A program made the position numbers and the translations under genes. DNA of 64,000 nt from NCBI GenBank assembly GCA_027491315.1, contig JAIXWL010000004.1, positions 1-64,000 of the forward strand. The letters are read 5' to 3'. How positions within the stretch are numbered: position 1 is the stretch's first letter; every line of letters starts with the position of its first letter. This stretch comes from Cytophagaceae bacterium. Its GTDB lineage: Bacteria; Bacteroidota; Bacteroidia; Cytophagales; Spirosomataceae. Of this stretch, positions 1-64,000 are shown in pieces. Below the pieces are notes generated by a model. It worked only from the letters and a program-made list of their open reading frames with translations. It searched no databases and was not told where the DNA came from.

Positions 1-323
1 AAGTAAAACCTGTGGCAAAGCCCGCATTTAAACCGAGTTTTAAATCTAAAGCGGAGGCTGCTTCCGAGGAAGCTAAGCCAGAGGAAGTAAAACCTGCGGC
101 TAAGCCTGCATTCAAACCGAGTTTTAAACCTAAAGCGGAGGCTACTTCTGAGGAAGCAAAGCCAGAGGAAGTAAAACCTGTGGCTAAGCCTGCATTCAAA
201 CCGAGTTTTAAACCTAAAGCGGAGGCTGCTTCTGAGGAAGCAAAGCCAGAGGAAGTAAAACCTGTGGCCAAGCCCGCATTTAAACCGAGTTTTAAACCTA
301 AGCCACCTAGCACCGAATCATGA
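1..323 (+). CDS. nuoI: C-terminal repeat tail of probable NADH-quinone oxidoreductase subunit I (partial)
   Basis: This reading frame is open from the left edge of the window, so only the last 106 or so codons are seen. What is visible is entirely low-complexity: a 28-residue unit rich in Lys, Pro, Glu and Ala, with the cores KPAFKPSFK and EEAKPEEVKP, repeated about three and a half times. No Fe-S cysteine motif of NuoI is inside the window, so the identity is inferred. The stop overlaps the nuoJ start as ATGA, and nuoI normally precedes nuoJ in complex I operons. If correct, the tail would be a cytoplasmic, charged, probably disordered extension of the peripheral arm subunit that carries two [4Fe-4S] clusters. 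Another gene with such a tail placed before nuoJ cannot be excluded. Confidence 0.6.
   Translation, partial: VKPVAKPAFKPSFKSKAEAASEEAKPEEVKPAAKPAFKPSFKPKAEATSEEAKPEEVKPVAKPAFKPSFKPKAEAASEEAKPEEVKPVAKPAFKPSFKPKPPSTES
15..305 (+). repeat. 84-bp in-frame tandem repeat
   Basis: Copies begin at 15, 99, 183 and 267 with an exact 84-bp period; the fourth copy is cut short by the end of the gene. Each encodes 28 residues. The copies differ mostly at synonymous sites (for example GCC/GCT and TTT/TTC) and at a few residues (Ser/Pro, Ala/Thr, Ala/Val), so the reading frame and peptide seem conserved while the DNA drifts. More copies may lie left of the window. Confidence 0.9.
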
Positions 324-841
324 ATCCAATGATCGCCTCTTTTTTGGTTTTGGCAGGATTAACCAGCGCTAGCGCATTGGCTATGGCTTGGACGAAAAAT
401 CTATTGCATGCTGCTTTGTCCATGTTCATGTGCATGTTGGGATTGGCAGGTTTATATGTTATGGCCTATGCCGATGTCATGGCAGTTGCTCATTTACTCA
501 TTTATGTGGGTGGAGTTTTAATCTTGATTCTCTTTGGAATAATGCTTACCCAAAATCCGAGATCCCAAGACTATGAAGCACCGAATGATTTATGGACTAG
601 GCAATCTGGAAGATTTTGGTCTTTGTCGATCAGCCTTTCCATCTTCTTAGGATTGCTTTGGATTCTAAATCGTTCCATGGATTCCTTTAGTTTGGCATCT
701 GATGACATACAGCGTTCTTCAAAATTGACACATCTTGGCTTAGCTTTATTGACAGAATATTCTTTTGCTTTTGAATTAGCGGGTGTATTTCTTTTAATTG
801 CATTAGTGGGGGCAACTTATATCGCTAAACACCATGAATGA
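320..841 (+). CDS. nuoJ: NADH-quinone oxidoreductase subunit J
   Basis: NuoJ is a proton-channel-associated subunit of the membrane arm of respiratory complex I. The 173-residue protein is very hydrophobic, with about five membrane segments. It has the family's conserved stretch around LLIYVGGVLILILFGIML (about residues 60-77), where a tyrosine and paired glycines are typical. The length is normal for the family. The start ATG overlaps the upstream stop (ATGA), and the end overlaps nuoK by 8 nt, so the three genes are probably translationally coupled. The C-terminal half (residues 95-170) is less conserved, as usual for this subunit. Confidence 0.93.
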   Translation: MNPMIASFLVLAGLTSASALAMAWTKNLLHAALSMFMCMLGLAGLYVMAYADVMAVAHLLIYVGGVLILILFGIMLTQNPRSQDYEAPNDLWTRQSGRFWSLSISLSIFLGLLWILNRSMDSFSLASDDIQRSSKLTHLGLALLTEYSFAFELAGVFLLIALVGATYIAKHHE

Positions 842-1139
842 TATTCCATTAAGCTACTTTTTAATCGTAAGTGCCCTATTGTTTTCAGTAGGTTTGAGTA
901 TTATGCTGCTCAAGCGCAACATGATATTTATATTGATGGGGATAGAATTGATGCTTAATGCCGCCAATTTAAATTTGATTGCTTTTTCTAGACAAGATGA
1001 TCAGATGCAAGGCCTAGCCTTTTCGGTATTTGTATTAGTGATTGGCGTATGTGAAATGACTATTGCCTTAGCCATTATTTTGCAAATTTATCGTCAATTC
1101 AAGCACATTGATTTGGGAGCAGAAAAATCCAGATTTTAA
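834..1139 (+). CDS. nuoK: NADH-quinone oxidoreductase subunit K
   Basis: This is a small antiporter-like subunit of the complex I membrane arm, 101 residues with three membrane segments. The signature GIELMLNAANLNLIAF is present. Glu38 in GIELM and Glu74 in CEMTIALA match the two membrane glutamates known to be essential in this family. It overlaps nuoJ by 8 nt. No nuoL, nuoM or nuoN follows: the next gene is uvrC on the opposite strand, and the two stop codons share a 4-nt overlap. The operon as seen therefore ends here. Confidence 0.96.
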   Translation: MNDIPLSYFLIVSALLFSVGLSIMLLKRNMIFILMGIELMLNAANLNLIAFSRQDDQMQGLAFSVFVLVIGVCEMTIALAIILQIYRQFKHIDLGAEKSRF

Positions 1140-2944
1140 TCTACCCAATTTTTAATTTGCTTCTTTAAGCTCAAGGCTTTCATTTTGCCTAAAACCTTTT
1201 CTAATTCTTCCATGGGAGCCTCATCGATATTTTTTATCGTGCCAAACTTTTTCAATAGTTTCTGAGCAGTCAGTTTTCCTATTCCCTCCAGTTCTTCCAA
1301 TTGACTAACAATAAAATTCTTGCTTCGTTTATTTCGATGGGCGGTGATACCAAAGCGGTGAGCTTCATCTCGCAATTGCTGTATCAGTTTAAGCGATTCT
1401 GATTTTTTATCAATGTAGAGCGGTAGGCTATCCTCTGGGAAATAGATTTCTTCCAATCTTTTAGCAATTCCAATGATGGGGACTTGCCCGTAAATACCAA
1501 TGGCCTTCAGGGCGTCGCAAGCAGCGCTTAACTGGCCTTTCCCTCCATCGATGATAATTAAGTCGGGAAGCTCAGCTTCTTCCTCCAATAATCGAGAATA
1601 CCTTCTTCCCACCACTTCCGTCATGGTGGCAAAGTCATTGGGCCCCTCAACAGTCTTGGGGGTAAATAACCGATATTCTTTTTTAGCAGGAACTCCTTGT
1701 AGAAAACAAACCATGGCGGATACAGGATTGGTGCCTTGTAAATTCGAGTTATCAAAACACTCAATCCGCTGAGGTAATTTGTTTAGATGAAGATCATTTT
1801 TTAGGGTTAAAAGTATCCTCATTTTTCGGTCTCCACCACTTTCCTCTGCGGCTTTCCTATCGGCCTTTTCTTTTCTAAAGTACAAGACATTTTTTAAAGA
1901 CATGTCTAGTAACTTTTTTTTATCACCCATTTGAGGGAGTGTATTTTTTACCCCTTGGAATTCAATGGCCATGGGAATATTGGAAATAATTTCTTTGGCA
2001 CTGCTATGGAATTCATCCCGTTTTTCCCAAATCAACATGGTTAATACATCAGACTCCTCCTCATTTAATTTTTTCTTTACCTCCCAAGTTTGTGATTGCG
2101 TGATGGTTCCATTGATCACTTTCATGAAATTGATATAGGAAAGTTGATCATCAGAAACGATGGAAAACACATCAACATCATGAATGGCGGGATTAACCAC
2201 CGTAGATTTTGCTTGAAAATTTTCAAGCAATTGCCATTTTTCTTTCCATTCTTGGGCTTGTTCAAAGGCTAGTTTTTCTGCAGCCACTTGCATCTTTTCT
2301 ACGAAAAACTGCTTGGGTTTTTGGAAATGCCCTTTCAGGATTTGGGCGATTTGCTCGATGTATTGTAAATAATCCTCTTCACTTTGAAGGTTTTCACATG
2401 GACCTTTGCAGTTGCCAATATGGTATTCTAAGCAAACCTTAAATTTTCCTTCATCAATCGAGCTTTGTTTTAAGGCCAAGGAGCAGGTTCTTAAAGGAAA
2501 TAGTTGGTGCAACATTTCCAATAGAGCATTCATGGATTTGGGATTGGCAAACGGTCCATAATACGTTCCTAGCTTATGGTCTATTCTCCGGGCGGTTAAT
2601 AAACGAGGAAAACGTTCATTGCTGAGGCAAATGAAGGGATAGGTTTTGTCGTCCCTAAGTAGAATATTGTATTTAGGCTGAAATTGCTTGATGAGCGTAT
2701 TTTCCAACAACAAGGCATCAAATTCAGAATGTACGATGGTGAATTCCAGGCGGCAGATTTGTTGTACTAACCTTCTGGTTTTGGTATCGTGATTTTTGGG
2801 ATTGACGAAATAGCTACTTATCCTATTTTTAAGATTTTTGGCCTTCCCTATATAAATGATGGTATCCTGAATATCAAAATACCGGTACACGCCAGGTTCC
2901 TCTGGAAGGGTAGGTAAAATGCTCTTAGGGTCGAAACTATTCAT
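1136..2944 (-). CDS. uvrC: UvrABC excinuclease subunit C
   Basis: UvrC makes both incisions in nucleotide excision repair. All expected parts of the 602-residue protein are present: a GIY-YIG nuclease domain (PGVYRYF at 17-23, IIYIGKAKN at 29-37); four cysteines C154, C171, C179 and C183, whose spacing resembles the [4Fe-4S] ligands described for E. coli UvrC; a UVR motif near 212-247; the RNase H-like second nuclease with D398 in ECFDNSN and D466 in IIDGGKGQ; His529/His536; and a tandem helix-hairpin-helix tail at about 550-600. The start ATG precedes MNSFDPKS, and no better start lies near it. A TAAATTTG match to the Bacteroidota -7 box lies only a few bases upstream of the start (2949-2956), without a clear -33 partner. 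Confidence 0.97.
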   Translation of the reverse strand: MNSFDPKSILPTLPEEPGVYRYFDIQDTIIYIGKAKNLKNRISSYFVNPKNHDTKTRRLVQQICRLEFTIVHSEFDALLLENTLIKQFQPKYNILLRDDKTYPFICLSNERFPRLLTARRIDHKLGTYYGPFANPKSMNALLEMLHQLFPLRTCSLALKQSSIDEGKFKVCLEYHIGNCKGPCENLQSEEDYLQYIEQIAQILKGHFQKPKQFFVEKMQVAAEKLAFEQAQEWKEKWQLLENFQAKSTVVNPAIHDVDVFSIVSDDQLSYINFMKVINGTITQSQTWEVKKKLNEEESDVLTMLIWEKRDEFHSSAKEIISNIPMAIEFQGVKNTLPQMGDKKKLLDMSLKNVLYFRKEKADRKAAEESGGDRKMRILLTLKNDLHLNKLPQRIECFDNSNLQGTNPVSAMVCFLQGVPAKKEYRLFTPKTVEGPNDFATMTEVVGRRYSRLLEEEAELPDLIIIDGGKGQLSAACDALKAIGIYGQVPIIGIAKRLEEIYFPEDSLPLYIDKKSESLKLIQQLRDEAHRFGITAHRNKRSKNFIVSQLEELEGIGKLTAQKLLKKFGTIKNIDEAPMEELEKVLGKMKALSLKKQIKNWVD

Positions 2945-3465
2945 GACTCAAATTTAATAAATTCATTCCGAATATTGCCATAATTGTATTTTTCTAAGAA
3001 TATCTATTTTTAAGCAAACTTATATTTGCTTTTTTAGTTTATTTTTTTGCTACAAAAGTTGAGGACCTAGGGTAAAGACCTAATAACAATAAAATAATGC
3101 AAACTTAACACAGTCCTATTGTATCATTATAATATATTATATAGCGCAAATGAGGCCTAAATTGATAAATGATAAAATACCGCTAAAAATTTGCATTTAT
3201 TATTTGCAGATTAGTCTTGAATTACACATATTTGAGAGTTCCCTACGCCCTAGGATAGTGTAGGATAGTTAAGTTCTTAGAAGAATTATATCTTAAGTAA
3301 AGGCAAATGGCAATCGTTTGCATTCTTGCTTCTGGTATTTTTTAAAGAATTTACCCGAGTTCTAATATTGTTTAAATACTTTAAAACGAAAGGAGGTCAG
3401 ATGATTTAAAAATGGCGATTATCGAAACGCATAACTTTAAATAAATAATTAATCAACTATTACTT
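2945..3465. other. 521-bp intergenic region, leader of the first susC
   Basis: No long reading frame is found. The region is AT-rich. It holds two copies of TAGGATAG exactly one helical turn apart (3251-3258 and 3261-3268), with CCTAC (3242-3246) able to pair with GTAGG (3260-3264). Near the 3' end there is an unusually good Shine-Dalgarno-like AGGAGGT (3391-3397), a three-codon mini-ORF ATG-ATT-TAA (3401-3409) and a ten-residue ORF (3412-3444). A TATATTTG (3021-3028) fits the -7 box but has no -33 partner. I could not identify a convincing promoter for susC. Confidence 0.6.
3391..3444 (+). promoter_or_regulatory. Shine-Dalgarno-like site and short leader ORFs before susC
   Basis: AGGAGGT at 3391-3397 is 4-5 nt before ATG-ATT-TAA (3401-3409). 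It is also followed by ATG at 3412, which opens MAIIETHNFK and stops at 3444, 21 nt before the susC ATG. Genes in this window otherwise lack Shine-Dalgarno sites, so the motif stands out. It could be the translation signal of a leader peptide that controls susC, or chance. Nothing in the peptide suggests a sensed amino acid. Confidence 0.3.
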
Positions 3466-6400
3466 ATGAAACACAATTATTATCAAATTTTCAAAAGCTT
3501 CTTATTGCTGGCCATCATGGTCCTAGGAAGCTTTGCGTCATTTGCTCAGGACCGCAAGGTTTCGGGTAAAGTGGTGGGTACTGATTCACAAGGTATCCCA
3601 GGCGTGAGTATATTGGTAAAAGGAACCAATACAGGAACTACTACTGACATTAATGGTGCATTCTCTGTTTCAGTAAAATCTGGAAACGCAGTATTGTCTA
3701 TTTCTGCCGTAGGTTACAAAACAAAGGATGTTACTGTAGGTTCACAGTCCTCTATTTCGGTTACATTGGAAGAAGATGTAAGTCAATTGAGCGAAGTAAT
3801 CGTAACAGGTTACTCAGTAACCAACAAGAAAGAATCCACTGCTGCAGCATCTATTGTTAAAGCAAAAGATTTACAAATTGCCCCTTCAGGAAACGTTGAG
3901 CAGCAATTGCAAGGTCGTGTAGCCGGTGTTACATTGATCACTAACGGTCAGCCAGGAACTAACAGTATCATTCGTGTACGTGGTTTTGGTGCTTTTGGTG
4001 GTAACGAGCCATTGTACATTGTTGACGGAGTACCAGTAGGTTCTACTGATTTCTTATCACCAGATGATATTGAAAGTACTACGGTATTGAAAGATGCGGC
4101 TGCAGCTTCTATCTATGGAGCTCGTGCTGCTAACGGTGTAATTGTTTACACTACTAAGCGTGGTGCTAAAGGAAAAAAACCTTTACAAATTACTTATGAT
4201 GGATTGTACGGTGGTACAGACCCTAACGTAGGAGGAGCTCCTAAGATGTTAACTCCACAAGAGCAAGCAGATTGGACTCACGTAGCATACCGTAACAACG
4301 CGGCAGCTAACGGAACTGCGGTTTCTTACTCTCACCCACAATACGGTACATCAGCACAAGCTTCTTTACCTACTTATTTGCACTTTAATGGCGCAAATGG
4401 TGTAAGAGGAGCTGTAGACATGGCTGCTGCGCAAGCTGCTTATGCTGCTAGCCCATTAACTACTTTTGCGATTCGTCCAAATTTAGCTGGAACTAACTGG
4501 TACGATGAGATTACTCGTTTTGGTAATACACAACGTCACTCTTTAGGATTCAGTGGTGGAACTGACAATGGTCGTTTCTACATTGGTTTATCTGCACAAG
4601 AGCAACAAGGTATTTTGTTAGAAAATGATTTCCGTCGTTATTCTGCACGTTTCAACTCAGAATTTGATTTAGGAAAGCATGTTAGAATTGGTGAGAACTT
4701 ACAGTTCACTTACCGTTCAGTTAGAGGTCAATCAGGTGGTAACGGTGGTTTAGGTATTGCTGGTGATGAGTCAGTAATCTTATCTGCTTATCGTATGCCA
4801 ACAGTTATTCCTGTACGTGATGATTTCGGTAGTTTCGCTTCAACAAGAGCTGCTGGTTTCAACAACCCTCGTAACCCAGTTCGTTCATTGATGACAAACC
4901 AAATCAATGACCAAAACTACAATGCAAATGCAGTAGGTAATGTGTACGTTGAAGTTGAGCCAATCAAAGATTTGATCATCAAATCTAGTATCGGAGGTCA
5001 ATACAACAACTCATATTTCGTAAACTATAACTACAGATACTTAGGAGACTCAGAGCCAGAAGCTTCTGATAGTTTCTCTGAAGGTTCAGGTTATTCTTTT
5101 GCATGGGTATTCTCTAATACAGTTGCTTACAAGTACCAGTGGAGAAAGCACGGTATCAAAGCTTTAGCTGGTTTAGAGTCATTGAATACAGGTCGTGGTC
5201 GTAGCATTTCAGGATCGGGTATCAACCCATTCTCAATGGACTTAGACTTCGTTACTTTGAACGCAGTTCAGTCGCCAGTAGTTAACTCTAACTTATTCAG
5301 TGGTGTTAATTTCTACTCTTTATTTGGTAAGGCTGACTATAACTTCAATGAGAAGTATTATTTAACAGCTGTTGTTCGTCGTGACGGTTCATCTCGTTTC
5401 GGTTCTCAAAACCGTTATGGTATTTTCCCTGCATTCTCTGCAGCTTGGCGTGTAACTTCAGAGGAATTCATGAAAGATCTTCCTGCTATCTCGGATTTGA
5501 AAATCCGTGGAGGTTGGGGAGAAATGGGTAACTCAAACAACGTAGATCCAGCTAACCAGTATTCATTATATGCTGCTAGACGTGATGTTTCTTTCTATCC
5601 AATCGATGGTCAGAGCTCAGGAGCTAACGAAGGTTATATCCGTTCTCGTATTGGTAACCCTGCTGCTAAGTGGGAGACTTCTGAAACAACCAACATCGGT
5701 TTTGACGCTACTTTATTAAATGGTAAGTGGGAAATCGTGTTTGATTTATGGAGAAAAGATACACGTGATTTGTTATTCAACGTACCACTTCCAGCGGTTG
5801 TTGGTCCAAACGCATCAGCTCCATCAGTTAACGTAGCTAAAATGCGTAACGAAGGTATCGACTTCCAAATCATTAACCGTGGTAACATCACTAACGAGTT
5901 GAAATACGAATTGACTTTCAATAACTCATTCTTGAAAAACGAAATCGTAGCATTCGCTCCAGGTATCACTAACTTAACAGGTGGTGGTTTCCGTGGTATT
6001 ACTCCAGTACGTATGGAAATTGGACGTTCATTGTCTTCTTTCTATGGTTACAAAGTACTTGGATACTTCAATACAGCTGCAGAGGTTACTAGCGCACCAG
6101 CTCAATCAGGTGCTGGCGTAGGTCGTTTCCGTTATGCTGATATGAATGGTGATGGTAAAATCACTCCAGATGATCGTACTTATTTAGGTTCTCCAGTGCC
6201 AACTTATACAGGTGGTGTTAACTTAGGTTTGACTTACAGAGCATTTGAATTAAACATGTATGTTTATGCTTCTGCTGGTAATAAAATCTGGAACCAGTCT
6301 AAGTGGTTTACTGATTTCCACGGATCATTCGAAGGTTCAGGAAAAGGAGAGCGTGCTAAGCAGTCTTGGACTCCAGCTTTAGGAAACAATGCATTAGCTC

Positions 6401-6705
6401 CAATCTGGGAGTCAGCATCTAACATCTCAACTAACGGTGCTGAGAACTCTTGGTACGTAGAAGATGGTGATTATATCCGTTTCCAAAATATCTCTTTCGG
6501 ATATAACATTCCTACAAGTTTCTCTTCTAAACTTGGTATCAAGCGTGCGAAGTTGACTCTTTCTGCTAATAACTTGTTGACGTTCACTAAATACAAAGGT
6601 TTAGACCCAGGTGTTGGTGGAGCAGCTGATACTAGTTTCGGTATTGACGTAGGTAACTACCCTGTTACTCGTTCATTCAACGCAGCTATCAACTTGTCAT
6701 TTTAA
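3466..6705 (+). CDS. SusC/RagA-family TonB-dependent outer-membrane receptor
   Basis: This is the barrel of a glycan- or oligomer-importing outer-membrane complex. The 1079-residue protein has a signal peptide ending at about residue 27 (ASFAQ), then a carboxypeptidase-regulatory-like beta domain (about 31-102, KVSGKVVGTDSQGIPGVSI), a SusC-type junction SEVIVTGYS (109-117), a plug domain (LQGRVAGV..., IRVRGFG, PLYIVDGVP, AAASIYGARAANGVI), and a long beta-barrel that ends in NLSF with a terminal aromatic residue. It is followed 30 bp later by its SusD partner. The substrate cannot be read from the sequence; no glycoside hydrolase or regulator is next to it. Arginine is encoded mostly by CGT and the third positions look selected, unlike the neighbours, which suggests high expression. 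Confidence 0.95.
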   Translation: MKHNYYQIFKSFLLLAIMVLGSFASFAQDRKVSGKVVGTDSQGIPGVSILVKGTNTGTTTDINGAFSVSVKSGNAVLSISAVGYKTKDVTVGSQSSISVTLEEDVSQLSEVIVTGYSVTNKKESTAAASIVKAKDLQIAPSGNVEQQLQGRVAGVTLITNGQPGTNSIIRVRGFGAFGGNEPLYIVDGVPVGSTDFLSPDDIESTTVLKDAAAASIYGARAANGVIVYTTKRGAKGKKPLQITYDGLYGGTDPNVGGAPKMLTPQEQADWTHVAYRNNAAANGTAVSYSHPQYGTSAQASLPTYLHFNGANGVRGAVDMAAAQAAYAASPLTTFAIRPNLAGTNWYDEITRFGNTQRHSLGFSGGTDNGRFYIGLSAQEQQGILLENDFRRYSARFNSEFDLGKHVRIGENLQFTYRSVRGQSGGNGGLGIAGDESVILSAYRMPTVIPVRDDFGSFASTRAAGFNNPRNPVRSLMTNQINDQNYNANAVGNVYVEVEPIKDLIIKSSIGGQYNNSYFVNYNYRYLGDSEPEASDSFSEGSGYSFAWVFSNTVAYKYQWRKHGIKALAGLESLNTGRGRSISGSGINPFSMDLDFVTLNAVQSPVVNSNLFSGVNFYSLFGKADYNFNEKYYLTAVVRRDGSSRFGSQNRYGIFPAFSAAWRVTSEEFMKDLPAISDLKIRGGWGEMGNSNNVDPANQYSLYAARRDVSFYPIDGQSSGANEGYIRSRIGNPAAKWETSETTNIGFDATLLNGKWEIVFDLWRKDTRDLLFNVPLPAVVGPNASAPSVNVAKMRNEGIDFQIINRGNITNELKYELTFNNSFLKNEIVAFAPGITNLTGGGFRGITPVRMEIGRSLSSFYGYKVLGYFNTAAEVTSAPAQSGAGVGRFRYADMNGDGKITPDDRTYLGSPVPTYTGGVNLGLTYRAFELNMYVYASAGNKIWNQSKWFTDFHGSFEGSGKGERAKQSWTPALGNNALAPIWESASNISTNGAENSWYVEDGDYIRFQNISFGYNIPTSFSSKLGIKRAKLTLSANNLLTFTKYKGLDPGVGGAADTSFGIDVGNYPVTRSFNAAINLSF

Positions 6706-6735
6706 TCCGCGAAAGCCAATTTAAATTAAAATAAA

Positions 6736-8493
6736 ATGAAAAAATATCATATTTTAAAACGATTAGCCTTAGTAAGTGCATCGGCATTTACCTTGACATT
6801 CGCTTGTAAGGATCAGTTTTTAGAGGTTTTACCTACGGGTTCATTAGCCCAGGCACAATTAACTTCTAAGGCTGGTGTTGAGGGTACTTTGATTGGAGCT
6901 TATTCTGCTTTAGCAGCTAAGAACTTTACTCAGGTAGCCGCTTCTAATAACTGGTTATGGGGTTCAATCCTAGGTGGTGAAAACAACAAAGGAACGGATG
7001 CTGGAGACTTTTCAGCAATTAACCCGATGCAGCGTTATGAGACTTCTCCAGTACAAGGAGAGGTTAATGGTACTTGGCAGGCAAAATACGAAGGTATTGC
7101 GCGTGCTAATGCAACCATTAATTTAGCGAATGAGTCTAAAGCACTTTCTGCTGCAGATAAAACTCGTATTATCGCTGAAGCTCGTTTCTTGCGTGCTCAT
7201 TTCTACTTTGAATTGAAGCGTTTATTTAATTCAGTTCCTTACGTAGATGAGACGATGGATTATGGTAAGGGTATCGAAAAGGTGCCAAATTCACCAGATA
7301 TCTGGGGTAAAATTGATGCAGATTTCAAATTTGCCTACGATAACTTGCCTGAGACTCAGTCTTCAGCTGGTCGTGCTAACAAATGGGCTGCTGGTGCTTA
7401 CTTAGCAAAGTCATTGTTATATCAAGGAAAATTTGCTGAAGCTAGAGCTATCTTCACTACAGTTATTGCTAATGGTAAAACTACCAATGGTAAGAAATAC
7501 GGCTTGGTTCCAAGATTCCAAGATGTATTCAACGCTGCTAATGACAACAATGAAGAGGCAGTATTTGCTATTCAGTCTTCTATGAATACCGGTAACGTTA
7601 ATAACTCGAATGCATTCGACGTATTGAACTACCCATATAACACAGGAACTGATGGTCCAGGTAACTGCTGCGGATTCTTCCAGCCTTCATTTACATTGGC
7701 TAACGCTTACCGTACCAAAGATGGTTTACCATTATTGGATACAAAAGATGGTCAGCCTGCTTATAACGCACCTGAAAATGCAGTTAAGCATGACTATAAA
7801 TTAGCTTCTAGTGATCCATTTACAGAAGATAAGGATCCTTTGGATCCACGTATTGACCACACTATCGGTCGTCGTGGTATTCAGTACTTAGACTGGATCG
7901 AGCACCCTGGTAAAAACTGGATTCGTGACCAAACTTATGCTGGTCCATATTCTCCTAAGAAATATGTTTACTACAAATCTCAGGAAAATACCTTGACTGA
8001 CGGTTCTGGTTGGACTCGTGGTTATGCAACGCTTAACTACAACATCATCCGTTTCGCTGATGTATTGTTAATGGCTGCTGAGGCTGAAATCAGAGGTGGT
8101 GGAAGTTTAGCTACTGCTTTAGGATATGTCAACCAAGTACGTAACCGTGCGGCTAATCCATCAAGTTTTGTAAAAAATGCTAAGACTGGTGAATTAGAAG
8201 CCAACTATTCAATTGCTCCTTACGCAGCATTTGCTAATGCAGATGATGCTTTGAAAGCAGTTAAAATGGAGCGTATGTTAGAATTAGCAACTGAAGGTCA
8301 CCGTTTCTTCGATTTAGTTCGTTGGGGTGATGCTGCCAAAGTGTTACAACCTTACTTAGATTATGAAGGTAAGATTTTAGTAACGATGTTCGGTGGTGCT
8401 AAATTCACAACAGGTAAAGAATATTTACCAATTCCTCAAGCTCAAATTGATATCCAAGGTTCTTCAGTATTGAAGCAAAACCCTAGTTATTAA
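6736..8493 (+). CDS. SusD/RagB-family nutrient-binding outer-membrane lipoprotein
   Basis: This is the surface lid that captures substrate for the SusC barrel upstream. The 585-residue protein has a lipoprotein signal with lipobox TFAC (Cys24). TPR-like helices follow, typical of the family (RIIAEARFLRAHFYFELKRLFNSVPYVD, about residues 138-165), and then the C-terminal RagB/SusD part with YNIIRFADVLLMAAEAEIRGG and the late motif RMLELATEGHRFFDLVRWGDA. Spacing to susC is 30 bp with no terminator between them, and an intrinsic terminator follows, so the two genes form one transcription unit. Codon choice is as strongly biased as in susC. The ligand is unknown. Confidence 0.95.
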   Translation: MKKYHILKRLALVSASAFTLTFACKDQFLEVLPTGSLAQAQLTSKAGVEGTLIGAYSALAAKNFTQVAASNNWLWGSILGGENNKGTDAGDFSAINPMQRYETSPVQGEVNGTWQAKYEGIARANATINLANESKALSAADKTRIIAEARFLRAHFYFELKRLFNSVPYVDETMDYGKGIEKVPNSPDIWGKIDADFKFAYDNLPETQSSAGRANKWAAGAYLAKSLLYQGKFAEARAIFTTVIANGKTTNGKKYGLVPRFQDVFNAANDNNEEAVFAIQSSMNTGNVNNSNAFDVLNYPYNTGTDGPGNCCGFFQPSFTLANAYRTKDGLPLLDTKDGQPAYNAPENAVKHDYKLASSDPFTEDKDPLDPRIDHTIGRRGIQYLDWIEHPGKNWIRDQTYAGPYSPKKYVYYKSQENTLTDGSGWTRGYATLNYNIIRFADVLLMAAEAEIRGGGSLATALGYVNQVRNRAANPSSFVKNAKTGELEANYSIAPYAAFANADDALKAVKMERMLELATEGHRFFDLVRWGDAAKVLQPYLDYEGKILVTMFGGAKFTTGKEYLPIPQAQIDIQGSSVLKQNPSY

Positions 8494-8513
8494 TCGTTTG
8501 AATATTATCCTTG

Positions 8514-8543
8514 AAAAGGTGGGAACTTGTTCCCACCTTTTTT
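8514..8543 (+). terminator. Intrinsic terminator after susCD
   Basis: A perfect 8-bp stem GGTGGGAA (8518-8525) and TTCCCACC (8530-8537) has a CTTG loop and is followed by six T residues. A run of A precedes the left arm, so it could also work on the other strand. It closes the susC-susD unit 20 bp after the susD stop. Confidence 0.9.
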
Positions 8544-8569
8544 AATTTTAGCCTAGTAATTTTAATTAT

Positions 8570-11500
8570 ATGAACTTACGCCAACTACTTTATTTTAGCT
8601 TCGTCTTTTTTGGAATCATTTCCTGTAAAAGCAAAACTACCTTTGAACTATTGCCTAGTGATGAAACAGGCATTCATTTTTCTAATCAGATTGTCGAGAA
8701 TGATACACTGAGTATTTTGAAGTATGAATACCTATACAACGGTAGTGGGGTGGGAATGGGAGATTTTAATAATGACGGTTTATTGGATTTGTTTTTTTCG
8801 GGTAATCAAGCCAACGGTACTCTTTATCTTAATAGAGGGGAAATGAAGTTTGAGGATGTATCCAAAAAAGCAGGAATCGATACTAAAAACCGCTGGTGTG
8901 CGGGCGTTAGTGTGGTGGATATTAATGCGGATGGTCTTTTGGATGTCTATGTTTCCGTGACCCTAAAAAATGCAGATAAAGACCGTGAAAATTTGCTCTT
9001 TGTCAACCAAGGAATCAAAGAAGGTATTCCTACCTTTAAAGAAATGGCGGTTGAATATGGAATCAATGATAATGGCCATAGTCAGCATGCCGCTTTTTTT
9101 GATTATGATAAAGATGGGGATTTAGATTTATATGTTTTAACCGATAAAATAACCGAGTTCCCTTCCCTTTTTAGACCTAAGGTCAATGATGGTTCCTATC
9201 CGAATACGGATCGCTTGTACCGAAATGATTGGTCTGATGCGCTAAAACATCCTGTTTTTACCAATGTCTCAAAAGAAGCAGGAATCACCTTAGAGGGCTT
9301 TGGTTTGGGAATTAATATTTGTGATATCAATCAAGATAATTGGCCAGATATTTATGTGACCAATGACTACGTATCAGATGATATTTTATACATCAACAAT
9401 CAGAATGGCACATTTACGGATCAGTCCAAAGTTTACTTCAAACATACCAGTTTAAGTGCCATGGGAAATGACGTTGCTGACATCAATAATGATGGATTGG
9501 CGGATATAGTGGCATTGGACATGCTTCCCAAAAGTAATGACCGTAAAAAACAATTAGCTCCAGGAAACCATTATCAAACCTATTTGAATAGTGATACTTA
9601 TGGCTATACTTATCAATACATGCGAAATACCCTGCAATTAAATGCAGGGAAGCAAGCTAACGGTAAGCCGTATCCTTTTCAGGAAATTGGTTTGATGGCC
9701 GGTGTCGCTGAAACAGAATGGAGCTGGTGTCCTTCATTAGCTGATTTTGATAATGATGGTTATCGTGATTTACTGATCACCAACGGATTTCCAAAAGATG
9801 TAACCGATCGAGATTTTATGTCATATCAGGCTGAATCAAGAAGGTTAACATCGGAGGCTATCATGTTGGAAAAATTACCTGTGATCAAAATCAATAACTA
9901 TGCCTTTAAAAATATGGGGGGCTTGAAGTTTGATGATGTGAGTGCCAACTGGGGTATTAATGTAGCTTCATTCTCTAATGGTGCTGTTTATGGTGATTTA
10001 GACAATGATGGGGATTTAGATTATGTAGTTAATAATATCAATGATGAGGCTTTTGTTTACCGTAACAATACCATCGAGCAGGATAAGGAAAAATCACAGT
10101 TTTTACGTGTGAAGTTTGAAGGGAAAGGTAAAAATGTATTGGGAATTGGAGCTAAAATCGAGGGCGTTTTTGCTGATGGGTCTCGTTTTTATTATGAGAA
10201 TACTCCATATCGTGGTTATTTGTCGAGTGTAGAGACTGTTGCCCATATTGGTTTAGGGTCCAAATTGGCGATCAAAGAAATGCGCATTTTCTGGCCTAAT
10301 GACTCCATTCAAGTGATTAAAAATCCGGGTAAGAATAAAGTCATTCAAGTTAAGATCAGTGATGCCAAATTACCTGTTCAAAGTATGTTTGATCAAGTAA
10401 AGCCTCTTTTGGAGGATATCAGTGAAAGCCTACAATTGACAGATGTGCACAAAGAATATGATTTTGTCGATTTCAATTTTCAGAGTTTAATTCCTTATAA
10501 ACTTTCTCAATTAGGTCCAGGCTGTTCTGTCGGCGATATTAATGGAGATGGGTTAGAGGACTTTTTTGTAGGAGGAGCTAAGTTTTATTCTGGATTATTT
10601 TACCTACAGCAAGCTAATGGACACTTTATTACAAAGCCATTGGATGGAGTACAAGAGCAACCCAAAAAAATGGGTGAAGATTTAGGTTCTTTATTGGCTG
10701 ATTTTGATCGAGATGGGGATTTAGATTTGTATATAACACGTGGTGGTACCGAGGATAAAGCCAACTCTCCAAGTTTTCAAGACGTGCTGTACAAGAATGA
10801 TGGAAAGGGGAATTTTACCTTGGATACGCAAGCCTTGCCTAGTTTCTTGGAAAGTAATTCGGCAGTAAGGTCCGTTGATTTTGATCGAGATGGGGATTTG
10901 GATTTATTTGTCAGTGGAAGAAATGTGCCTTTTGAATATCCAAAGGGAACCGTTTCTAGATTATTACGTAATGATTCTAAACCAGGGCAAATAAAATTTA
11001 GTGATCAAACAGCTCAATGGGCACCGGAATTATTGAATGAATCCTTAATCTGTGACGCTATTTGGTCAGATGTCAATCAAGATGGTTGGGTGGATTTGGT
11101 ATTGGCTGGTGAATATTTACCGATTCAGGTTTTTGAAAACCAAAAGGCCAAATTGAAAAAATTAAGTGAAACGGGATTGGAGAAATATACGGGATTATGG
11201 GCTTCTATTACCAGTGCTGATTTTGATCAAGATGGAGATATGGACTTTATCGCAGGAAATATGGGTAAAAACACCATTTTACGTGCTAATAGCAAGCAGC
11301 CTGTTGAAATTGTTCATGGAGATCTGGATGGTAATGGCTTATACGATATTTTCCCTTTTGTGTACTTTCAAGGACCGAAAGGATTGTATGAATCTTATCC
11401 ATTGTTTGGAAAGGACGATACGCATAAGCAATTAAATGCTACACGAGCTCGCTATGTCTATTATAAAGACTTTGGAAAAGCCAAACAAGAGAATTTATTT

Positions 11501-12061
11501 ACCGATGCTGAAAAGCAGAAATCCTCAAAATTGTCTTTCACGGAGAATGCATCGGTTTATATCGAGAATTTAGGGAAAGGTAAATTTGCGGTACACGAAC
11601 TTCCTGCGATGGCACAAGTTTCGGCCCTGAACGGCATGCAGGTTATTGATATTAACCAAGATGGTTATTTAGACGTGCTGTTTGTAGGGAATAATTTTGG
11701 GAATGAAGTCTCCACAGGAAGGTATGATGCCTCTAATGGAGGAGTACTTTTGGGAAATGGAAAAGGTAAATTCACCTACCAAGCTAATTCAGGCTTATTT
11801 GTTCCAAGTGACGCGAAAGCATTGGTGAGTATTCGTTTAGCCAAGGATCAATTAGCTTTCATTGCCCTTCAAAATAGAGGAGCGATGCATGTGTTTAAAC
11901 CTGTAAAGAATTTTGTTTCTTTGGCCCAAGCTGGAAAGGATTTCACCTACCAATATTTAGGGAAGAAACAAAAAGTAAATTGGAATTATGGCTCATCTTA
12001 TTTGAGTCAAAGTTCCTTAGCTCAAAGCTTTGTTCCCAAGGGGGCGACCTTAGCGAATTAA
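8570..12061 (+). CDS. Giant FG-GAP/VCBS and ASPIC/UnbV (CRTAC1-type) lipoprotein
   Basis: This is a 1163-residue surface or periplasmic lipoprotein. The lipobox is IISC (Cys19). The body is built from FG-GAP/VCBS blades with integrin-like calcium loops of the form DxNxDGxxD, such as DFNNDGLLDLFF, DINADGLLDVYV and DYDKDGDLDLYV, repeated at least ten times and split in two halves. In the middle (about 505-600) lies an ASPIC/UnbV domain with KNVLGIGAKIEG and YRGYLSSVETVAHIGLG. This layout is that of CRTAC1-like proteins, thought to be calcium-dependent binding or adhesion beta-propellers; the actual ligand is unknown. It follows the susCD terminator by 27 bp and may have its own promoter. It overlaps the convergent gene at 12050 by 12 nt. 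A paralogue lies at 34507. Confidence 0.88.
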   Translation: MNLRQLLYFSFVFFGIISCKSKTTFELLPSDETGIHFSNQIVENDTLSILKYEYLYNGSGVGMGDFNNDGLLDLFFSGNQANGTLYLNRGEMKFEDVSKKAGIDTKNRWCAGVSVVDINADGLLDVYVSVTLKNADKDRENLLFVNQGIKEGIPTFKEMAVEYGINDNGHSQHAAFFDYDKDGDLDLYVLTDKITEFPSLFRPKVNDGSYPNTDRLYRNDWSDALKHPVFTNVSKEAGITLEGFGLGINICDINQDNWPDIYVTNDYVSDDILYINNQNGTFTDQSKVYFKHTSLSAMGNDVADINNDGLADIVALDMLPKSNDRKKQLAPGNHYQTYLNSDTYGYTYQYMRNTLQLNAGKQANGKPYPFQEIGLMAGVAETEWSWCPSLADFDNDGYRDLLITNGFPKDVTDRDFMSYQAESRRLTSEAIMLEKLPVIKINNYAFKNMGGLKFDDVSANWGINVASFSNGAVYGDLDNDGDLDYVVNNINDEAFVYRNNTIEQDKEKSQFLRVKFEGKGKNVLGIGAKIEGVFADGSRFYYENTPYRGYLSSVETVAHIGLGSKLAIKEMRIFWPNDSIQVIKNPGKNKVIQVKISDAKLPVQSMFDQVKPLLEDISESLQLTDVHKEYDFVDFNFQSLIPYKLSQLGPGCSVGDINGDGLEDFFVGGAKFYSGLFYLQQANGHFITKPLDGVQEQPKKMGEDLGSLLADFDRDGDLDLYITRGGTEDKANSPSFQDVLYKNDGKGNFTLDTQALPSFLESNSAVRSVDFDRDGDLDLFVSGRNVPFEYPKGTVSRLLRNDSKPGQIKFSDQTAQWAPELLNESLICDAIWSDVNQDGWVDLVLAGEYLPIQVFENQKAKLKKLSETGLEKYTGLWASITSADFDQDGDMDFIAGNMGKNTILRANSKQPVEIVHGDLDGNGLYDIFPFVYFQGPKGLYESYPLFGKDDTHKQLNATRARYVYYKDFGKAKQENLFTDAEKQKSSKLSFTENASVYIENLGKGKFAVHELPAMAQVSALNGMQVIDINQDGYLDVLFVGNNFGNEVSTGRYDASNGGVLLGNGKGKFTYQANSGLFVPSDAKALVSIRLAKDQLAFIALQNRGAMHVFKPVKNFVSLAQAGKDFTYQYLGKKQKVNWNYGSSYLSQSSLAQSFVPKGATLAN

Positions 12062-13528
12062 GTTTTTAAAATAGGTCAGTTGGAGACCAGGAGTCAATTT
12101 GGTTCCTGGTTTCACTGCACCAAATTGATAATTTCCCAAAACAATGTCGATATCTCCATCTTTATCTACATCTCCTGCATCCATGCAGATATAATGACCG
12201 CCATTGCCAATATTTAAATTACTGACCTGAAAGGTCATATTGCCTTGATTCTGAAAATATAAAAAGTTTTCATTGCGACCTTTATCGTTTTCTGCAAAAA
12301 ATGCAATCATGGCTAAATCTAAATCTCCATCTTGGTCAAAGTCCCTCGCCACGGTTTTTGATGCTCCATAAGATGGATAAAAATAGCCTTCTTTAAAATT
12401 GTTTCTGCCGTCATTGAGGTATACATGAACACCATGAAAAGCTTTTTTGGAGCGAGAATAATCGGCATTATCGCCATTGGAAACAATGATGTCATCATGT
12501 CCATCTTTGTTCATATCAGCCACTTCCATATAACTACTTCCAAAGACGGAGTCAAATTGAAGTAATGGCTTCTCCACGAAAATACCTTGTCCTTTATTGA
12601 TGAATAAAGAAACACCTTCCCTAGATTGGGCCATTAAGACCAATAAGTCAGGCTTTCCATCACCCGTGTAATCTTTTATGACCACATTTCGAGCTCCTGC
12701 TTGGGCTTTTAAAAGATGCCGATTTTTGTTTTTTCCATCAATCCACGTTAACTGACCACGTTCAAACCCATATTCACAAATCACAAAATCCTGGACACCA
12801 TCAGCATTGAAGTCACTGATTTGAATATCTACTGGACGTTTAAGGGAATCCACCAGGGCTTCCATTTTGCCTTTAGGATTAATTCCATACATCGTCCCGA
12901 TTTTCTCATCATTGGGATACATTTTGCCAATGGCCAATAGGTAGGGCTTTCCTGCTAAAATTTGAGTTAAGGCTACAGGGCTTTGAGTTTCTATCGTATT
13001 TTTAACTTTTTTGTTGGCGTCCATCACCCACAAGGTCCGATTGCGTGTTCCTGCCCAAATTTCGGGTTTGTCTGGATGGATTCGCAAGGATATTACGACA
13101 CCTAGTTGGTCCGTTTTTGAAATATAGGATTCTTCTTTAAAATGTAAGGTTGAAGTGCTAATTGGACTTCTTTGTTTTTGTGGAATAGGTTTTTCTGGGG
13201 CATTTTTGACGTAATAATCCACGATCAACTGCCAATCTTCCTCACTTATTTTTGGATCTAGGGGATAGATATCCATGGCCATGGCACTTTGATATTGCTC
13301 CTCTGATATACGCGTCATCAATTGAAAACGATCTCCAATACCCAAGCGATAACCCATTTCGGGTAAAACACCTTCTTTCCAAGTTTTTTTATCTAATAAG
13401 GAAGGATCTGGGAATTTATGGCAAGAAGAACAGGTCTCCTTGGCAAGAGCTTCACTTTTTTCATCCGCACTTTGTTTACAAGCTGTAAAAACAGTAGAGA
13501 AAATAAATAGGAAGGTAATGAATCGCAT
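12050..13528 (-). CDS. Lipoprotein with c-type haem motif and FG-GAP/VCBS beta-propeller
   Basis: A signal sequence with lipobox FTAC is followed closely by CSSCH, the covalent haem-binding motif of c-type cytochromes, in a short region (ETCSSCHKFPDPSLLDKKTWKEG) that resembles a mini cytochrome c domain. A methionine in LPEMGYRL could be the distal ligand. The remaining 400 residues are VCBS/FG-GAP blades with calcium loops (DFNADGVQDF, DYTGDGKPDL, DMNKDGHDDI, DFDQDGDLDL, DVDKDGDIDI). I place the start at MRFITFLF because it gives a compact signal peptide and a TAACATG junction with the upstream gene, as at 15842; the alternative ATG at 13540 overlaps that gene by 11 nt. The combination suggests a redox-active or haem-tethered binding protein, but the substrate is unknown. 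Confidence 0.82.
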   Translation of the reverse strand: MRFITFLFIFSTVFTACKQSADEKSEALAKETCSSCHKFPDPSLLDKKTWKEGVLPEMGYRLGIGDRFQLMTRISEEQYQSAMAMDIYPLDPKISEEDWQLIVDYYVKNAPEKPIPQKQRSPISTSTLHFKEESYISKTDQLGVVISLRIHPDKPEIWAGTRNRTLWVMDANKKVKNTIETQSPVALTQILAGKPYLLAIGKMYPNDEKIGTMYGINPKGKMEALVDSLKRPVDIQISDFNADGVQDFVICEYGFERGQLTWIDGKNKNRHLLKAQAGARNVVIKDYTGDGKPDLLVLMAQSREGVSLFINKGQGIFVEKPLLQFDSVFGSSYMEVADMNKDGHDDIIVSNGDNADYSRSKKAFHGVHVYLNDGRNNFKEGYFYPSYGASKTVARDFDQDGDLDLAMIAFFAENDKGRNENFLYFQNQGNMTFQVSNLNIGNGGHYICMDAGDVDKDGDIDIVLGNYQFGAVKPGTKLTPGLQLTYFKNLIR

Positions 13529-13529
13529 G

Positions 13530-15842
13530 TTATTGAACATTGGTATTTTGAACGGCGGTTGAATCTATGCCCACTTTACCACTGCAGGTAAAATCGAACA
13601 CAAATTTTTCTGGTTTTAAGAAAGGCATTTTTCTGTACCCTTCAATGGCTAATGATTGATCTGAATAAACTTTTTCCATGAATTTGGCATAAGCAGGCAT
13701 GGCCATTTTAGCCCCTTGACCTAAGGCAAGAGATCTGAAGTGAATGCTTCGGTCATCTCCACCTACCCAAACCCCTGCTACTAATTTCTGGGTTACTCCC
13801 ATGAACCACCCATCAGAAAAGTTAGAGGTAGTACCTGTTTTAGCTCCTATTTCATTCCCTGCTACAATGGATGTTCTTCTTAAGCCCTCCGCAGTACCTC
13901 CTGGTTCCTGTACTGCACCCTGTAACATATACGTCATCAGATAAGCTGTTTCTGGTTTAATAACGGCTTTAGCTGTTGGGGAAAATTCACGAAGTACATT
14001 GCCTACTTTATCGGTAATTTTTAAAATCAAAATAGGCTCAATTCTTTCTCCTCCATTGGCAAAAGTACTGTAGGCAGATACTTGCTCGAACACAGATACT
14101 TCAGAGGCTCCTAAGCAAAGGGATGGGCCCTCATATAAGGGACTGGAGATGCCGGCCTTATGGGCAAATTCTGCAATTTTTTGAGGCCCCATTTCTTTCA
14201 TTAATTTAGCTGAAATGGTATTGATGGATAAGGCCATGGCTCTTCTTAATTTGAGTTTTTCATAGCTATATTTCCCATCAGAATTGGAAGGTGTCCATGT
14301 TCCATTGGTGAGGCCATCTTCTTCCCCAAAAGTCACGGGTTCATCAATCAGCTCATCACAAGGAGTGGCAATTTCATTTTCTATGGCTGCCCCGTAAACA
14401 AAAGGCTTAAAGGTTGAACCAGGCTGTCTTTTACTTTGGGTAATGTGGTCAAACTTAAAGTATTTGTAGTTAATACCCCCAATCCATGCTTTTACGTGGC
14501 CATTGGTTGGATCCATGGCCATAAAGCCACAATTCAATATTCTTTTATAATAATTTAATGAATCCATGGAGCTCATGGTCGTATCGATATCTCCTTGGTA
14601 AGAAAATACAGTCATTTTTACTTTCCGATTTAATTCTTCCCACACCTTAAATTCATCGTTATTAAAAGCTGACATCAATTCACGGTATCTGTCAGTGCGT
14701 TTCATGGCATCTTTCAAGAAGCCTTTGATTTCCTTCATTTCTTCGTTTACCCATGGATTTCTACCTTTCCAATGTGAATAGAATAGACTTTGCTCCGCTT
14801 TCATGTGTTCCTGAATGGACTCTTCCGCATATTTTTGCATGCGGGAATCGATACTGGTATAAATGCGTAAGCCAGAAGTATATAAGTTAATCTGCTGGTC
14901 TTCCGGTCGATCGGCATTGATTTCTTTGATGATGGATACTATTTGTTTACGGATACTTTCTCTGAAATAGGGTGCTGCGCCGGTATTTTGATTTTCAACC
15001 TTAAACTTTAGGTTCAAAGGGCTTTCCATCATAGCACGAGCTTCCTCCTCCAACACATAATCATATTTGGCTAATTGGCCTAAAACGACATTCCTTCTTT
15101 CTAAGGTTTTTTCAGGTCTAATCCTTGGGTCGTACAAAGATGGATTTTGCAATAATCCAATTAAAGTAGCGGCTTCGGGTAAGGTGACTGTTTTGACATC
15201 CTTTTGAAAATAGGTCCTACAAGCCACTTGAATCCCGTAGGCATTATTACCAAAACTTACCTCATTGAGGTACATGGCCATAATTTCCTGTTTGGTATAG
15301 CGTCTTTCTAATTTGATGGCTAGTATCCATTCTTTTACCTTAGCAATAGCCGTTTTCAAACCTCCAATTTTCATGAGTAAACCCATATACAAGGGGTCGT
15401 CTTCCCCAAATTCCACCGAACGGGTATGAAACAAGTTTTTGGCTAATTGTTGAGATATGGTACTACCCCCACCAGAAGTTCCTAAGCTTAAAACGACACG
15501 CATCATGGAGCGCATATCAATACCCGAATGAGTAGTGAATCGGGCATCTTCCGTGGCCATTAGGGTATTGATGATGGTCGGAGATAGATCTTCGAACTCA
15601 ACGGGATTTCGGTTTTCTCTAAAGTATTTGCCAATTTCTTGTCCATCCTCTGAAATCAATAATGAAGCCTCTTGGCTTTTTGGATTTTCCAATTCATAAA
15701 GGCTGGGCATGCCGCCAAACAGCCATAGAAAATTGAAATTGACGGCAGTTATAAACAGGACCACAAATAGGGTAGAGCCTACAAGAAATTTATACGTAAA
15801 TCGAATCAGTTTTAGATATTTTCCCTCTTCAAATTCGAACAT
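13530..15842 (-). CDS. mrcA: Class A penicillin-binding protein 1A (glycosyltransferase/transpeptidase)
   Basis: This enzyme polymerises and cross-links peptidoglycan at the inner membrane. The 770-residue protein has one N-terminal membrane anchor (about 18-45). A GT51 glycosyltransferase domain follows with catalytic Glu98 in TEDARF, the motif GGSTISQQLAKNLF (125-138) and YLNEVSFGNNAYGI (191-204). The penicillin-binding transpeptidase domain has S476-TFK, S539-IN and K668-TGT. It follows porW after a single base (TAACATG) and precedes the haem/FG-GAP lipoprotein with the same junction, so the three are probably one operon. The symbol is given by class; ponA would be equally apt. Confidence 0.94.
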   Translation of the reverse strand: MFEFEEGKYLKLIRFTYKFLVGSTLFVVLFITAVNFNFLWLFGGMPSLYELENPKSQEASLLISEDGQEIGKYFRENRNPVEFEDLSPTIINTLMATEDARFTTHSGIDMRSMMRVVLSLGTSGGGSTISQQLAKNLFHTRSVEFGEDDPLYMGLLMKIGGLKTAIAKVKEWILAIKLERRYTKQEIMAMYLNEVSFGNNAYGIQVACRTYFQKDVKTVTLPEAATLIGLLQNPSLYDPRIRPEKTLERRNVVLGQLAKYDYVLEEEARAMMESPLNLKFKVENQNTGAAPYFRESIRKQIVSIIKEINADRPEDQQINLYTSGLRIYTSIDSRMQKYAEESIQEHMKAEQSLFYSHWKGRNPWVNEEMKEIKGFLKDAMKRTDRYRELMSAFNNDEFKVWEELNRKVKMTVFSYQGDIDTTMSSMDSLNYYKRILNCGFMAMDPTNGHVKAWIGGINYKYFKFDHITQSKRQPGSTFKPFVYGAAIENEIATPCDELIDEPVTFGEEDGLTNGTWTPSNSDGKYSYEKLKLRRAMALSINTISAKLMKEMGPQKIAEFAHKAGISSPLYEGPSLCLGASEVSVFEQVSAYSTFANGGERIEPILILKITDKVGNVLREFSPTAKAVIKPETAYLMTYMLQGAVQEPGGTAEGLRRTSIVAGNEIGAKTGTTSNFSDGWFMGVTQKLVAGVWVGGDDRSIHFRSLALGQGAKMAMPAYAKFMEKVYSDQSLAIEGYRKMPFLKPEKFVFDFTCSGKVGIDSTAVQNTNVQ

Positions 15843-15843
15843 G

Positions 15844-17958
15844 TTAGTTTTTATTTTTGGTATAGGCTTTTAACAAAGCTTCTGCCTCGGTTGTTAATGG
15901 GCTTTTTGGGAAAGCCTGAATGAAGTTTTTTAAATTATCTTGGTAACTGGTATATTCCTTTAGGCCACCATAGCAAAGCGCTTTTAAAAATACGACTTTA
16001 TCTTCTAAGTTACTACCCGGAAATTGTTGTAAGATTTGCTGACATTGCCGCGAGGCTTCAGAATAATTAGTAGCCTTAAATTGAGCATAAGCTAATTCAT
16101 AGGCTTTTTGTGCCGCTAATTCATTGCTTTCTGTTAAACTACCATTTTCAATTTTCAATATTAATTGTTTGAAATAGGCAGTTGGGAATCGATCAAATAA
16201 AACACTGCGGTAGTTTTTTTGCTCTGGAGAATCTTTGACAGTACTTAGATATAATAGATACAGGGCTTCCGCCTCATGGCTCGTGGTGGGGAAATTGGTC
16301 AAAAGCTTTTTTAATAATTTGCTAGCCTCTTCTTTTTCACCCAATTCCAATCGGACAAATTTGCCTAGCTCAAACAAGGCATCTTCTTGTCGTTTTTTTA
16401 CTTGGGCGATTTGTTCTACACTTTTTGGTATGGTATTCAACCAAATTTGTAAGGAATCAATTTGGGCTGGATTATTGCTATTTACTTTGGTATTTTCTGT
16501 CGAAGTATTCGTTGTGTTTTGGGTTAAGTCCACAATCCGATTCGTCAGGTTATTATTTTTATTTTTTCGATTCCAAAAATCTTCTAAAGTTCTTGGTCCC
16601 CATTTATTGGTAAATTCCTGTTGACCTTGCATTCTTGCTTGGTCATTATGGAAATAGAAACTTTGTTGTTCTGGGCTAGGAGCTCTTCGTGTATAGACTA
16701 CATTACTTACCGCAGCCATGGTTTTGCTTTGTAAGAAATCTGCTTTCCTTTGTTGCCTTTTTTGTTTCTTTTGGTAAAGTTCGCTTAAGTCAGCCAGCGA
16801 CATTTGGCTTAAATTTAGTAAGGAGTCTTGCTGACCTACGGTTTTACTTAGTTGCAAATAAGTTGACCAAGTACTTTTTAATTTTTGCGTAGCGCTGTAG
16901 GACGGATGATTAGGCGATAAATAGGTGGCTGCACTGTCATAATATTTTGCCGCCTCATCAAAACGTTTTAATTGCTGGGCAAATAGATTAGCCAATTGTA
17001 GATAAAGTTCCCCGCGATCGCCAGCACTTTTTCCTCCTTTTGTCCAATAATCTTTAGCTTTCTCAAAATCCTTATTTTTAAAATAGATTTCACCTAAAGC
17101 CGAATATAAAGCGGGTACATGATCTTGATTTTTCGGCTCCCGAATCATTTTTTCTAATTCTTCTGGGGCATTGTTCAGTTTATGAACTGCCAGGGTAGCA
17201 TTGAATTGTAATTCATAACTGGCTTTTGATTTTTTACAAGCAGCATAATTTTCCAAAGCTAGTTTGTTTTTACCTTGGGATTCAAATAACTGACCAAGAA
17301 TAAAATACAAGCGGGCTTTTTCTTCCCCAGAAGAAAGGGAAGGAAGTGTTTCCTCCAGTAAGGCAATCGTGGGGATTATTTCATTTTTACTTTGATGGTA
17401 AAAGGCCCTTGAAAGTAAATAATTATTTTTTTGACTTTGGTTTAAGTCTAAACTTTGAATGAATTCACCGACCTTTTCGGCCGAAACAAAATCATGCTGA
17501 TGGATGTAAATTTGGTATAAATGAATCAGAGAGGTACTTTGGGAACGCGGGTCATTGTCGATTGAGTTGACAAATTTGAAAGTCTCTAAAGCATTTTTAT
17601 AATCTTTTTTGATGTACCTACCCCAACCGATTAAGGTATAGGCATCATCGATATAATTGGAATTTTGGTGGCGGTCGATGACTAAAGAGGCCTTTTTGAT
17701 TACCTGATCAATGTCCGAAGCATGTTGTTGGCCAAAGGTTGAGTCTACCTTAGGAATAATGGGTAATATGGATTTGTAATCTTCTTTGCGCTCCTCCCAA
17801 AATTTCTTTTGTATGGTTTTTTTTAGTCGATCCGCCTGCCAAATCGCATTATATTTGGCATTTAGGTTATGAAAAGCGACGGCAGCTGGTTTCGTGCTTT
17901 GTTGAGAACAAGCACTCACTAGGGCTAATAAAGCAAGAAGCCAATAACGTCTTATCAT
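15844..17958 (-). CDS. porW: Type IX secretion system TPR lipoprotein PorW/SprE
   Basis: PorW (SprE in Flavobacterium) is an outer-membrane TPR lipoprotein needed for type IX secretion and gliding. Support here: a lipobox VSAC, then the family-typical opening FHNLNAKYNAIWQADRLK and YKSILPIIP, followed by many tetratricopeptide helices (YIDDAYTLIGWGRYIKKDYKNALETF; ALYSALGEIYFKNKDFEKAKDYW). A low-complexity Asn/Thr region (about 470-500) separates two TPR blocks, and a last block sits at the C-terminus. I prefer the start MIRRYWLL at 17958 because it gives a standard lipoprotein signal; an ATG four codons upstream (17970) is possible. The next gene, a PBP1A, begins one base after the stop. Confidence 0.85.
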   Translation of the reverse strand: MIRRYWLLALLALVSACSQQSTKPAAVAFHNLNAKYNAIWQADRLKKTIQKKFWEERKEDYKSILPIIPKVDSTFGQQHASDIDQVIKKASLVIDRHQNSNYIDDAYTLIGWGRYIKKDYKNALETFKFVNSIDNDPRSQSTSLIHLYQIYIHQHDFVSAEKVGEFIQSLDLNQSQKNNYLLSRAFYHQSKNEIIPTIALLEETLPSLSSGEEKARLYFILGQLFESQGKNKLALENYAACKKSKASYELQFNATLAVHKLNNAPEELEKMIREPKNQDHVPALYSALGEIYFKNKDFEKAKDYWTKGGKSAGDRGELYLQLANLFAQQLKRFDEAAKYYDSAATYLSPNHPSYSATQKLKSTWSTYLQLSKTVGQQDSLLNLSQMSLADLSELYQKKQKRQQRKADFLQSKTMAAVSNVVYTRRAPSPEQQSFYFHNDQARMQGQQEFTNKWGPRTLEDFWNRKNKNNNLTNRIVDLTQNTTNTSTENTKVNSNNPAQIDSLQIWLNTIPKSVEQIAQVKKRQEDALFELGKFVRLELGEKEEASKLLKKLLTNFPTTSHEAEALYLLYLSTVKDSPEQKNYRSVLFDRFPTAYFKQLILKIENGSLTESNELAAQKAYELAYAQFKATNYSEASRQCQQILQQFPGSNLEDKVVFLKALCYGGLKEYTSYQDNLKNFIQAFPKSPLTTEAEALLKAYTKNKN

Positions 17959-18049
17959 GTGGGAAACCAAAATTGTTCAAATTTACAATTTATCTCAACG
18001 AAAAAGGGATAAATTTAGCATGGCTTTACGATTAATTTAATTCAAATAC

Positions 18050-18235
18050 ATGAACTCTTACCAAAAATTCATTGGAGCGGCCTTTCAAATGTTGGTTACC
18101 ATCCTATTAGGGGTTTGGTTAGGTCGATATTTGGATGGGTATTTTGAATTGGATAAACCCTGGCTGACCATCGTTTTTTCCTTGGGTTCCATCATTTTTT
18201 CCATGCTTGGTTTGATTCGCAGTTTGCCAAAATAA
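18050..18235 (+). CDS. atpZ: AtpZ/AtpI-family small membrane protein
   Basis: A 61-residue protein with two membrane segments and the family pattern GVWLGRYLDGYFELDKPWLTIVFSLGSIIFSMLGLIR, as in the ATPase_gene1 group usually found at the head of ATP synthase operons. Such proteins are thought to aid F0 assembly or carry Mg/Ca ions. Oddly, it is not next to the F0 genes here: those lie about 6 kb away on the other strand, and this gene stands 76 bp before mrdA. No promoter with both boxes was found. Confidence 0.8.
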   Translation: MNSYQKFIGAAFQMLVTILLGVWLGRYLDGYFELDKPWLTIVFSLGSIIFSMLGLIRSLPK

Positions 18236-18311
18236 TTGCGATTTAGCTCGATTTATAAGCCGAGATATTTCTGTAAATTGCTGAGATTTTTCATATTAAC
18301 TCCATTTTTCC

Positions 18312-20180
18312 GTGTTCGAGGGTCGTAGACAAATTCTTTTGTTGTTCTTTATCATCATTGGATTGGTGTTTTTAGGGAAGTTATTTTTCCTTCAAGTGAT
18401 TGATGATAGTTATGAAAAGGCGGCTGATAATAATGCCATTCGAAAAATCATTCAAATACCCTTTCGAGGTGAGGTATATGACCGCCATAATAAGTTGATC
18501 GTCTACAATACCCCTGTCTATGATTTGTACATTACTCCTAGAAAGGCGCATGTGCGTGATACCTTACAATTTTGCCAGCTTTTTGGTATCACAAGGGCTT
18601 ACTTTGATTCTACTTGTAAGCAAGCCAAAGCTTATTCTCGGGTGAAGCCATTTTTATTTTTGAAACATTTATCGAAAGAGGATTTTGCTCGGGTTCAGGA
18701 TGCCATGGTCGATTTTCCTGGATTTACCTTTACCACTACGGCATTTAGAACTTACCAATCTAAGGCTTTCTCAAATGCCTTAGGCTATGTAGCCGAGATT
18801 AATTCCAATTCCTTGCAGAATCAAAAAGACGACTATTACCGCCAAGGCGATTATGTAGGAGTTTCCGGCATTGAAAGTTTTTATGAAGAAGATTTACGAG
18901 GGCAAAGGGGGGTTAAATACCGAATGGTTAATAGTAATGGTGTAGAAAAGGGAGATTTTAAAGAAGGGCGATTGGATATTCAACCAATAGCAGGAAAGAA
19001 TTTATTTACGGGTGTGGATATTCGCTTACAAGAATATGCGGATAGCCTTATGCAACATAAGGTAGGTTCTGTGGTTGCCATTGAGCCTTCTTCGGGAGAG
19101 ATTTTAACCATGGTTTCGGCGCCATCCTATGACCCTAGTTTATTAGCTGGACGTAATTTCTCCAAATATTATCGGGATTTGGCCTTGGATCCCATGAAGC
19201 CTTTGTTGAACCGACCGCCTTCAGCCTATTATCGGCCTGGATCAACCTTTAAATTGATTCAAGCTTTGGTGGGTTTACAATTAGGAATTATCACACCTGG
19301 TAGTGTTTTTACACATGCAGGAGCCCCGGTGAAATGCCATGCCCATAATACTTCGCATAATGATTTACATAATGCCATTCAATGGTCTTGTAATCCTTAT
19401 TTTTATCATGCTTTTCGAAAAATCTTGTACGAGAATACCCAAGGTAATACCTATGAGCGCTCGGCTCAAGGATTGCAGCGGTGGTCTGAACTAGTGGCCA
19501 ATTTTGGTTTTGGAAGAAAATTAGGGGTTGATTTAGGTAATGAGAAAAAAGGAATCTTGCCCAATGTAGAGTATTATAATAAAGTGTACAAAGGGGAAAA
19601 TACTTGGAAGTTTTCCAATATCTATTCCTTGAGCATTGGGGAGGGAGAGTTAGTGGTCAATCCCTTAAAAATGGCCAATGTAGCTGCTATAATTGCTAAT
19701 CGGGGATGGTATATTCCTCCTCATTTAGTTAAGGCCATTGGAGACAATAAAATAGTGGATCCATTTTATAAAACCCCTGTATCTGTTGGGATAGATGCCA
19801 AACATTTTGGTGTGGTTATTGAAGGTATGAAGGATGCTGTTTTGCATGGTACGGTAGGTAGTGATGGTCGAATTCCGGATATTGTGATGTGCGGTAAAAC
19901 AGGTACATCTCAAAATGCTAAAGGAGAAGACCACTCCGTTTTTATAGCTTTTGCTCCCAAAGAGAATCCGAAAATTGCCATCGCTGTTTTTGTTGAAAAT
20001 GCTGGTTTTGGAGGTTTTGCGGCGGCACCAATCGCATCCCTTATTATTGAGAAATATTTAAAAGGAAAGGTAGATAGAAAGGCTGTGGAGGAGAAATTTA
20101 TGAATAAAAGTTATCTTCCCAATGTGTTATCCGTCACAGGGCCTAAACCTCAAAAACCTAAAAAAGATACCCTAAAATGA
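18312..20180 (+). CDS. mrdA: Penicillin-binding protein 2 (elongation-specific transpeptidase)
   Basis: This is the peptidoglycan cross-linking partner of RodA in the elongasome. The 622-residue protein has one N-terminal membrane helix (about 7-30), the class B dimerisation motif FRGEVYDRHNKLIVYNTP (51-68), and a transpeptidase domain with S311-TFK in YRPGSTFK, S359-CN and K529-TGT. The start is GTG; it gives the usual short cytoplasmic tail (FEGRRQ) before the helix, and no ATG fits. It overlaps rodA by ATGA. The mreBCD genes that often precede this pair are not in the window. Confidence 0.95.
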   Translation: MFEGRRQILLLFFIIIGLVFLGKLFFLQVIDDSYEKAADNNAIRKIIQIPFRGEVYDRHNKLIVYNTPVYDLYITPRKAHVRDTLQFCQLFGITRAYFDSTCKQAKAYSRVKPFLFLKHLSKEDFARVQDAMVDFPGFTFTTTAFRTYQSKAFSNALGYVAEINSNSLQNQKDDYYRQGDYVGVSGIESFYEEDLRGQRGVKYRMVNSNGVEKGDFKEGRLDIQPIAGKNLFTGVDIRLQEYADSLMQHKVGSVVAIEPSSGEILTMVSAPSYDPSLLAGRNFSKYYRDLALDPMKPLLNRPPSAYYRPGSTFKLIQALVGLQLGIITPGSVFTHAGAPVKCHAHNTSHNDLHNAIQWSCNPYFYHAFRKILYENTQGNTYERSAQGLQRWSELVANFGFGRKLGVDLGNEKKGILPNVEYYNKVYKGENTWKFSNIYSLSIGEGELVVNPLKMANVAAIIANRGWYIPPHLVKAIGDNKIVDPFYKTPVSVGIDAKHFGVVIEGMKDAVLHGTVGSDGRIPDIVMCGKTGTSQNAKGEDHSVFIAFAPKENPKIAIAVFVENAGFGGFAAAPIASLIIEKYLKGKVDRKAVEEKFMNKSYLPNVLSVTGPKPQKPKKDTLK

Positions 20181-21466
20181 GTAACCAAAATCAATTAGTG
20201 AGTAAAGTTGATTGGATTACCGTATCTCTGTATGCCCTATTTGTATTGGCAGGCTGGATGAATATTTATTCTGCCGTATATAATCCAGAGACCCATTTAT
20301 GGATTTTTGACGCTAAATTTTATGATTCCAACGCAGGAAAACAATTGATTTGGATAGCGACTAGTCTTATTCTCATCATCTGTATATTTGCCATTGATTT
20401 TCGCTTTTTCGAAGCCTTTGCCCCCATTATATATGCGGGTTTTATTGGATTATTGATATTAGTGCCCTTTTTAGGTGTCACCATCAATGGTTCTCATTCA
20501 TGGTTTAAATTTGGGTCAATTACCATTCAACCAGCGGAATTTGCCAAAACGGCTACGGCTTTACTATTAGCAAAATACATCAATGAACCTCAGGTGAATT
20601 TATCCAAATGGAAAAACCAATGGTTCTCAGCTGCCATAATTGGCCTACCAATGTTGTTGATCATTGCTTCCAATGAAACTGGTTCTGCTTTGGTATTTGC
20701 TTCCTTTTTAATCTTGCTTTATCGAGAAGGCTTACCCGGTGAATACCCTGGATTATTCATTGGCTTTGTAACCATATTTGTTTCAGCCTTGCTTTTGAGT
20801 CCATGGACCATTTTAGCCACTTTAATTGTCATAGCGGGCTGTATCATAGCACTTTCTCCCATTTATATTCAGCGTTTAAAACAAACTTATGTCAAGGCAG
20901 CCTTATTTATTGTGGGTATCATGTTCATGGTGTTTTTGGTAGACTTAGCTGTTAATAAAGTTTTAAAAGAGCATCAGCGTAATCGCATTAAAGTATTGAT
21001 TGATCCTTCTTTTGATCCTAGGGGTTTAGGTTATCAAGTAACTCAATCCAAAATTGCCATCGGATCAGGAGGCTTTTGGGGAAAGGGCTACCTTCAAGGT
21101 ACACAAACTAAATTTGATTTTGTACCAGAGCAGAGTACCGACTTTATTTTTTGTACGATTGGTGAAGAGCATGGTTTTTTTGGGGTTATGGTGGTGATAA
21201 TCTTGTTTGTGGTCTTTTTATGGCGACTCATGTATCTGGCCGATCAGCAACGTTCTCGTTTTGCGAGGGCCTATGGCTATGGGGTGGTTGGGATTTTGTT
21301 TTTTCATTTTCTAGTGAATATTGGAATGACCATTGGTTTAATGCCCATCATGGGAATCCCATTGCCTTTTTTTAGTTATGGTGGATCTTCCCTTTGGTCA
21401 TTTACCATACTATTGTTTATATTTCTGAAATTAGATTCTCATCGTTCAGACATGCTTTCGCGTTAA
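20177..21466 (+). CDS. rodA: Rod-shape-determining SEDS glycosyltransferase RodA
   Basis: RodA is the SEDS-family peptidoglycan polymerase that works with PBP2. The 429-residue protein has about ten membrane helices. The SEDS signatures are clear: GYQVTQSKIAIGSGGFWGKG followed by FVPEQSTDFIFCTIGEEHGFFG, and near the C-terminus GIPLPFFSYGGSS. The gene overlaps mrdA by 4 nt (ATGA), so the two are translationally coupled. A longer loop near residues 200-250 compared with E. coli RodA is within the range seen in Bacteroidota. Confidence 0.96.
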   Translation: MSNQNQLVSKVDWITVSLYALFVLAGWMNIYSAVYNPETHLWIFDAKFYDSNAGKQLIWIATSLILIICIFAIDFRFFEAFAPIIYAGFIGLLILVPFLGVTINGSHSWFKFGSITIQPAEFAKTATALLLAKYINEPQVNLSKWKNQWFSAAIIGLPMLLIIASNETGSALVFASFLILLYREGLPGEYPGLFIGFVTIFVSALLLSPWTILATLIVIAGCIIALSPIYIQRLKQTYVKAALFIVGIMFMVFLVDLAVNKVLKEHQRNRIKVLIDPSFDPRGLGYQVTQSKIAIGSGGFWGKGYLQGTQTKFDFVPEQSTDFIFCTIGEEHGFFGVMVVIILFVVFLWRLMYLADQQRSRFARAYGYGVVGILFFHFLVNIGMTIGLMPIMGIPLPFFSYGGSSLWSFTILLFIFLKLDSHRSDMLSR

Positions 21467-21478
21467 TAACCTAAACCT

Positions 21479-22714
21479 ATGATAGAAGAAAAACTTAGTT
21501 CTAAAGCCAAACTTTTAATTGCCGTAGCTGCCCTAGGCTATTTTGTGGACGTTTATGATTTAATCCTTTTTTCGGTCGTTCGAAATCCTAGTCTTAAAAG
21601 CTTAGGACTCGTAGGTCCAGAATTATTAAATCAAGGATTAAACCTGATGAATATTCAAATGGGTGGAATGTTGTTGGGCGGAATTTTATGGGGAATTTAT
21701 GGGGACAAAAAAGGCAGAAAATCGGTCTTATTTGGTTCTATTTTATTGTATTCCTTGGCGAATTCTTTAAATGGTATGGTGCATGATTTGGATACCTATG
21801 CTTGGTTACGATTTTTGGCTGGGATTGGATTAGCAGGGGAGTTAGGCGCGGGTATAACCTTGGTCAATGAAACATTACCGGCTTCAAAGCGTGGGATAGG
21901 TACATTGATTATTGCTGGTGTAGGGGCTTCTGGAGCTATTTTTGCCCCCATCGTTTCTAATTTTAGTACTGATCCCGAATGGTGGAGAACTTGCTATTAC
22001 ATAGGAGGAGGAATGGGATTGGCATTGTTGCTATTGCGGTTAGGAACTTTTGAGTCAGGGATGTTTTTAGAATTAGAAAAAGATGTAAAAAGGGGTAACT
22101 TCTTTCAATTATTTTCGCATACTACGATTTTCAAGAAATACATCTACTGTATTTTAATGGGACTTCCCATTTGGTATATCATTGGTATCTTGGTTTTTTC
22201 CTCCCCAGAGCTCTTGCAAACAATGGGACTAAAAGGGGTAATAACAGGGGGCGATGCTATCATGTATTGTTATTTGGGTCTTTCAGTTGGGGATTTTGCC
22301 AGTGGATATTTGAGCCAATTTTTAAAGAGCAGAAATAAGGCTGTCATGACCTATTTGATCATTGCTTGGGTATTAACGATTTACTTCTTGTATGGTATGT
22401 CAGACATATCGGTGGTTTATGGAAATATCATGATCACCTTATTAGGCTTTTTTGGAGGCTATTGGGCGGTATTCTTGACTAGTTCATCCGAGCAGTTTGG
22501 GACTAACTTACGCATGACGGTGACGACCACGGTGCCTAATTTTGTGCGTGGAGCCTTGATTCCGATAAGTCTATTGTTTAAATTTTTGATACCAAGTGTT
22601 GGCATGGTACATGCCGCAACCATCGTTGGCGTTTTATGTTTCTCCTTATCGATTTGGTCGGTAAGTCAGCTTAAGGAAACTTTTGGTAAATCATTGGATT
22701 TTATAGAAGAATAA
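21479..22714 (+). CDS. Major facilitator superfamily transporter, substrate unknown
   Basis: A 411-residue inner-membrane protein with about twelve membrane helices and the MFS loop motif GIYGDKKGRKSVLFGS after the second helix. The stretch RFLAGIGLAGELGAGITLVNETLPASKRG resembles the metabolite:H+ symporter (MHS) and sugar-acid branches, but the substrate cannot be told. It lies 12 bp after rodA, and its stop shares one base with the start of the next gene (TAATG), so transporter and the kinase-like protein are likely made together. Confidence 0.8.
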   Translation: MIEEKLSSKAKLLIAVAALGYFVDVYDLILFSVVRNPSLKSLGLVGPELLNQGLNLMNIQMGGMLLGGILWGIYGDKKGRKSVLFGSILLYSLANSLNGMVHDLDTYAWLRFLAGIGLAGELGAGITLVNETLPASKRGIGTLIIAGVGASGAIFAPIVSNFSTDPEWWRTCYYIGGGMGLALLLLRLGTFESGMFLELEKDVKRGNFFQLFSHTTIFKKYIYCILMGLPIWYIIGILVFSSPELLQTMGLKGVITGGDAIMYCYLGLSVGDFASGYLSQFLKSRNKAVMTYLIIAWVLTIYFLYGMSDISVVYGNIMITLLGFFGGYWAVFLTSSSEQFGTNLRMTVTTTVPNFVRGALIPISLLFKFLIPSVGMVHAATIVGVLCFSLSIWSVSQLKETFGKSLDFIEE

Positions 22715-23736
22715 TGGCTTTAATCTCTCGGAAGAAAAACCTTTATCGGATTAATAATCAGTTGCGGCGCTACCTACATAAGTATGGTCGAGAGTATTCT
22801 ATGAATATTAGTTATCAGGATTTGCTTCGATATGACAATGCCATCACCCTATATGATAAAAATGGGCATGACACCTTGTGGGAAACTGTTTTTTATTCTC
22901 CTGCGGATCAGGAGGAAGTGCACGAATCCCTGAAAAATATTTATGCAGATTTAAAGACGGATGGAAATGAGGGGGTAATTAAGCACTTGGTCATTGATCG
23001 AGTGGACTATTGTACCTATGGAAATACGCATCCATTTCGAATTCGAATCGTTAATAAGGTCAATGATATTTTTGATTATTTCTACATCAAAGTGGCGGAT
23101 GCTTCCAGGGTGTATGGTTTAGAATTGGAGCATATTCTGTCTCCCAACCGAATCAATTATGTGACTTATGATAATACCTTGGTGGAGGAGCATATTGCTG
23201 GGGTCCCCGGGGATGTTTTTCTAAAGCAAGATTTAGAAAACGATTTAGAGTCGCCTATCAGACTGGCCAAGGAGTTTGTTAAGTTCAACGAGCGTTGTTT
23301 GGTACAACTTTTAGGCGATATGCATAGCACAAATTATGTGGTTATTACAACGCCCGATTTTGATGATATTTATTATCGAATTCGCCCAATCGACTTCGAT
23401 CAGCAATGTTATGAGGGTAAGCGGTCTGTTTATTTACCTCAATATTTCAAACAAAACAACCGTTTGGTAGAGCTGGGAATGAAATTTATGACACCTGAAT
23501 CCGTTTGGCAATACCAAATTGAGGAAAGGTCGATGATTGCAAGCCGACTAAAATCGGAAAGCCAACGCGTCTATGATTTAATGACAGTCATGGCAAAAGA
23601 TGAAATTGCTCCGGTGGAAAACATGGAACAGTTGCGCTTGGAATTAGCCAGGCATTACAATGATGATCGTTTTTTAAACTGCAAAACCATGGGTGAAATT
23701 GTTTGGAGCAGTTTAGAATTGGTCATGCGGCATTAG
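22714..23736 (+). CDS. Uncharacterised protein with APH/protein-kinase-like motifs
   Basis: I do not recognise a named family. The 340-residue soluble protein shows the order of motifs of the aminoglycoside-phosphotransferase/choline-kinase fold: YIKVAD (Lys126), as for the ATP-binding lysine; EEHIAGVPG (158-166), as for the hinge; GDMHSTNYVV (Asp202, His204, Asn207), as for the catalytic loop GDxHxxN; and IRPIDFDQQ (Asp227/Asp229), as for the metal-binding IDxD. This points to a small-molecule or sugar kinase, by inference only. The start overlaps the MFS stop by one base, so it may phosphorylate the imported substrate. It ends with a 4-nt overlap with the convergent DUF423 gene. Confidence 0.6.
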   Translation: MALISRKKNLYRINNQLRRYLHKYGREYSMNISYQDLLRYDNAITLYDKNGHDTLWETVFYSPADQEEVHESLKNIYADLKTDGNEGVIKHLVIDRVDYCTYGNTHPFRIRIVNKVNDIFDYFYIKVADASRVYGLELEHILSPNRINYVTYDNTLVEEHIAGVPGDVFLKQDLENDLESPIRLAKEFVKFNERCLVQLLGDMHSTNYVVITTPDFDDIYYRIRPIDFDQQCYEGKRSVYLPQYFKQNNRLVELGMKFMTPESVWQYQIEERSMIASRLKSESQRVYDLMTVMAKDEIAPVENMEQLRLELARHYNDDRFLNCKTMGEIVWSSLELVMRH

Positions 23737-24107
23737 GCTTTTTGGTAGGCGGCTAGCGCCATACAGGAAAATCCTAGGATGAAGGATAATCCTCCAATAG
23801 GAGCCACGGCTCCCCAAATATTTTGTTGGGTAATGCAGATTAAATATAGGGCACCAGGGAAAATAATACAACCGGCCAAGGTAAAGTAGGAGGCTAATTT
23901 CAAAAAACGGTTTCCAGAGTTAATTTGCCAGATACCTAATAGTAATAGGGCTAAAGCACCATACATTTGGTATTTAGAAGCGGTTTCAAAGGTGTCTAGC
24001 CTTTGAGTCGACAACAAATAAGCTTTCCAGGCATGGGCACCAAAGGCGCCTATGCCAACTGAAATGGCGGCTAAAATAGATCCAGCAAGTAAGCAAAAAC
24101 GTTTCAT
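23733..24107 (-). CDS. DUF423 (YgdD-type) small membrane protein
   Basis: A 124-residue inner-membrane protein with four predicted helices and the DUF423 pattern GAFGAHAW near the N-terminus (about residues 21-28), YQMYGALALLLLG in the second helix and FPGALYLI in the third. The molecular function of the family is not known. It is separated from atpH by a terminator, so it should be its own unit. Its stop overlaps the convergent kinase-like gene by 4 nt. Confidence 0.88.
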   Translation of the reverse strand: MKRFCLLAGSILAAISVGIGAFGAHAWKAYLLSTQRLDTFETASKYQMYGALALLLLGIWQINSGNRFLKLASYFTLAGCIIFPGALYLICITQQNIWGAVAPIGGLSFILGFSCMALAAYQKA

Positions 24108-24118
24108 GAGAAAGGGAT

Positions 24119-24146
24119 AAAAAAAGCCTTGATGAACAAGGCTTTT
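24119..24146 (-). terminator. Intrinsic terminator at the end of the atp operon
   Basis: The stem AAGCCTTG (24124-24131) and CAAGGCTT (24137-24144) has a 5-nt loop. Read on the minus strand it is followed by a T run (complement of the A run from 24119). It lies directly after the atpH stop, so the operon ends before any atpA or atpG. Confidence 0.88.
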
Positions 24147-24149
24147 AAT

Positions 24150-24686
24150 TTATGAGGCGAAAGAAACTTTTAAATCATTTAGTTTCCGTCGGATAGAATC
24201 ATCGACTTGTTTGTCTCCAACACGTAGGATAAATCCACCGATTAAGGATTCGTCAATGGATTCATGTAATTGAACATCTTTTCCAGAATATTCTTTAACG
24301 ATGGCAATCACTTTATTACGCTGTTCTTCTGTTAAGGCAGAAGAGGTAACGACATCGGCTTTTTGAATTCCTTTGTACGAAGTATATAATTCAATGAATT
24401 GTTTCGCAATTGCAGGTAAGAATTCTTCTCTGTTTTTACGTGTAATAATTTCAAAGATAGAATAAGACACAGCGTGAAATTTATCTTTGAATAATTTACT
24501 CAAGATAGTCATTTTAGTGCCGTGCTTGATGATTGGGCTTTTAAATGCTAGCACCAATTCCTTACTGTTTTGGCAGGTTTCTTGGAAGCTCACCATATCT
24601 TGGTAAACATCTTCCACCACCTTTTTTTCAATGGCTAAATCTAGCAAAGATTTGGCATAACGGTGGGCAACAATTAACTCAGACAT
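24150..24686 (-). CDS. atpH: F-type ATP synthase delta subunit
   Basis: This subunit links F1 to the peripheral stalk. The 178-residue protein begins with the typical ELIVAHRYAKSLLDLA and ends with the conserved DESLIGGFILRVGDKQVDDSIRRKLNDL. The length is normal. It is the last gene of this minus-strand operon and follows atpF by 25 bp. In many bacteria atpA and atpG come next; here a terminator does. Confidence 0.95.
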   Translation of the reverse strand: MSELIVAHRYAKSLLDLAIEKKVVEDVYQDMVSFQETCQNSKELVLAFKSPIIKHGTKMTILSKLFKDKFHAVSYSIFEIITRKNREEFLPAIAKQFIELYTSYKGIQKADVVTSSALTEEQRNKVIAIVKEYSGKDVQLHESIDESLIGGFILRVGDKQVDDSIRRKLNDLKVSFAS

Positions 24687-24711
24687 TTGATCAAATTTAA
24701 GGTGTTGCTTC

Positions 24712-25206
24712 TTATTTTAATGTGACATCAGCAATCCACTCAGAAACTAATTTCTCTTGTGCAGCTTTGTCTTTCAATTGGCTTTTTAATACTTTTTCAG
24801 CTAAGTCAAGCGATAAGCTGGCTGCCTCCTTGCGAATTGAAGCTACAGCAGCTACTTTTTCTTGTTCAAAAGCTACACGTGCTTTTTCAATTTCTTGATT
24901 AGCAGCCGTCTGGGCATCCAATTTAGCTTGAGAAATCATGGCATCAGCTGCTTCTTTAGCTTGCTTGATTAAAGCATCACGCTCAGCGCGGGCAGAAACT
25001 AACAATTGCTCATTTCCTGCTTTAAGTTCGGCCATTTCCTTCTTAGTTTCCTCAGAAAGTTTGATCGCTTGGTCAATGGACTCTTCGCGCTCATGTAATG
25101 ATTGAATGATGGGTTTCCAAGCAAATTTTGCTAGGAGAAAGAACAAAATTCCGAATACTAGAATTTGCCAAAAGATAAGTCCAAAATCTGGGGTAATTAA
25201 CTCCAT
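24712..25206 (-). CDS. atpF: F-type ATP synthase b subunit
   Basis: This is the peripheral stalk of F0. The 164-residue protein has one N-terminal membrane helix (about 8-26, FGLIFWQILVFGILFFLLAKFAWKPI) and then a long charged coiled coil to the C-terminus rich in Ala, Glu and Lys. Length and layout are those of the single-type b subunit; no b-prime gene is present. It is preceded by a 127-bp gap that contains a 12-bp hairpin separating it from atpE. Confidence 0.95.
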   Translation of the reverse strand: MELITPDFGLIFWQILVFGILFFLLAKFAWKPIIQSLHEREESIDQAIKLSEETKKEMAELKAGNEQLLVSARAERDALIKQAKEAADAMISQAKLDAQTAANQEIEKARVAFEQEKVAAVASIRKEAASLSLDLAEKVLKSQLKDKAAQEKLVSEWIADVTLK

Positions 25207-25239
25207 ACTTGTGTATAATTAAGATGTTAGAATCTTCTT

Positions 25240-25278
25240 AAAAACGCAATTTGGCGCCTAGTGCGACCAAATTGCGTT
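25240..25278 (-). promoter_or_regulatory. Intercistronic hairpin between atpE and atpF
   Basis: AACGCAATTTGG (25243-25254) and CCAAATTGCGTT (25267-25278) form a perfect 12-bp stem with a 12-nt loop. On the transcribed minus strand it is followed by a short T run (five, two of them in the stem), so it looks like a weak terminator or a 3' stability element. It lies about 55 nt after the atpE stop and 36 nt before the atpF start. It could raise the amount of c subunit over b. Confidence 0.65.
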
Positions 25279-25333
25279 TGAAATAAGTTAAGTCATTTGC
25301 CAAGGCTAACCCGAGGCATAACTTTGGGTTGAA

Positions 25334-25579
25334 TTACTTTAAAGTAACCAACAAACAAATTACTGCTGCGAAAAGAGCAACCGCCTCAACGAAAGCAGCT
25401 ACGATCAACATCGCACCTTGGATTTTTCCTGATGCTTCTGGCTGACGAGCGATAGATTCCATAGCAGAACCACCAATGTTACCGATACCTAAACCAGCAC
25501 CAACTGCAGCTAAACCAGCTCCAACACCTGCAAGACCAGTTCCTACAGAAACTTCCAATAAAATTGATAAAAGAGACAT
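25334..25579 (-). CDS. atpE: F-type ATP synthase c subunit
   Basis: This is the rotor-ring proteolipid: 81 residues, two membrane helices. Helix 1 is glycine-rich (GxGxxxxGxGxGxG, about 18-33), the polar loop is ARQPE (44-48), and helix 2 has the ion-binding Glu65 in AAFVEAVALFA. The residues after Glu65 are Ala and Val rather than the Ser-Thr of sodium-binding rings, so proton coupling is the likely reading. Codon choice is strongly biased, fitting a protein made in many copies. Confidence 0.97.
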   Translation of the reverse strand: MSLLSILLEVSVGTGLAGVGAGLAAVGAGLGIGNIGGSAMESIARQPEASGKIQGAMLIVAAFVEAVALFAAVICLLVTLK

Positions 25580-25617
25580 ACTAATTGGGTTTATGAATAA
25601 AAATTAAAATACAAATT

Positions 25618-26679
25618 CTAGTGATGGTGCTCTTCAATAGCTGCACCAATGTAGGTTGAAACCAACATGGTGAAAATAAAGGCTTGAATGAAGGCAACAA
25701 TCAATTCAATCACGTTCATAAATAAGGAGAACGGTACTACGGCAATTCCTAATGCTGAATTTTCAAAAATAAAGATTAGGGAAACTAAACTCAATAAAAT
25801 GATGTGACCCGCGGTCATGTTTGCGAACAAACGCACCATTAAGGAGAATGGCTTCATGAAAACACCCACTATTTCAACCGGAGTCATAATCAACAACATC
25901 CACTTCGGCACACCTGGCATGGCAAATACGTGAGTCCAATAGGTAGCTTTACCATTTAGGTTAGTCACAAAAAATGCAATGATGGCTAATACCGCAGTTA
26001 CCGCAATATTTCCAGTTACGTTGGCTCCTCCTGGAATTAAGCCCAACATATTGTTGAACCAAATGAAGAAGAAAACAGTCAATAAATAGGGCATAAAGCG
26101 ACGATAATGTTTTTCGCCGATATTGTTTTTGGCAATTTCGTCACGGACAAATATGATGATGGGCTCAAATAATGATTGAACGCCTTTAGGTGCACGGTGA
26201 GGATTTTCTTTATATGTTTTGCCAATTCCGATGAAAATACTTAGCAATAAAACAGCGGAGATTAACAAGGAAGCCACATTTTTGGTGATGGAAATATCAT
26301 AAACTTGTTCTCCATTTTCCGCATGTATCTTACCATGTTCTAGTTTTAAGCCTTGGTAAGGAACTTCTTCATGATGTTCGTTTTTGAAATTGGAAGAAGA
26401 AAAAATCTGCAAACCAGCTGATTGAGTATATACAATACAAGGAAGCGGAACAGTTGCATGGAAATGTCCTATGGTGAAGAAATGCCACTCATGCTCATCA
26501 GCAATGTGATGTAAGATCATTTTACCTGCATCGAACTTCTCTTCTTGCTTTGGAGCATGCTCGGCCGCTTCGGCTGCTACTGGCTCATTGGCCCAAGCAG
26601 AGAAACTGAAAAGGGAAATGAATAATCCGAGGATTATATTTGAAAAATACACTTTTTTGAAAATGGACTTACCCGACAT
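25618..26679 (-). CDS. atpB: F-type ATP synthase a subunit
   Basis: This is the stator proton channel. The 353-residue protein starts with a signal-like segment (1-30, ending SAWA) and a long His-rich extracytoplasmic stretch (about 31-130, with HHIADEHEWHFFTIGHFHA), as is common for Bacteroidota a subunits. The conserved channel part follows, with the essential Arg283 in MVRLFANMTAGH and a C-terminal helix ending EEHHH. It precedes atpE by 38 bp. Confidence 0.95.
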   Translation of the reverse strand: MSGKSIFKKVYFSNIILGLFISLFSFSAWANEPVAAEAAEHAPKQEEKFDAGKMILHHIADEHEWHFFTIGHFHATVPLPCIVYTQSAGLQIFSSSNFKNEHHEEVPYQGLKLEHGKIHAENGEQVYDISITKNVASLLISAVLLLSIFIGIGKTYKENPHRAPKGVQSLFEPIIIFVRDEIAKNNIGEKHYRRFMPYLLTVFFFIWFNNMLGLIPGGANVTGNIAVTAVLAIIAFFVTNLNGKATYWTHVFAMPGVPKWMLLIMTPVEIVGVFMKPFSLMVRLFANMTAGHIILLSLVSLIFIFENSALGIAVVPFSLFMNVIELIVAFIQAFIFTMLVSTYIGAAIEEHHH

Positions 26680-26781
26680 CTTAATGCTCGCTTTTACTTG
26701 AATTTCTTTGAATAATATTGCTAATTCGTTGATTAGCTGGATGTAGAAAAGGATTTTTGTGACTTTTGGCCTAGGCCTTTT

Positions 26782-27141
26782 CTAAAAACGTCGCAAGTTA
26801 CGAAGCAAACCAATTATTTCAAAATTTGTACTACATAAATAGAGTACAAAAAAATTCCCTACAAATAAGATCATTTCTGGAGTTCCTACATATCCAAAAA
26901 CTCCGATGAAAATGAGACTTGCTATGAACCGAATGGCTAGTGAAGCCATGTGGAAGGGGATAAATTTCTCTCGGTCATTTTTCCAACCGATTTGATGAAG
27001 GGCATGACTTAAATAGGCCAAAAAGAAAAAGAAGGCCCAGATGAATTTAACATCGGGATGCAACCATTCGGCCAAGCTACTATGATGGACACCCCACAGC
27101 ACTAAACCCAAGCCGCCGTAAAAACTAAGTAATTTTAGCAT
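26782..27141 (-). CDS. Small membrane protein at the head of the atp operon (subunit I-like)
   Basis: A 119-residue protein with four predicted membrane helices and no strong named motif. Size and place, first gene before atpB, are those of ATP synthase protein I (AtpI) of other bacteria, which helps c-ring assembly; sequence similarity by eye is weak. Pairing with the distant atpZ at 18050 is plausible. The gap to atpB (102 bp) contains the small palindrome GGCCTAGGCC near 26770. Confidence 0.6.
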   Translation of the reverse strand: MLKLLSFYGGLGLVLWGVHHSSLAEWLHPDVKFIWAFFFFLAYLSHALHQIGWKNDREKFIPFHMASLAIRFIASLIFIGVFGYVGTPEMILFVGNFFVLYLCSTNFEIIGLLRNLRRF

Positions 27142-27278
27142 GCTGCAAATATCCGAATTAAGTCTTAAAAAGTGGTTTCATTGACTACTAATTTGTGCTA
27201 TTATCAATTTATAGATAAAAATTATCAAGAATAAATTAACGAATTCGCTAGGCTGAATTTAGCTTTGCTGTCCTTTAA

Positions 27279-27323
27279 ATTTGTCAACTTTGGATTTGTC
27301 AACTTTTCAAAAGTTGACAAATC
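27279..27323. repeat. 31-bp perfect palindrome plus a direct copy
   Basis: GATTTGTCAACTTTT (27293-27307), a single C, and AAAAGTTGACAAATC (27309-27323) form a perfect inverted repeat. A further direct copy ATTTGTCAACTTT (27279-27291) lies 15 bp to the left. There is no T tract, so it is not an ordinary terminator, and it sits just upstream of the metX promoter's -33 box. It may be an operator for a dimeric regulator, or a dispersed REP-like palindrome. Confidence 0.75.
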
Positions 27324-27342
27324 TCTCCGAAAAAGCGATAAT

Positions 27343-27374
27343 TTTGGAATTCTTCCATTTCATCCTTTACTTTG
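27343..27374 (+). promoter_or_regulatory. Candidate promoter of metX
   Basis: TTTG (27343-27346), 20 nt, then TTACTTTG (27367-27374), which matches the Bacteroidota -7 box TAnnTTTG at all but one position. Transcription would start near 27380, before the riboswitch. Confidence 0.45.
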
Positions 27375-27406
27375 TATTTCCAAGTCAATCGCAAAAGCAG
27401 CATTGA

Positions 27407-27517
27407 TTTATAAAGAAGAAGGGAGAGACTAGGCTCAACGAACTTCTGGCAACCAGTTTTAATCGACTAAGGTGCTAACTCCTACCCCAGGCAAATGCCT
27501 GTTTAGGGAAATATAAA
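27407..27517 (+). promoter_or_regulatory. SAM-I (S-box) riboswitch upstream of metX
   Basis: The core shows GGGAGAGACTAGGCTC, then CTGGCAACC and AAGGTGCTAACTCC in the order and spacing of the S-box. P1 can form from TTTATA (27407-27412) with TATAAA (27512-27517), P2 from AGAAG with CTTCT, and P4 from CAGGC-AAAT-GCCTG (27488-27501). P1 ends 10 nt before the metX ATG and no separate terminator with a T tract follows, so control of translation initiation is more likely than termination. Binding of S-adenosylmethionine would shut off O-acetylhomoserine synthesis. Confidence 0.88.
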
Positions 27518-27527
27518 CGAATTGTAC

Positions 27528-28622
27528 ATGCAAGCTGAGTTTCATCAATTTCATTCTTCCTCTTCTTTTGCGCTAGAAATGGGTGGCGTTCTTCCTTCCA
27601 TTCAATTAGCCTATGAAACCATGGGTAAATTAAATGCCGCAAAAGATAATGTGGTCTGGGTATGTCATGCCTTTACCGGTAGTCATGAAGTCTCTGATTG
27701 GTGGCAAGGCTTGGTTGGTTCAGGTAAATTATTTAACCCGGAAAATCATTTTATCGTTTGTTGCAATATATTAGGTTCACATTACGGTTCTACTGGGCCG
27801 CTTTCTACCAATCCATTAAGCAATGAACCTTATTACCATAGTTTCCCCACAGTCACCATTCGAGATGTTGTCCATAGTTTTGACCTGCTCAGAAAGGATT
27901 TAGGCATTGATCGGATTAAAACGTGTATCGGTGGTTCTTTGGGTGGTCAACAAGCCCTAGAATGGGCCATCATTCAGCCTGATTTAATCGAGAACCTTAT
28001 ATTAATTGCCACTAATGCCGTGCATTCTCCTTGGGGAATCGCTTTCAATGAATCCCAAAGAATGTCCATTGAGGTGGATCCTACCTGGAAAGAATCTCAA
28101 CCAAGAGCTGGAATTGAAGGAATGAAAGCCGCCAGAGCAACCGCTTTAATTTCTTACCGTAATTACGAAACCTATCAAATCACACAGGCCCGACAAGAAA
28201 ACTCGACGGGAGAATCGCTTCGTGCCATATCTTACCAGCGTTACCAAGGTGAAAAACTAGCTGGCAGATTTAATGCCTATTCCTATTATATTTTGTCAAA
28301 AATGATGGACTCCCAAGATGTGGGGAGAAATAGAGGGGGAGTTATCAAAGCATTGAAGTCGGTAAAGTCAAAGACCTTAGTCATTGGTATTAAATCAGAT
28401 GCTTTATTTCCTATTGTGGAGCAAGAATATTTAGCCAAACATATTCCTGGAGCATCTTTCCAAGTAATCGACTCCCTTTATGGCCACGATGGTTTTTTAA
28501 TTGAGAGCGGTTTGATGACTAAAGCCATTCGTTTATGGCAAAAACTGCTTCGTTTGGAAGTGAATCCCATGGCCGACTTTTTCAAGGAATTAGAAATTAG
28601 ACATATTTCTTACGCTTCGTAA
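27528..28622 (+). CDS. metX: Homoserine O-acetyltransferase
   Basis: MetX transfers acetyl from acetyl-CoA to L-homoserine in methionine synthesis. The 364-residue alpha/beta-hydrolase-fold protein has the nucleophile in GGSLGGQQALEW (about 138-149), the family stretch CNILGSHYGSTGP (about 79-91), NRGG, and the late His in DSLYGHDGFLIE. I use the ATG at 27528; a TTG two codons upstream is also in frame. A SAM riboswitch precedes it, which agrees with the role. The SDR gene begins 2 nt after the stop. Confidence 0.94.
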   Translation: MQAEFHQFHSSSSFALEMGGVLPSIQLAYETMGKLNAAKDNVVWVCHAFTGSHEVSDWWQGLVGSGKLFNPENHFIVCCNILGSHYGSTGPLSTNPLSNEPYYHSFPTVTIRDVVHSFDLLRKDLGIDRIKTCIGGSLGGQQALEWAIIQPDLIENLILIATNAVHSPWGIAFNESQRMSIEVDPTWKESQPRAGIEGMKAARATALISYRNYETYQITQARQENSTGESLRAISYQRYQGEKLAGRFNAYSYYILSKMMDSQDVGRNRGGVIKALKSVKSKTLVIGIKSDALFPIVEQEYLAKHIPGASFQVIDSLYGHDGFLIESGLMTKAIRLWQKLLRLEVNPMADFFKELEIRHISYAS

Positions 28623-28624
28623 TC

Positions 28625-29422
28625 ATGAAATTTATCAACCAAGTTGTTTGGATCACCGGTGCTTCCTCAGGCATTGGAGAGGCCTTAGCGCATGCCTTTG
28701 CTCAAGAAGGTGCTCATCTCGTACTGTCCGCTCGCAGGGAGTCAGAATTACAAAGAGTAGCTAACCAATGTCAAACGTATGGACACAGTGTTTTGGTCTT
28801 GCCTTTTGATATGGTTCAATTGGAGCTGCATGATGCCATGCTAGAACAGGTCTTATCTACTTTTGGGCGAGTAGACATCATGGTACTTAATGCAGGAATT
28901 AGTCAGCGATCTTTTGTAGAGGACACCCAATTCGATGTCTACAGGAAATTATTTGAAATCAATTTTTTCTCGATTGTGTCTCTGACTCAAAAACTATTAC
29001 CCGTTTTTAAAAAGCAGGGTTCAGGTACCTTCGTACCTATTGCATCGGTTGCGGGCCGAATATCCACTCCAAGAAGGGGGGCTTATGGAGCTTCCAAACA
29101 TGCCCTAATTGGTTTATTTGACGCTGTTCGTGCAGAAGTTCATGATCTTGGGATCAAGGTTTGTACAATTTTACCCGGATACATCAAGACCAATATATCC
29201 TTACATGCCATGAATGAACATGGCCAAGCTTATGGAAAAATGGACCCTAACCAAGCGAAAGGTCTAGACCCAAATATTACAGCGAAAGGGATAGTGCAGG
29301 CCGTTTTTCTACAAAAAAATGAATATTTCATCGGAGGAAAACTGGAAGCGCTTGGTTTGTTTGTCAAGCGCCTCAGTCCATCTTTATTATTTTGGATGAT
29401 CCGTAAAATCAAAAATACCTAA
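28625..29422 (+). CDS. Short-chain dehydrogenase/reductase
   Basis: A 265-residue NAD(P)-dependent oxidoreductase of the classical SDR type. It has the cofactor loop TGASSGIG (11-18), NAGIS, the catalytic Ser in VASVAGRIS, and YGASKHALIG with the Tyr-x-x-x-Lys pair. A C-terminal hydrophobic stretch (LFVKRLSPSLLFWMIRKI) could bind the membrane, as in the DHRS7/YqjQ-like group. The substrate is not known. It is in one unit with metX (2-nt spacing) and ends with a 4-nt overlap with the convergent permease. Confidence 0.88.
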   Translation: MKFINQVVWITGASSGIGEALAHAFAQEGAHLVLSARRESELQRVANQCQTYGHSVLVLPFDMVQLELHDAMLEQVLSTFGRVDIMVLNAGISQRSFVEDTQFDVYRKLFEINFFSIVSLTQKLLPVFKKQGSGTFVPIASVAGRISTPRRGAYGASKHALIGLFDAVRAEVHDLGIKVCTILPGYIKTNISLHAMNEHGQAYGKMDPNQAKGLDPNITAKGIVQAVFLQKNEYFIGGKLEALGLFVKRLSPSLLFWMIRKIKNT

Positions 29423-30609
29423 GCTACAACTTCTTTTTTTTCACTGAAGAAAAGAATAAATAAAACCAGTACCAAGCCAGCTATGGCTGCAGGAACCATC
29501 CAGACTGCCTGCCAGTTATGTACTCCATTAACCGTATAATGGTCCAAAATTATTCCTGATAGTTTGGAGCCAATGCCCATTCCAACCCCGTACGTGGCAA
29601 GTGTAATCAAACCTTGGGCTGAATTTTTTACTTTTTCCCCCGCTTTTTGATCGGTATAGATTTGACCTGTCACAAAGAAAAAATCGTAACAAACTCCATG
29701 TAGAATAATGCCCAAGAATAAAATCCATTCAGAACTTATTCCATCTCCATAACCGAAGCAAAGGAATCGGATAACCCAAGCTATCAAACCTACAATCAAC
29801 ATCTTTTTAACACCTAAACGTGTAAAGGCTACAGGAATTAATAACATGAAAATGACCTCAGATGCTTGACCAAACGACATTTTGTTCTCTACATTTTGCA
29901 TGTGAGAATCTGTTAATGAAGGATTGGCTAAGGCATAATAAAAGGATAGCGGAATGCAAATTAAAATAGAGGAAACAAAGAAAATGAGGAAGGATCGATC
30001 CTTGAAAAGTTGTAAGGCATCGATTCCTATGATTTGTCCAATGGATGAATTTTTGTCTGCCTTGGGAGGAGTGTCTGGTAGAAAGAACGCATAAATTCCC
30101 AAAATAAAAGAACTTATCATGGATATCTGAAATATAGCTACCTGATCTCCTAAGGCCAAAAAACCGATGATATTGGTCACAACAATCCAGGCCACTGTTC
30201 CCGTTACTCGAATACTAGGAAACTCTTTTTCTGGATTATTCATTTGATTCATCGCGATGGAATTAGAGAGCGCTAGGTTTGGAGCAAAACATAGTGTGTA
30301 AGCTAGGATATACCAAAAGAACGTTTCTGGGTCTTTATTTTGACTCAAGAAATATAAGATTATACCCCCCAATATATTTAAAACCCCCATTACTTTTTGG
30401 GCAGAAAAAAAACGATCGGCTATTAATCCAACAAAAAAAGGAGCGCTAATGCAGGCAATTGAAAAAGTAGTATAGGCATTTCCTACTTGATCTCCCGTGG
30501 CATGTAAGGTGGTTAATAGGTATTTACTCATTTGACCATACCATGATCCCCAAGAAAAGAACATGAGAAACATCATGGTCATTAATTGAATTCGAGTGCT
30601 GTTTTTCAT
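29419..30609 (-). CDS. MFS permease of the nucleoside:H+ symporter type
   Basis: A 396-residue inner-membrane transporter with about twelve helices. The opening MMFLMFFSWGSWYGQMSKYLL, the stretch PSIRVTGTVAWIV and DFFFVTGQIYTDQKAG are typical of the Nuc_H_symport (NupG/XapB) family, which imports nucleosides with protons. The start ATG at 30609 is preferred; the longer frame to 30633 would begin with TTG and would run into a -7-like TATTTTTG at 30631-30638. The gene stands alone, so the exact substrate is open. Confidence 0.85.
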   Translation of the reverse strand: MKNSTRIQLMTMMFLMFFSWGSWYGQMSKYLLTTLHATGDQVGNAYTTFSIACISAPFFVGLIADRFFSAQKVMGVLNILGGIILYFLSQNKDPETFFWYILAYTLCFAPNLALSNSIAMNQMNNPEKEFPSIRVTGTVAWIVVTNIIGFLALGDQVAIFQISMISSFILGIYAFFLPDTPPKADKNSSIGQIIGIDALQLFKDRSFLIFFVSSILICIPLSFYYALANPSLTDSHMQNVENKMSFGQASEVIFMLLIPVAFTRLGVKKMLIVGLIAWVIRFLCFGYGDGISSEWILFLGIILHGVCYDFFFVTGQIYTDQKAGEKVKNSAQGLITLATYGVGMGIGSKLSGIILDHYTVNGVHNWQAVWMVPAAIAGLVLVLFILFFSEKKEVVA

Positions 30610-30840
30610 TTTAGCGTGTTTTGAGTGAGCCAAAAATACAAATTTGAATGAATTTTACTTCTTTTAGAAAATAATTTTTAGCCTCTATTGATGATTATTT
30701 TGAACTCTTCTAATAGCTTTTTCCCATTTTTTTTATTTAAAGGCTAAAATTTTAAACCCTAAAATAGAAAATTGACAAAAATATTTCAAAAAACAGCCAA
30801 AATAGGCATTAAGTAACTATTAAACGCAAACTCTTAAGTA

Positions 30841-30872
30841 TTTGATTTTCAATGATATTTGTTGTTAGTTTG
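30841..30872 (+). promoter_or_regulatory. Candidate promoter of the DUF3592 gene
   Basis: TTTG (30841-30844), 20 nt, TTAGTTTG (30865-30872; one mismatch to TAnnTTTG). A start near 30878 favours the ATG at 30901 over the in-frame TTG at 30859, which would lie inside the promoter. Confidence 0.35.
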
Positions 30873-30900
30873 GCCAAAATTCAGGGAAATTAAAGCGCTC

Positions 30901-31386
30901 ATGGATTTGTGTTACATGGAATTGAATTTTATTTTTTTGATTTCGGCTAGGCCAACGGGTAATTTTCAAGGATCAACCTTTTTGTTTATGGCTCTGTTCG
31001 CGGTCATTGCCCTAGTACTTTTGGGTGTTGGCGGAAGATTATACCAAAAACGTAAAGCATGGATTGAACACAGTAAATTAACCTACGGGAGAGTCGTAGA
31101 GATTTCTCGTCGATATGCCCGCGGAGACCATGCCGGTCGTTTCCCAATTTATTTTCCAATCGTTTCATATCAAGTAAATGGACTTGAATTTCGTCGTGAG
31201 GCGGAAAGAGGTCTGATGAAAAATTATGAGATTGGTCAGGAAATACCAGTTCGATATTTATCGGAAAAACCGTATGAGGCCTCATTAAACGACCAATCTG
31301 TGCCCGTTTTGAGTCCTAACGTATTTTTTATTCTTGGTTTACTGATGCTGCTTAGTGCGATTATTTTATCAGTAATACATCCCTAA
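30901..31386 (+). CDS. DUF3592-type membrane protein
   Basis: A protein of about 161 residues with two membrane helices (near 28-47 and 138-158) enclosing a beta-rich domain. The middle part, TYGRVVEISRRYARG...FPIYFPIVSYQVNGLEFRREAERG and YEIGQEIPVRYLSEKPYEASLN, is the usual DUF3592 pattern. No biochemical role is established for the family. The start codon is uncertain: ATG at 30901 is preferred from the promoter position, and ATG at 30916 would also work. It lies 55 bp before the myo-inositol oxygenase gene. Confidence 0.75.
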   Translation: MDLCYMELNFIFLISARPTGNFQGSTFLFMALFAVIALVLLGVGGRLYQKRKAWIEHSKLTYGRVVEISRRYARGDHAGRFPIYFPIVSYQVNGLEFRREAERGLMKNYEIGQEIPVRYLSEKPYEASLNDQSVPVLSPNVFFILGLLMLLSAIILSVIHP

Positions 31387-31441
31387 TTTTTATTTTTAAA
31401 ATCTTAGTTTGTAATTTGTAACTCAAATTATTTAAAGAACC

Positions 31442-32272
31442 ATGGAAACTACTATTGCCAAGGAAAAGAGTGAATTCAGAAATTACGAGCAAGGAGATAT
31501 TACAGCTGCAGTAAAAGAGCATTATAGAAAGATGCGTTCGCGTCAAACCTATGATTATGTTCAAAAGATGAAGAAAAAGTATTTGACTTTTGAACGTCCG
31601 ATGGATTTATGGGAAATGATGGAGCGTTTGAATGCTTTGGTAGACGTCAGTGATCCAGATTTAAATCTTCCCAATGTAATCCATTTATTGCAAACAGCAG
31701 AAGGTCTTCGTGCTGAAGGTCGTCCGGATTGGATGCAGTTAGTAGGATTAATTCATGACTTAGGTAAAGCCATGTATTTATTTGGAAGTGATGAAGATGG
31801 AACCTCTCAAGCAGAACAATGGGGATTAGTAGGCGATGTTTTTGCCGTTGGATGTAAATTCCCAGATTCTTGCGTATATCCAGAATTCAATGCCTTAAAC
31901 CCAGATTCATTGGTGGATTTATACAATACTGACTTAGGTGTTTATGCTCCAGGTTGTGGTTTAGATAATTTAGAATTGGCTTGGGGGCATGATGAGTACC
32001 TATATCAGGTATTGAAAAATCATAAGGATAACAAAATTCCTCATGCTGGAATGGTCATGATTCGTTACCATTCTTTCTACCCTTGGCACACTGGTGGTGC
32101 TTACAAGCAATTCATGAATGCTGAGGATGAGCAGTACTTAGCTTGGATCAAAGATTTTAATAAATACGATTTGTATACCAAATCGCCTAAAGTACCTGAT
32201 TACAACGAGTTGAAGCCTTATTATGAGCCAATCGTTGAGAAGTATTTAGGTAAAGGCCCTATCTATTGGTAG
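31442..32272 (+). CDS. Myo-inositol oxygenase
   Basis: This diiron enzyme cleaves myo-inositol with O2 to D-glucuronate. The 276-residue protein keeps every ligand known from the mammalian enzyme: His81 (NVIHLLQTAEGLR), His105 and Asp106 (GLIHDLGK), His183 (WGHDEYLYQVL), His210 (RYHSFYPWH) and Asp243 (NKYDLYTK). The HD-domain Lys109 is also present. The protein is close in length to the animal and plant enzyme (about 285). No other inositol or glucuronate gene is next to it, and it ends in a strong terminator. Homologues are common in eukaryotes and patchy in bacteria. Confidence 0.95.
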   Translation: METTIAKEKSEFRNYEQGDITAAVKEHYRKMRSRQTYDYVQKMKKKYLTFERPMDLWEMMERLNALVDVSDPDLNLPNVIHLLQTAEGLRAEGRPDWMQLVGLIHDLGKAMYLFGSDEDGTSQAEQWGLVGDVFAVGCKFPDSCVYPEFNALNPDSLVDLYNTDLGVYAPGCGLDNLELAWGHDEYLYQVLKNHKDNKIPHAGMVMIRYHSFYPWHTGGAYKQFMNAEDEQYLAWIKDFNKYDLYTKSPKVPDYNELKPYYEPIVEKYLGKGPIYW

Positions 32273-32290
32273 TTCCTATTCGCTACAAAT

Positions 32291-32347
32291 AATAAAAGGT
32301 ATAAAAAAAGCCCAAGCATGGCCTGGGCTTTTTTTATACCTTTTATT
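32291..32347. terminator. Bidirectional terminator with 24-bp perfect arms
   Basis: Arms at 32291-32314 and 32324-32347 are exact inverted repeats with a 9-nt loop. The core GCCCA/TGGGC is flanked by seven A and seven T, so it works on both strands. It lies between the convergent myo-inositol oxygenase and NTF2-like genes. Confidence 0.95.
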
Positions 32348-32364
32348 ATGGAGTAAAATCTATT

Positions 32365-32877
32365 TTACCAACCGTCATCTTTTTTCGGTTTAACTACTTT
32401 CTTACTCGTATTTGCTGGAGTTTTCGCCGCAGTTATCCCCGCTGATCCTTTTATTTGAACGTCATTGTCAACCCGACTAAAAACCCGACAAACAATTTTC
32501 CATTCGTCATTCACCTTCAATAAGCTTAATAAATCAATGTATTTGAAGTCTTGAAATTCAAGTTCTACCGTAGCCGTAGCTGAAATTCCAGCATAGGAAT
32601 AGGCCACTAATTTGGTCGTGGCTTTGGCTCCACCGGCAGGAGTATTGCGGATAAAGTTTCTAACCGGGAAATCTTGGATTTTACCCGTGCTTGCATTAAA
32701 TGTTCGTAAAATGGCCGTTGAATGAAAAGCCTTGCCTAATAAAGCGGTATCACCTTTAGTTATTCCATCTAAATAGGCATTGACCGTATTTTTGATGGCC
32801 TCGTCGTCTTGTGCCCAAGCCATTGTGCTTAAACACAGGCAAGCTAGGCAAGTGAGTAAAGTAGTTTTAATTTTCAT
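32365..32877 (-). CDS. Secreted NTF2-like protein (lumazine-binding-like)
   Basis: A 170-residue protein with a signal peptide (1-22, cleavage at AWA/QDD) and one NTF2-like cone fold (about 25-135), recognised by IKNTVNAYLDGITKGDTALLGKAFH and the late LLKVNDEWKIVCRVFSR. This group (Lumazine_bd_2) contains small ligand-binding or enzymatic domains with no fixed function. The C-terminal tail is rich in Lys, Ala and Thr. It follows the serine hydrolase gene by 17 bp and is probably co-transcribed with it. Confidence 0.82.
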   Translation of the reverse strand: MKIKTTLLTCLACLCLSTMAWAQDDEAIKNTVNAYLDGITKGDTALLGKAFHSTAILRTFNASTGKIQDFPVRNFIRNTPAGGAKATTKLVAYSYAGISATATVELEFQDFKYIDLLSLLKVNDEWKIVCRVFSRVDNDVQIKGSAGITAAKTPANTSKKVVKPKKDDGW

Positions 32878-32894
32878 GATTTTGTCGAATTAAA

Positions 32895-34124
32895 TTATAT
32901 CCCACCGGTAAATTCCATCGGTAGGGCTTCGCCTTTCATAAATAAAGCTGTTTTTTCTGGATATAGAATCGATTGAACGATATTAACTCTGCCCAAAGAA
33001 TGGTTGGCCATATTTCCTAGGATAATAATGGCTGAATTATCTTTGGCGTTGTGTAAATAATAGTTTTTAAAACCATGCCACCAACCGGTATGGTAAGTAA
33101 GCCATTCACCATTATCTAACTGAGTCAATCTCCAACCAAAACCATAGTTTTTAGGCAAAACGTTAGGCGTGCGATGTTGCGGTGAAAAAGCTTCTTCCAA
33201 AGTGCTTAATTTGACAATGGATTCATTATTCAAGGCCATATCCCAATGGTGCATATCATCTACGGTAGAGTAAATCCCTTTATCACCTACTACGCCATCT
33301 AAATGATCAAAACCTACCACTGCCGGCTGACCTCTTCTAGGAGAATATCCCGTAGCAGCCGTTTTTAACATTTCCGGATGCATGGGGTCATAAACAAAGG
33401 TGTTGTGCATTCCTGCTGGTTCGAAAATGTGTTTTTTCAAATATCCACGGAAATCTTCCCCACTTAAACGTTCTACGATGTAGGCCAGTAGTAGGTAATT
33501 CGTATTGTTATAGCTGAACTTGGCATTAGGACGATAATCGATTCGAGGTTTTAAACGAATCATCATATCAACAACCATTTTATTGGTCAGTGGGCTTTTC
33601 TTATTGTAGAATTTATCCAAACAATAGGCATAGTTAGGCAAACCCGAACGATGTGTTAATAAACTACGGATGGTTAAACTGGAATCGTATGGAAAGCCTG
33701 GGATATGCTGATAGATGGGATCATCATAATTAAGCTGATTTTTATCCTTCAATTGCATGATGGCAACAGCAGTAAACTGTTTGGAAACAGAGGCCAACTG
33801 AAAATGGGTTTGCGTGGTTAAGGGGTTCTTCGTGAAGTAATTAGCAAAGCCAAAGGCTTTTTTATAAATGATTTTACCATATTGGGAAACAAGCACCACT
33901 CCATTGAACCCTGTTTTGCTATGTAATTTTTGAAAAAAAGTATCCAATTTGACAGCTTTCTGCTTTGCAACCGTTGGATTGTATAGGGAAGCAATGCTAT
34001 CATTTCTTTTTTCTGTGGCAGAACTGAATTCAAAAAGGTGTCCTGGTTGATGAGAACAAGATAGAATCCCGATAAATGCACTTAGGGAGAATAAAAAGAT
34101 GGATTTTGGGAGATTCAATTTCAT
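32895..34124 (-). CDS. Beta-lactamase-fold serine hydrolase lipoprotein
   Basis: A 409-residue exported protein with lipobox ILSC near residue 23. The catalytic set of the class C beta-lactamase/D-alanyl-D-alanine carboxypeptidase family is present: Ser-x-x-Lys in ASVSKQFTAVA, Tyr-x-Asn in FSYNNTNYLL, and HTG in YHTGWWHGF in place of KTG. Members hydrolyse D-amino-acid peptides or esters; a true beta-lactamase role is not implied. It leads a two-gene unit with the NTF2-like gene. Confidence 0.9.
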   Translation of the reverse strand: MKLNLPKSIFLFSLSAFIGILSCSHQPGHLFEFSSATEKRNDSIASLYNPTVAKQKAVKLDTFFQKLHSKTGFNGVVLVSQYGKIIYKKAFGFANYFTKNPLTTQTHFQLASVSKQFTAVAIMQLKDKNQLNYDDPIYQHIPGFPYDSSLTIRSLLTHRSGLPNYAYCLDKFYNKKSPLTNKMVVDMMIRLKPRIDYRPNAKFSYNNTNYLLLAYIVERLSGEDFRGYLKKHIFEPAGMHNTFVYDPMHPEMLKTAATGYSPRRGQPAVVGFDHLDGVVGDKGIYSTVDDMHHWDMALNNESIVKLSTLEEAFSPQHRTPNVLPKNYGFGWRLTQLDNGEWLTYHTGWWHGFKNYYLHNAKDNSAIIILGNMANHSLGRVNIVQSILYPEKTALFMKGEALPMEFTGGI

Positions 34125-34247
34125 GAACAGGTAAGTCTTTTTATGCTACACAATATAGTAGAAATGTACAGTTTTTTCAACTCAAAAGCAGTAAAAACCA
34201 ATAAATTTGAGTGAAAAAGACTTATTTTTGAAAATCAGTCATCAAAA

Positions 34248-34478
34248 ATGGGATTTATTTCAACTCTATTAAGGCATTTCATGCTATTGCTTCTTCGGCT
34301 TTACCAAGGAATGATTTCTCCATTTTTACCCAATGCTTGTCGGTATTCCCCCACCTGTTCTGAATATGCCAAACAGGCTTTACTTAAACATGGTATTTGG
34401 AAAGGAACTAAATTAGCTGCGAAACGTATCGCGCGTTGTCATCCATGGGGAGGCAGTGGTTATGACCCAGTTCCTTAA
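34248..34478 (+). CDS. yidD: Membrane protein insertion efficiency factor YidD
   Basis: A 76-residue protein with one amphipathic or membrane segment and then the family signature: [33 protein letters not shown] and [17 protein letters not shown], including the three conserved cysteines. YidD helps insertion of membrane proteins together with YidC. In many bacteria it lies next to rnpA and yidC; here it stands alone between a hydrolase and a giant lipoprotein. Confidence 0.95.
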
Positions 34479-34506
34479 GGGGGAGTGATTAAGAAAATGT
34501 AATGTT

Positions 34507-37500
34507 ATGCGCTTACTTTTATATTGTAGTGTAATTTCTTGTTTACTGTTTTCATGTTCGAACAAAGAAGAAACGCTTTTTGAAGAATTGCCTGCATCTG
34601 AAACAGGGATAGATTTTGCCAATAATATCAAGGATAGTAAAGATTTTAATATTTTCAATTATCGAAATTTTTACAATGGAGGGGGAGTTGCCATCGGTGA
34701 TGTGAACAATGACGGATTATCTGATTTGTTTGTAAGCTCTAATTTAGAAGACAATAAATTATACCTCAACAAAGGCAATATGAGTTTTGAGGATATTTCT
34801 AAACAGGCAGGAATAGTTGGGAAGAAATTTTGGTCTACCGGAGTCACATTTGCTGATATCAATGGTGATGGTCTGATGGACATCTATGTTTGTAATTCAG
34901 GTTCTCTCGATTTGAGGGGTAATCAGTTGTATCTAAATCAAGGGAATAAAGCCGGAATTCCTCGATTCAAGGAAGTGGCCAAAGAGGTAGGATTGGAAGA
35001 TGGTGGTTTTTCTACCCATGCAGCCTTTTTTGACTATGACCGAGATGGGGATTTGGACATGTATTTGTTGAATAATAGCCTGACGCCCTTTGGTAAGTTA
35101 GGATACACCAACTCCCGAAATCAACGGGATAAATTGGGGGGAGATAAATTGTTTAGAAATGATTCGGAATTAAGTAATTCGATAAAATTCACGGATGTTT
35201 CTGAATCAGCAGGGATTTTTGGAAGTTTAATTGGGTTTGGCCTTGGAATAACCATTGGCGATGTCAACAATGATAATTGGCCAGATATCTACATTTCCAA
35301 TGACTTTTATGAGCACGATTATCTGTACATCAATCAGAAAAATGGAACATTTAAAGAGGATATTGTCAACGAAATGCCTCATACAAGTTCAAGTTCCATG
35401 GGGGCGGATATTGCTGACATCAATGATGATGGTTTTTTGGATATTTATGTGACCGATATGTTGCCCGGAAATGATCAACGCCTTAAAACTACGAGTACAT
35501 TTGAAGGGTATAATTTGATGGAATTGAAGTTGAAACAAGGTTTTTGGCATCAATACATGCGAAATAATTTACATCTGAACAATGGCGACGGGACCTTTAG
35601 TGAAATTGGACAATTAGCCGGAGTTCATGCCACCGATTGGAGTTGGGGAGCCTTGATTTTCGATATGGATAATGATGGCAAAAAAGATATTTTCGTAGCC
35701 AATGGTATCGCCAAAGATTTAACTGATCAGGATTTTGTTGATTTTTTAGGGGATAGAAGAACCGTTCAGCAGATATTAAAGGGAGTCAAGTTTGATTACA
35801 AGGATTTGACAGATAAAATCCCTTCTGTGCCTATTCAAAATTATGCCTTCAAGAATCTAGGAGATTGGAATTTTGTCAATCAAGCTGATGCTTGGGGACT
35901 TGGTGGGCCGGGTTTCTCCAATGGTTCAGCCTATGGGGATTTAGATAATGATGGTGATTTGGATTTAGTGGTTAATAATGTCAATGCTCCTATTTCAGTT
36001 TTTAAAAATAAAAGTACTGAGCAGCTAAAAAACCATTACTTAAGGATTAAACTTAAAGGGACAGCAAAAAATGTCAATGGTATAGGTACAACCGTTACCC
36101 TATATCAAAAAGGGGCATTGAAGGTGCTCCAACAGATGCCTAATCGAGGTTATCAATCTTCAAGTGATCATCAATTAGTTTTTGGACTAGGCCAATCCGC
36201 GATCATAGATTCCATGAAAGTAGTTTGGCCAGACGATGCCGTTCAATGGATTCTTAATCCAAAGTCGGATCAGCAGCTAGTTTTGGACTATAAAAATGCC
36301 CAAAAGCAAAGCGCAAATAAGGTCTTTAAAGCGGAAGTTTTGATAGCTGATATAAGCCAAGGCAATTTGAACTATCAACACCAAGAAAGTTTATTCAATG
36401 ATTTTGATCGAGACGTTTTATTGAAACAAAAGTTTTCCACCCTTGGGCCAGGCTTGGCAGTAGGCGATGTCAATGGAGATGGTTTAGATGATTTGTATTT
36501 AGGGGGAGGAAAGGGGCAAGAAAAGAAATTATTTCTGCAACAATCCTCAGGTAAATTTGTCGAAAGAAGTAGCCCAGCTTTTGCTTCCGATGCAACTTTG
36601 GAGTGCTCTTATGCTCTTTTTTTTGATGCCGATAAGGATACAGACCTGGATCTTTTGGTGTTAACCGGTAGTAATGAATTTATCCCTACATCACCAGAGT
36701 TAGGAGATAAATTATATATCAATGACGGCAAAGGAAATTTTAAAATAAGTACAGGTTTTCCTCAAATTCTAGAAAATGGATCTGTTGCTGCTGCCGCTGA
36801 TTTTGATAAGGATGGGGACCTAGACTTATTTATTGGATCTAGGCTAATCTCCTCCAAATATGGTTTAAGTCCTTCGAGCAGTTTTTTAGTCAATGACGGA
36901 CATGGGCAGTTTACGGAACAAAGTAGGCGATTTATGCCCGGTATCTCCGACTTAGGAATGGTAACCGATGCTGTATGGGCAGATATACAGGGAGATGGCT
37001 ATCTTGATTTAATAGTCTCACAGGATTGGGGAGGTATTTTTATCTTTAAAAACTCAAAAGGGAAGCAATTGCTTTCAGAAGGGAACCTACCCAATTCCAG
37101 TGGATTGTGGAATACGATACATTCGGCAGATCTAGATCAAGATGGGGATGTGGATTTTGTTTTAGGAAACATGGGCTTGAATACTAAAATTCACGCCTCA
37201 GTAGAAAAACCGGCCATTTTAGACGTGAATGATTTTGATAAAAATGGCACATTGGAACAAATTATTTCCAGCAAATCTGAAGACGGAAATATTTATCCCA
37301 TGGTATTAAAAGGTGAATTGCAAAAGGCCATTCCATTAATTAAAAAAAGGTTTACCACTTACCAGGATTTCGCCAATAAGACCATCCAAGATTTATTCAC
37401 AGCTGAAGAAAGAAAGGGTAGTATTCAAAGGCAAATTGTACGGACCGAATCAAGTTTGTTAATCAATGATGGAAAGGGAAATTTTACCTGGTCCAACTTA

Positions 37501-37818
37501 CCCAAAGAGGCTCAGTTTTCTCCAATTAAAGCCATTGAAACCGCTGATTTTAATCGGGATGGGAATTTGGATATTCTTCTAGCCGGGAATTTCTTTGATG
37601 TTTTACCAGAATGGGGGAGGTTTGATGCGGATTACGGTTTGTTATTATTAGGTAATGCCAAGGGAATCTATACACCTAAAAAATCTAAGGAAACTGGATT
37701 TCACTATTCTGGACAAGTGCGCAAAATGTCTAAAATCCGTACGCGGGCAAATGGTTTTTCGATCCTACTTGCCAAAAATGCCGGAGCGGCGCAACTCTTT
37801 AAGGTCCATCAAAAATAA
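34507..37818 (+). CDS. Giant FG-GAP/VCBS and ASPIC/UnbV (CRTAC1-type) lipoprotein, paralogue of 8570
   Basis: An 1103-residue lipoprotein with lipobox LFSC (near residue 17). It has the same layout as the protein at 8570: the opening (FEELPASETGIDFANNI compared with FELLPSDETGIHFSNQI), rows of calcium loops (DVNNDGLSDLFV, DINGDGLMDIYV, DYDRDGDLDMYL, DINDDGFLDIYV), a central ASPIC/UnbV domain (KNVNGIGTTVTLYQKG, NRGYQSSSDHQLVFGLG) and a second propeller half. The two are clear paralogues. Function is presumably calcium-dependent binding at the cell surface; the partner is unknown. It has no susCD pair beside it. Confidence 0.88.
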   Translation: MRLLLYCSVISCLLFSCSNKEETLFEELPASETGIDFANNIKDSKDFNIFNYRNFYNGGGVAIGDVNNDGLSDLFVSSNLEDNKLYLNKGNMSFEDISKQAGIVGKKFWSTGVTFADINGDGLMDIYVCNSGSLDLRGNQLYLNQGNKAGIPRFKEVAKEVGLEDGGFSTHAAFFDYDRDGDLDMYLLNNSLTPFGKLGYTNSRNQRDKLGGDKLFRNDSELSNSIKFTDVSESAGIFGSLIGFGLGITIGDVNNDNWPDIYISNDFYEHDYLYINQKNGTFKEDIVNEMPHTSSSSMGADIADINDDGFLDIYVTDMLPGNDQRLKTTSTFEGYNLMELKLKQGFWHQYMRNNLHLNNGDGTFSEIGQLAGVHATDWSWGALIFDMDNDGKKDIFVANGIAKDLTDQDFVDFLGDRRTVQQILKGVKFDYKDLTDKIPSVPIQNYAFKNLGDWNFVNQADAWGLGGPGFSNGSAYGDLDNDGDLDLVVNNVNAPISVFKNKSTEQLKNHYLRIKLKGTAKNVNGIGTTVTLYQKGALKVLQQMPNRGYQSSSDHQLVFGLGQSAIIDSMKVVWPDDAVQWILNPKSDQQLVLDYKNAQKQSANKVFKAEVLIADISQGNLNYQHQESLFNDFDRDVLLKQKFSTLGPGLAVGDVNGDGLDDLYLGGGKGQEKKLFLQQSSGKFVERSSPAFASDATLECSYALFFDADKDTDLDLLVLTGSNEFIPTSPELGDKLYINDGKGNFKISTGFPQILENGSVAAAADFDKDGDLDLFIGSRLISSKYGLSPSSSFLVNDGHGQFTEQSRRFMPGISDLGMVTDAVWADIQGDGYLDLIVSQDWGGIFIFKNSKGKQLLSEGNLPNSSGLWNTIHSADLDQDGDVDFVLGNMGLNTKIHASVEKPAILDVNDFDKNGTLEQIISSKSEDGNIYPMVLKGELQKAIPLIKKRFTTYQDFANKTIQDLFTAEERKGSIQRQIVRTESSLLINDGKGNFTWSNLPKEAQFSPIKAIETADFNRDGNLDILLAGNFFDVLPEWGRFDADYGLLLLGNAKGIYTPKKSKETGFHYSGQVRKMSKIRTRANGFSILLAKNAGAAQLFKVHQK

Positions 37819-37877
37819 TACATAGGATAAGCTGCTTTGGTAAATGCAGTTGAGGGCTGTTTAAATAGCTCTTTGGT

Positions 37878-37909
37878 TTTGAACTTTTACTAGAAATATA
37901 GTATGCTTG
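37878..37909 (+). promoter_or_regulatory. Candidate promoter of the acyl-CoA dehydrogenase gene
   Basis: TTTG (37878-37881), 20 nt, TATGCTTG (37902-37909; one mismatch to TAnnTTTG). The transcript would begin near 37914. This rules out the in-frame TTG at 37907 as a start and supports the ATG at 37958. Confidence 0.5.
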
Positions 37910-37957
37910 CATAATATATTTTTTTTCTGCATTTTTGGATTCCTAATGTATAACAAT

Positions 37958-39739
37958 ATGGCAAAAGAATACGATCGTCGGAATCTCGACTTTATTTTAA
38001 AAGAAGTGTTGGACTACGGTTCCTTGTGTTCAAACCCTTATTTTGCGGATTATACTCCCGATATGTTTGACATGGTATTGGACTCAGCAGAATCTATTGC
38101 TGAGAAATACTTACGTCCTCATTTTGTTGATACGGATAGACATCCGGCTGAATTAATTGATGGAACGGTGCATGTGCATCCATCAACAGAGGCCTATATC
38201 AAAGAAATGGGAGAGTCTGGCATGGTTGGTGCAACATTTTCTTATGAGAAAGGAGGGCAGCAATTACCAAGTACGGTAGGTGGAGCTCATGAATTTATTC
38301 GTGGAGCGGCAAGTAATTCCATTGTAATGTTTACAGGATTGACGAATGGTGCAGCTCATTTAATTGCCTCTTTTGGCTCTGAGGAGTTGAAAGCAGCGTA
38401 TGTGCCCAATATGCTGAATGGTCGCTGGACAGGAACCATGTGTTTGACAGAACCCCAGGCAGGAAGCTCCTTAAATGATGTTTCTACCCAGGCCAAGGAT
38501 CTAGGCAATGGGTCTTATTCTATAAAAGGACAAAAGATTTTTATTTCGGGCGGTGATAATCAATTTTCTGAAAATATCATTCACTTGGTTTTAGCTCGTT
38601 TGGAAGGTGCTCCCAAAGGCACGAAAGGTATTTCGCTTTTTGTGGTACCTAAACGTAGAAATGAAAATGGTCAATGGGTTTCCAATGAAGTGATTTCCTT
38701 GGGTTTATACCATAAAATGGGTCAGAAGGGGACACCAGCCTTGCACCTTTCCTTTGGTGATAAAGGGGATTCCATCGGCTATTTAGTAGGTGAGCCTAAC
38801 AAAGGTTTATCCTACATGTTTCAAATGATGAACGAAGCGCGTTTGGGCGTAGGAATGGGAGGGGCTTATATTGCTTCGGCGGCTTATCATTTCTCAAAAC
38901 AATATGCCAATGAGCGTTCGCAGGGGCGTAAATTGAGTAATAAAGACCCAGAAACGCCTCCTACTTTGATTAAAAATCATCCAGATGTTCAACGGATGTT
39001 ATATTTCCAAAAGGCCATAGTTGAAGGGGCTATGGGATTATTGTTCCAATGTTTTATGTGGGAGGATTATTCCAAATGTTTGAGTGGAGAGGAGGCTGAA
39101 AACTACCATACCTTATTGAATTTGATGACACCTGTGGCAAAGACTTATCCTGCGGAGATGGGCTTGCAAGCGGTTAATCAAGGATTGCAAGTTTTGGGAG
39201 GTTATGGTTATACGGAGGATTTTCCTTTAGAGCAAATGGCCCGCGATGTGCGGATCATGTCTATTTATGAAGGAACTACCGGTATTCACGGATTGACATT
39301 GTTAGGAAGAGAAATACCAGCTAACCAAGGTAAGGCCTTAAAATTATTGTTGAACTTAATTCAAAAGGATATTGAGGAGGCAAAAAAACAAGCCTCAATC
39401 AAGCGATATGCAGACGAATTAGAGCAAGAAGTGGGCAAATTGGGTCACGTAACCATGCACAAATTGAAGATTGCGGGCGAAGGAAAACCTGAATTGTTTT
39501 TAGCGGACTCTACCCTATACATGGAGTTATTTGGTTTAATCGTAGTGGCTTGGCAATGGATAAAACAAGGAACCATAGCTAGTAAATCCTTGGAAAGTGG
39601 CGTTTCAGCGGCAGACAAAGAATTTTATCAGGATAAATTACATACCATGAAATTCTTCTATCACTATGAAGTACCTAAAGCTTTGGGATTAAATAAACGA
39701 TTAATGGATACGGAGAATTTAACCGTGTTTGAATCTTAA
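37958..39739 (+). CDS. Acyl-CoA dehydrogenase, long form
   Basis: An FAD enzyme that oxidises an acyl-CoA to the 2-enoyl-CoA. The 593-residue protein belongs to the roughly 600-residue group that has an extra C-terminal helical domain, as in the 3-methylmercaptopropionyl-CoA dehydrogenase-like enzymes. Seen: [22 protein letters not shown] (flavin and substrate site), the middle beta domain, [36 protein letters not shown] with the likely catalytic Glu in YEGTTG, and the extra C-terminal part after about residue 460. The chain length specificity cannot be told. It lies 14 bp before the M1 peptidase gene. Confidence 0.92.
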
Positions 39740-39753
39740 CATTGGAAAAATAT

Positions 39754-41712
39754 ATGAAAAGAGTATTAATATTCACTTGCTTACTGTTGACTTGTACTTG
39801 GTCAGGAATGGCTCAAACGAAGTCGGCATACAGTGCCTATGAATTATTTCATCCTTTATGGAATTATCAATCGAACTCGCCCTATCGATCAGGTTCAGGG
39901 ATTCCGGGCCCATCTTACTGGCAAAACGCTGCTGATTATAAAATTCAAGTAAGTTTGGATGAAGAGGCTAGAAAAATTTCAGGGGATGTGGAAATTACCT
40001 ACAAAAATAATTCCCCCGATAAATTAAGTTTTCTTTGGTTGCAATTAGATCAAAACTCCTTTAATACTCAATCCAGAGGAGGTAAAACGACACCAATTTC
40101 AGGAGGACGTTTTGGTAATGTTGGTTTTGATGGTGGATATAAAATTGAGAGTGTTTTAGTAGATGGCAAAGCAACTCCTTTTATCGTGGAGGATACGCGT
40201 ATGCAGATTCGTTTGGCACAACCAATGGCTGAAAAATTGGGTCAAGTAAAAATTAAGATTGTTTATTCTTTCACTTCTCCTCAAAACGGATCTGATCGCA
40301 TGGGATTACAAGAGACGAAAAATGGAATGATATTCCAAGTAGCTCAATGGTTCCCGCGTATGTGCGTTTATGATGATATCGAGGGTTGGAACGTATTACC
40401 TTATTTAGGTGCAGGAGAGTTTTATTTAGAATATGGAAATTTTGAATACTCAATCAATGTACCTGCATCGCATATCGTAGTCGGTTCTGGCGAATTACAA
40501 AACCCTGCCGAAGTTTTCACAGCAGAACAATTGAAGCGTTGGAATGCTGCAGCTAATTCTGAAACTACGGTGATTATTCGTGGCGAAGATGAAGTAAAAA
40601 ATCCAGCTTCCAGACCGGCTAAAGATCGTTTGACTTGGAGGTTTAAATGTCAAAATGCCCGTGATGTAGCATTTGCTAGCTCGAAATCATTCATCATGGA
40701 TGCGGCAAGAATTAACCTACCTAGTGGAAAGAAATGCATGGCTATTTCGGTTTATCCAGAGGAATCCAATGGTAAAAATTCTTGGGGCAGGTCAACTGAA
40801 TATGTAAAAGCTTCCATTGAATATTATTCTAAGTGGTTGTATGAATATACGTATCCAACTGCTACCAATGTGGCTGGAATCGTTTCAGGCATGGAATATC
40901 CAGGAATTATATTCTGTGGTTTCCGTGACCAAACGGCCGCACTATGGGGAGTGACAGATCATGAATTTGGTCATAACTGGTTCCCTATGATTGTCGGAAG
41001 CAATGAGCGTAAATTTCCTTGGATGGATGAAGGCTTCAATACCTTTATCAACTTTTATTCTACTGATGCCTTTAACGACGGAGAATATAAGAATCGTAAG
41101 TTTGATATGCATCAAATAGCTAAACCCATGTTTAGAGAAAATGCTGATCCAATCATGTCGATCCCTGACGTGGTTCAACCTAGAAATTTAGGATGGGAAG
41201 CATACAATAAACCCGGTTTTGGATTAAAAATATTAAGAGAGCAAATTTTAGGTCCCGACCGATTTGACTATGCTTTCAAGAATTACATAAAGCAATGGGC
41301 CTTTAAGCACCCTACTCCTTATGACTTTTTCCATGCCATGGAAGATGGTGCGGGAGAAGATTTAACCTGGTTTTGGAGACAATGGTTTTTTGAACTTTGG
41401 AAGTTAGATCAAAGTGTAAGTGATGTGGTGTACATTGATCAAAATCCAGCCAGTGGCGCCATTGTAACCATTAAGAATTTGGATAAAATGATTATGCCGG
41501 GCATTGTAGAGGTCGAATTATCAGACGGTAAAAAAGAAAGATACAATTTCCCTGTGGAAATTTGGCAGCGAGGAGGAAGCTGGGAATTTAAGACTAATAC
41601 TACTTTGCCAATCAAATCAGTTACTATAGATCCAGATCATGTATTTCCTGATTTGAATCCTCAAAATAATACTTGGAAGCCTTATTCTTACCGGGCACCT
41701 AAGTCAAACTAG
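39754..41712 (+). CDS. Secreted M1-family zinc metallopeptidase
   Basis: A 652-residue exported aminopeptidase-like protein. The signal peptide ends at about residue 20 (SGMAQ). The zinc site is complete: H403-E-F-G-H407 and Glu426 in WMDEGF, exactly 19 residues after the second His. The substrate motif GxMEN is replaced by SGMEYPG, as in several Bacteroidota M1 proteins. The start is the ATG at 39754; the in-frame TTG at 39742 would only add four residues before the signal peptide. Substrate is likely peptides outside the inner membrane. Confidence 0.93.
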
Positions 41713-41783
41713 CTGAAATTTATTTCATTTGAACCTGGTGTTCTAATTCGTTATTACTATACTTTCATCAATACAACTAACAT

Positions 41784-41820
41784 GCTCCAGACCTCGCAAG
41801 AAGTCTGGAGCTTATCTTTT
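41784..41820. terminator. Terminator between convergent M1 peptidase and tyrA
   Basis: A 9-bp stem GCTCCAGAC (41784-41792) and GTCTGGAGC (41803-41811) with a 10-nt loop, followed on the plus strand by TTATCTTTT. The T run is interrupted, so it may be of medium strength. Confidence 0.75.
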
Positions 41821-42682
41821 ATTTGCGGTTAAGAATTCGCCCAATGTCATTGGCTTTCGCTAATTCCTCTTTGAGTTTTTCATAACTACCTGATAACATC
41901 AATCCTTTGTATTTCAATAGCGTATTAATGTATTCATCCAGGACATCCATTAAGTTTTCTTGGTTTTGATGAAATATCTGAATCCAGGTTTCTGGGGATG
42001 ATTTAGCCAAACGAACCGTAGATTCAAATCCAGTGGATGCTAACTCAAATATTCGTTTTTCATCTTTTTCTTTCTCTAAAACCGTATTGGCTAAGGCAAA
42101 AGAACAAATATGCGATATATGTGAAATATAGGCTGTATGGACATCATGGCTGATGGAATCCATATAAATCAAATTCATATGTAAGCCATCTTGGTATAAA
42201 CTTTCGATGGTTTTTTCGGCATCAGGATCACTTAATTCCTGGTCGCAAATGACGCAACGTTTGCCTTCAAATAGTCCATCGATTGCGGCCTCTGGTCCAG
42301 AAAATTCAGTACCTGCCATGGGGTGAGTTGAGACAAATTGTTTTCTTCTTGGGTGGTTTTTTAAGGCTTCATAAATAGGACTTTTGGTCGATCCCACTTC
42401 AATCACAATCTGTTTTTCATTGAATTGGTCCAAAATTTTGGGTAATTGTTCAACCAAATTATCTACGGGAGTAGCTATAATCAGCACGTCTATGACTTGT
42501 AAGGCTTGATCCAATGGGAGCAAGCGATCTATAAGGCCTAGTTCCAAGGCTCTTTTTTGGTTTGGACGATTGGTATCAATGCCAATGCACTCTTTTGCCC
42601 AGCCAGTTTTACGTAAACCCAGGGCCATGGAACCACCAATTAAACCGATCCCTAAAATTCCTACAACTTTATTTGATTCCAT
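41819..42682 (-). CDS. tyrA: Prephenate dehydrogenase
   Basis: TyrA converts prephenate to 4-hydroxyphenylpyruvate for tyrosine synthesis. The 287-residue protein has the NAD(P)-binding GILGIGLIGGS (8-18), IIATPVDN, and the prephenate-site motif STHPMAGTEFSGP (about 117-129). The C-terminal helical half has SHISHICSFALANTV. No ACT or chorismate mutase domain is fused. It overlaps the upstream aminotransferase gene by 14 nt and is controlled by the same tyrosine-rich leader. Confidence 0.93.
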   Translation of the reverse strand: MESNKVVGILGIGLIGGSMALGLRKTGWAKECIGIDTNRPNQKRALELGLIDRLLPLDQALQVIDVLIIATPVDNLVEQLPKILDQFNEKQIVIEVGSTKSPIYEALKNHPRRKQFVSTHPMAGTEFSGPEAAIDGLFEGKRCVICDQELSDPDAEKTIESLYQDGLHMNLIYMDSISHDVHTAYISHISHICSFALANTVLEKEKDEKRIFELASTGFESTVRLAKSSPETWIQIFHQNQENLMDVLDEYINTLLKYKGLMLSGSYEKLKEELAKANDIGRILNRK

Positions 42683-43847
42683 TTGAATGTGTTTTTATGC
42701 GGTGAATGGCTGATTCAAAAAGGGAAATGGGGGCACATAGAGATACGCGAATATAGCCATTCCCTTGGCTTCCAAATATGCCACCTGGAGTGATGAACAC
42801 GGCATTTTCTTCTAATATTTTATCTGAAAGCTCATATCCGCTTCCGTAGGTATTGGGGATTTTCGCCCAAACGAACATACCGCTTTGTTTTGGATCATAG
42901 GAGCAATTTAATAAGTCCATTAATTGAAATACCACTTGCTGACGCTCAGAATAAATTTTGTTCTGTTGTTTGAACCAATGGGCATCTGCTTTTAAAGCTT
43001 CTACGGCTGCCTCTTGCAAAGGTAAAAACATGCCTGAATCCATGTTGGATTTAAAAGTCAAAATGGGTACTAAAAAACTCTGTTTTCCCAATACGGCTCC
43101 AATTCTCCAGCCCGCCATATTATGTGATTTAGACAAAGAGTTTAATTCAATAGCTACTTCCTTCATACCGGGAATGCTCAACATGCTGATAGGTTGATCA
43201 TTTAAAATGAAGCTGTAGGGGTTGTCATTGACCAATAAGATAGCGTGCTTCAAGGCAAAATCACGTAATTTTTCAAAAAATGCCCAATCGGCTTTAGCAC
43301 CAGTAGGCATGTGGGGGTAATTCACCCACATGATTTTAACTTTGGATAGGTCTCGTTTTGCTAATTCATCTAAGTCGGGTAGCCAACCATTTGCCTCAGA
43401 TAGTTCATAGCTTTGTACCTCTGCACCAGTGAGCGCACAGGCCGCTTGGTAGGTGGGATATCCAGGGTTGGGAATTAAGGTGACATCTCCTTTTTCCAAA
43501 TAGGCCATAGCTATGTGCATGATTCCTTCTTTGGAACCCATCAGGGGTAAGATTTCTGTATTGGGGTCAATATCTACTTGATATTGAGTTTTATAAAATT
43601 GGGAAAAGGCTTCACGGAGTGCGGGAATTCCTTGATATCCTTGATAGGCATGGTTTTCTTTTTTCTGGGCGCTAGCTATCAGCGCCTCTATAGTCGCATC
43701 AGAAGGAGCTAAGTCCGGACTACCTATTCCCAAGTTCAGCACTGGGATACCTGAGGCTTTTAAGGCTGCAATCTGTTTTAGCTTGGTAGAAAAGTAGTAT
43801 TCTTGCACTACTTGTAATCTTGAAGCTGGAGAAATGGTGAAGCTCAT
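42669..43847 (-). CDS. Class I/II aminotransferase, probably aromatic
   Basis: A 392-residue PLP enzyme of the aspartate aminotransferase fold. Seen: NLGIGSPDLAPS near the N-terminus, NYPHMPTGAKA (where most family members have NPNNPTG), NDNPYSF, the PLP lysine in SLSKSHNMAGWRIG, and the carboxylate-binding Arg in GYIRVSLCAP. The sequence alone resembles LL-diaminopimelate or aromatic aminotransferases. Its operon with tyrA and the tyrosine-codon leader upstream argue for 4-hydroxyphenylpyruvate to tyrosine (and phenylalanine) amination. The first codon lies only five bases after the T run of the attenuator. Confidence 0.85.
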   Translation of the reverse strand: MSFTISPASRLQVVQEYYFSTKLKQIAALKASGIPVLNLGIGSPDLAPSDATIEALIASAQKKENHAYQGYQGIPALREAFSQFYKTQYQVDIDPNTEILPLMGSKEGIMHIAMAYLEKGDVTLIPNPGYPTYQAACALTGAEVQSYELSEANGWLPDLDELAKRDLSKVKIMWVNYPHMPTGAKADWAFFEKLRDFALKHAILLVNDNPYSFILNDQPISMLSIPGMKEVAIELNSLSKSHNMAGWRIGAVLGKQSFLVPILTFKSNMDSGMFLPLQEAAVEALKADAHWFKQQNKIYSERQQVVFQLMDLLNCSYDPKQSGMFVWAKIPNTYGSGYELSDKILEENAVFITPGGIFGSQGNGYIRVSLCAPISLFESAIHRIKTHSNGIK

Positions 43848-43852
43848 AAAAC

Positions 43853-43874
43853 AAAAAAACCGACTTCTGGCCGG
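43853..43874 (-). terminator. Attenuator terminator of the aminotransferase-tyrA operon
   Basis: On the transcribed strand CCGGC (43874-43870), loop CAGAA, GTCGG (43864-43860) form a five-pair stem with one G-U pair, which outer A-T/G-T pairs can lengthen, followed by seven T (43859-43853). It lies after the leader peptide stop and directly before the aminotransferase start, where a terminator makes sense only as a regulated one. Confidence 0.8.
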
Positions 43875-43913
43875 CTCATAATAAGTTTAAAATTAATCAA
43901 TACCTACAATAGC

Positions 43914-43979
43914 CTATTGGCAAGATGTGAATCCTGCGTAATAATAAGCGTAATAATAGGTAGTGGATTGTTTAATCAT
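43914..43979 (-). CDS. Tyrosine-rich leader peptide
   Basis: A 21-codon frame begins MIKQSTT, continues YYYAYYYAGF and ends in TSCQ before TAG. Six of 21 codons are Tyr (8-10 and 12-14), with one Phe at 17. Such runs of the end-product amino acid just before an intrinsic terminator and a biosynthetic operon are the mark of ribosome-mediated attenuation. When charged Tyr-tRNA is scarce the ribosome should stall at the Tyr runs and let transcription into the aminotransferase and tyrA. The ATG lies 4 nt after a consensus -7 box, so the message is probably leaderless. I did not find a long, unambiguous antiterminator; the short GGCT just after the Tyr region could pair with AGCC at the foot of the terminator. 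Confidence 0.85.
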   Translation of the reverse strand: MIKQSTTYYYAYYYAGFTSCQ

Positions 43980-43983
43980 GTTC

Positions 43984-44014
43984 CAAAGGTATAAAAAAAA
44001 TGTTTTTATGCAAA
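43984..44014 (-). promoter_or_regulatory. Consensus Bacteroidota promoter of the tyrosine leader
   Basis: On the minus strand TTTG (44014-44011), exactly 19 nt, TACCTTTG (43991-43984): a full match to TTTG-N19-TAnnTTTG. The leader ATG (43979) follows the -7 box by 4 nt, so transcription should begin at or within a base or two of the start codon. Confidence 0.8.
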
Positions 44015-44067
44015 CCATAAACTTTCTGTTCGATAGGGTGCATGCCGAAATTGCTCTCCTTTAGCCC

Positions 44068-44517
44068 TTAAGAAAGTCGTTGAATGTACATGGAAATTAA
44101 ATCAGGCTCAAATCCTTTTCTCAGGGCATATTGGTAGCACTTTTGTTTTCTTGCCCAATCATTGGAATCTTTTAGCTGTTTAAATTTTTCGACTATCATG
44201 GATTCCAGAGTGGAATCATAGGGAAGTTCGTGTAATTCCCCTAAGGCAGCTTGTACCAAAGCATCTGAAACTTGAAGTCTTTTTAACTCAAATTTTATTT
44301 TATTTCTACCCCAAGATTTTTGATTGAATTTTGACCGAACAAATAAGCGAGCAAAGCGCTCTTGATGTAGGTAATTATTGTCTTCTAACCAATCTAGGTA
44401 GGCTTGTTGATCCTCCGGTAAAATAGAAAATGAGTCCAATTTCACTTTGATTTCCCAAACACAGCGTTCTTGGTAGGCGCAGTAGCGAGCCAATTTCTGT
44501 AAAACCTCCGATTTCAT
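44068..44517 (-). CDS. recX: Regulatory protein RecX
   Basis: RecX binds RecA filaments and limits recombination activity. The 149-residue helical protein shows the family pattern: LARYCAYQERCVWEIKVKL near the N-terminus, YLDWLEDNNYLHQERFARLFVRSKFNQKSWGRNKI in the middle, and CYQYALRKGFEPDLI at the end. It lies 6 bp after hemA on the same strand. recA is not in the window. Confidence 0.9.
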   Translation of the reverse strand: MKSEVLQKLARYCAYQERCVWEIKVKLDSFSILPEDQQAYLDWLEDNNYLHQERFARLFVRSKFNQKSWGRNKIKFELKRLQVSDALVQAALGELHELPYDSTLESMIVEKFKQLKDSNDWARKQKCYQYALRKGFEPDLISMYIQRLS

Positions 44518-44523
44518 GGGGAA

Positions 44524-45810
44524 TTATTGGATGGGTGAGTTGGAATCAACCTCCTCGTATGCCTCTAAATTAAATAAATCATTCAAGGCATCCACCATGC
44601 TATCCGATTCTCCTCGCTTACAAGCAGCTTTTAAATGGATAATAGGTTGTTTGATGATTTTCTGAACCAAACTTGCCGTGATCTTTTCTAATTTCTCTGC
44701 CTCTTGAGGATTTAATCCTTTCAAATGACGATTAATTTCTTCTTTACGGATTTGCTCCAAGGCATTTTTTAGTTTGTGAATGGTAGGAGAAACTTCCATT
44801 TCTTTTGACCAATCATTGAAACTAATTACAGATTCATCGATGATTCTACGTACATCAGGAACAGAGGCCATTCGAATGCGCAAGGCTTCGTCGGCACGTT
44901 CTTTTAATGAGTCAATATTGTATAATAAAACACCTGATATTTTTTCGATGCCTTCCTCAATACTTCTAGGAACTGATAGGTCAATGAAATATTTGAAAGT
45001 TAAAATCGATAATTTCTTTAATTCAGCTTGGGTGATAATCGGGTCTTGGTTACGGACAGAAGAAATAATAATATCTGCTTGTGCAATTTCCTTCCATAAA
45101 TCCTCGATGGGTGCCACCCGGAAAGGTTTATCGTGTGCTATTTTTTCAGCCTTTTCCAAGGTACGGTTCATGATGGTGATTTCAGCGAAATCTTTGTCCT
45201 CCATGTTTTTACATACGTCTAAGCCTATTTCCCCCAAACCTAAAATCAATACCTTAGGTTGAGCAATGGCCTGAGACAATTCTTCTGCCAAGGCTACGGT
45301 CGCATAAGAAACAGAAGCCGCTCCATCACGGAAAGAAGTTTCTTGGGCAACTCTTTTGTTAGCATAGAAAATAGTATGCATCAAACGATGCAAATATGGT
45401 CCTGCTAAATTTAAATCGGCAGACTGTTGGTAGGCTTTTTTAATTTGATTAGGGATTTGTAAATCCCCTACCACTTTAGACTGTAACCCCGTAGCAACTT
45501 CAAATAAATGCCTTAAAGAAGCCTCTGCGTCAGATTCAAGATGGAAATAAGGCGTGTATTCTTGCGTTTGATGCAAGCCTTTTTCAATCAATAAACTTTT
45601 AACTAAGTCCTGGGAAATATCTTCCGGGGTATTGTAATACACCTCTGTGCGATTGCAGGTTGATACAATCAGCATTTCTTGTAATCCAAAAAGGTCTTTG
45701 CATTTGATAGCAAAGGCTCTACTTTCTTCCTCATTTAAGGCTACTTGCTCACGAATCGTGAGAGGAGCAGAGCGATGAGATATACTGATAGACTTAAACG
45801 GAATTGACAT
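44524..45810 (-). CDS. hemA: Glutamyl-tRNA reductase
   Basis: HemA reduces Glu-tRNA to glutamate-1-semialdehyde, the first committed step of C5 haem synthesis. With the ATG at 45810 the protein has 428 residues and the catalytic Cys52 in IVSTCNRTEVY. SISHRSAPLTIRE lies at the N-terminus, GLQSKVVGD in the catalytic domain, the NADPH-binding VLILGLGEIGLDVC (near 190-205), and a C-terminal dimerisation helix region. The longer frame to 45837 adds nine residues absent from the family. Haem demand fits the cytochrome c-like lipoprotein seen elsewhere, but no other haem gene is here. Confidence 0.95.
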   Translation of the reverse strand: MSIPFKSISISHRSAPLTIREQVALNEEESRAFAIKCKDLFGLQEMLIVSTCNRTEVYYNTPEDISQDLVKSLLIEKGLHQTQEYTPYFHLESDAEASLRHLFEVATGLQSKVVGDLQIPNQIKKAYQQSADLNLAGPYLHRLMHTIFYANKRVAQETSFRDGAASVSYATVALAEELSQAIAQPKVLILGLGEIGLDVCKNMEDKDFAEITIMNRTLEKAEKIAHDKPFRVAPIEDLWKEIAQADIIISSVRNQDPIITQAELKKLSILTFKYFIDLSVPRSIEEGIEKISGVLLYNIDSLKERADEALRIRMASVPDVRRIIDESVISFNDWSKEMEVSPTIHKLKNALEQIRKEEINRHLKGLNPQEAEKLEKITASLVQKIIKQPIIHLKAACKRGESDSMVDALNDLFNLEAYEEVDSNSPIQ

Positions 45811-45914
45811 TAGGTGGTTTTGAAAAATAATTAACAAAAGTACAAACCAAAATTTATTTTATGTACTGTCTTGACAAGAAAATAGTAAATTAGACAAAGT
45901 TTAAATAACACACG

Positions 45915-46739
45915 ATGGACTTCAGCAACAAGACAGTTTTTATCACCGGTGCCTCCAGGGGTATCGGATTTGAAATTGCTAAAAAAATGGCTTCAGTGGG
46001 CGCAAACGTAGTTATTGCTGCCAAAACAGCCACACCTCATCCCAAATTACCCGGTACGGTTTTTTCTGCTGCCGAGGAAATTGAGCGTTTAGGCGGCCGA
46101 GCCTTACCATTAGTCTTAGATATTCGTGATGAAAATCATGTTTTTGAAGCGGTGGAAAAAGCCGTAGAGACCTTTGGGGGGATTGATATCTTGGTAAATA
46201 ATGCTTCGGCTATTTCATTGACGGGTACCTTATGGACCGACATGAAAAAATATGATTTGATGCATCAGGTCAATGCTCGAGGAACTTTTTTGACATCCAA
46301 GGCTTGTTTGCCTCATTTATTAAAATCCTCAAACCCCCATGTCCTAACACTATCGCCTCCATTGAACATCGAAGCGCGCTGGTTTGAAAACCATGTGGCC
46401 TATTCCATGGCAAAATTTGGCATGTCACTCTGTACCCTAGGTATGGCAGCGGAGTTTAAGAATAAAGTAGCTTTTAATTCCCTTTGGCCTAAAACCATCA
46501 TAGCTACCGCAGCCATTGAATTTGCCGTGGGCAATTCGGAGATGTTAGATCGAGCTAGAAAACCAAGTATCATGGCAGATGCCGCCTATGAAATATTCAA
46601 GCAAGATCATGTGAGCACCACGGGACAGTTTTTCATCGACGAAGAGGTTTTGCGTGCAGCAAATTATACGGATTTTGAGGTGTATAAAGTAAATCCAAGC
46701 TTGGGTGATCACGAACTAATACCAGACTTTTTTATTTGA
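45915..46739 (+). CDS. HSDL2-like short-chain dehydrogenase
   Basis: A 274-residue SDR with the cofactor loop TGASRGIG (11-18), NNASAISLTGT, a Ser in LTLSPPLN, and AYSMAKFGMS with the Tyr/Lys pair. The fingerprint VIAAKTATPHPKLPGTVFSAAEEIE is typical of hydroxysteroid dehydrogenase-like protein 2; the sterol-carrier domain that human HSDL2 carries at its C-terminus is missing. The substrate is probably a fatty acyl or related hydrophobic compound, by inference. It is divergent from hemA and 4 bp before the YheT hydrolase. Confidence 0.88.
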   Translation: MDFSNKTVFITGASRGIGFEIAKKMASVGANVVIAAKTATPHPKLPGTVFSAAEEIERLGGRALPLVLDIRDENHVFEAVEKAVETFGGIDILVNNASAISLTGTLWTDMKKYDLMHQVNARGTFLTSKACLPHLLKSSNPHVLTLSPPLNIEARWFENHVAYSMAKFGMSLCTLGMAAEFKNKVAFNSLWPKTIIATAAIEFAVGNSEMLDRARKPSIMADAAYEIFKQDHVSTTGQFFIDEEVLRAANYTDFEVYKVNPSLGDHELIPDFFI

Positions 46740-46743
46740 TACC

Positions 46744-47736
46744 GTGCCATTAATTCAATCAAAACCCGATTATCAAGCCCCAATTTGGTTACCTGAAGGA
46801 CATACACAAAGTATGTTTACTGCTTTATTTCGTAAAATAAATGACCTGAAACCGCAGCGGGAAAGGTTCATTTTAAGCGATCAGGATTTTGTGGATTTTG
46901 ATTGGTATGCTGATACGCCTTTATCCGAAAAACCATTACTCATTATTTCCCATGGCTTGGAGGGAAGTAGTCAGGCTCAATATGTAAGAGGTTTGGCCAA
47001 AACCATGTTGGCCCAAGGATTCAATGTGCTGGCGTGGAACTTTAGGTCCTGCTCAGGTGAGATGAATCGGCAACTCAGGTTTTATCATAGTGGGGCTACG
47101 GATGATTTAGAAGAAGTGATTCAAACCTGTATTCAACGTGGGGCGAATAGCATTTATTTGGCTGGATTTAGTTTGGGGGGAAATCTAACCTTGAAATGGT
47201 TGGGTGAGCAAGGGCAAAATCATCCAAATTTGATTCGAAAAGCTGTGGCATTTTCTGTACCTTTGCACCTTTCAAGTAGTAGCCGAAAGTTGGCACGACG
47301 AGAAAATGGACTCTACACTCATCGATTTTTACAAACTCTTCTATCTAAAGCAAAAGAAAAAGCTGTGTTATTTCCCACGGCTGTCGATGTGGCTATTCTA
47401 CAAAGAATTAAAACATTGAAGGAGTTTGATGATGTGATTACGGGTCCATTACATGGTTTTAAAGATGCAGAAGACTATTATGAACAGAATAGCTCACTGT
47501 ATTTTTTAGATAAAATTCAGGTTCCTACCTTGGTAGTGAACGCCCAAAATGATCCATTTTTATCGCCCGAATGCCTTCCCGCATCTCAGGCTTCAAACTG
47601 GGAACAGGTATTTTTGGAATTGCCAGCTCAAGGCGGGCATTGTGGATTTTATCCTTCAGGTTATCGAGGAACCTTGTGGTCGGAACAACGGGCAATGAAT
47701 TGGTTTTTGAATAAAGAAACGATTAATTATGTCTAA
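46744..47736 (+). CDS. YheT-family alpha/beta hydrolase
   Basis: A 330-residue hydrolase of the YheT/EMB8 group. Seen: PIWLPEGHTQSM near the N-terminus, the oxyanion region ISHGLEGSSQAQYVRGLA, NFRSCSGEMNR, the nucleophile in GFSLGGNLTLKWLGE, the Asp in NAQNDPFLS and the final His in QGGHCGF. Enzymes of the group act on carboxyl esters; the native substrate is unknown. The start is GTG. It overlaps the serBA gene by 8 nt, so translation is coupled. Confidence 0.88.
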   Translation: MPLIQSKPDYQAPIWLPEGHTQSMFTALFRKINDLKPQRERFILSDQDFVDFDWYADTPLSEKPLLIISHGLEGSSQAQYVRGLAKTMLAQGFNVLAWNFRSCSGEMNRQLRFYHSGATDDLEEVIQTCIQRGANSIYLAGFSLGGNLTLKWLGEQGQNHPNLIRKAVAFSVPLHLSSSSRKLARRENGLYTHRFLQTLLSKAKEKAVLFPTAVDVAILQRIKTLKEFDDVITGPLHGFKDAEDYYEQNSSLYFLDKIQVPTLVVNAQNDPFLSPECLPASQASNWEQVFLELPAQGGHCGFYPSGYRGTLWSEQRAMNWFLNKETINYV

Positions 47737-49639
47737 TAAACAGTTGGAACCATTGCACATTGTGATTGATTTTGATAGCACTTTTACCAAAGTAGAAGGG
47801 CTAGATGAGTTGGCGAATATCGCCTTACAGGGAAACCCGAAGCAGGGTGAGATTGTCTCTAAAATTCGGGAAATTACGGAAAAAGGGATGGCGGGTTCCT
47901 ATTCTTTTGCAGATTCTTTGCGTGATCGAGTGGCACTTTTGTCTGCCAACCGCAGTCATGTAGATCAATTAATTACTTTTTTAAAAGGTAAAATTTCCGA
48001 TTCATTTAAAAGGAACAAGGAGTTTATCCAAGAGCATGCCGAGCAAATCTTAATTGTTTCCAGTGGGTTTAAAGATTTCATTGTTCCTGTAGTTCAGGAA
48101 TTAGGTATCCCAGCAGAAAATGTATTTGCTAATACGTTTCATTATGACGCGGAAGGAAATATAACAGGTTACGATCATGATAATTTATTGTCGAAGGATC
48201 GAGGTAAAGTTAGCCTGCTTCAGTCCCTACACTTAGAAGGCGAGGTTTATGTGATTGGTGATGGTTATACTGATTACGAATTACGTGAGGCGGGTTTAGC
48301 CAATAAGTTTTTTGCATTTACAGAAAATGTTTCTCGTAAAGTGGTGGTAGAGAAAGCTGATCATGTGGTGCCTTCTTTAGACGAGTTTTTATACATCAAT
48401 GGATTGAGTCGTGCTCAGTCTTATCCTAAATCTAGGATTAAAGTGTTATTGTTGGAAAACGTTCATCCACATGCAGTACAAGCATTTAAAAAGGAGGGTT
48501 TCCAAGTAGAATTATTGAAAGGAGCCTTGGATGAAGCCGAGTTGATTGAGAAAATCAAAGATGTTTCTATTTTAGGTTTACGTTCAAAAACCAATTTGAC
48601 CAAGAAAGTATTGGAGCATCCCAATGCTGCTCGTTTAATGTGCGTAGGCGCATTCTGTATTGGGACTAATCAAATCGATTTGTCGGAGTGTGAAAATAGG
48701 GGGATTGCTGTATTTAATGCGCCTTATTCTAATACCCGTTCGGTGGTGGAATTATCCATTGGTTTAATGGTGATGCTTACGCGTAATATTTTTGAGAAAT
48801 CCACGCGCATGCATGCGGGTGTTTGGGATAAATCGGCTACCAATTCTTATGAGATTCGTGGGAAGAAATTAGGTTTGGTTGGATACGGAAATATTGGAAC
48901 ACAAATATCCGTGATTGCTGAAGCATTAGGCATGGAAGTTTACTTCTTTGATACGGTCGATAAATTGGCCTTAGGTAATGCCAAGAAATGTTCCAGCTTG
49001 AAAGAATTATTGAACTTAGCCGATTTTGTGAGTTTGCACGTTGACGGCAGAAAGGTCAATACCAATATCATTGGAAAACAAGAGTTTTCTTGGATGAAAG
49101 ACAATGTGATTTTCTTGAATCTTTCCAGAGGTCATGTGGTGGAAATCCCTGCTTTGGTAGAGGCGATTAAATCAGGCAAAGTTTGGGGAGCTGCGGTAGA
49201 CGTATTTCCTTATGAACCTAAAACCAACGATGAGGAATTCATCAATGAGCTGAGAGGTTTACCCAATGTGATATTAACGCCGCACATCGGAGGCTCTACC
49301 GAAGAGGCTCAGGCGAATATAGGGGAGTTTGTTCCTGCCAAATTATTGCAGTTCATGAACAATGGAAGTACGTATGGGTCCGTGAATTTCCCAGAATTAC
49401 AATTGCCGCCATTGGAAAATGCACACCGCTTATTGCATATCCATCACAATGTTCCGGGTATATTGGCACAAATCAATAATGTTTTTGCCAAGTATCATGT
49501 GAATATCATTGGTCAATACTTGAAAACGACCGAGAAAACAGGATATGTCATCACCGATGTGGCCAAGGAATATTCAGAAGAAATCGTCAATGAATTGAAA
49601 TTGATTGATAATACCATTAAGTTTAGAATGCTTTACTAA
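47729..49639 (+). CDS. Fused phosphoserine phosphatase and D-3-phosphoglycerate dehydrogenase
   Basis: One 636-residue chain holds the first and third steps of serine synthesis. Residues 1-215 are a HAD-IB phosphatase: Asp14/Asp16 in VIDFDSTF, Ser111 in IVSSGF, Lys160 in KDRGK, and IGDGYTDYE with Asp178 and Asp182. Residues 237-545 are a phosphoglycerate dehydrogenase: GYGNIG (385-390), Arg467 in NLSRGHV, Glu496 in PYEP and His519 in TPHIGGST. Residues about 565-636 form an ACT domain (LLHIHHNVPGILAQINNVFAKYHVNIIG), which usually senses serine. All catalytic residues of both parts are present. The missing middle step, SerC, is encoded 4 bp downstream. Feedback inhibition by serine would act on both activities in one protein. 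Confidence 0.93.
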   Translation: MSNKQLEPLHIVIDFDSTFTKVEGLDELANIALQGNPKQGEIVSKIREITEKGMAGSYSFADSLRDRVALLSANRSHVDQLITFLKGKISDSFKRNKEFIQEHAEQILIVSSGFKDFIVPVVQELGIPAENVFANTFHYDAEGNITGYDHDNLLSKDRGKVSLLQSLHLEGEVYVIGDGYTDYELREAGLANKFFAFTENVSRKVVVEKADHVVPSLDEFLYINGLSRAQSYPKSRIKVLLLENVHPHAVQAFKKEGFQVELLKGALDEAELIEKIKDVSILGLRSKTNLTKKVLEHPNAARLMCVGAFCIGTNQIDLSECENRGIAVFNAPYSNTRSVVELSIGLMVMLTRNIFEKSTRMHAGVWDKSATNSYEIRGKKLGLVGYGNIGTQISVIAEALGMEVYFFDTVDKLALGNAKKCSSLKELLNLADFVSLHVDGRKVNTNIIGKQEFSWMKDNVIFLNLSRGHVVEIPALVEAIKSGKVWGAAVDVFPYEPKTNDEEFINELRGLPNVILTPHIGGSTEEAQANIGEFVPAKLLQFMNNGSTYGSVNFPELQLPPLENAHRLLHIHHNVPGILAQINNVFAKYHVNIIGQYLKTTEKTGYVITDVAKEYSEEIVNELKLIDNTIKFRMLY

Positions 49640-49643
49640 TTAT

Positions 49644-50729
49644 ATGATGCAACCCGTATTTTTTACCCCTGGCCCAGCGGCACTTTATCCTACTGTTCAA
49701 GGACATTATGAGGAGGCATTTCGTCTGTCCATCGGTTCCATCTCGCATCGTTCTGCTCAGTTTAGAAAAATATACCAACATGCCGATGAGCAATTAAGGC
49801 AATTGTTTAATTTGCCTAAACAGAATAATGCAATTTTATTTACGGGTTCTGCTACAGAAATTTGGGAAAGAATCATCATGAATACGGTGGAGCATGAGTG
49901 CTTTCACTTAGTGAATGGTTCATTTTCAAAAAAGTTTTTTGACTTTGCACAAGAACTCCACAAATATGCGCATGCTGCTCACAAACCATTTGGTGAGGGT
50001 TTTGATGCGGCAGATGTACAAGTGCCAGCTTATGCTGAATTGATTTGTGCTACTGCCAATGAAACAAGTTCCGGTGTACAAATGCGTTCACAGGAAATTC
50101 ATAAATTAAAGAAAGCCAACAAAGACAAGTTTTTAGCGGTAGATATGGTTTCTTCGGCTCCTTATACCAACTTAGACTTTAATATCGTAGATACGGCTTT
50201 TTTCTCTGTTCAAAAGGCTTTTGGTATGCCAGCTGGTTTGGGTGTTTGGATTGCCAATGAGGCTATGCTGGAGAAGGCAGAAAGGATGAAAAAGCATGAA
50301 GGGGTGATTGGAACTTATCATTCATTACCGAGCCTTTGGGAAAATTATAAGAAGTTTGAAACGCCAGAGACACCCAATGTGATGGGGATATATGTTTTAG
50401 GTAAAGTGGCGGAAGATTTTAACCGAATTGGTGTGGATCAAATCCGCAAAGAGACGGATCGCAAGGCGAAGGCACTATATGATTTTGCCAAGAAATCAAA
50501 TCGATTTGAAGCTTTTGTAGAGCATGAGTCGCATCGTTCTCAAACGGTAGTTGTTTTAAATTGTCAGGAGGCAGCGGGGACCATCATTCAGAAAGTGAAA
50601 GATAAGTCGGGTATGATTGTGGGATCAGGATATGGCAAAATGAAAGAAAGTCAAATAAGAATTGCTAATTTCCCTGCCGTTTCATTGGAACAGGTGGAGG
50701 CATTGATACAAACTTTGAACGCTATTTAA
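49644..50729 (+). CDS. serC: Phosphoserine aminotransferase-like class V aminotransferase
   Basis: This would convert 3-phosphohydroxypyruvate and glutamate to phosphoserine. The 361-residue PLP enzyme has FFTPGPAALYP at the N-terminus, SHRSAQFRKIY, ATANETSSGVQ, and the PLP lysine in FFSVQKAFGMPAGLGVW. The ATG at 49644 is preferred because it follows the serBA stop by 4 nt; MM gives two choices (49644 or 49647). It is shorter and more divergent than E. coli SerC, but its place next to the SerB-SerA fusion makes the role likely. Confidence 0.88.
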   Translation: MMQPVFFTPGPAALYPTVQGHYEEAFRLSIGSISHRSAQFRKIYQHADEQLRQLFNLPKQNNAILFTGSATEIWERIIMNTVEHECFHLVNGSFSKKFFDFAQELHKYAHAAHKPFGEGFDAADVQVPAYAELICATANETSSGVQMRSQEIHKLKKANKDKFLAVDMVSSAPYTNLDFNIVDTAFFSVQKAFGMPAGLGVWIANEAMLEKAERMKKHEGVIGTYHSLPSLWENYKKFETPETPNVMGIYVLGKVAEDFNRIGVDQIRKETDRKAKALYDFAKKSNRFEAFVEHESHRSQTVVVLNCQEAAGTIIQKVKDKSGMIVGSGYGKMKESQIRIANFPAVSLEQVEALIQTLNAI

Positions 50730-50739
50730 TTAGAAAAAA

Positions 50740-51732
50740 ATGATTAATCCAGGAAATTCCATCCGTTGGGGAATACTCGCCTGCGGTAAAATCGCGCGCA
50801 AATTTGCCGATGATTTAGCTTTTGTTTCAGATGCCCAGCTAACAGCTGTGGCTTCTAGGGATATCAATCGAGCAGAAGAATTTGCTTCCCATTATCCAGG
50901 TTCAAAGGCCTTCGGTTCTTATGAAGAAATGCTATCCAGCGGCCTGATTGATGTTGTCTATGTGGCTTCCCCTCACGGTCTTCATCATGCTCACACTTTA
51001 TTGTGTTTAGAGGCAGGAATACCCGTTTTATGTGAAAAAGCTTTTGCCGTAAATGGTAGGCAAGTATCTGAAATGATTCAAAAAGCCAAAGAAAAGAATT
51101 TGTTTTTAATGGAAGCTTTATGGACGAGGTTTCATCCTTCTGTAGCACAAGTATTGGCGATTATTGAATCGGGTAAGATAGGTCAAATCAGGCATGTGGC
51201 GGCTGACTTCGGGTTTAAAGCGGAGTATGATGTAGAGAGTCGTTTATTCAACCCCGTGTTAACCGGTGGATCTTTGATGGACATTGGGATATATCCTCTT
51301 TTTATTTCTAAATTGTTACTAGGCCAACCCAAAACTTTGTTGGCTACAGGTACCATGGCCCCTACAGGAGTGGACATGAATTGCTCCATCGTAACTAGTT
51401 ATGAAAATGGAGCTACTGCCACATTATTTTCTACTTTGGCGGCTCAAACAGATACCACATGTACGATATACGGTAGCCAAGGAAAAATTTTGATGCATTC
51501 TCGTTTTCATGAAACCTTTGGTATTACCCTGACTTTGGAATCTGGGGAATTGGAGGAGTATGCATGCGAACGAAAGGGATGGGGATATTCTTATGAGGCG
51601 GAAGCAGTGCAAGCTGATTTACGCGCTGGCCGATTGGAAAACAAATGGATGACGCATCAGTTTAGTCAAGAATTGATGGGACTTTTAGATGAAATTAGAA
51701 AACAAATAGGTTTAGTCTATCCTAACGAATAA
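50740..51732 (+). CDS. Gfo/Idh/MocA-family oxidoreductase
   Basis: A 330-residue NAD(P)-dependent dehydrogenase. The Rossmann part has RWGILACGKIARKFADDL, VYVASPHGLHHAHT and PVLCEKAFAVN with the family Lys (EKA instead of EKP). The C-terminal alpha/beta domain holds DIGIYPLFISKLLLG with the Asp/His-type site. It resembles the trans-1,2-dihydrobenzene-1,2-diol dehydrogenase-like branch. Substrates are usually sugars or cyclitols, but this one cannot be assigned. It lies 10 bp after serC and 2 bp before the SGNH hydrolase. Confidence 0.88.
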   Translation: MINPGNSIRWGILACGKIARKFADDLAFVSDAQLTAVASRDINRAEEFASHYPGSKAFGSYEEMLSSGLIDVVYVASPHGLHHAHTLLCLEAGIPVLCEKAFAVNGRQVSEMIQKAKEKNLFLMEALWTRFHPSVAQVLAIIESGKIGQIRHVAADFGFKAEYDVESRLFNPVLTGGSLMDIGIYPLFISKLLLGQPKTLLATGTMAPTGVDMNCSIVTSYENGATATLFSTLAAQTDTTCTIYGSQGKILMHSRFHETFGITLTLESGELEEYACERKGWGYSYEAEAVQADLRAGRLENKWMTHQFSQELMGLLDEIRKQIGLVYPNE

Positions 51733-51734
51733 AG

Positions 51735-52391
51735 ATGAAGAAACAATTATTACTAGGCATTTTGCTCTTGGTGAGCACTAGCCTATGGGCACAAATCGAC
51801 AAATTTGAAAAGGAAATTAGGGCGTATGAAAAGCAGGACTCACTTTCCATGCCTGCCAAAAACCTAAGTTTGTTTATTGGAAGTTCCAGCTTTCGCCTTT
51901 GGAAGACTTTTAGTCAAGATATGGCTGCCTATCCCTCCATTAACCGCGGATTTGGTGGTTCTACCCTAGAGGAGGCATTGTATTATTTTGATCGAATGGT
52001 CATTAAATACCAGCCATCATGGGTATTTATCTATGAAGGCGATAATGATTTGGCAAAGGGTCAAAGTCCTGAATTCATCGCTCAGGAGTTCGTCGAGTTT
52101 TCCAAGCGACTACGTGCTAAATTGCCTACTACCAAATTGGTGTTTATTGCTGCCAGACCTAGTTTAGCTCGATTGACCATGTTAGATAAACAAAAAGATT
52201 TAAACAATCGAATTCAACAGATTATCTCCAAAGAAAAGGATAGGTTTTATGTGGATATGCAAAGCCCTTTTTTCCGTGCAGATGGTACATTGATGGATGA
52301 TATTTTTGTTGCGGACAAATTACATTTGAATGAAAAGGGATACCAGATTTTTGTGAAGCAAATTCATGAATTTATTCAAAAGCATCCCTAA
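51735..52391 (+). CDS. Secreted SGNH/GDSL-type hydrolase
   Basis: A 218-residue exported protein with signal peptide MKKQLLLGILLLVSTSLWAQ. The SGNH set is readable: nucleophile in LFIGSSSFRLW (GSS in place of GDS, Ser51), Gly in NRGFGGSTLEEA, Asn in YEGDNDLAKG, and Asp-x-x-His in DKLHLNEKGYQ. These enzymes remove acyl groups from lipids or glycans. It lies 2 bp after the Gfo/Idh gene and 11 bp before the Nudix-derived regulator, so the three may work on the same carbohydrate. Confidence 0.9.
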   Translation: MKKQLLLGILLLVSTSLWAQIDKFEKEIRAYEKQDSLSMPAKNLSLFIGSSSFRLWKTFSQDMAAYPSINRGFGGSTLEEALYYFDRMVIKYQPSWVFIYEGDNDLAKGQSPEFIAQEFVEFSKRLRAKLPTTKLVFIAARPSLARLTMLDKQKDLNNRIQQIISKEKDRFYVDMQSPFFRADGTLMDDIFVADKLHLNEKGYQIFVKQIHEFIQKHP

Positions 52392-52402
52392 ATTTTACGT
52401 TT

Positions 52403-53149
52403 ATGGTGAGAGATTATTCAGCAACAGATTGGTTAGCCAATATTTCAGTGGATTGTGTCATCTTTGGATTTCATGAAAACCAATTGAAAGTACTTCTTTT
52501 GAAATTTAAAAATACCGATGTCTGGTCGCTTTCCGGTGGATTCGTCAAGTCCAATGAAGATGTTGATCAAGCAGCTAGTCGGGTACTTTTTGAGCGTACT
52601 GGCCTAAAAGATTTGTACCTAGAGCAATTTTATACTTTTGGAGATGTCAAGCGAAACCAAAACGCCATCCAACAGCATGCCAAAATTCAAGAGCAGATAG
52701 GTGAATCTAGAATAGATACTTCCTTTTTGTCAGAGCGGTATATTTCCGTAGGTTACTATGCCTTGGTTGATTTTTCTAAAGTGAACGTCAATTTGGACCA
52801 CATGTCAGACCAATTTTCTTGGAATGATATACATGATATCCCTGAAATGTTTTTAGATCACCGAGCTATTTTAGAAAAAGCCCTGGAGCGCTTGAGATGG
52901 TCTTTGGATCAAAAATTATTGGCTTTTAACCTCTTGGCTGAAACATTCACCATGTCTGAATTACAGCAAGTCTACGAAACCATTTTAGGTAAAAAATTAG
53001 TGAGGACGAATTTCCAACGAAAGATATTAAGTATGGATATTCTGGTGCGCTTAGAAAAGCGTTTTTTAGGAGGGGCCCACAAAGCACCTTATTTATATCG
53101 CTTTGACGCTAAGAAGGCTCAAGCCTATTTGGCTCAAGTAGATTTATAA
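52403..53149 (+). CDS. NrtR/AraR-like regulator: degenerate Nudix domain plus winged helix
   Basis: A 248-residue protein. The N-terminal 150 residues are a Nudix fold with the box at 46-68. Against the pattern GX5EX7REUXEEXGU, two glutamates are replaced (Val61 and Arg65), so catalysis is unlikely. The C-terminal part (about 165-245) is the winged-helix domain of this family, with LLAETFTMSELQQVYETILGKKLVRTNFQRKIL. Such proteins are transcription regulators that bind ADP-ribose (NrtR) or, in Bacteroidota, sugars (AraR-like). The target may be the genes just upstream; no clear operator was found. Confidence 0.88.
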   Translation: MVRDYSATDWLANISVDCVIFGFHENQLKVLLLKFKNTDVWSLSGGFVKSNEDVDQAASRVLFERTGLKDLYLEQFYTFGDVKRNQNAIQQHAKIQEQIGESRIDTSFLSERYISVGYYALVDFSKVNVNLDHMSDQFSWNDIHDIPEMFLDHRAILEKALERLRWSLDQKLLAFNLLAETFTMSELQQVYETILGKKLVRTNFQRKILSMDILVRLEKRFLGGAHKAPYLYRFDAKKAQAYLAQVDL

Positions 53150-53166
53150 TTTAGACACTTATCTAA

Positions 53167-54108
53167 CTATTTAAATCTTTCATTCCATTTTTCTTGTTCC
53201 AATAAGTTGATGCCGTGTTGAGTTTCTTCATCATAGGCTTTTTGTGTGCTATTCATCCAGCGGTAGGCATCTAAAAACCACCATTGCAGCTCGCTTTCAT
53301 ACCAAAGTGGGCGCAATGTTCTTTGGGTGATGAGTTCTTTAAATTGCTTGGCAGCTCTTTGGGTAATAGCAAAATGGGTGGCTTCGTGGTCCAAGGCTCT
53401 GTCAGGGAGATTTTCTTTTTTCCAGGAATAGGAACGTAACATATACACCTTTACTTGTAAGGGAAGGTATAGGATTCCTTGCTCAATTCTTGGGCTTGCA
53501 TGGTATTCAAAATTGCTAAATATTTGAGCAGCAAATCGTGAACCAGGCGTAGGTTTAGATTTAAAATCACTCCATTCCAGTTTTTTTTGCCCGTAAAAAA
53601 GGCTGTCGGCATCTTGGGAACTGGGTAAGTAATCAGGTAAAAATTCTACCTTAACTTGCTGAATTAATTTAGGGTCTTTATCCCAATTGTTTTTCCACCA
53701 AATGGCAAATTGCTTAATTAGGCTTTGAGAACTTAATTTGGCCATTTCTTCCCAATGGGCCGAATTCTTTTTTAGCCCTTGGGTTTTAAAACTGCTTCGG
53801 TAGCTGTAGAGCAATTGTGGTCCCAAGATAGAATCTCGATCTACATAAACTTCAGCATGAAATTTGACTATTTCCTTCGCTTGTAAATCAAATTCTTTGA
53901 TATGTACTTGCAAGTGAAAATCAGACGTTTCTTTTGATCTGAAAAGGTAGGGTTGAAATAAGGCTTTGGAGGAATTGCCAATTCCATGAATGGATTTGAA
54001 TTGATAGCTAGGTATTTGTCCGAATAAGGTGAAAGAGCTTAATAAGTAAAAAGCACCTAATTTTAGGTGCTTTTTACTTATTACTTTATCCCATGTTGTG
54101 GTAAACAT
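53167..54108 (-). CDS. DUF922-like exported protein with a HExxH motif
   Basis: A protein of about 313 residues. The core KLEWSDFKSKPTPGSRFAAQIFSNFEY and RALDHEATHFAITQRAAKQF resemble DUF922, a family of unknown function with a HExxH sequence (here HEATH) that suggests a zinc peptidase. A hydrophobic stretch LKLGAFYLLSSFTLFGQ looks like a signal peptide. The start is odd: every ATG in frame lies inside the 3' end of yebC (54108 is the last), and the codons between it and the signal core coincide with yebC's terminator palindrome (54041-54082). Either translation starts at 54108 on a read-through transcript, or a non-ATG start is used. Confidence 0.7.
   Translation of the reverse strand: MFTTTWDKVISKKHLKLGAFYLLSSFTLFGQIPSYQFKSIHGIGNSSKALFQPYLFRSKETSDFHLQVHIKEFDLQAKEIVKFHAEVYVDRDSILGPQLLYSYRSSFKTQGLKKNSAHWEEMAKLSSQSLIKQFAIWWKNNWDKDPKLIQQVKVEFLPDYLPSSQDADSLFYGQKKLEWSDFKSKPTPGSRFAAQIFSNFEYHASPRIEQGILYLPLQVKVYMLRSYSWKKENLPDRALDHEATHFAITQRAAKQFKELITQRTLRPLWYESELQWWFLDAYRWMNSTQKAYDEETQHGINLLEQEKWNERFK
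54041..54082. terminator. 20-bp perfect palindromic terminator after yebC
   Basis: Arms 54041-54060 and 54063-54082 are perfect inverted repeats with a 2-nt centre. The core GCACCTAA/TTAGGTGC is flanked by AAAAA and TTTTT, so it fits both strands. It lies 3 bp after the yebC stop (minus strand) and inside the 5' part of the DUF922-like frame. Confidence 0.88.
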
Positions 54109-54802
54109 TTTGAACATCATCATCTTCTTCCAAACGTTCAATTAGTTTTTCCACATCTGCGGCTTGTTCATCGCTAAGTTCTTTCGTCTCATTAGGAATT
54201 CGCTCAAAGTCAGCCCCTAATAATTCATATCCTTTCTCCTCTAAGTATTTCTGAATAGCTCCGAAAGCTGTAAACTCTCCATAAATATTGATTTGATTCG
54301 TTTCAGTATCTAAAAAAACTTCATCACCACCTAAATCAATTAATTCAAATTCTAATTCTTCTAAGTCTATTTCTGGTTTAGCCGCAATTTTAAAAGCAGA
54401 TTTACGCGTAAAAATAAAGTCCAACATCCCTTGCGTACCTAGGCTTCCCCCACATTTGGTGAAAGATGAACGAATATTCGCAACGGTACGGTTGATATTA
54501 TCCGTGGTAGTTTCTACTAAAATAGCGATACCATGCTGGGCATACCCTTCGTATACAATTTCTTTATAATCCTCTTGGTCTTTGGATACGGCTCTTTTTA
54601 TGGCACGTTCCACATTATCTTTCGGCATATTAACTGCCTTGGCATTCTGAATGATGGCCCTTAGACGCGAGTTACCTGTTGGATCTGCTCCACCTGCTTT
54701 CACAGCAATAACAATGTCTTTACCGATTTTTGTAAACGTTTTGGCCATTTGACCCCAGCGTTTAAACTTTCTTGCCTTTCTAAATTCAAAAGCTCTTCCC
54801 AT
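54086..54802 (-). CDS. yebC: YebC/PmpR-family DNA-binding or translation factor
   Basis: A 238-residue protein with the N-terminal helical signature of the family (KFKRWGQMAKTFTKIGKDIVIAVKAGGADP and RLRAIIQNAKAVNMPKDNVERAIKRA) and the two alpha/beta domains that follow (EIVYEGYAQHGIAILVETTTDN). YebC proteins are annotated as regulators; some members help ribosomes through proline stretches. The acidic C-terminus (VEKLIERLEEDDDVQNVYHNM) is usual. It reads away from the DUF5916 gene. Confidence 0.94.
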   Translation of the reverse strand: MGRAFEFRKARKFKRWGQMAKTFTKIGKDIVIAVKAGGADPTGNSRLRAIIQNAKAVNMPKDNVERAIKRAVSKDQEDYKEIVYEGYAQHGIAILVETTTDNINRTVANIRSSFTKCGGSLGTQGMLDFIFTRKSAFKIAAKPEIDLEELEFELIDLGGDEVFLDTETNQINIYGEFTAFGAIQKYLEEKGYELLGADFERIPNETKELSDEQAADVEKLIERLEEDDDVQNVYHNMG

Positions 54803-54982
54803 AATTCTTTTCGATAATTAGTACTAGCTACAAAAATAAAACAAGCAAAAGGATTTTTGTCGATAGAAATAAAAAAACTCAAGAATTATTTCCATCTAAG
54901 TTCCAAGCTGCCCTACAATACCTACCTACGCTTCCGTTTAATTTGGTTAAATTGCCGAGACTGATTTACGACAACCTTTTTT

Positions 54983-57226
54983 ATGAAGCGAATTTTCCTA
55001 TTAATTTTTACGCTTACCACTTTTTTTTCTCTAGCTCAAACAGCCAAACGAAACGAAAACTTCCAAATGCTCATCAAGCCGGCTAAAAGTCCACTTAAGA
55101 TGGATGGAAAGTTGGATGAAGCCGCCTGGTTCGAAGCGGCTAAGGTGAGTGATTTTATGATGTGTAATCCAACCGATACACTATGTTCTAATGTACGTAC
55201 GGATGTTCGAATGACCTATGATGATAAGTTTTTATATATTTCTGCGGAGTGTTTTTTGAAAGATCAATCTCGCTATGTAGTAGAATCACTTAAACGTGAT
55301 TTTAGCTTTGGTATTAATGATAACTTCCTTGTTTTTATAGATACATTCGATGATAAAACCACCGGTTTTTCCTTTGGAGCCAATGCCGCAGGGGCACAAT
55401 GGGACGGCCAGATGTCCGAGGGGGCGAAAGTAAACCTAAATTGGGATAATAAATGGGAGTCATCCACTTCTTATAACAAGGAATCTTGGATTTGGGAGGC
55501 AGCTATTCCATTTAAATCCATTCGATATAAAAACAATAGTACTCGTTGGGGAATTAATTTCAGTAGATTGGACCTGCAAGCCAAAGAAAAATCTGCTTGG
55601 GCACCGGTGCCACGACAATTCCCTACAGCCTCTTTAGCTTATTCAGGTGTTTTGTTATGGGAAACTCCTCCTCCCGCTCCCAAACAAAATATTTCAGTGA
55701 TTCCTTATGTGTTATCGGGCGTGACGAGTAATTATGAAACCCAAAGTCCAACCAGTTTTAGAAAGCAAATTGGTGGAGATATCAAAGTGGCATTAAGTTC
55801 TAGTATGAACATGGACTTGACCATCAATCCTGATTTTTCGCAAGTGGATGTGGACCGTCAACAAACCAATCTAGATCGATTTGAGTTGTTTTATCCAGAA
55901 AAAAGACAATTCTTCATTGAAAATTCTGATTTATTTGATGGGTTTGGGACCGAAAATATTCGTCCATTTTTCTCTCGTCGTATTGGTTTAGCCTTGAACG
56001 CTCGTACCGGTATTTATGAGCAAACACCCATAACCTATGGTGCTCGTGTGAGTGGTAAATTGACCAATGACTGGAGGATAGGTTTGTTGAATGTTCAATC
56101 GCAAAGAATTGATGATAAGGGAGTTCCTACCCAAAACTATTCCATGGTTGCCTTGCAAAGGAAATTATTTGCTCGTTCAAACATCGGAATATTTATGATC
56201 AACAAGCAGTCCTTTATAGATACCGAATTTCAGCGACAAAATGGATTTGCTGAATTCAATAGAAATATTGGGGTGGAATACAATTTAGCCTCATCCAATA
56301 ATTTCTGGACCGGTAAAATCTTCTATTATCAGTCCATTAGTCCAGATGCTAAGGCGAATAATTTTGCCCATGCGGCTTCTTTGGCCTACAAAGATAACCA
56401 TTGGATCATGAGTTGGAAGCATCAGTGGGTAGGGGATAGTTATAATCCAGAAGTGGGTTATGTGCCTCGTGTCAATTACACTAATATCAATCCAGAGGTT
56501 GGTAAGATTTTTTATCCTAAAAGTAAAACTAGTCGCTTATTCTATGCGCAAGTTCGTTTAAATAGCTTGAGCTTTTGGAATAATTCAGGTGGTTTGACAG
56601 ATAATACCACCTACGTAGCTTTGGAAGGTAAAATGAAGGATCAGTCAAGCTTTTCAGCCTTCCATGGCTATGATTATGTTCGATTATTATATGATTTCGA
56701 TCCTACCCGTATGGGAAATGCGCCAGTCAGAAAAGGTTCAGAACATACCTGGAGATCCGTAGGATTTGGGTATATCTCTTCACCCATTAAATTGTTCACA
56801 TATTCGGTGACTTCACGTTTTGGAGGATATTATGGGAATGGATATAGAACAGGAATGACTGGAGAATTGGGCTATCGTTTTCAGCCCCATGTCGGTATTT
56901 CTGTGGCCTTGGATTACAACGATATTTGGGGAGTGGAGGTGCCCATCACGCAAGCCGATGGGACTAGCAAAAAAATCATTTCGGCTTCAGAATTTTGGAT
57001 TGTCCGTCCAAAAGTGGACATAACTTTTACCAATAAACTGTTTTTTACTACCTTCTTTCAGTTGAATCAGCAAACCAAGAATATGAACCTCAATGCCCGT
57101 TTACAGTGGAGATATAAACCTGCTTCTGACTTGTTTTTGGTTTACACAGATAATTATTTACCAGAGAATTTTCATATTAGAAATCGTTCCATAGTGCTAA
57201 AATTGAATTATTGGCTTAATTTGTAG
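54983..57226 (+). CDS. CBM9-like domain and DUF5916 outer-membrane barrel protein
   Basis: A 747-residue exported protein with signal peptide ending near residue 18 (FSLAQ). Residues about 30-215 form a carbohydrate-binding-module-9-like domain (PLKMDGKLDEAAWFEAAKVSDFM, TDVRMTYDDKFLYISAECF, WIWEAAIPFKSIRY). The rest is DUF5916, seen in DLTINPDFSQVDVDRQQTNLDRFELFYPEKRQFFIENSDLF and FFSRRIGL, with a beta-barrel-like C-terminus of alternating residues. The family is widespread in Bacteroidota and its role is unknown. It is followed 24 bp later by the DUF2911 gene. Confidence 0.9.
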   Translation: MKRIFLLIFTLTTFFSLAQTAKRNENFQMLIKPAKSPLKMDGKLDEAAWFEAAKVSDFMMCNPTDTLCSNVRTDVRMTYDDKFLYISAECFLKDQSRYVVESLKRDFSFGINDNFLVFIDTFDDKTTGFSFGANAAGAQWDGQMSEGAKVNLNWDNKWESSTSYNKESWIWEAAIPFKSIRYKNNSTRWGINFSRLDLQAKEKSAWAPVPRQFPTASLAYSGVLLWETPPPAPKQNISVIPYVLSGVTSNYETQSPTSFRKQIGGDIKVALSSSMNMDLTINPDFSQVDVDRQQTNLDRFELFYPEKRQFFIENSDLFDGFGTENIRPFFSRRIGLALNARTGIYEQTPITYGARVSGKLTNDWRIGLLNVQSQRIDDKGVPTQNYSMVALQRKLFARSNIGIFMINKQSFIDTEFQRQNGFAEFNRNIGVEYNLASSNNFWTGKIFYYQSISPDAKANNFAHAASLAYKDNHWIMSWKHQWVGDSYNPEVGYVPRVNYTNINPEVGKIFYPKSKTSRLFYAQVRLNSLSFWNNSGGLTDNTTYVALEGKMKDQSSFSAFHGYDYVRLLYDFDPTRMGNAPVRKGSEHTWRSVGFGYISSPIKLFTYSVTSRFGGYYGNGYRTGMTGELGYRFQPHVGISVALDYNDIWGVEVPITQADGTSKKIISASEFWIVRPKVDITFTNKLFFTTFFQLNQQTKNMNLNARLQWRYKPASDLFLVYTDNYLPENFHIRNRSIVLKLNYWLNL

Positions 57227-57250
57227 GTCTAAAAATTAACAAACACTACC

Positions 57251-57757
57251 ATGAAAAAACTTCTTGTTATTCTTTCCTGTATTTTAAGTTTTGGAGCATT
57301 GGCACAAAGTCCAGCTTCGCCACCAGCAGTAGCCTCTCAGAAAGTGGGTAAAACCCAAGTTTTGATTAAATATGCTAAGCCATCTGTCAAAGGACGTTTG
57401 GTATTTGGTACCAAAGAGCAAAAAGCTTTAGTTCCTTATGGAGAAGTTTGGAGAACAGGTGCGAATGAAGCCACGACCATTGAATTCTCTAACGATGTGT
57501 TAGTTCAAGGTAAACCTTTGGCAAAAGGTGTTTATTCTTTGTTATCTATCCCTGGTCCGACAGAATGGACCATCATATTCAATAAAGAATCAAAAATGTG
57601 GGGTGCTTATACTTACAAAGCCGCTCAAGATGCTTTACGCGTGACAGCTAAACCAAGTGAGCATGCCATGACCGAGCAATTTACTATAGCTGTTTCAGAG
57701 ACAGGTCAAGTTACTTTAGATTGGGATAAAACTTCCGTTTCTTTCTACGTTAAATAG
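57251..57757 (+). CDS. DUF2911 exported protein
   Basis: A 168-residue protein with signal peptide (cleavage at ALAQ). The DUF2911 pattern is evident: VLIKYAKPSVKGRLVFG, LVPYGEVWRTGANEATTIEFS, LAKGVYSLLSIPGPTEWTIIFNKESKMWGAY. The family is common in Bacteroidota and has no known function. It shares a likely transcript with the DUF5916 gene and ends in a strong terminator. Confidence 0.92.
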   Translation: MKKLLVILSCILSFGALAQSPASPPAVASQKVGKTQVLIKYAKPSVKGRLVFGTKEQKALVPYGEVWRTGANEATTIEFSNDVLVQGKPLAKGVYSLLSIPGPTEWTIIFNKESKMWGAYTYKAAQDALRVTAKPSEHAMTEQFTIAVSETGQVTLDWDKTSVSFYVK

Positions 57758-57775
57758 GAGAAATAATCTAAAATT

Positions 57776-57804
57776 AAAGCGAACCATCAAGGTTCGCTTT
57801 TTTT
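57776..57804 (+). terminator. Intrinsic terminator after the DUF2911 gene
   Basis: A 10-bp stem AAAGCGAACC (57776-57785) and GGTTCGCTTT (57791-57800) with loop ATCAA, continuing into a run of seven T (57798-57804). Confidence 0.92.
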
Positions 57805-57896
57805 ATGTCAGAAATTCATTTGAATTCCTCGATGCTTTGGTTATTTTTACCTCATTATGGGCATGTGCCCCTGAGCCATTTTAACAAGATTGTGTT

Positions 57897-58265
57897 ATGA
57901 AAAAAGTATTGATTGCAGAGGATAGTTCGGTCATTCAAAATTTAGCCAGAAAAATTTTAGAGTTTCAAAACTTTGAAATTCATGCGGTTAAGAATGGACA
58001 ACAAGTTTTAGACGAATTAGCCAAAGCTGATTTTGATATCATTCTTTTGGATATTAACATGCCTGTCATGGATGGAATGGAATGTGCCAGAGCGGTTCGT
58101 GCTTTAGCAGATTCAACGAAATCCAACATTCCTATGATAGCGATTACAGGGAATGCAAGAAACTACAGCATGGAAGATTTCAAAGAAGCTGGATTTAATG
58201 ATTTTTTAGCTAAACCTTTGAATTTTGATGCCCTTGTATCTCAAGTTAAAGCATTAACAGAATAA
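57897..58265 (+). CDS. Single-domain response regulator (CheY-like)
   Basis: A 122-residue receiver domain with nothing attached. Asp9 (acid pocket), phosphoacceptor Asp52 in LLDINMPVMDG, Thr84 in AITGNA and Lys106 in LAKPLN are all in place. With no output domain it must act by binding a partner or as a phosphorelay carrier. No histidine kinase is nearby. It is 4 bp before the PhnP-like gene. Confidence 0.93.
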   Translation: MKKVLIAEDSSVIQNLARKILEFQNFEIHAVKNGQQVLDELAKADFDIILLDINMPVMDGMECARAVRALADSTKSNIPMIAITGNARNYSMEDFKEAGFNDFLAKPLNFDALVSQVKALTE

Positions 58266-58269
58266 CGGC

Positions 58270-59043
58270 ATGTCGCCGATCTCGGTAGAATTTCTGGGTA
58301 CAGGTACCTCACAAGGGATACCCATGATAGCCTGTTCATGTGAAGTTTGTACTTCCTCTGATCATCATGACCAGCGTTTGAGGGTTTCCATGCACATTCA
58401 AACCCAAGGTAAAAGTTTCATTATAGATACTGGCCCTGATTTTCGCCAACAAATGCTTCGTGCTGGTATTAAGCAGGTAGATGCTGTCATATATACACAT
58501 GAGCACAAGGACCATACCGCGGGGATGGATGATTTGCGAGGCTTTAATTATGCCCAAAAATCGAGTATACCTTTGTATGCTCAAGTGAATGTAATCGATC
58601 AACTGAAAAGGGAGTTTGCCTATGCTTTTGGGGAAAATAAATATCCTGGAGTACCTGAGATTGAAACCATACCCATCACCCATCAAGCCTTTGAAATCCA
58701 AGGAGTAAAAATTCAACCTATTTTAGTTCGGCATTATCTTTTGGATGTTTTGGGTTTTCGATTTGGCAATTTTACCTACATCACCGATGCGAATTTTATT
58801 TCCGATGAGGAATTAGAAAAAGTGAAAGGTTCTAAGGTCTTGGTCATTAATGCCCTAAAAAAGACAGCTCATATATCGCACTTTACCTTGGATGAAGCTT
58901 TAGAAGTCATCGACAAGGTGAAGCCAGAAAGAGCCTACATCACGCACATTAGTCATCAAATGGGATTGCATGCCGAGGTTCAAAAAGAATTGCCACCCCA
59001 TGTTTTTTTGGCCTATGACGGCCTTCAATTAAGCGTATCATAA
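58270..59043 (+). CDS. PhnP-like metallo-beta-lactamase-fold phosphodiesterase
   Basis: A 257-residue MBL-fold hydrolase with FLGTGTSQGIPMIACSCEVC at the N-terminus and the metal motif THEHKDHTAG (His77, His79, Asp81, His82). The cysteines Cys22, Cys24 and Cys27 match the extra zinc site of PhnP-type enzymes, which hydrolyse cyclic phosphate diesters. Later ligands are DTGPDF, ITDAN and YITHISHQ. No phosphonate genes are nearby, so the substrate may be another cyclic phosphate. Its stop shares one base with the HAD gene start (TAATG). Confidence 0.87.
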   Translation: MSPISVEFLGTGTSQGIPMIACSCEVCTSSDHHDQRLRVSMHIQTQGKSFIIDTGPDFRQQMLRAGIKQVDAVIYTHEHKDHTAGMDDLRGFNYAQKSSIPLYAQVNVIDQLKREFAYAFGENKYPGVPEIETIPITHQAFEIQGVKIQPILVRHYLLDVLGFRFGNFTYITDANFISDEELEKVKGSKVLVINALKKTAHISHFTLDEALEVIDKVKPERAYITHISHQMGLHAEVQKELPPHVFLAYDGLQLSVS

Positions 59044-59690
59044 TGCCTGTAGAAGCTGTTTTATTAGATATGGACGGAGTGGTGGTAGATAATTTACCCT
59101 ACCATGTAGATGCCTGGTTATTATTTTGTGAGCAACATGGCATTCCATTGACTCGTGAAGTGTTTTATCGGGATTTAAACGGAATGAATTCCAAAGACAC
59201 ATTTGAATGGTTTTATGGGAGGAGCATGTCTCGTGAAGAAATTGAACATCTTGAAGAAAAGAAAGAAGCCATTTACCGAGGATTTTATGCAGCCCATCGA
59301 GTGGCAGCTCCCGGTTTAATCAGCTTTTTGGAAGGATTAAAAGAGCAAGGTATTCCTTGTGCCTTGGCTACCTCTGCCGGACAAGGGAACATTGATTTTA
59401 TCGTGGATGGACTGGCAATTCGGCATTTTTTTCAGGCCATAGTGGGAGGTGCAGAGGTGAAAAAGGGCAAGCCCGATCCAGAAATTTATTTGAAAGCCGC
59501 TGATATCCTGGGGGCAAAATATGAAAACTGCTGGGTAGTGGAAGATTCCCTCCAAGGGATACAGGCAGGCCTATCCGCAGGAATGAAAGTTGTGGGTATG
59601 ACAAGTTCCCACACGGCCGCTGAATTAGCACATACTCAGATTCAAGTACCTAACTTTGAGGGACTTCTTAGCTTGATTCAAGCCAAATAA
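59043..59690 (+). CDS. HAD-family phosphatase or beta-phosphoglucomutase-like protein
   Basis: A 215-residue HAD subfamily I protein with the cap domain of the phosphoglucomutase-like group. Motif I is LLDMDGVVVD (Asp9 and Asp11), motif II is ATSAG, motif III lies in KKGKPDPEIYLKAA, and motif IV is VVEDSLQGIQAGLSAGM. Members include sugar-phosphate mutases and small phosphatases; the exact reaction is open. It is the last gene of the response regulator, MBL, HAD unit. Confidence 0.88.
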   Translation: MPVEAVLLDMDGVVVDNLPYHVDAWLLFCEQHGIPLTREVFYRDLNGMNSKDTFEWFYGRSMSREEIEHLEEKKEAIYRGFYAAHRVAAPGLISFLEGLKEQGIPCALATSAGQGNIDFIVDGLAIRHFFQAIVGGAEVKKGKPDPEIYLKAADILGAKYENCWVVEDSLQGIQAGLSAGMKVVGMTSSHTAAELAHTQIQVPNFEGLLSLIQAK

Positions 59691-59696
59691 TTCATC

Positions 59697-59727
59697 TTGT
59701 TTTTTAAATTTACCTAAATTATCTTTG
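59697..59727 (+). promoter_or_regulatory. Candidate promoter of the second susC
   Basis: TTG (59697-59699), 20 nt, TATCTTTG (59720-59727), the latter a full match to the -7 box. The -33 box is CTTG rather than TTTG. The leader would be about 100 nt. Confidence 0.45.
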
Positions 59728-59831
59728 GCAAATTTTGGGATTTCCCTAATTTTTAAAACCTTTTACCCAGGTAAGTGGTTTTATATTACTGATCTTTGTT
59801 TTAATCTTTTATTTCATCAAAAACTTTCCTT

Positions 59832-62800
59832 ATGAAAAGAAAATTATTGTTCAGCCTTGGATTGATGCTGTTCTGGATAGTTCCAGTACTCGCTCAGGAC
59901 CAAGTAATTTCTGGAAAAGTTAGCTCATCAGAAGATGGGTCTGGTTTGCCAGGTGTGAGTGTTTCCATCAAGGGGAGCTCTCGAGGTATTACTACTGGTA
60001 GTGATGGTAGTTATCGCCTTTCCGTTCCCGGAAAAAATGCCGTTTTATCCTTCAGTTTTGTTGGTTTTGCCAAACAAGAAGTAGCTGTTGGTAACAAATC
60101 GGTCATTAATGTTTCTTTAGTTCCAGAATCATCAAGTTTGGACGAAGTGGTTGTTATTGGTTATGGTACAGCCAAAAAGCAAAATTTAACCGGTGCTCAG
60201 GTGAACGTGTCTTCCAAAGCCTTGGAAAACAAACCGGTGGCCAGCTTTGAAAATTTATTGCAAGGTAAAGCTGCGGGTGTTCAAGTTACCGCTCAAAACG
60301 GACGTCCAGGGGCTCCAGCCTTTATTCGTATCCGTGGTGAAGGTACTTTAACAGCAGGTGCACAGCCATTGGTGGTTATTGACGGTGTTCCAACCGCTAA
60401 CAGTGAAGGAGCAATCGGAAGTGTTAACGTATTAAGTTCATTGAACCCTAATGACATTGAAGATATTTCCATCTTAAAAGATGCTTCTTCAGCGGCTATT
60501 TATGGATCTCGTGGAGCTAATGGTGTTATTTTAGTAACTACTAAAAAAGGTAAGAAAGGAAATGCCAAAGTAACGGTTTCTACTTCTTATGGTATCAACG
60601 AGAAAACACCAGACAATTTCCAAATGATGAATCTTCGTCAAAAGTTGGAATATGAAAGAGACTTAGATTATGCTAATGAATACGTAGATGCTGCTGGAAT
60701 CACTAGTCCTGCTAGCGCTACTCAGGCTGACTTAGACAAAGTTTGGGCTACTTTAGAATCTAAAAAAACAGATTGGTTTAATACCCTTTTACGTCGTGGT
60801 ATGAACCAAGTTACTCGCGTGGGAGTAAGTGGTGCAAGTGATACATTTACTTACAATTTATCATTAGAAAATCAAATCAACGAAGGTATCTTTAAGTTAG
60901 CTTCTGATTTGTGGAGAAAGCAAGGTCGTGTGAATGTGGAGTTTAAACCAAATAATTGGGTTAAAATAGGAACCAACGTAAACTTCTCCAATAACAAGAC
61001 TAATGAGGTTCGTGACCGTTACAATGCGCAGAATCCAGCTTTTGCTATTTATGCCTACAACCCATATGAGCCAGAGCGTTTAGAAAATGGAAACTTTAAT
61101 TTAACTCACCAAGGTTTCCCGATATCTGAGGCATTGGAAAATAATCCAGAGACCTTGACTACCAATACAGGTATTTCTAGTGCTTATGTGTCTTTAACTC
61201 CAATCAAAAACTTTGAGTTTAGATCTCAGGCAGGTGTAACTTGGGTAGATTATTACAGAGAGTCATACATCAAGCCTAATTCCGTATTAGACCAATATGT
61301 AGGTGACCCTGCAGCTCGTGGATCCAAAACAGATAATGGATATCAGTCCTTCAACTATGTATTCTCCAATACATTGAACTATACAAATACCATTGCTGAT
61401 AAGCACAACATCCGTGCCTTAGTTGGGGTAGAGTATACAAATGATAACTATCGTTCTTTCTCATTTGGAACGAAAGGTTTCCCGAATGGAAAAGTTAGTA
61501 CACAGGATAATGCTTCAACGCCAGTTTCTGCCACTTCATTTAAAACAGATTGGTCGTTATTCTCATTATTCGGTCGTGTGGGTTATGACTTCAACCAGCG
61601 TTATTTCTTGGATGCGTCCATTCGTCGTGACGGTTCTTCTCGCTTCGGAGTAGATAACCGTTATGGTTTATTTGGTTCTGTCAGTGCAGGATGGGAAATC
61701 AGCAAAGAGGCTTTCATGGAAGATTTAACTTTCATCAATCAGTTGAAATTGCGTGCTAGTTATGGTACTACTGGTAATGACCGTATTGGTAACTATACTT
61801 CCTTAGGTTTGTATCGTTATTCAAGTTATGGTACTACTTCAGCAACTTTCCCTTCTCAATTACCTAACTCAAGTTTAACCTGGGAAAAATCAGCTTCAAC
61901 AAACGTAGGTATTGATTTTGCCATTTTGAAGAGCAAGTTGACGGGTTCGGTAGACTACTACCAAAAGAAGACAACTAATTTGTTATTTGATCGTCCGGTT
62001 TCATCTACTACTGGTTTTTCAAGTCGTACAGAGAACGTAGGAGCTGTAGAGAATTCAGGTATTGAATTAACCTTGAATTACAAGATCATGCAAACAAAAG
62101 ATTTCTACTGGGATATCTCAGCTAACTTTACAAACAACAACAATAAAGTGGTTGAGTTGACAGAAGATAATCTTAACCGTACAGGTGGTGTTTCTAGATT
62201 GAAAATTGGTGAGCCAATCGATGTATATTATTTAAATCGCTATGTTGGCGTAAATAAGGAAACAGGTAAGCCAATATATTTGGATAAATCTGGTGCCAAT
62301 ACCGAGACTTGGAGCGCAGGAGATGCTGTAATCTTAAGTGGAAAATCTCGTCAAATTAAGTATTTCGGTGGTTTAGGAACTACAGTGACTTATAAAGGTG
62401 TGACATTGTCAGCAGACGCTGTTTATCAAGGAGGTCATTACATATTAAACTACAGATGGCAAGACTTGAATTCAGATGGAGAGAATGTATATCAAAATCA
62501 GGCAGTAGATGCGTTGAATTATTGGAAAAAAGCAGGAGATGTGAATGTTTTGCCTGATCCACGTAATTTATATCAATCATTCTCTACTGATCGCTTCTTA
62601 CAAAAAGGAGATTATATCCGTTTACGTAACGTGACTTTAGCTTATAATTTGCCTAGCAACTTGGTGAAGAAGGCTAAAATGCAGTCAGTACGTGTTTATG
62701 CTCAAGCACAAAACTGGTTCTACTGGGCTCCAGAGTTCAAAGGAGATCCAGAAGTAGGATTTGGCCAGGCGGAAAGTGCTGGTGGAACTGTTCAAGGTTT

Positions 62801-62864
62801 ATATGCGGCATATTCTTATCCGCAAACTAGAACAGTCAATGTAGGATTAGATATCACATTTTAA
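59832..62864 (+). CDS. SusC/RagA-family TonB-dependent outer-membrane receptor (second pair)
   Basis: A 1010-residue SusC-type barrel. Signal peptide to about residue 21 (PVLAQ); carboxypeptidase-regulatory-like domain (VISGKVSSSEDGSGLPGVSV); the classical junction LDEVVVIGYGTAKKQNLTGA; plug with LQGKAAGVQVTAQNGRPG, IRIRGEGTL, PLVVIDGVPT and SSAAIYGSRGANGVILVTTKKG; barrel ending in LDITF. It is only distantly related to the first SusC by eye, so the substrates should differ. The SusD partner begins 12 bases after the stop. Confidence 0.95.
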   Translation: MKRKLLFSLGLMLFWIVPVLAQDQVISGKVSSSEDGSGLPGVSVSIKGSSRGITTGSDGSYRLSVPGKNAVLSFSFVGFAKQEVAVGNKSVINVSLVPESSSLDEVVVIGYGTAKKQNLTGAQVNVSSKALENKPVASFENLLQGKAAGVQVTAQNGRPGAPAFIRIRGEGTLTAGAQPLVVIDGVPTANSEGAIGSVNVLSSLNPNDIEDISILKDASSAAIYGSRGANGVILVTTKKGKKGNAKVTVSTSYGINEKTPDNFQMMNLRQKLEYERDLDYANEYVDAAGITSPASATQADLDKVWATLESKKTDWFNTLLRRGMNQVTRVGVSGASDTFTYNLSLENQINEGIFKLASDLWRKQGRVNVEFKPNNWVKIGTNVNFSNNKTNEVRDRYNAQNPAFAIYAYNPYEPERLENGNFNLTHQGFPISEALENNPETLTTNTGISSAYVSLTPIKNFEFRSQAGVTWVDYYRESYIKPNSVLDQYVGDPAARGSKTDNGYQSFNYVFSNTLNYTNTIADKHNIRALVGVEYTNDNYRSFSFGTKGFPNGKVSTQDNASTPVSATSFKTDWSLFSLFGRVGYDFNQRYFLDASIRRDGSSRFGVDNRYGLFGSVSAGWEISKEAFMEDLTFINQLKLRASYGTTGNDRIGNYTSLGLYRYSSYGTTSATFPSQLPNSSLTWEKSASTNVGIDFAILKSKLTGSVDYYQKKTTNLLFDRPVSSTTGFSSRTENVGAVENSGIELTLNYKIMQTKDFYWDISANFTNNNNKVVELTEDNLNRTGGVSRLKIGEPIDVYYLNRYVGVNKETGKPIYLDKSGANTETWSAGDAVILSGKSRQIKYFGGLGTTVTYKGVTLSADAVYQGGHYILNYRWQDLNSDGENVYQNQAVDALNYWKKAGDVNVLPDPRNLYQSFSTDRFLQKGDYIRLRNVTLAYNLPSNLVKKAKMQSVRVYAQAQNWFYWAPEFKGDPEVGFGQAESAGGTVQGLYAAYSYPQTRTVNVGLDITF

Positions 62865-62875
62865 TTAGTAGAGAC

Positions 62876-64000
62876 ATGAAAATGAAAAAATTCATTCTAG
62901 CGATATGCAGTGTTTGCCTAGTAGGACTAGGTTCTTGTGAAAAAGGATTGGAACTGGGACCATATAACTCAGCTACCATCGCACAAGCTTTTGAATCGGA
63001 ATCTGATTTTGCTAATGCTGTCAGAGGTATGTATGGATCAGCTTTAGGAGGCTCTTATTATGGAGGTTCTATGATCAGTTTACCCGATATTTTATCGGAT
63101 AATGTTTTGGTGGCACGTACAGGTCGTTTATCTAATCTTTCTTTCCATGAGTGGCGTTATACTTCAGATGGAACTTGGGGATTATTTGCAACAGCTTATA
63201 CTGGTATTCGCAGAGCTAATGCCATTTTAGAAAACTTAGATCGTTTACCAGCAGGTGCAGCTAAGGAAAATTTTAAGGCTGAAGCTTTGGCTTTCCGCGC
63301 TATGGCACATTTTGATTTGGTACGTATATATGGAAAAGCCTATACCCAAGCTTCTGATACAGACTTAGGAGTTCCATATGTAACATCTACGGATGCTACC
63401 TTGAAACCAAGTCGTGAATCTGTAAAAACTAATTTCAGTAAGATTGAAGCAGATTTAAAAGCAGCTGAAACTGGAATTGGGACTGCCAATGGAATTTATC
63501 GATTCAACAAAGCAGCTGTAGCCGCTTTATTATCTCGTGTTTATTTATACGAAGGAAAATGGCAAGAATCAGCTGATGCAGCGACTCGTTCATTAGCTTT
63601 AAGTTCTAACCCAGGGGGTTTAGCGGATTATGCTAGAATTTGGACAGATGCAGTAAATACAGGTGTATTGTTAAAATTGCAGATTGTAGACAAAGACCGT
63701 ATTACTCCAGGTGTGGAATATAGCCAAAGCTCAGCTTCGGGAGTTCGTAATGAATATGTAATAGACTACCAATTCTTACAGTCTTTCAAAGCCAACGATG
63801 TAAGAACAGCAGCTTCTGTACGATTGACAACATTCAATGGTCAGCCTTATAATTCCATAGCTAAGTGGTTTGGTAGAGCTACTGGTAATGCTAACGTTAC
63901 GGATTCTAAGGTATTACGTGTAGCAGAAGTTTGGTTAAATTTAGCTGAATCATTAGCTAATTTAGGCAAGAATGCTGAAGCCTTAACTGCTTTGAATAAC
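62876..64000 (+). CDS. SusD/RagB-family lipoprotein (partial, cut by the window edge)
   Basis: The frame begins 12 bases after the susC stop and is open to the end of the window (375 codons seen). The start MKMKKFILAICSVCLVGLGSCEKG has a lipobox LGSC (Cys21); the second ATG at 62882 is also possible. The family features are RRANAILENLDRLP, KAEALAFRAMAHFDLVRIYG and, late, VLRVAEVWLNLAESLANLGKNAEA. It is the substrate-binding partner of the SusC upstream. The C-terminal part with the last SusD motif is outside the window. Confidence 0.92.
   Translation, partial: MKMKKFILAICSVCLVGLGSCEKGLELGPYNSATIAQAFESESDFANAVRGMYGSALGGSYYGGSMISLPDILSDNVLVARTGRLSNLSFHEWRYTSDGTWGLFATAYTGIRRANAILENLDRLPAGAAKENFKAEALAFRAMAHFDLVRIYGKAYTQASDTDLGVPYVTSTDATLKPSRESVKTNFSKIEADLKAAETGIGTANGIYRFNKAAVAALLSRVYLYEGKWQESADAATRSLALSSNPGGLADYARIWTDAVNTGVLLKLQIVDKDRITPGVEYSQSSASGVRNEYVIDYQFLQSFKANDVRTAASVRLTTFNGQPYNSIAKWFGRATGNANVTDSKVLRVAEVWLNLAESLANLGKNAEALTALNN

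Follow-up and report, generated by a model that had tools for sequence, protein, structure and literature searches.

The aminotransferase-tyrA operon on the minus strand of the window, the whole 64,000-nucleotide stretch analyzed here, is very probably preceded by a ribosome-mediated transcription attenuator. We further consider it highly likely that this attenuator responds to tyrosine and that its leader peptide is encoded by a leaderless message. A sequence-only reading of the locus had proposed tyrosine-responsive attenuation of this kind, and comparison with relatives lends the proposal support. By sequence identity, the organism belongs to the genus Aquirufa, because the corresponding locus of a same-genus genome (L012, genome G090) is identical over 4173 nt to that of A. 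antheringensis 30S-ANTBAC (L038). The window's own genome (G000) comprises 2.92 Mb.

The leader region and its conservation

All elements described in the sequence-only reading were located: a promoter, an ATG 4 nt after it, 21 codons including six for Tyr, a stop codon, a terminator with T7, and a 5-nt gap before the aminotransferase gene. The features are as follows.

44014..43984, minus strand: Bacteroidota-type promoter, TTTG-N19-TACCTTTG, read directly from the sequence
Between the promoter box and the leader ATG, minus strand: GAAC, read directly from the sequence
43979, minus strand: predicted transcription start (+1) on the A of the leader ATG, placed by its 4-nt spacing from the -7 box
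43979..43914, minus strand: leader frame MIKQSTTYYYAYYYAGFTSCQ, 21 codons, six of them Tyr, plus TAG (43916..43914)
43943..43961, minus strand: arm 1, leader codons pairing with arm 2 in ribosome-free RNA (folding, P = 0.99)
43902..43916, minus strand: arm 2, antiterminator 5' arm (GGCT + TAGGT), overlapping the leader stop codon
43873..43886, minus strand: arm 3, antiterminator 3' arm (ACTTA + AGCC), overlapping the terminator 5' arm
43875..43853, minus strand: intrinsic terminator, hairpin plus T7, from sequence and folding
Between T7 and the aminotransferase ATG at 43847, minus strand: GTTTT (5 nt)
42669..43847, minus strand: class I/II aminotransferase, PF00155 (Aminotran_1_2)
41819..42682, minus strand: tyrA, prephenate dehydrogenase, NF006307 above cut-off; PF02153, PF20463

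A short frame, read in the sequence and predicted to be translated, is thus rich in codons for Tyr, the presumed end product of the operon behind it, with an intrinsic terminator separating it from the aminotransferase gene. The overlap of that gene with tyrA, also claimed earlier, amounts to 14 nt, and the two products fall into the Aminotran_1_2 and prephenate dehydrogenase families. The aminotransferase is probably a tyrosine/aromatic aminotransferase. Its top NCBIfam match is LL-diaminopimelate aminotransferase, yet the score lies under the curated cut-off, as for all 25 models listed; a database annotation of the window gene (42669-43847) as LL-diaminopimelate aminotransferase may be wrong. 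The upstream neighbors of the leader are recX and hemA, and recX ends at 44068 on the minus strand, like the leader. The leader RNA (43980-43848) folds with a z score of -3.63, a stability equaled by none of 200 shuffles. The window holds a single YYY.YYY frame, a pattern absent from all 100 of its dinucleotide-shuffled versions. Rfam covariance models for the T-box and other families gave zero matches at the leader.

The family set consisted of 121 genomes, including the window's own. An aminotransferase match at E <= 1e-80 was obtained in 93, which split into 35 genomes at 62 to 100% identity and 58 at 47 to 52%; Arcicella, Flectobacillus, Pseudarcicella, and Siphonobacter are among the relatives represented. 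With named loci added, the collection came to 52 leader-bearing loci and 37 distinct leader sequences (a Lentimicrobium locus, L100, was kept separate).

A Tyr-rich leader lies upstream of the aminotransferase gene in all 35 family genomes at >= 62% aminotransferase identity, with MIMHSTTYYYAYYYAGYPSCQ, MNSHAINYLTGYYYAGYYNAA, MNQSINTYRAYYYYALQA, and MATILYTASYYYYYANA as examples. The sequence-only reading had let its case depend on close relatives that keep the operon also keeping the Tyr run, and the run is retained in 35 of 35. Across the 37 distinct leaders, Tyr residues number 4 to 8 and Phe residues 0 to 2; 26 leaders are free of Phe, and one (L031) has a single Phe within the Tyr run. 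The 16 distinct leaders of 21 codons all have Tyr at codons 8, 12, 13, and 14, with TAT/TAC exchange at two of the four. Ala15 and Gly16 are likewise invariant, while the majority of the remaining codons vary; codon 10 encodes Arg in one close relative. No Tyr leader was found within about 2.5 kb in the 26 more distant members examined (of the 58 at 47 to 52% identity), and tyrA lies beside the aminotransferase gene in many of these 58.

In seven genomes of one genus (g36: G052, G065, G077, G088, G097, G105, and G113), mostly fragmented assemblies, the aminotransferase gene and tyrA are on separate contigs. The Tyr leader of these genomes is located at the aminotransferase gene. A Tyr leader with terminator before tyrA was seen in none of the six g36 genomes read, one of which (L212) has a single short frame with YY at that place. 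The leader thus seems to be tied to the aminotransferase gene. Elsewhere in the window's genus, we saw no persuasive leader for Trp, His, or Phe at the trpE, hisG, and pheA loci that were scanned (23 of the 26 retrieved, a few of them cut short at a contig edge); a Trp pattern search was uninformative because of its high background.

Antiterminator pairing and ribosome position

Arm 2, whose start coincides with the leader stop codon or follows it closely, can base-pair with the terminator 5' arm. The window pairs GGCT-attg-TAGGT with ACTTA-ttatg-AGCC, A. antheringensis pairs TCGGTTATATA with TATATCAGCCGA, and the Arcicella-like clade pairs AGTCGGgTGTGT with ACACAagCCGACT. No clear antiterminator had been noticed in the sequence-only reading, which fell back on a Rho-like or polarity route. 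One is in fact present, weak in the window and strong in most relatives, and because the stretch starting at the leader stop pairs with the terminator 5' arm, the fallback is unnecessary. Since it is complementary to the terminator 5' arm, the core of arm 2 resembles the terminator 3' arm. In this it is like the complementary triples reported by Seliverstov et al. for actinobacterial trp attenuators (PMC1262725).

An antiterminator that would exclude the terminator stood clear of the shuffled controls in most sequences: in 28 of 37, at most 7 of 300 arm 2 shuffles matched the real arm 2-arm 3 pairing. Shuffles did as well more often in the nine others: 27 of 300 in the window, a borderline value, 17 to 26 in its five nearest relatives, 44 in L021, 11 in L029, and 25 in L051. 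At -9.4 kcal/mol, the window antiterminator is among the weakest of the set. The alignment of related genomes suggested earlier bore out conserved Tyr codons and failed to bring out covarying antiterminator stems: run on a MAFFT alignment of 30 of the 37 sequences, RNAalifold recovered the terminator only, in which a single base pair had both partners substituted, and arm 2 was out of register between clades in that alignment. In place of RNAalifold, each sequence was tested separately for duplex formation and for dependence on ribosome position, with shuffles as controls. When arms were swapped between clades, the own partner was not always preferred. Given the RNAalifold result and these swaps, we make no formal claim of covariation.

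The ribosome was modeled by masking the RNA up to 12 nt beyond the first base of the A-site codon, and two versions of the RNA were folded, one cut before arm 4 and the other full length at equilibrium. On the cut RNA, dependence on ribosome position was clear. When the A site held the first Tyr codon of the longest run, the mean antiterminator probability was 0.94, exceeding 0.8 in 30 of 37 sequences; with the A site at the stop codon, it was 0.16, below 0.2 in 26 sequences and at or above 0.2 in 11. Shuffling the spacer, which holds arm 2, lowered the first-Tyr value from 0.945 to 0.286, and 5.4% of 740 shuffles reached the observed probability.

On the full RNA at equilibrium, the picture was mixed. 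The terminator probability in the window was 1.00 without a ribosome and 1.00 with the ribosome at the stop, fell to 0.07 to 0.65 at codons 7 to 14, reached 0.96 to 0.99 at codons 15 and 16, and was about 0.41 at codons 17 and 18, beyond the Tyr run. In the five nearest relatives of the window, it dropped just to 0.59 to 0.63 at Tyr codons. Of the 37 sequences, 18 had at least one Tyr codon at which it was under 0.5, and 12, made up of L050 and 11 of the 14 in the Arcicella-like clade, never went under 0.8 at these codons; at the stop codon it was at least 0.9 in 36. In sequences whose terminator is more stable than the antiterminator, mainly the Arcicella-like ones, the antiterminator would therefore need to form first, which would make the switch a kinetic one.

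From these observations we infer the following mechanism. RNA polymerase would start at or beside the A of the leader ATG, and, as the promoter spacing suggests, a ribosome would load directly on the bare 5' AUG. With ample Tyr-tRNA, it would pass the Tyr codons and reach the stop, where it would cover arm 2, since arm 2 begins at the leader stop codon; the terminator would then form, and transcription would stop 5 nt short of the aminotransferase gene. With Tyr-tRNA scarce, the ribosome would stall in codons 8 to 14 and leave arm 2 exposed to pair with arm 3, so that no terminator would form and aminotransferase-tyrA would be transcribed. In the window species, untranslated leader RNA is predicted to terminate as well, because arm 1 traps arm 2; this trap is predicted to be lacking in most relatives.

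The part played by arm 1 leaves room for a simpler scheme, a minimal two-hairpin switch without the protecting hairpin between arms 1 and 2 (1:2), in which an untranslated leader would mean on and a ribosome at the stop would mean off. We regard this scheme as possible, though less likely than not. It agrees with the cut RNA, on which the ribosome-free antiterminator probability is at least 0.5 in 28 of 37 sequences, and with the 1:2 hairpin itself, which exceeds a probability of 0.5 in just 15 of 37. The 1:2 probability lies between 0.06 and 0.15 in the five nearest relatives of the window, and RNAalifold gave no consensus for this hairpin over the 30 aligned sequences. The window, however, forms the 1:2 hairpin with a probability of 0.99, and once arm 4 is present, free RNA at equilibrium favors the terminator (>= 0.9) in 30 of 37 sequences.

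Promoter spacing and the predicted leaderless start

A TAnnTTTG box lies 4 to 5 nt before the leader ATG in 30 of the 37 distinct leader sequences, the window included. Counted by genome, the gap is 4 nt in 19 and 5 nt in 8, that is, in 27 of the 35 family genomes. Probable promoters of Flavobacterium johnsoniae likewise have 4 or 5 nt from the -7 box to the start site (PMC6847099), and in F. psychrophilum the -7 box occupies -12 to -5 (PMC9723704). With the ATG exactly 4 to 5 nt after TAnnTTTG, the predicted start site therefore coincides with the A of the ATG or adjoins it, and the leader message is predicted to be leaderless. In the window, a box at matching distance precedes only 5 of 2520 ATGs on both strands. 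Long frames with TAnnTTTG 2 to 5 nt before a possible ATG, at about 2944 (minus), 24686 (minus), and 38071 (plus), are further leaderless candidates in the window.

The leaderless message proposed in the sequence-only reading, its start placed by the promoter, thus finds support in the box spacing of relatives (27/35). That reading had also called such a start unusual. The description fits Bacteroidota, where 5.5% of the mapped mRNAs of F. psychrophilum are leaderless (PMC9723704) and about 3.7% of 5' untranslated regions in Bacteroides thetaiotaomicron are shorter than 10 nt (PMC7366714); it fits less well elsewhere, as leaderless leader peptides have been reported in Streptomyces and for Sinorhizobium trpL.

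In a variant that we judge improbable, the attenuator is the same, but transcription would begin at an undetected site farther upstream and give the leader message a brief conventional 5' untranslated region. This version draws on the eight of 35 genomes (six Siphonobacter-like ones, G009, and G033) that lack a box 4 to 5 nt before the ATG and whose readable boxes lie 18 to 24 nt upstream of it, on distant leaders with a perfect box, which mostly have it 14 to 48 nt upstream, and on the scarcity of leaderless mRNAs in mapped Bacteroidota; in F. johnsoniae, for instance, 87% of leaders exceed 10 nt (PMC6847099). Against it, the exact gap of 4 or 5 nt is kept in 27 of 35 genomes, and similarity among same-genus sequences drops off on the upstream side of about -35: each 15-nt block from -30 to -1 matches the window at 14 to 15 of 15 positions, and the blocks from -90 to -31 match it at 2 to 9 of 15. 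Because of the readable boxes 18 to 24 nt upstream in the Siphonobacter-like, G009, and G033 group, leadered versions of the Tyr leader do seem to exist.

Two further readings would dispense with transcription attenuation. Translational control, in which the hairpin by the aminotransferase start would block ribosomes and leader stalling would open it, is suggested by the window T run ending 5 nt before the start codon, but the T7 run on the hairpin and the Arcicella-like hairpin, which precedes the start codon by tens of bases, make it very improbable. That the hairpin serves merely as the terminator for recX and hemA, with the Tyr frame there by chance, can be dismissed almost entirely, for although recX ends close upstream on the same strand, promoter and leader intervene between recX and the hairpin, five same-genus genomes with an unrelated flank upstream of the promoter still keep the block, the Tyr codons are conserved, and none of 100 shuffles yielded such a frame.

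Aromatic leaders across Bacteroidota and relation to known attenuators

A wider set of 63 named loci (L052 to L114), from Chitinophaga, Hymenobacter, Saprospiraceae, Algibacter, Bacteroidales, and others, was searched for leaders in which four or more of seven residues were Phe, Tyr, or Trp. This criterion fixes "aromatic" by construction, but not the co-occurrence of Phe and Tyr. pheA lies directly upstream of the aminotransferase gene in 54 of the 63 loci; of the nine loci without it, two (L094 and L101) end early at a contig end. The search returned an aromatic leader frame accompanied by a terminator at 51 loci, comprising 50 of the 54 with pheA and L100 without. Phe and Tyr are both present in 50 of 50 leader-bearing pheA loci, L112 being doubtful. 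The pheA-less Lentimicrobium locus (L100) has the leader MYYYAYYYLNGNKGSYVLL, whose arm pairing is not significant (P of about 0.3 and 0.5). By sequence, leader codons track gene content, being Phe plus Tyr with pheA and Tyr dominated without pheA before the aminotransferase gene, as the leaders are mixed at 50 of 50 leader-bearing pheA loci and Tyr dominated at the pheA-less ones.

Arm 2-arm 3 complementarity reached P <= 0.025 in 50 of 69 wider-set leaders, in 22 of 30 with at most 4 codons after the aromatic run and in 28 of 39 with more. The median start of arm 2 relative to the stop codon was +2 with the short tails and -16, inside the coding tail, with the longer ones; restricting arm 2 to sequence after the stop left 26 of 68 leaders significant. 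Tandem aromatic leaders before pheA, each with its own terminator, occur in 18 loci within L058 to L105. They are mainly from Chitinophaga, Hymenobacter, and Saprospiraceae (e.g., L064, 271 and 429; L072, 211 and 367). Two Phe/Tyr leaders outside the family (L081, 338; L096, 491) have a -7 box 5 and 7 nt before the ATG and may be leaderless or nearly so. Separately, a SAM riboswitch lies on the opposite strand near the aminotransferase gene in two loci of distant groups (L051, 262-376, minus; L100, 223-322, minus). Tentatively, and just short of an even call, we propose an ancient, phylum-wide aromatic attenuation in Bacteroidota whose codons were retuned to gene content and which in the lineage of Aquirufa, Arcicella, and Flectobacillus would have turned leaderless and grown independent of a protecting 1:2 hairpin, with the stop codon as the switch point.

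Ribosome-mediated attenuation is classical, and the trp and phe attenuators of Escherichia coli use alternative hairpins. In E. coli trpL-trp and pheL-pheA, a leader peptide with codons for the regulated amino acid precedes the cognate operon (PMC11802643). The Aquirufa leader resembles these in its alternative hairpins and in codons that match the cognate operon, and it differs in using Tyr rather than Phe or Trp, in its predicted leaderless start, in the position of arm 2 at the stop, and in a 1:2 hairpin that is not conserved. The attenuator RNA of Sinorhizobium meliloti trpL (rnTrpL) also begins at the ATG of the leader frame (PMC7298713), there with Trp codons and in Alphaproteobacteria. 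In Actinobacteria, leader peptides before amino-acid genes of Streptomyces lividans are transcribed leaderless (PMC8079986), and Cys-rich upstream open reading frames are known from mycobacteria, their regulatory roles still speculative according to the authors (PMC4633059); these leaders are likewise leaderless, which is only suggested in mycobacteria, and serve other amino acids. Corynebacterium glutamicum aroR, a Phe-Tyr-Phe leader peptide before a DAHP synthase operon, shares the aromatic character but is reported to react to a shortage of Phe and not to the supply of Tyr (PMC11802643), unlike what the Tyr runs of Aquirufa would predict.

Closer by phylum, "strong clues" of leader-peptide attenuation upstream of amino-acid operons have been noted in F. 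psychrophilum (PMC9723704), with no amino acid, sequence, or structure given in the passages compared; this and a remark on short frames in B. thetaiotaomicron (PMC7366714) are the nearest statements for Bacteroidota in the literature covered. Tyr T-boxes have been named as an RNA-level control of tyrosine genes (PMC1262725), and the Aquirufa leader, also a candidate for control at the RNA level, differs from them in having a leader peptide and no Rfam match. We found no Tyr-dominated attenuator, and no dissected attenuator in Bacteroidota, in the open-licence literature searched. As attenuation is classical and no such case was found there, we grade the Aquirufa switch as a new, Tyr-dominated and predicted-leaderless form of a known mechanism class.

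Tyrosine genes in other bacteria are known to be controlled by T-boxes, which are not known to involve a leader peptide, or by repressors, and Bacteroidota lack Shine-Dalgarno signals. If our reading is correct, a tyrosine attenuator read by the ribosome would operate in a phylum without Shine-Dalgarno signals and with few leaderless mRNAs, which would imply transcription-translation coupling in Bacteroidota close enough for attenuation. Natural versions that are predicted to be leaderless (Aquirufa) or seem to be leadered (Siphonobacter) would be available for comparison. The arrangement also suggests a role in making tyrosine for an aminotransferase that scores best as LL-diaminopimelate aminotransferase, and from the wider pattern, aromatic attenuators would be expected ahead of pheA in many Bacteroidota.
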